From a virus: a stretch of DNA of 21,175 nt. The first letter of the stretch is position 1, and every line of letters begins with the position of its first letter. The notes below the pieces were generated by a model, which saw only the letters and a program-made list of their open reading frames with translations, did not search any database and was not told where the DNA came from. The translations under genes and the position numbers were made by a program. Shown one piece after another: positions 1-21,175 of the stretch. The stretch lies in the IMG/VR virus record IMGVR_UViG_3300000148_000009, positions 1 to 21,175 of that record; one strand, written 5' to 3'.

Positions 1-699
1 TAATCCTTTTTCTCCTAAACCTTTAACCCCTTTAATCTTATCAGAATTATCACCTAATAGGGTTTTATGTAGTATAAAATTATGTGGGGATATTTTATAT
101 TTATCTATTACTGTTTGAGGAGTATAGTATTCTTTTTCCATGGGACGATATACAACAACATTATCATCAACTAATTGTAAAAAATCTTTATCTGAAGATA
201 CTATAAATGATTTATCTTTTGGGTGATTTATAACGGATTTACTTAAATATGCTATAATATCATCTGCTTCTACCTTATCAATACTTATAGTTTTAACAGG
301 TAATGTTTTTAAATATTGAATAATTCTAACCATTTGGTCTACCTTAGCATCATCCTCATCATCTTTATCATCAAAAGCATCCCAATTAGTAATACGTTGT
401 AAATCTCTACCGGATTTATATTCAGGCATTATATTTTTACGATTATTAGCTGATCCCGCACCATCAAATATAATATATACTTGTGTAGGATTCATTTGGC
501 GAATCATAGCACCTAGGGAACGAAAAAATCCTCCTAAACCTCCAACATGAACTCCTTGAGGATTTACCATATTTAGTACTGCAAAATTCCTAAAAAATAA
601 ATTTAAACCATCTATAAATAATATTCTTTCATGAACTTCAGTCTCTGGGCCTTGCTCTTGGATGTTATCCAAAAGTCTAAATAATTCTTTCTGTTTCAT
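1..699 (-). CDS. 5'-3' exonuclease / T4 RNase H-like flap nuclease (C-terminus outside window)
   Basis: The first 233 residues are present; the frame runs off the left edge without a stop. The protein is a FEN/PIN-fold nuclease of the kind that removes RNA primers and 5' flaps during phage replication (T4 RNase H, or the 5' nuclease part of Pol I). The expected metal-binding acidic residues are visible in order: LFIDGLNLFFR (D30), IIFDG (D79), VEADDI (E144, D146, D147), SSDKDFLQL (D170, D172) and GDNSDKIKGVKGLGEKG (D217, D220, then the helix-hairpin-helix DNA-binding turn). YKSGR near residue 95 is the usual basic patch. A very acidic stretch at residues 107-121 sits between these and looks like a lineage-specific insertion. 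The ATG at 699 is chosen because it precedes the conserved domain by about 25 residues; there is no Shine-Dalgarno. It follows uvsX with a 50-base gap containing a hairpin. The family call is secure; whether it is orthologous to T4 rnh is not. Confidence 0.92.
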   Translation of the reverse strand, partial: MKQKELFRLLDNIQEQGPETEVHERILFIDGLNLFFRNFAVLNMVNPQGVHVGGLGGFFRSLGAMIRQMNPTQVYIIFDGAGSANNRKNIMPEYKSGRDLQRITNWDAFDDKDDEDDAKVDQMVRIIQYLKTLPVKTISIDKVEADDIIAYLSKSVINHPKDKSFIVSSDKDFLQLVDDNVVVYRPMEKEYYTPQTVIDKYKISPHNFILHKTLLGDNSDKIKGVKGLGEKGL

Positions 700-713
700 A
701 TATTATGTTTATG

Positions 714-740
714 CCCGAAATATACGAAAGATATTCCGGG
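714..740 (-). promoter_or_regulatory. RNA hairpin between uvsX and the exonuclease gene
   Basis: On the minus strand the sequence CCCGGAATAT, a seven-base loop CTTTCGT, and ATATTTCGGG can fold into a ten-base-pair stem with one G-U pair. In RNA from the other strand the same position is an A-C mismatch, so the fold favours the coding direction. It starts 9 bases after the uvsX stop and ends 14 bases before the exonuclease ATG. No U-run follows, so it is a poor intrinsic terminator. It may be an mRNA stability or processing element, or control translation of the exonuclease; the function is inference. Confidence 0.5.
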
Positions 741-749
741 TATCAAAGT

Positions 750-1823
750 TTATTGTGGCTCGTCTACAAAAGATGTTATATCAGTATATGCTTGATCTTC
801 TTCAACTACCCTAAAATCACCACCACCTAATATAGCAGCCCAATCATCTTTTCTTTCATCTTTATAATCTTTTAATTCTCGATCATTATCATTAATAAAT
901 CCATGGGGAGTCATAACAATTTTACCTCTTGTAGTAACACCATTAATATGATTTTTATCAATTTGAATATTTACTCTTTTAGCAAATTCAACTTGTTTAC
1001 CATCCTTAATAGCTTTAATTTTTGAGGTACCAGCAGACATAACATTACCAAATGTAACTACAAATGTTGAATCAAACCACATTGCATAACCACCTTTATT
1101 CATTAATTTGGGTTGGCCCATTGGGGATTCCGCTTTTAACGTCCAAACTTTATTAATACATACAAGTGTATTGGTATATGGAGATGATTCCTTACGTGAC
1201 AATGTAATACGTTGATTTACGCTATTACCAAATTGAGTAGACATAGCACCTGCATTCCATTCATTATTATTTTTATTCGACTTAATGGACATTTCACAAG
1301 GTACTGATCCAATTGAATCCCATAGAAATAATAAATCATAAGGTAAATTACCTTTCTTTTGTTCATCCATTAAATCCAAAATAAATCCAGCTACATCTTC
1401 AATAGAATTAATAGTTTCTCTATCAACATAAATAAAATTACCCTCGTAATTAGTAATTTCTCCTGTTTTTTTATCTACAATCTCATTAACTTCTAATCCC
1501 ATCATTCGGGCATGATCCCATGACCATTTCATCTCTGTAATTATAAATACGGGGAGTATTTGACGTTTTTGGGCTGAAACTGCCGCTTCTAAAAGACCTG
1601 TTGTTTTTCCTGTATCTGAATGACCTCTAAGAAGAACAATATGACCCATTGGAATACCTGGAATTGACGTTACATCTTGAAACGCCGGAGATAAAGGAAT
1701 CCACTCTTGATCCTTAAATTTAATATTTTGTTTTAAGCCTTTTTTTTCTTTAAAGGCACTTAAATCAAATTTAGACTTAAGTTCTTGGGAGGCAGCCTCC
1801 GTAAGTGATTTTTTTTTCGCCAT
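750..1823 (-). CDS. uvsX: UvsX-like RecA-family recombinase
   Basis: This is a strand-exchange ATPase of the RecA/UvsX family, which coats single-stranded phage DNA and drives recombination-dependent replication and repair. The Walker A loop is GHSDTGKTT at residues 67-75. The catalytic glutamate is E97 in IITEMKW, Walker B ends in LLFLWDS (D169), and the DNA-binding loop region with FGNSVNQRITLSR follows at about 198-210. At 357 residues it is slightly shorter than T4 UvsX (about 390). The C-terminal tail is rich in D and E (residues 312-357), as in other RecA proteins. ATG at 1823 lies 11 bases after the gp32 stop, so the two are co-transcribed, fitting the known cooperation of UvsX with gp32. 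The leader is A/T-rich without a Shine-Dalgarno. No loader (UvsY) is recognised in the window. Confidence 0.95.
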   Translation of the reverse strand: MAKKKSLTEAASQELKSKFDLSAFKEKKGLKQNIKFKDQEWIPLSPAFQDVTSIPGIPMGHIVLLRGHSDTGKTTGLLEAAVSAQKRQILPVFIITEMKWSWDHARMMGLEVNEIVDKKTGEITNYEGNFIYVDRETINSIEDVAGFILDLMDEQKKGNLPYDLLFLWDSIGSVPCEMSIKSNKNNNEWNAGAMSTQFGNSVNQRITLSRKESSPYTNTLVCINKVWTLKAESPMGQPKLMNKGGYAMWFDSTFVVTFGNVMSAGTSKIKAIKDGKQVEFAKRVNIQIDKNHINGVTTRGKIVMTPHGFINDNDRELKDYKDERKDDWAAILGGGDFRVVEEDQAYTDITSFVDEPQ

Positions 1824-1834
1824 TTATATAATTA

Positions 1835-2668
1835 TTAAAATGGTAAATCATCTGATTCATTTGATTTTTTATCTTCAAATAATGAATCAAATTTATCTTC
1901 TTTAGTAGTTGAATCTTTTCCTTTAAGTGAATAATTACTACTAGTTCCACTATCAAATGCTACTGCGGGTTCGGAGGAAATTGAACCTTCTTTTTCACTT
2001 TCACCTTCAGGTGTTAAAAATGATTCCAAATTAGCTTTTACTTCATCAAAAGTAAGTCTTTTGAAGATAGTTTTTGGATCTGGTTGGTCTTCTAATATCT
2101 TAGAAACCAAAACCGGATCTGTACTAATTGGAGAAATTTTCATTGATGGCGTAAGGGTTGTTTTATTATAAGGAGTTCCTGTTACTTCAGGTCCTACTGT
2201 AGTTAATTTAATATCTCTACCTCCAGATGGTTCGGTATAATCACCTATTTCATCATCAGATGCTAGATTTAAAAATGCTTGATAAACTTCCTTACCAAAT
2301 TGCCATAATTTAACACCTTCAGCTTCCTCTCCTCTTACAACTACAGGTGCAAAAATACGGGTTTTTGCATCTAATTTTTTAGCTAAATACCAATTTTCTT
2401 TATCCCCACTATCACGTAATTGTTTTGTAAATTCTTGAATTGGATCTTTTTCCCCCCAATTCATTGGAGAAGCCATTACTCTTTGACCTATACCGTAATA
2501 AAACATCATTTCAGTAAATGGAAATGATTTATTATATTTGTTAGGCACAATTCTTACTTGTTGTTTACCTATAGATGGTTTCCAAAATAATGATTTTCCA
2601 CCTCCTTTATTTGAGTTTGTTTGTGTTTGAAGTGACTCTAACTTCTGTTTGATTTGATTTAAATCCAT
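1835..2668 (-). CDS. gp32: gp32-like single-stranded DNA-binding protein
   Basis: The protein resembles the T4 gp32 family, which binds single-stranded DNA cooperatively at replication forks and in recombination. The N-terminus is helical and basic (residues 1-25). The OB-fold core begins with SLFWKPSIGKQQVRIVP, and the recognisable block YLAKKLDAKTRIFAPVVV followed by GVKLWQFGKEVYQAF matches the gp32 core strands. The zinc-binding segment of T4 gp32 (one His and three Cys, including CPVC) is not conserved: the protein contains no cysteine at all. The C-terminal 60 residues are S/D/E/K-rich and end in DDLPF, the shape of a bacterial SSB tip rather than the T4 gp32 ending. It sits directly before uvsX. 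A TATAAATA sequence lies 16 bases upstream of the ATG. Assignment rests on core motifs and gene order. Confidence 0.85.
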   Translation of the reverse strand: MDLNQIKQKLESLQTQTNSNKGGGKSLFWKPSIGKQQVRIVPNKYNKSFPFTEMMFYYGIGQRVMASPMNWGEKDPIQEFTKQLRDSGDKENWYLAKKLDAKTRIFAPVVVRGEEAEGVKLWQFGKEVYQAFLNLASDDEIGDYTEPSGGRDIKLTTVGPEVTGTPYNKTTLTPSMKISPISTDPVLVSKILEDQPDPKTIFKRLTFDEVKANLESFLTPEGESEKEGSISSEPAVAFDSGTSSNYSLKGKDSTTKEDKFDSLFEDKKSNESDDLPF

Positions 2669-2684
2669 AATAACTTTTTATTTT

Positions 2685-2692
2685 TATTTATA
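2685..2692 (-). promoter_or_regulatory. TATAAATA element upstream of gp32 (T4 late-promoter-like)
   Basis: The minus strand reads TATAAATA 16 bases before the gp32 start codon, within the 63-base gap after the preceding gene. This equals the T4 late-promoter core recognised by the phage sigma factor gp55. In this A/T-rich genome an eight-base A/T match can arise by chance, and it differs from the motif found before the structural genes. Treat it as a candidate promoter only. Confidence 0.3.
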
Positions 2693-2731
2693 ACTGTGAT
2701 TAATATACGACTGATCCTTTAAACAACCAAA

Positions 2732-3205
2732 CTATAGTTCAATTATTTTATGGATTTTAGTTTTTAGTTGTTTTAACTCATCATGTTGGGTTAATAATAC
2801 TGAATTTTTGTAATGCTCCCAAGTTATAGGAAACTTAGTATCAACTACACCTCCATTTAATTTTTTAATTAATTCATTTAAAGCATTAATTGTATAGAGA
2901 GTATTAGTTTCTTTTTTTCTATGTACTAAAATTGTATTTTCAGGTAAATCAGATACATTACCTTGATCAATATTATATGTACACACATACTCATCATTTG
3001 ACTTAATATACAAAACAAATATCTTATTATACATAATATTATATTTATCTGTAATGGAACTTAAAAGTGTTTCTAAATTCTCTAAAGTAGTAAAAGTACA
3101 AAATAACTTATTGTTCAAATCTCCTAAGTTTTGATTAGTAATGTCCGAAAAATCGTCCATTACATACATATTAGGGATTTTATTTAAAATCGTAGTTACT
3201 TCCAT
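2732..3205 (-). CDS. Hypothetical protein between polymerase and gp32
   Basis: This 157-residue protein is not recognised. It has no signal peptide, membrane segment or obvious catalytic motif. Predicted character is mixed alpha/beta: a strand-rich middle (KIFVLYIKSNDEYVCTYNID, about residues 62-81) and a charged helical C-terminus (HDELKQLKTKIHKIIEL). It starts at 3205, overlapping the last 26 bases of the polymerase gene, so the two are translationally linked; an alternative ATG 12 codons later would give almost no overlap. The stop is 63 bases before the gp32 start. Its place inside the replication block suggests a replication accessory role, but it does not resemble T4 UvsY or clamp-loader proteins. 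Codon use and composition match its neighbours, and the frame is intact, so it is probably a real gene. Confidence 0.75.
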   Translation of the reverse strand: MEVTTILNKIPNMYVMDDFSDITNQNLGDLNNKLFCTFTTLENLETLLSSITDKYNIMYNKIFVLYIKSNDEYVCTYNIDQGNVSDLPENTILVHRKKETNTLYTINALNELIKKLNGGVVDTKFPITWEHYKNSVLLTQHDELKQLKTKIHKIIEL

Positions 3206-4439
3206 GGCATGTTTTTATTTGTAATTTATTTTTATTAAATAGCTCTTTTATCTCTTGTAAAATTCCCTCCTCTTCTTTACTTACATCAAATAAAAACGAA
3301 TCATATGTGTATAAAACTATCTTAGTTTTTTTATTTCTTAATAACTTAATTATTTCCCATAATATATGAACATTCATTGAGGTCTCCAAGTTTTGAAGCA
3401 CATAATTTAATAGTTTTTGAGGTTTCATTTCATCTAATTTTTCTTTAACAAATCGATGTTTTGAAATAGGACACTCAATCCAGCCTTTCTCATTAAACTC
3501 CTCCCATAAACTATCAGTATATACTTGAACTTTCTTAAAAAATTCTAAGTCCTTATATTGATCGAAAACTCCTCCATATAATTGCTTAAATGTCAGTTCT
3601 TTTGCTTTCTTATAATCAACGCCATACATTTCCGCAAAGGCAGTATGAATATCTTCATCACCAAAATCATAACCCACCAACTTAGCCAACAAAGTAGGAT
3701 GATAAGCACCAATATCAAACTCAGCAAAAATGTCATTACGGGGAATAAAACTTTCTCTACTTTTATTTTCTTTATTAAGTGCGGCATAATTTACTCCTTT
3801 GAATTTATTACTTGGTCTTCCTGTAAGGGTTTTAAAGTTGTATTGAGTGTAGATATATTCTCTATCGACATCGTGAAAATGCGATTTAAATTTTTCTCTA
3901 TCAATTCGTATACCATTTCGTTCGATGGCGTTGAATACCATTGAAGATTTATTATTGTAGAATTCATTGATTGGTTCATTTATTTTATTTTTTAGGTTAT
4001 TATATATTTCTTCACAATATTCATAGTGTTTGACTATAGGTACTATTTTATTTATGTCTTTTTTATTTGGGAATCTTTTATTAAAAATATGATGGGTTTG
4101 TGTTAATTCTGGTATATATGGAGGGTTTTGTTGGTTAATGTCGGAGATATCTTTTATTGGTAAATAGTGTAAAAATTCTTTTTTATCTCGTACATATATG
4201 TTATCAAATTTATGTAACATCGTGTTTATCTTCGTCATATTTACATTTAGAGTCTCGCTATGGTGTAATGGGACAATAAACCCTTTAGTTGATATAGACG
4301 GTCTAATATACAAGGCACAGATGCCATTTATTGCGGGATGTATTAAATAACTATTTGGGATTATTTCAATAAAAACATCCCCCCAATTAGCATTTGAAAA
4401 CTGTTCAAATTGAATTTTACTTTCAACTAACCAAAACAT
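3180..4439 (-). CDS. Divergent short family-A (Pol I-like) DNA polymerase
   Basis: Residues 160-419 carry the palm/fingers signature of family-A polymerases in correct order: TGRPSNKFKGVNY (R208), motif A AEFDIGAYHP (D242), EDIHTAFAEMYGV (D263, H265), fingers helix KKAKELTFKQLYGG (K280, F284, Y288, G289), LNYVLQNLET (Q349), and motif C YTYDSFLFD (D380). Both catalytic aspartates are kept. Three usual residues differ: the steric-gate Glu of motif A is H247, the fingers Arg four before K280 is Y276, and the HDE of motif C is YDS. The N-terminal 150 residues look like a worn 3'-5' exonuclease fold (FIVPLHHSE, INKIVPIVKHYEYCEEIY) without the expected acidic residues, so proofreading is probably absent. 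At 419 residues it is far shorter than Pol I (about 930) and lacks a 5' nuclease domain, which is encoded separately at 1-699. Whether it is the replicase or an accessory enzyme cannot be decided here. Confidence 0.82.
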   Translation of the reverse strand: MFWLVESKIQFEQFSNANWGDVFIEIIPNSYLIHPAINGICALYIRPSISTKGFIVPLHHSETLNVNMTKINTMLHKFDNIYVRDKKEFLHYLPIKDISDINQQNPPYIPELTQTHHIFNKRFPNKKDINKIVPIVKHYEYCEEIYNNLKNKINEPINEFYNNKSSMVFNAIERNGIRIDREKFKSHFHDVDREYIYTQYNFKTLTGRPSNKFKGVNYAALNKENKSRESFIPRNDIFAEFDIGAYHPTLLAKLVGYDFGDEDIHTAFAEMYGVDYKKAKELTFKQLYGGVFDQYKDLEFFKKVQVYTDSLWEEFNEKGWIECPISKHRFVKEKLDEMKPQKLLNYVLQNLETSMNVHILWEIIKLLRNKKTKIVLYTYDSFLFDVSKEEEGILQEIKELFNKNKLQIKTCHGSNYDFK

Positions 4440-4471
4440 AACTTTTTTGTTTTAATATATGAAAATTTTAT

Positions 4472-5449
4472 TTAATATCCACCCCCAGTTGAAGAGTCTC
4501 CATTTCTTAATGAAGATGGGGTATAATTAGGATCAGTTGAAATATTTGTTGTAAATTCTATTCCTTGGGTTTTTCCGGTTTCAATAACCCCTTTTTGATT
4601 TAAAGTATCAACTTTTTTACCTATGTAAAATCTTTTATAAAATAATTTTCTATGACCTTGGGATATATGTTTTATTCCTTCCATAGGACCTTGCTTTTTA
4701 TGAATGTGGTAAGGACCAACATAATCCACTCCTAATGGAGTGATTAATTCATCCCCTAATGTTTGTAAATTGCTTGATTCTTCATATTCATAATATTGGA
4801 GATAATTTTTTCCTAAGTAATTTTCTAATCCCTTTCTTTTTATATCTTTTTCTGCTATAAAAATAACCCCTTTATTATTATTAAATACCCTGTCTATATT
4901 TCCTTTAATATACCAATTTAAGGTAAATGGTATATAATCTTCCCAAACCCAAACACCGTTTTTTGTTTCTATATTATCATATGTTTCTTTATCAATCTCT
5001 ATATATTCTAATTGGTTTATTTTAACAACAAAATATCTTGTATAAAACCCTTTTATATAATCTTCAGGGGTTGGGAAATTTGAAATTTTTTGAGGTTTAC
5101 TTCTAATTAGATTATAATCTGTATCTGTTAATATTCCGTAAATTTCTACATCCTTAGTATTTTGAGTTTGATTTTCAAATACAAACCCATCATAATTATC
5201 GGCATATTCTACAGCATTTGAACCATCATTAACCGCATTGTCATCTTTTTCTTGTAATGACATAATTGGTTTTAGTTTTTGATAAATTTCCTCATTTGGA
5301 GGATTTTGGGGGGATTTACCTGTATAAGCTTTACCATTAGATAATGTATAATAAAATCCTATGTAAGAAGAATTATTCTTAACATAATACCATTTTGCTC
5401 CAGGAGTAAATTGGTTATCTTTTATTTGTGATTTAGGTATATAAGCCAT
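4472..5449 (-). CDS. Predicted virion structural protein with two Y-x-G-x-Y motifs
   Basis: The function of this 325-residue protein is unknown. Two similar motifs lie near its ends: SYIGFYYTLSNGKAYTGKSP (residues 28-47) and YVGPYHIHKKQGPMEGIKH (243-261), each with the pattern Y-(I/V)-G-x-Y followed by a glycine turn. Motifs of this type recur in structural proteins of marine T4-like phages, from memory. The second copy carries a His cluster (H248, H250, H261, H266) that could bind metal. The C-terminus is a low-complexity tail rich in S, T, G and N. It starts two bases after the stop of the large hub gene, so it is made from the same mRNA and is probably a baseplate or tail component. It is the last structural gene before the replication block. 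No enzyme motif is visible. Confidence 0.7.
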   Translation of the reverse strand: MAYIPKSQIKDNQFTPGAKWYYVKNNSSYIGFYYTLSNGKAYTGKSPQNPPNEEIYQKLKPIMSLQEKDDNAVNDGSNAVEYADNYDGFVFENQTQNTKDVEIYGILTDTDYNLIRSKPQKISNFPTPEDYIKGFYTRYFVVKINQLEYIEIDKETYDNIETKNGVWVWEDYIPFTLNWYIKGNIDRVFNNNKGVIFIAEKDIKRKGLENYLGKNYLQYYEYEESSNLQTLGDELITPLGVDYVGPYHIHKKQGPMEGIKHISQGHRKLFYKRFYIGKKVDTLNQKGVIETGKTQGIEFTTNISTDPNYTPSSLRNGDSSTGGGY

Positions 5450-5451
5450 AA

Positions 5452-8400
5452 TTAATACGTATAATCTTCTCCAGTTAAATCTTCAATTTCTGCTATTTTA
5501 TCTTGTACATCTCTATCATTATAAAAATCTGTGTATTGGGGTTTATCTCCACCTCCTAATGCTTTGATTTCTAACTGGAACATTGGATCCTTTCCTACTG
5601 ACCATAATGATCCAATTAATTTTTGATTAGCTTCTACTGATTCTAAGTGTGATTTTGATGATTTACCTCCATATCTTGGTCCTGTTCCTCTAGGATTACC
5701 ATATTTATCATCTTGATTTGTGTTAAATTTAAATCCTGGAGCCATACAACCTAATAACCAAGCAGATGAATTTCCTTGAGCTGCTGGTGCTTCATGAATT
5801 AATACATATTTTCTATTAGTTGTATTATATCCTTTTATTGGTCCTCCCTGTGCTAATACAGTTTTTCTATCACCTTCCCCAGGATTAGCTATAAGAAAAC
5901 AATCCCCATGTTTAGGAGAAATTCTTGAAGCAATGTCATAATTTCCTGTTGGAATACAACTAAGATTATTTTTATTGTCTAACCAAGGTAATTCTACTGT
6001 AGGTAAAGCGTATAGAGTATTACCATTTTCGTCTAAGACTTCCATTAATCCTAAAGTTTGATAACCATTATCAACTAATCTAGTTAAAATTATTCTTGTA
6101 ATTATATCTTTATTTTCATTAGTTGCTAAAGGTTCTTTTGCTGCTTCTTCTAATTTTTGTTGTTTATCAGAAGGTTTATTAACAATAGGTTTTTTCTTTC
6201 CTGAACTCACAGGGGCATCATGTCTAGGTACTGATAAAGTATCAATAACAGTTGTCCATCCTTGTTCATTAACCGAATGATTTACTCCTTTAACTATAAT
6301 ATCAACACTATTTTTTTCATATGATGGTGGTAATATATCATCAGATATTCTAAACTTTTCAAATAACTTTATTCCTGACATCCCTTCAAATTCTAAATTT
6401 AAATTAAAAGGTAGGAAGAATGGGGATGGAGTAACTCCCCCTTCTGTTAATGCCCCTTGTATTAATTTAATATAAGATGTATAATTCTCTGTAAGATCTT
6501 TACTTACGTCTTCCAAAAAGTTATAAGAATTTTTAGGTTGTCCTGTATCTTTTTTTGCTGGAGTATATATTGATGTAAATGGAGAAATTTTATCTCCTGA
6601 TGAAAGGAAATATATTTTTTCATTTGCTAATTTCATTGCTTTTTGAGCACTACTTTGTTCCTCTTCTGGGTCTTCTTTACTTTCATAATCTACTTTTTCA
6701 GGTATAACTCTATCAATTAAACCTGCATTATAACTTGAAAATGAAGTTGCATTACCCTGAAGATTATTTCCTGAATGTTGTGCTCCAATTGCTAACATCG
6801 TAGCAAATTCTTTAGGTATTTCTGCATTTAATGATATATTTGTAACAAAAGATCCTTGATTTTGTTTTACTCCAAAAACATTCATTTTAGCATATGCACT
6901 TTCATTAGAACTGACTAAACCTGGTTTAGGTGTTTCATCATAAATTTTTATAACTCCTTTTCCCTCATCATGTACCACCATAAAGTTATTAATACTACCC
7001 ATAGCTTCATTAATACCATCTAAAATAGTTTGTAGAAAAGATAAAACAGAAATACCCCCATCATCACTTTTTGTTGCTGTTGCTAAGGCTTCAGAGCAAA
7101 ATCTTAAATTTATTAATATATTTCCCATTCTTCCTACAAATTTTTTAGATTTACCTTTTACTAAAAAACCTGATTTTTGTAGTTGGTTATTTAATTTTGT
7201 ATCTGTTGGGATATCATCCATTGCCGCCATTAAATCCCCAAATAAAGCACTTTGCCTCAGATGTCGTTGTAATATGTTATCTGATACTGTATTCCCTATT
7301 TCTTCTGATCTCATCTTATTATAAGGAACAAGACATATTTTAGGGTTAGTAGAAAGGTTAGGGGGTACTATAAACATATAATTTTTATCACGTTTTAAAT
7401 TTTGATATCTAAAATCAAATTTTATTAATGGTGTAGTTCCTCCATCTTTTTTTGCAAATAAATTACAATTTTCTTCAATAATTTTTAATAAAGCCCCAAA
7501 TTTTATAAAAACGCTTTTATTAGTTTTACTTTCACCTGCAAGAGTTTGTTCTCCATTTAAAGTATTTCTTAATACAAAACCTCCTTCTTCAATTCCATTA
7601 ACTGGAATCCATTTCCCACCTCTTTTTTCAGTAAATAGTGATATTATTCCATCAAAGGCTGTTGCAGTCTGATAAATGTTAAAAAATATTTTATTTAATC
7701 TAGTATCATTTTTATTTGCTAATAGAGGGTTATTATTAACATTTGCTTTTGCTATTTTTTGGATACTTTCTTTTTTACTTTTATATTCTTTTTTTAAGAA
7801 TTTATCCATCGTGGATGGGATCCACATGGTAGTAGTACCTGTTATTTCTGAAAATTCAGCTGATTGTGATGTAGTCAACACTTCCCCTCCCTTCCAAATT
7901 TCATATAATTCATAAGTTAAATAATCTTTAACCCAATCATCAAGTGTAGTATTTATTCCTCCACTTGAATCTGATTCTTTGTCATTTTTATTTGGATCAC
8001 TAACATTTAGTTTTAGAGATTCTATCATAGAGCCCATTCCTACTAAATGAACAGTGCATGTATAAGAACCATCCGATTCAAAATTCCACTTAAAATTTAC
8101 TATCTTGCCATAAGTAGCTTCATAATTTCCACAATATTTTCTTCTTTCTTGATTTATTAAATTTAATAATTGGAATTGACTTTTGGTACCTGCAAAAGAG
8201 CCAGGATTTAAAATAAAATCTAAGGGTTTTGATTTAAATCCATCATATGATTGTAAAGCCCCAACTGCTAAATCATTATTATCTACTGTTCCATCTCTAT
8301 TGGAATCTGCATTTGAATTTAAGAAAGTTGACCATCCAAATTCTAATAAAAGAGTATATCCTGGTCTTAAATATAAAACATCCAATAATTGAAATTGTTG

Positions 8401-15551: not shown

Positions 15552-17291
15552 TTATGCTGGGAAAGTTGCTCCAGTTGGTAAAATGTTAAAGTCTAGGTAA
15601 ATAAATTCTGCTGTTTTAGTTGGTTGTAAATAAACTGCACCAATTAGCTCATTTCTATCAATTACATCTGGTGTGTTGTTGGAATTATCCATTACAACTT
15701 TAAATGCATATAAACCTTGTCTTTGTTGAACTGATTCTAAGTATGGATTAACTTGACTTAAGAATGTATTTCTTGTAGCTGCTGTATTTTGTTCAAATAC
15801 TAATGTATCAGCGATTTGTGAAATATAATTTTTAAGAGTAATTAATAATCTTCTAACATTTACTCTATCTAAAGCACTTGCTTTAGTTTGTAATGTTTTC
15901 TGTCCAAATACTACTATTCCTTGTCCTGGGAATGTTGCTATTGGATTTACTTTTCCAGTATATAAAGTATCTCTATTAGTATTAGTTAATTTTCTTTCTG
16001 CTTGATTAACTGCTCCTAATCCCCCTCTATTGATACCTGCAGGTGCAAACCAAGGCTCTCCTGCTCTATCATTATAAGCATAAACTCCTGGTATCATTGT
16101 TGAAGCTGGAACCCAAACTAATTCTCTTGAATCTGGGTCAATTATTTGTAACCAAGGCCAATATGTAGCTACATATGAAGAATCAACTGTAGCTGCTTGA
16201 CTAGTTACTTGAGTTATTGTAGAATTATAATTAACTAAATCACCTACAAATATTGCATCTCCTCTTGTTTCACAATTTGATTGAATTGTTGTCCAACCAG
16301 CTCCTGAAGTACTATTTGCTAATATTAATCCAGGTGATGTAATTACATTATATCTAAATTCATCTCTATTAGCTAATAAATTAATTGCTGTAGTGTAATC
16401 GGTTCCTACTAAACCTTGAGAATCTGCATTTCTTATTGCTTGATAGAATCTTGAAGGAGCTCCACTTCCTGTTATATCACCTACTGCTGCGCCAAATGAT
16501 CCTGATTGAGCTGCAGGTATTGATCCTGTATAGATATCTTTAGGACTTCCGGCATTATCAAAGTAATTTGGAGTTTGAGCCTCAACGGCTGATACTCTTA
16601 TAAATCTTGAAGCATTAGGATAAGATCCAGATGATTGTAAATAAACACCAGTTCCTGATCCTCTTACTGTTTGTACTTGATCACCAATTACTTTTGATAT
16701 ATAATTAGTAGCTAAGGGATCTAATGATAAATTTGGGTAAGTTTCAATTACTTGTTTTGAAGTTTGAGTATCATTACCTTGTCTAAGCAATAAAGAAAAT
16801 ACACCTGATGAGGTATTAGGAGATGTTATTTCCCATCTAAAATTATCAGATGAACCACTTGCTAGTGTTCCGTTTGAACCATTAGGACCAACACTATTCA
16901 TTATATTACCTTCAGCTAATGTAGCTAATGTAAAAGGAGAAATATTAGCTGCAACAGTAGTTCCTACTGATCCCGTGTTAATTAATGATGATGTAGCTTG
17001 TGAAAATGCTCCAGGTGTAACTCTAGTTACCAATAATGTACTACCCCCATTTTGGAAGTAATTATATGCTGAAATTGATGTAAAGAATGTATATTGATTA
17101 GATCCACTTAAAAAGGTACTACCAAAGGCAGCTTCATATTCTGAGTAACTAGTTACTAGTTTGGGAATATTTTGTTGACCTTTTACAGTTGGTCCAATAA
17201 TTGCGGCTCCTGCTTGTATAGGACCTGCTGTTATTTGTGATTGGTCGTTTTCTCTTGCTAAAACACCCGGTGATATTAATACTTCTGCCAT
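15552..17291 (-). CDS. gp18: Tail sheath protein gp18
   Basis: A 579-residue contractile sheath protein (T4 gp18 is 659). The N-terminus EVLISPGVLARENDQSQITA is the typical sheath opening, followed by GPTVKGQQNIPKLVTSYSEY (about 33-52). The C-terminal domain, most conserved in sheaths, includes NRGGLGAVNQAERKLTNTNR, DTLYTGKVNPIATFPGQGIV, VFGQKTLQTKASALDRVNVR and RLLITLKNYISQIADTLVFE, ending in FIYLDFNILPTGATFPA. Hexameric rings of this protein surround the tube and contract to drive it into the host. The variable middle (about 100-330), rich in S, T, N and G, probably forms surface-exposed domains. Gene order sheath then tube is as in T4. A candidate late promoter precedes the ATG by 19 bases. 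Confidence 0.96.
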   Translation of the reverse strand: MAEVLISPGVLARENDQSQITAGPIQAGAAIIGPTVKGQQNIPKLVTSYSEYEAAFGSTFLSGSNQYTFFTSISAYNYFQNGGSTLLVTRVTPGAFSQATSSLINTGSVGTTVAANISPFTLATLAEGNIMNSVGPNGSNGTLASGSSDNFRWEITSPNTSSGVFSLLLRQGNDTQTSKQVIETYPNLSLDPLATNYISKVIGDQVQTVRGSGTGVYLQSSGSYPNASRFIRVSAVEAQTPNYFDNAGSPKDIYTGSIPAAQSGSFGAAVGDITGSGAPSRFYQAIRNADSQGLVGTDYTTAINLLANRDEFRYNVITSPGLILANSTSGAGWTTIQSNCETRGDAIFVGDLVNYNSTITQVTSQAATVDSSYVATYWPWLQIIDPDSRELVWVPASTMIPGVYAYNDRAGEPWFAPAGINRGGLGAVNQAERKLTNTNRDTLYTGKVNPIATFPGQGIVVFGQKTLQTKASALDRVNVRRLLITLKNYISQIADTLVFEQNTAATRNTFLSQVNPYLESVQQRQGLYAFKVVMDNSNNTPDVIDRNELIGAVYLQPTKTAEFIYLDFNILPTGATFPA

Positions 17292-17304
17292 TTTATATTA
17301 TTTT

Positions 17305-17320
17305 ATTTTGTTATAAATAT
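17305..17320 (-). promoter_or_regulatory. Candidate late promoter motif before the sheath gene
   Basis: The minus strand reads ATATTTATAACAAAAT, then AAAATAATATAAA to the ATG. It is identical over 16 bases to the copy before the tube gene. Confidence 0.55.
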
Positions 17321-17338
17321 TATGTTTTTTTTAAAAAA

Positions 17339-17593
17339 CTATGGAAGAGGAGTGAATTCTCCTGTTTCTAAAGAAATATTTCCCTTACCATATTTTTCTT
17401 CTAATTCTTTTGCTATTTTGATTTCTTCTAATTGAATCTTATTTAATTCTTCACCAAGTTCTTTTTTTCTTGTGTTCAAATTCATTATTCCTATTTCTAC
17501 TTCTCCAATTTGTCCCACTAAAATTTGAAAATCTTCTTTAATTTTTTTTACGTTTTTTATTTCTTCTTTTGATAAAACTTTACTTTTTGACAT
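17339..17593 (-). CDS. Small coiled-coil protein between gp15-like and sheath genes
   Basis: An 84-residue charged protein, mostly one long helix rich in K, E, I and L (residues 8-68, for example KKIKEDFQILVGQIGEVEIG and ELNKIQLEEIKIAKELEEKY), ending in GKGNISLETGEFTPLP. The heptad-like spacing of I/L/V suggests a coiled coil. I recall a similar ending in small proteins of other T4-like phages but cannot assign a function. It takes the place that terminase genes 16 and 17 hold between 15 and 18 in T4. It may be an assembly chaperone or scaffold, which is speculation. A weaker form of the late-promoter motif lies 38 bases upstream. Confidence 0.75.
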   Translation of the reverse strand: MSKSKVLSKEEIKNVKKIKEDFQILVGQIGEVEIGIMNLNTRKKELGEELNKIQLEEIKIAKELEEKYGKGNISLETGEFTPLP

Positions 17594-17626
17594 TACTTTT
17601 ATTTTTTAATTATTTTTTGATTTGCT

Positions 17627-17641
17627 ATCATTTATACATAT
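17627..17641 (-). promoter_or_regulatory. Weak candidate late promoter motif before the 84-residue gene
   Basis: The minus strand reads ATATGTATAAATGAT within the 68-base gap after the gp15-like gene. The first ten bases equal the copy before the gp26-like gene; the following bases differ from the YAAAAT of the others. It also contains TATAAATG, one base from the T4 late core. The ATG is 38 bases away. Confidence 0.35.
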
Positions 17642-17661
17642 CAACATTTTATTTGAAAATG

Positions 17662-18654
17662 CTATTGATTGGTTGGAGTTGTTGGGGGTACTCTATTTGT
17701 ATTTATTCTATTATTAGGTACTCGAGTCGAGGGAGGATCAACAAAATCGGTATAATCTCCATGTTGTATTTTAGTTTGGTCTGGTTGTGGTTTATTAATA
17801 TCATTTATATTACTTACTACTTCTGGGTTGAATGTTAATCTTGCTTTACTATGATATTTTTTAACAGAAGCTAGATCTTTTTGAAGAATATTCGGTACTA
17901 TATACCCATACATCTTTATACTAAATGTGCTTTTTACTACTCTTTCTTGATCTTTAGGAACTTCAACATTAGTAGCAATAGAATCTATAGTAGCTCTAAA
18001 TTGATATCTTTCGGGATTACCCCAATAAGAATCAGATGCATAATTAATAGCTTCAATTATACCATTCATTTGTTCAACATAATAGGTTGAGATTATACAA
18101 TCATAATTTAGAGTAACATAATCAGGAACAACTACAGCATACATTTCTTTTGTTGGTCTTCTATTATTTAAAATATTAAATTTATCATATACATTATCCG
18201 CACTATATGTTTTTTGGTATACTCTGTAATTATTGGGAAAATTAGCATCTAATTTATTAGTTACATTTCTATTTTTTTCAATATTTGTTCGTTTAAAAGT
18301 AATTAGGGGCATCATTATTCTCCCCTTTCTATCTCTAAAATATCCGTCTTTTTGAATTTGATTCCATCTTTCAGAATTAGCATATATTACTGGGACTTCT
18401 ACTCTTTTTCCATTTTGGACTACAGTAGGTTTAATTACATTATTAAAATAATAAAGTATAGTTTCATCAATATCATATAAACCAACAGTAAAGGGTTTAA
18501 CAGTATCATCTTTAAATGAAATTTGATTACTTCTATCAGTAATTTGATAAGCAGCATCATTAGGATTACCTGATTCTTTAGAATAAGGAGTATGCATTCC
18601 TTTACTCATCTCCTTTTGAGATTTTGGTACTACTTTTCTTCCTCTATTGGACAT
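17662..18654 (-). CDS. gp15: Tail terminator / tail completion protein gp15-like
   Basis: This 330-residue protein resembles T4 gp15 (272 residues), which caps the tail tube and sheath and joins the tail to the neck. Matching blocks are GLYDIDETILYYFNNVIKPT, NGKRVEVPVIYANSERWNQI, KDGYFRDRKGRIMMPLITFK, DCIISTYYVEQMNGIIEAI, SDSYWGNPERYQFRATID and VVKSTFSIKMYGYIVPN; the last ones parallel the T4 region with FKRDIKIV and WSLTFEVNGWMYPP. The N-terminal 40 residues are a basic, polar extension and the last 45 are P/N/T-rich and probably disordered. It overlaps the end of the gp14-like gene by 11 bases, so the two are translationally coupled. The order gp13-gp14-gp15 is kept from T4. Confidence 0.82.
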   Translation of the reverse strand: MSNRGRKVVPKSQKEMSKGMHTPYSKESGNPNDAAYQITDRSNQISFKDDTVKPFTVGLYDIDETILYYFNNVIKPTVVQNGKRVEVPVIYANSERWNQIQKDGYFRDRKGRIMMPLITFKRTNIEKNRNVTNKLDANFPNNYRVYQKTYSADNVYDKFNILNNRRPTKEMYAVVVPDYVTLNYDCIISTYYVEQMNGIIEAINYASDSYWGNPERYQFRATIDSIATNVEVPKDQERVVKSTFSIKMYGYIVPNILQKDLASVKKYHSKARLTFNPEVVSNINDINKPQPDQTKIQHGDYTDFVDPPSTRVPNNRINTNRVPPTTPTNQ

Positions 18655-19192
18655 GTTTTATACTTGTTATTAGTCGTTCTTGTGAAATCCCTACTTTGTC
18701 TGCAGGTACATAATGTGTTCTTGCTATTATTGATACATCATATCCAAAATTAGATAAATCAGTATTTCCTAAAGGGTTATTACCATTATCATCTAAGTTA
18801 GGGTAATCTGGATCTTTACCTACAAATAATTGATTGTTAATTATATCATCTATTTCATAATATCCATTTTCATACCACATAATATCACCAACTTGGGGAA
18901 CTACCTCAGCATCAACTAAATCATCTCTTAAAAATTTAAATGTACGACCTGATGTGAAATCAATACCTATATCAGATTCAGGGAAATTTTCATCTTGTCT
19001 TTCAATCAAGGCATTAAATAATACTGGAGCTTCATAATATTTTTCTTCAGCTGCTTCACCATAGATATTCACATTAGTTTCTTCTAATCTAAATTTATAT
19101 ATAGCACATTCTTGTACTATAATATCTCCCATTAGTTCTCTACTAATGCCTCTAAACATACTTATATCTCTTGCTCCTCCAAATAATGCCAT
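18644..19192 (-). CDS. gp14: Neck protein gp14-like
   Basis: A 182-residue protein with the N-terminal signature of T4-type gp14 neck proteins: MALFGGARDISMFRGISREL, MGDIIVQECAIYKFRLEETN, VNIYGEAAEEKYYEAPVLFN and ALIERQDENF. The middle (residues 105-130) reads VGDIMWYENGYYEIDDIIN, and SIIARTHYVPADKVGI closes the domain. T4 gp14 is about 256 residues, so this version is shorter. With gp13 it forms the neck where the filled head meets the tail. Its ATG is one base after the stop of the gp13-like gene and its end overlaps the gp15-like gene, so the three form one translational unit. Confidence 0.85.
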   Translation of the reverse strand: MALFGGARDISMFRGISRELMGDIIVQECAIYKFRLEETNVNIYGEAAEEKYYEAPVLFNALIERQDENFPESDIGIDFTSGRTFKFLRDDLVDAEVVPQVGDIMWYENGYYEIDDIINNQLFVGKDPDYPNLDDNGNNPLGNTDLSNFGYDVSIIARTHYVPADKVGISQERLITSIKHVQ

Positions 19193-19193
19193 A

Positions 19194-20357
19194 TTATCCT
19201 ATATAAATTGGGTAAGGTACTGCTGATTCAATTTTTATTAATGATTCTGCTTCTGATGCTTTTCTTTCTAATAATTTATCTCTTGATGTTTCATCAAAAT
19301 ATTCTCTTAATCTTGTAATTAATGCTGCTTTTTCTTCAGTTGCAGCTGATAGTAAATCTTGTTGGTTTAATGTGGCTTCGGCTCCGGGGATTGGTACTTG
19401 TGTATATTTACCCCTAATATATCCTAATATTTCTTTACATAAAGATAAAGTATAATCAAATATCCAACTTCTACCTATAGAATTAATTTGATTATAGTTA
19501 GGATTAGAATAGTTAACATTTGAAACATTTGTTACATTAAATGATCCTGAGGGTAATGTTGAAATTGGGTTATTTCTTTCAGACATTTTAATATATTGAA
19601 TATTTATTTTTCCATCTCTTTGAGGAATTGGAAATATTCTCAAGTTGTTATTTATTAGTTCAAAAGAAAATTGTGATCTTCTAATTTGATCATTCATTTC
19701 TATAGCTTGTATTTTCTGCATATCAAAACTAAGAGGCATCATTAATTCTGCACTACCTATACCAGGTGAGAAACCCCCCCAACCAAAGCTATCCATCATA
19801 TTCATCATACCTACTCCCGTTCCGGCATAAGGATCGAAGAATTTTGTAATTGCAGGTACTGATTCATAAAATACTCTTTTTACTTCTATAGAATCATTAT
19901 TCCCTAATCCTAAGGATTGTGAAGCCCATACTTTTAAATCATAATCTTGAGTACCTGTAGAAGATGAAATTGAACCATTATACCAAGTTACTGTTCCTCC
20001 TGTGCCTGCTTCTTCACCATACTGTTCTGTATAACGTACAACGCTAGCAAAATTTGGAGTTATTAATTCATGATTTAAATTAGATGCAGTAGGTGATCCT
20101 TCTATTGATAAATAATTTTCTCGTACTTTATAAGCATATAATTCATTACCATATGTAGTAATTGCTTCTTCAAATGCTGTGTAGAAATTTAAATCTTGTA
20201 ATTCTACATCCATTATTGGATAACCTAATCTTCGAGAGCAATAAGTAACTACTCTATCAGCATCGGTTTGGAAATCAATTTGGTTATCGTAGAAACCAAA
20301 AGGTGTGTCTCCAGGGAAGAAAGATGATGAACCAGGATAAATAGGGATTATAGCCAT
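19194..20357 (-). CDS. gp13: Neck protein gp13-like
   Basis: A 387-residue protein at the gp13 position of the neck cluster; T4 gp13 is 309 residues. The N-terminus has RVVTYCSRRLGYPIMDVELQ, LQDLNFYTAFEEAITTYGNE and YAYKVRENYL, a helical connector-type block. The middle contains a Gly/Met/Phe-rich stretch (about residues 170-200, GMMNMMDSFGWGGF). Then come NNNLRIFPIPQRDGKINIQY and a C-terminal helical part, WIFDYTLSLCKEILGYIRGK, RLREYFDETSRDKLLERKAS, ending in PYPIYIG. Position immediately before gp14- and gp15-like genes supports the assignment more than raw similarity. It is the first gene of the neck unit and has a candidate late promoter 12 bases upstream. Confidence 0.8.
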   Translation of the reverse strand: MAIIPIYPGSSSFFPGDTPFGFYDNQIDFQTDADRVVTYCSRRLGYPIMDVELQDLNFYTAFEEAITTYGNELYAYKVRENYLSIEGSPTASNLNHELITPNFASVVRYTEQYGEEAGTGGTVTWYNGSISSSTGTQDYDLKVWASQSLGLGNNDSIEVKRVFYESVPAITKFFDPYAGTGVGMMNMMDSFGWGGFSPGIGSAELMMPLSFDMQKIQAIEMNDQIRRSQFSFELINNNLRIFPIPQRDGKINIQYIKMSERNNPISTLPSGSFNVTNVSNVNYSNPNYNQINSIGRSWIFDYTLSLCKEILGYIRGKYTQVPIPGAEATLNQQDLLSAATEEKAALITRLREYFDETSRDKLLERKASEAESLIKIESAVPYPIYIG

Positions 20358-20363
20358 AATTTA

Positions 20364-20379
20364 ATTTTATTATAAATAT
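20364..20379 (-). promoter_or_regulatory. Candidate late promoter motif before the gp13-like gene
   Basis: The minus strand reads ATATTTATAATAAAAT, identical to the copy before the tape measure. The core ends 12 bases before the ATG, in a 35-base gap after the methyltransferase gene. Confidence 0.5.
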
Positions 20380-20392
20380 GGAAGAAAAATGT

Positions 20393-20947
20393 TTAATCGA
20401 TAACAATCTTAGGTACAAAATATTCTTTAGTCCTAAAATATTTATGTTTCATATTTTTTACAGGAGGATTTACTTTTATTTTTGTTACTGTTAAAGTACC
20501 CCATTTAAGATTATATCTTAATGTTTTTTCAATATCTGTATTGTAAAAAGTAACTATTCCTTTAGGTTTTAATGAAGTTTTTACATTATTGAGAAAATAG
20601 GGCCAGTTTTTTTCATTCCATGTATCATGCATAATACCATCATATTTTTTATCTTTTGGTATACTATCAAACCAATCACCTTTTATAGGTATTACGTTAG
20701 GTTTACCTTTAGCCCATTCTTGTAAACGTTCAAAGACTTCATCATGTATTTCAATTATAGTGTGGGATTTAATATCAGCTTCCTGTATGAAATCCGCACA
20801 TATATTCATACCAAAACCTATTTCTAATATATCACCCCCATTTTCAGTAACTATTTTAGCATGTTCCCCCATTAATGAAGTTTCCCAATCCATCATTATT
20901 TCTCTGCCATCTTCATCTAAAATTTTATCTTCTAAAAAAGTATACAT
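20393..20947 (-). CDS. GAMT/RMT2-like SAM-dependent guanidino N-methyltransferase
   Basis: A 184-residue class I methyltransferase. From memory it follows mammalian guanidinoacetate N-methyltransferase closely: MMDWETSLM (19-26, like the MERWETPYM block), DILEIGFGMNICADFIQEAD (39-58), HTIIEIHDEVFERLQEWAKG (62-81, acidic E66 binds SAM ribose), VIPIKGDWFD, YDGIMHDTWNE (102-112) and SLKPKGIVTFYN. The acidic residues E42 and D108 align with those reported to hold the guanidino group in GAMT. It is shorter than GAMT (236 residues) but contains the whole Rossmann core. Related enzymes methylate guanidinoacetate or the delta nitrogen of arginine in proteins (RMT2). The target here is unknown; a position just before the neck genes suggests a virion or host ribosomal protein, which is inference. 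No DNA methyltransferase motif (DPPY, PC) is present. Confidence 0.85.
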   Translation of the reverse strand: MYTFLEDKILDEDGREIMMDWETSLMGEHAKIVTENGGDILEIGFGMNICADFIQEADIKSHTIIEIHDEVFERLQEWAKGKPNVIPIKGDWFDSIPKDKKYDGIMHDTWNEKNWPYFLNNVKTSLKPKGIVTFYNTDIEKTLRYNLKWGTLTVTKIKVNPPVKNMKHKYFRTKEYFVPKIVID

Positions 20948-20971
20948 TTATTAAGGATTTACCCGATAGTA

Positions 20972-21175
20972 TTAACAATCAACTATACTTAAAATTATTC
21001 CATTATAACCAACTTGTACTGCAGCCCAAGTTGTTCTACCTGTTGCATACAAATACCAAAGTTCTTCTCCATTCCATGGATTATCATATGACGCATCACT
21101 TTCTAAAAATAAAACACCACCATCAACAATTGCAGTTGAAGGACTATATATGGTAAAACTAATAGTAGGTTCTGC
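20972..21175 (-). CDS. C-terminal fragment of unrecognised protein (start outside window)
   Basis: The last 67 codons of a minus-strand gene enter from the right edge and stop with TAA at 20972-20974. The visible part is rich in aromatic residues and beta-prone: FTIYSPSTAIVDGGVLFLES, DASYDNPWNGEELWYLYATG, TWAAVQVGYNGIILSIVDC. It looks like the end of a compact beta domain, as found in phage structural proteins, but I recognise no family. It precedes the methyltransferase by 24 bases and is probably in the same transcript. Too little is present to assign a role. Confidence 0.7.
   Translation of the reverse strand, partial: AEPTISFTIYSPSTAIVDGGVLFLESDASYDNPWNGEELWYLYATGRTTWAAVQVGYNGIILSIVDC

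Follow-up and report, generated by a model that had tools for sequence, protein, structure and literature searches.

Uncultivated phages encode a small methyltransferase that is predicted to modify an arginine in their own fiber or adhesin proteins. The analyzed DNA (the window) is a stretch of 21,175 nucleotides from the IMG/VR virus record IMGVR_UViG_3300000148_000009, and it contains the gene for a class I SAM-dependent N-methyltransferase (MTase) with the fold of guanidinoacetate N-methyltransferase (GAMT). A hairpin arginine pattern in two unrelated neighboring proteins, taken with the close linkage of the genes and an active site of the guanidino type, points to arginine methylation, and a phage-encoded arginine N-methyltransferase that acts on the phage's own fiber or adhesin is the probable function. 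The wider proposition, that in many marine phages a GAMT-fold enzyme modifies the hairpin-tip arginine of the phage's own fiber or adhesin and does so in two unrelated target domains, is slightly favored. The open reading frame, the fold, the conserved acids, the gene linkage, and the co-variation of enzyme and arginine are observed. Protein-arginine methylation is a predicted function that rests on this co-variation, and we infer the identity of the modified residue. A protein arginine is the most likely substrate, ahead of guanidinoacetate.

The MTase open reading frame is real and begins with an ATG codon. The window DNA that carries it recurs in a second IMG/VR contig (L001/L018) and is identical over the 6780-base overlap. 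GAMT was the sole family matched by the MTase when all PDB chains were searched with phmmer (rat GAMT 1xcj, E = 3.8e-25; human GAMT 3orh, E = 3.4e-24; query residues 11–137). A profile of 45 phage relatives matched GAMT with E = 5e-28 and all other proteins with E = 7e-5 or worse. Pfam returned only a weak, generic match to Methyltransf_25 (E = 2e-4, below the cut-off) and no match to a GAMT model, and PHROGs returned no match. Sequence similarity to GAMT covers about 70% of the MTase and the structural match covers 100%. The AlphaFold2 model of the MTase is confident (pLDDT 90.8). Its superposition on human GAMT has Z = 24.6 and an rmsd of 1.7 Å across 180 residues, and the superposition on rat GAMT has Z = 24.1. 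NodS is the next family in the structural comparison (Z = 16.9), and no PRMT appears among the 50 structural matches listed (VIA-align), which is neutral evidence on a PRMT relationship. An earlier sequence-only reading of this DNA described the protein as GAMT-like, with WET and GFGM motifs and acidic residues expected to hold a guanidino group, and it named a profile search as a check and a better match to another methyltransferase family as evidence against the assignment. GAMT is the best match by far in both sequence and structure, no other family matches better, and WET, GFGM, and a D-T pair all align with rat GAMT, so the assignment stands. The coordinates of the gene and of the features discussed below are collected in Table 1.

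Table 1. Features of the window that bear on MTase function
Feature	Position	Strand	Basis or remark
MTase (GAMT-fold, SAM-dependent, 184 aa)	20393..20947	minus	ORF call, sequence match, structure model
Codon of E22 (W-E-T motif; aligned with rat GAMT Glu45)	20882..20884	minus	64/65 conserved
Codon of D108 (aligned with rat GAMT Asp134, catalytic acid)	20624..20626	minus	64/65 conserved
Tail-fiber-like protein, C-terminal 67 aa, Cys-flanked end domain	20972..21175	minus	directly upstream of MTase, cut by window edge
Codon of invariant Arg in ATGRTTW, fiber C-terminal domain; proposed methylation site	21035..21037	minus	alignment
gp13-like head-tail adaptor (phrog_211)	19194..20357	minus	downstream neighbor, this subgroup only

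The two acidic residues were paired with their GAMT counterparts from the phmmer alignment coordinates. GAMT Glu45 is presumably a residue of the guanidino site. The SAM-binding and acidic motifs are nearly invariant across the MTase family, and both acids anticipated by the sequence-only reading are kept, each in 64 of 65 non-redundant members. The sole member without them is encoded in a bacterial NRPS locus, and both acids are likewise missing from its two Bacteroidota relatives. In GAMT the proton is accepted by Asp134 (PMC12471008, PMC12842229), and the MTase very likely uses the guanidinium chemistry of GAMT, as predicted from the shared site. The N-terminal lid of GAMT (residues 1–42) closes the active site over the small substrate (PMC12842229). 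Residue 1 of the MTase model aligns with GAMT residue ~24 (23/24), which leaves GAMT residues 1–22 without a counterpart, and most of the lid is therefore missing from the MTase. The loss of most of the lid predicts a more open pocket, one that would be suited to a protein side chain.

The MTase family is large in uncultivated phages. A profile scan of IMG/VR found 311 relatives, and a second profile found 318. The same kind of scan gave one match in 84,980 GTDB genomes. A more sensitive search of Bacteroidota identified a homologue in 3 of 395 genomes, all three located in NRPS loci and devoid of both acids, and plasmids yielded two distant Actinomycete homologues (L497 and L498). Only 1 of the 50,697 INPHARED records, the uncultured 635-kb phage LR745206, carries the MTase, and this result was obtained with three different queries. 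The few bacterial relatives found belong to loci for the biosynthesis of peptides or arginine. The domain of the GAMT-like proteins in the Bacteroidota NRPS loci (L094–L097) and of L497 and L498 is homologous to the phage enzyme (E = 1e-14 to 1e-37 against the phage profile). Unlike the phage MTase, L095, L096, and L097 have the Glu replaced by Leu or Gln and the Asp replaced by His, and the replacement of both acids suggests that these proteins catalyze a different reaction. The L498 gene, on the Streptomyces plasmid NZ_CP107895.1, adjoins genes for a 2-ketoarginine methyltransferase and a β-methylarginine aminotransferase, and its product is perhaps an arginine-derivative N-methyltransferase. 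A quick tree allows the phage MTases to form a single clade, which is weak evidence because the branches are long.

The genes next to the MTase were surveyed at 86 loci. The MTase usually begins no more than ~25 nt from the end of a large fiber-like gene. The upstream same-strand open reading frames fall into two homologous fiber-like clusters, one of the window type (31 loci) and the other with 46 loci, and the exceptions are few (L017, L046, L094, L047, L068, and L069). The 123-aa upstream open reading frame of L046 still bears the fiber domain. On the short contigs L047, L068, and L069 a clamp-loader-like gene, judged by eye from the sequence, lies upstream of the MTase. The context of these three contigs counts against the fiber-arginine reading, as does the 635-kb phage LR745206, which has neither target domain. 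The fiber-like protein truncated by the window edge is 576 aa long in the L001/L018 contig, where the full gene spans 705–2435 of L018.

The sequence-only reading had placed the MTase directly before a gp13-like gene in a neck operon. The adjacency is correct in the window, where the next gene downstream matches phrog_211 with E = 1e-11, but the link to gp13 and the neck does not extend across relatives. The gp13 gene follows the MTase in only part of the window-type loci, and other loci have an 85-aa gene and then the sheath gene in this place. A search seeded with gp13 gave 43 loci in which the upstream sequence was long enough to judge; the MTase is present in 9 of them, and both it and the fiber domain are absent from the other 34. 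Every MTase locus in this search with visible upstream sequence has the fiber domain or, once, the adhesin described below, and among the gp13 relatives the fiber domain and the MTase are met only together. The adhesin is absent from 15 of 16 window-type records, and the exception (L099) carries an MTase-adhesin cassette beside gp13. A gp13 or neck linkage was rejected as meaningful context because most gp13 relatives lack the MTase and many MTase loci lack an adjacent gp13. The survey that the sequence-only reading had proposed, of whether the gene stays beside gp13 in related phages, shows a conserved fiber gene instead.

Other genes of the window and its relatives were recorded in passing. 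The tail sheath of close relatives ranges from ~580 to more than 1000 aa (L003, 5909–9013, versus 15552–17291 in the window), with large insertions in some. A 1142-aa baseplate-region protein (5452–8880, minus strand) has a DUF5675 domain near its C terminus (residues 932–1061, E = 9e-9). A 419-aa open reading frame (3180–4439, minus strand) partially matches the DNA polymerase phrog_17 (profile positions 1035–1207 of 1445), and the adjoining 157-aa open reading frame (2732–3205, minus strand) belongs to no assigned family; this arrangement is possibly a split or reduced polymerase.

In the 40%-identity branch, the MTase gene is followed by a gene for a β protein of ~225 aa, whose start codon usually overlaps the MTase stop codon. 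These downstream genes occur at 46 loci and form one blastp cluster. The confident structure model of the protein (pLDDT 89.6) has its best matches in CBMs that bind chondroitin sulfate (Z = 14.7) and alginate (Z = 12.4), and the protein is predicted to be a carbohydrate-binding adhesin. The model of the L091 adhesin places an arginine in an (S/A)GRGGG-like loop at the tip of a hairpin (strand 41–46, loop 47–52, strand 53–64). Adhesin sequences were gathered from loci that have the MTase next door and from loci that lack it, and the loop was scored as R[GSAT][GSA], a motif fixed after the alignment had been inspected. At 90% non-redundancy the motif is present in 96 of 96 adhesins with the MTase versus 8 of 25 without it (Fisher test, 5e-15, relatedness ignored), and at 50% non-redundancy in 48/48 versus 4/14. 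A first scan, seeded with MTase-linked adhesins alone, gave 63/63 versus 8/20. Among the MTase-less adhesins the replacements of the motif include VKGGG, SKGGN, a shortened loop (the RTKR clade), and loops without arginine. Only the loop is affected by the loss, because the neighboring Arg60, nine residues beyond it, is kept in both sets (96/96 with the MTase and 25/25 without, 121 in total). On the adhesin tree all seven inferred motif losses fall in MTase-less lineages, whose share of the tree length is 19% (crude binomial p = 1e-5). An independent-pairs test gave 3–4 agreeing pairs and none opposed, and it lacks significance (p = 0.125–0.5) because the pairs are too few. Full-length searches of 30 records that carry an adhesin without an adjacent MTase detected no MTase elsewhere in them; these records are fragments. 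The eight MTase-less adhesins that retain the motif, whose contigs are fragments, count against the correlation. Separately, in the record L453 (1–1965) gp13 is preceded by a tandem pair of adhesin-like genes, of which the second is without the loop arginine, and the contig ends upstream of the pair.

The fibers upstream of the adhesin-type MTases have no universal arginine in their C-terminal 60 residues. Window-type fibers have a Cys-flanked domain of ~95 aa at the C terminus or just before an S74-type chaperone, and C27, G47, P61, R75, and C95 are the sole invariant residues in 16 sequences of this domain. The arginine is present in all 22 listed non-identical MTase-linked sequences, in the context G-R-S/T/D/G or S-R-T, and the sequence predicts that it lies in a hairpin. 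In Bacteroidota proteins that occur without the MTase, the homologous domains have no arginine in this column. Three phage fibers that share the domain order but come without the MTase read SGA in place of SGR (hhalign E = 5e-4, probability 32%). These controls are few and consist of distant bacterial domains or weakly homologous phage fibers; the fiber domain has no conserved stretch, and IMG/VR was scanned through S74-linked and gp13-linked sequences instead. The G-R-(G/S/T/D) pattern alone is not rare in virion proteins, and its recurrence elsewhere among those encoded in the window counts against the proposed target.

The proposed mechanism starts with Glu22 and Asp108, which would grip the guanidino group of the target, with Asp108 taking the proton. 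The target in the window phage would be the invariant arginine in the G-R-(S/T/D/G) hairpin of the C-terminal domain of the upstream fiber, and in the sister branch it would be the hairpin-tip arginine (SGRGGG) of the CBM-like adhesin encoded directly downstream. Methylation would occur late in infection, before assembly, and it may tune the folding of the fiber tip or its binding to a glycan receptor, with a possible effect on adsorption.

A best match to true GAMT is also what would be expected if the enzyme were an AMG product that methylates guanidinoacetate to creatine or acts on another free guanidino compound. The distant Streptomyces homologue beside β-methylarginine biosynthesis genes, and the assignment of GAMT (K00542) to creatine synthesis in an ocean catalogue (PMC11360552), point the same way. 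Such a small-molecule role is nevertheless unlikely. No amidinotransferase (PF02274) was found in 14 records, most of them fragments but the 635-kb phage included, in searches whose controls were positive; the MTase lacks the greater part of the lid; and it is linked to fiber or adhesin genes with co-varying arginines. The absence of an amidinotransferase from these records and the tracking of the neighbor's arginine by the MTase disfavor a host metabolite, and the published creatine reading is less likely. The sequence-only reading had listed a virion protein, a host ribosomal protein, and a host metabolite as candidate targets; the virion protein is the best supported of the three, and the metabolite is disfavored. 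Methylation of a host protein such as a ribosomal-protein arginine would resemble the action of RMT2, which is taken here to be a δ-N-arginine methyltransferase related to GAMT. The location of the MTase in a late fiber module, the neighbor's arginine that tracks it, and a 184-aa length that is all methyltransferase domain, with no ankyrin-like N-terminal extension, make this role very improbable.

An enzyme that acts on the fiber or adhesin could instead methylate another arginine, a lysine, the N terminus, or a glycan, leaving the hairpin arginine a structural role. The cassette moves as a unit, so hitch-hiking can yield enzyme-arginine correlations, and adhesin Arg60 is likewise invariant. 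Set against this, the motif was lost in several separate MTase-less lineages while Arg60 was kept throughout, and the same pattern occurs in two unrelated domains; this alternative is given a low probability. Weak Pfam and NCBIfam matches to KsgA-type models would suit a nucleic-acid methyltransferase, and a catalytically dead scaffold may be considered with it, but these matches are far below the cut-off, GAMT is stronger by many orders of magnitude, and the SAM-binding and acidic motifs are almost invariant. Either possibility is highly improbable, and the nucleic-acid methyltransferase was rejected because all of its matches are sub-threshold.

The MTase shares with GAMT (1xcj and 3orh) the fold, the W-E-T, GFGM, D-T, and IIE motifs, and both acids. 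GAMT is 235–236 aa long versus 184 aa for the MTase, the difference including most of the N-terminal lid. Unlike GAMT, the MTase is encoded with tail-fiber or adhesin genes, and no amidinotransferase was found with it. The fungal and plant enzyme RMT2, presumably GAMT-related, resembles the proposed system in having a protein arginine as its target. RMT2 is understood to carry an ankyrin-like N-terminal region fused to its methyltransferase domain, and the MTase has no such region. A survey of titles and abstracts found no report of a phage-encoded protein arginine methyltransferase.

GAMT (K00542) was reported in nine Arctic virus populations with an 85-fold enrichment over microbial homologues, the greatest virus enrichment in that ocean AMG catalogue, where it was interpreted as a creatine biosynthesis gene (PMC11360552). 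That GAMT is probably the same family as the phage MTase or overlaps with it, and the reading offered here is fiber or adhesin arginine methylation instead. If correct, it would give a function and a precise site to the most virus-enriched family of the catalogue and would reveal a system by which phages modify their own host-recognition proteins after translation. The arginine-methylation idea is testable because it names the residue expected to be modified. Lysine and arginine methylation on Cellulophaga phage proteins, including a tail fiber in free virions, was reported in 2026 (PMC13288928). No methyltransferase gene is known from those phages, and host enzymes were proposed. The MTase would be a phage-encoded enzyme for the virion arginine methylation that has hitherto been credited to the host.
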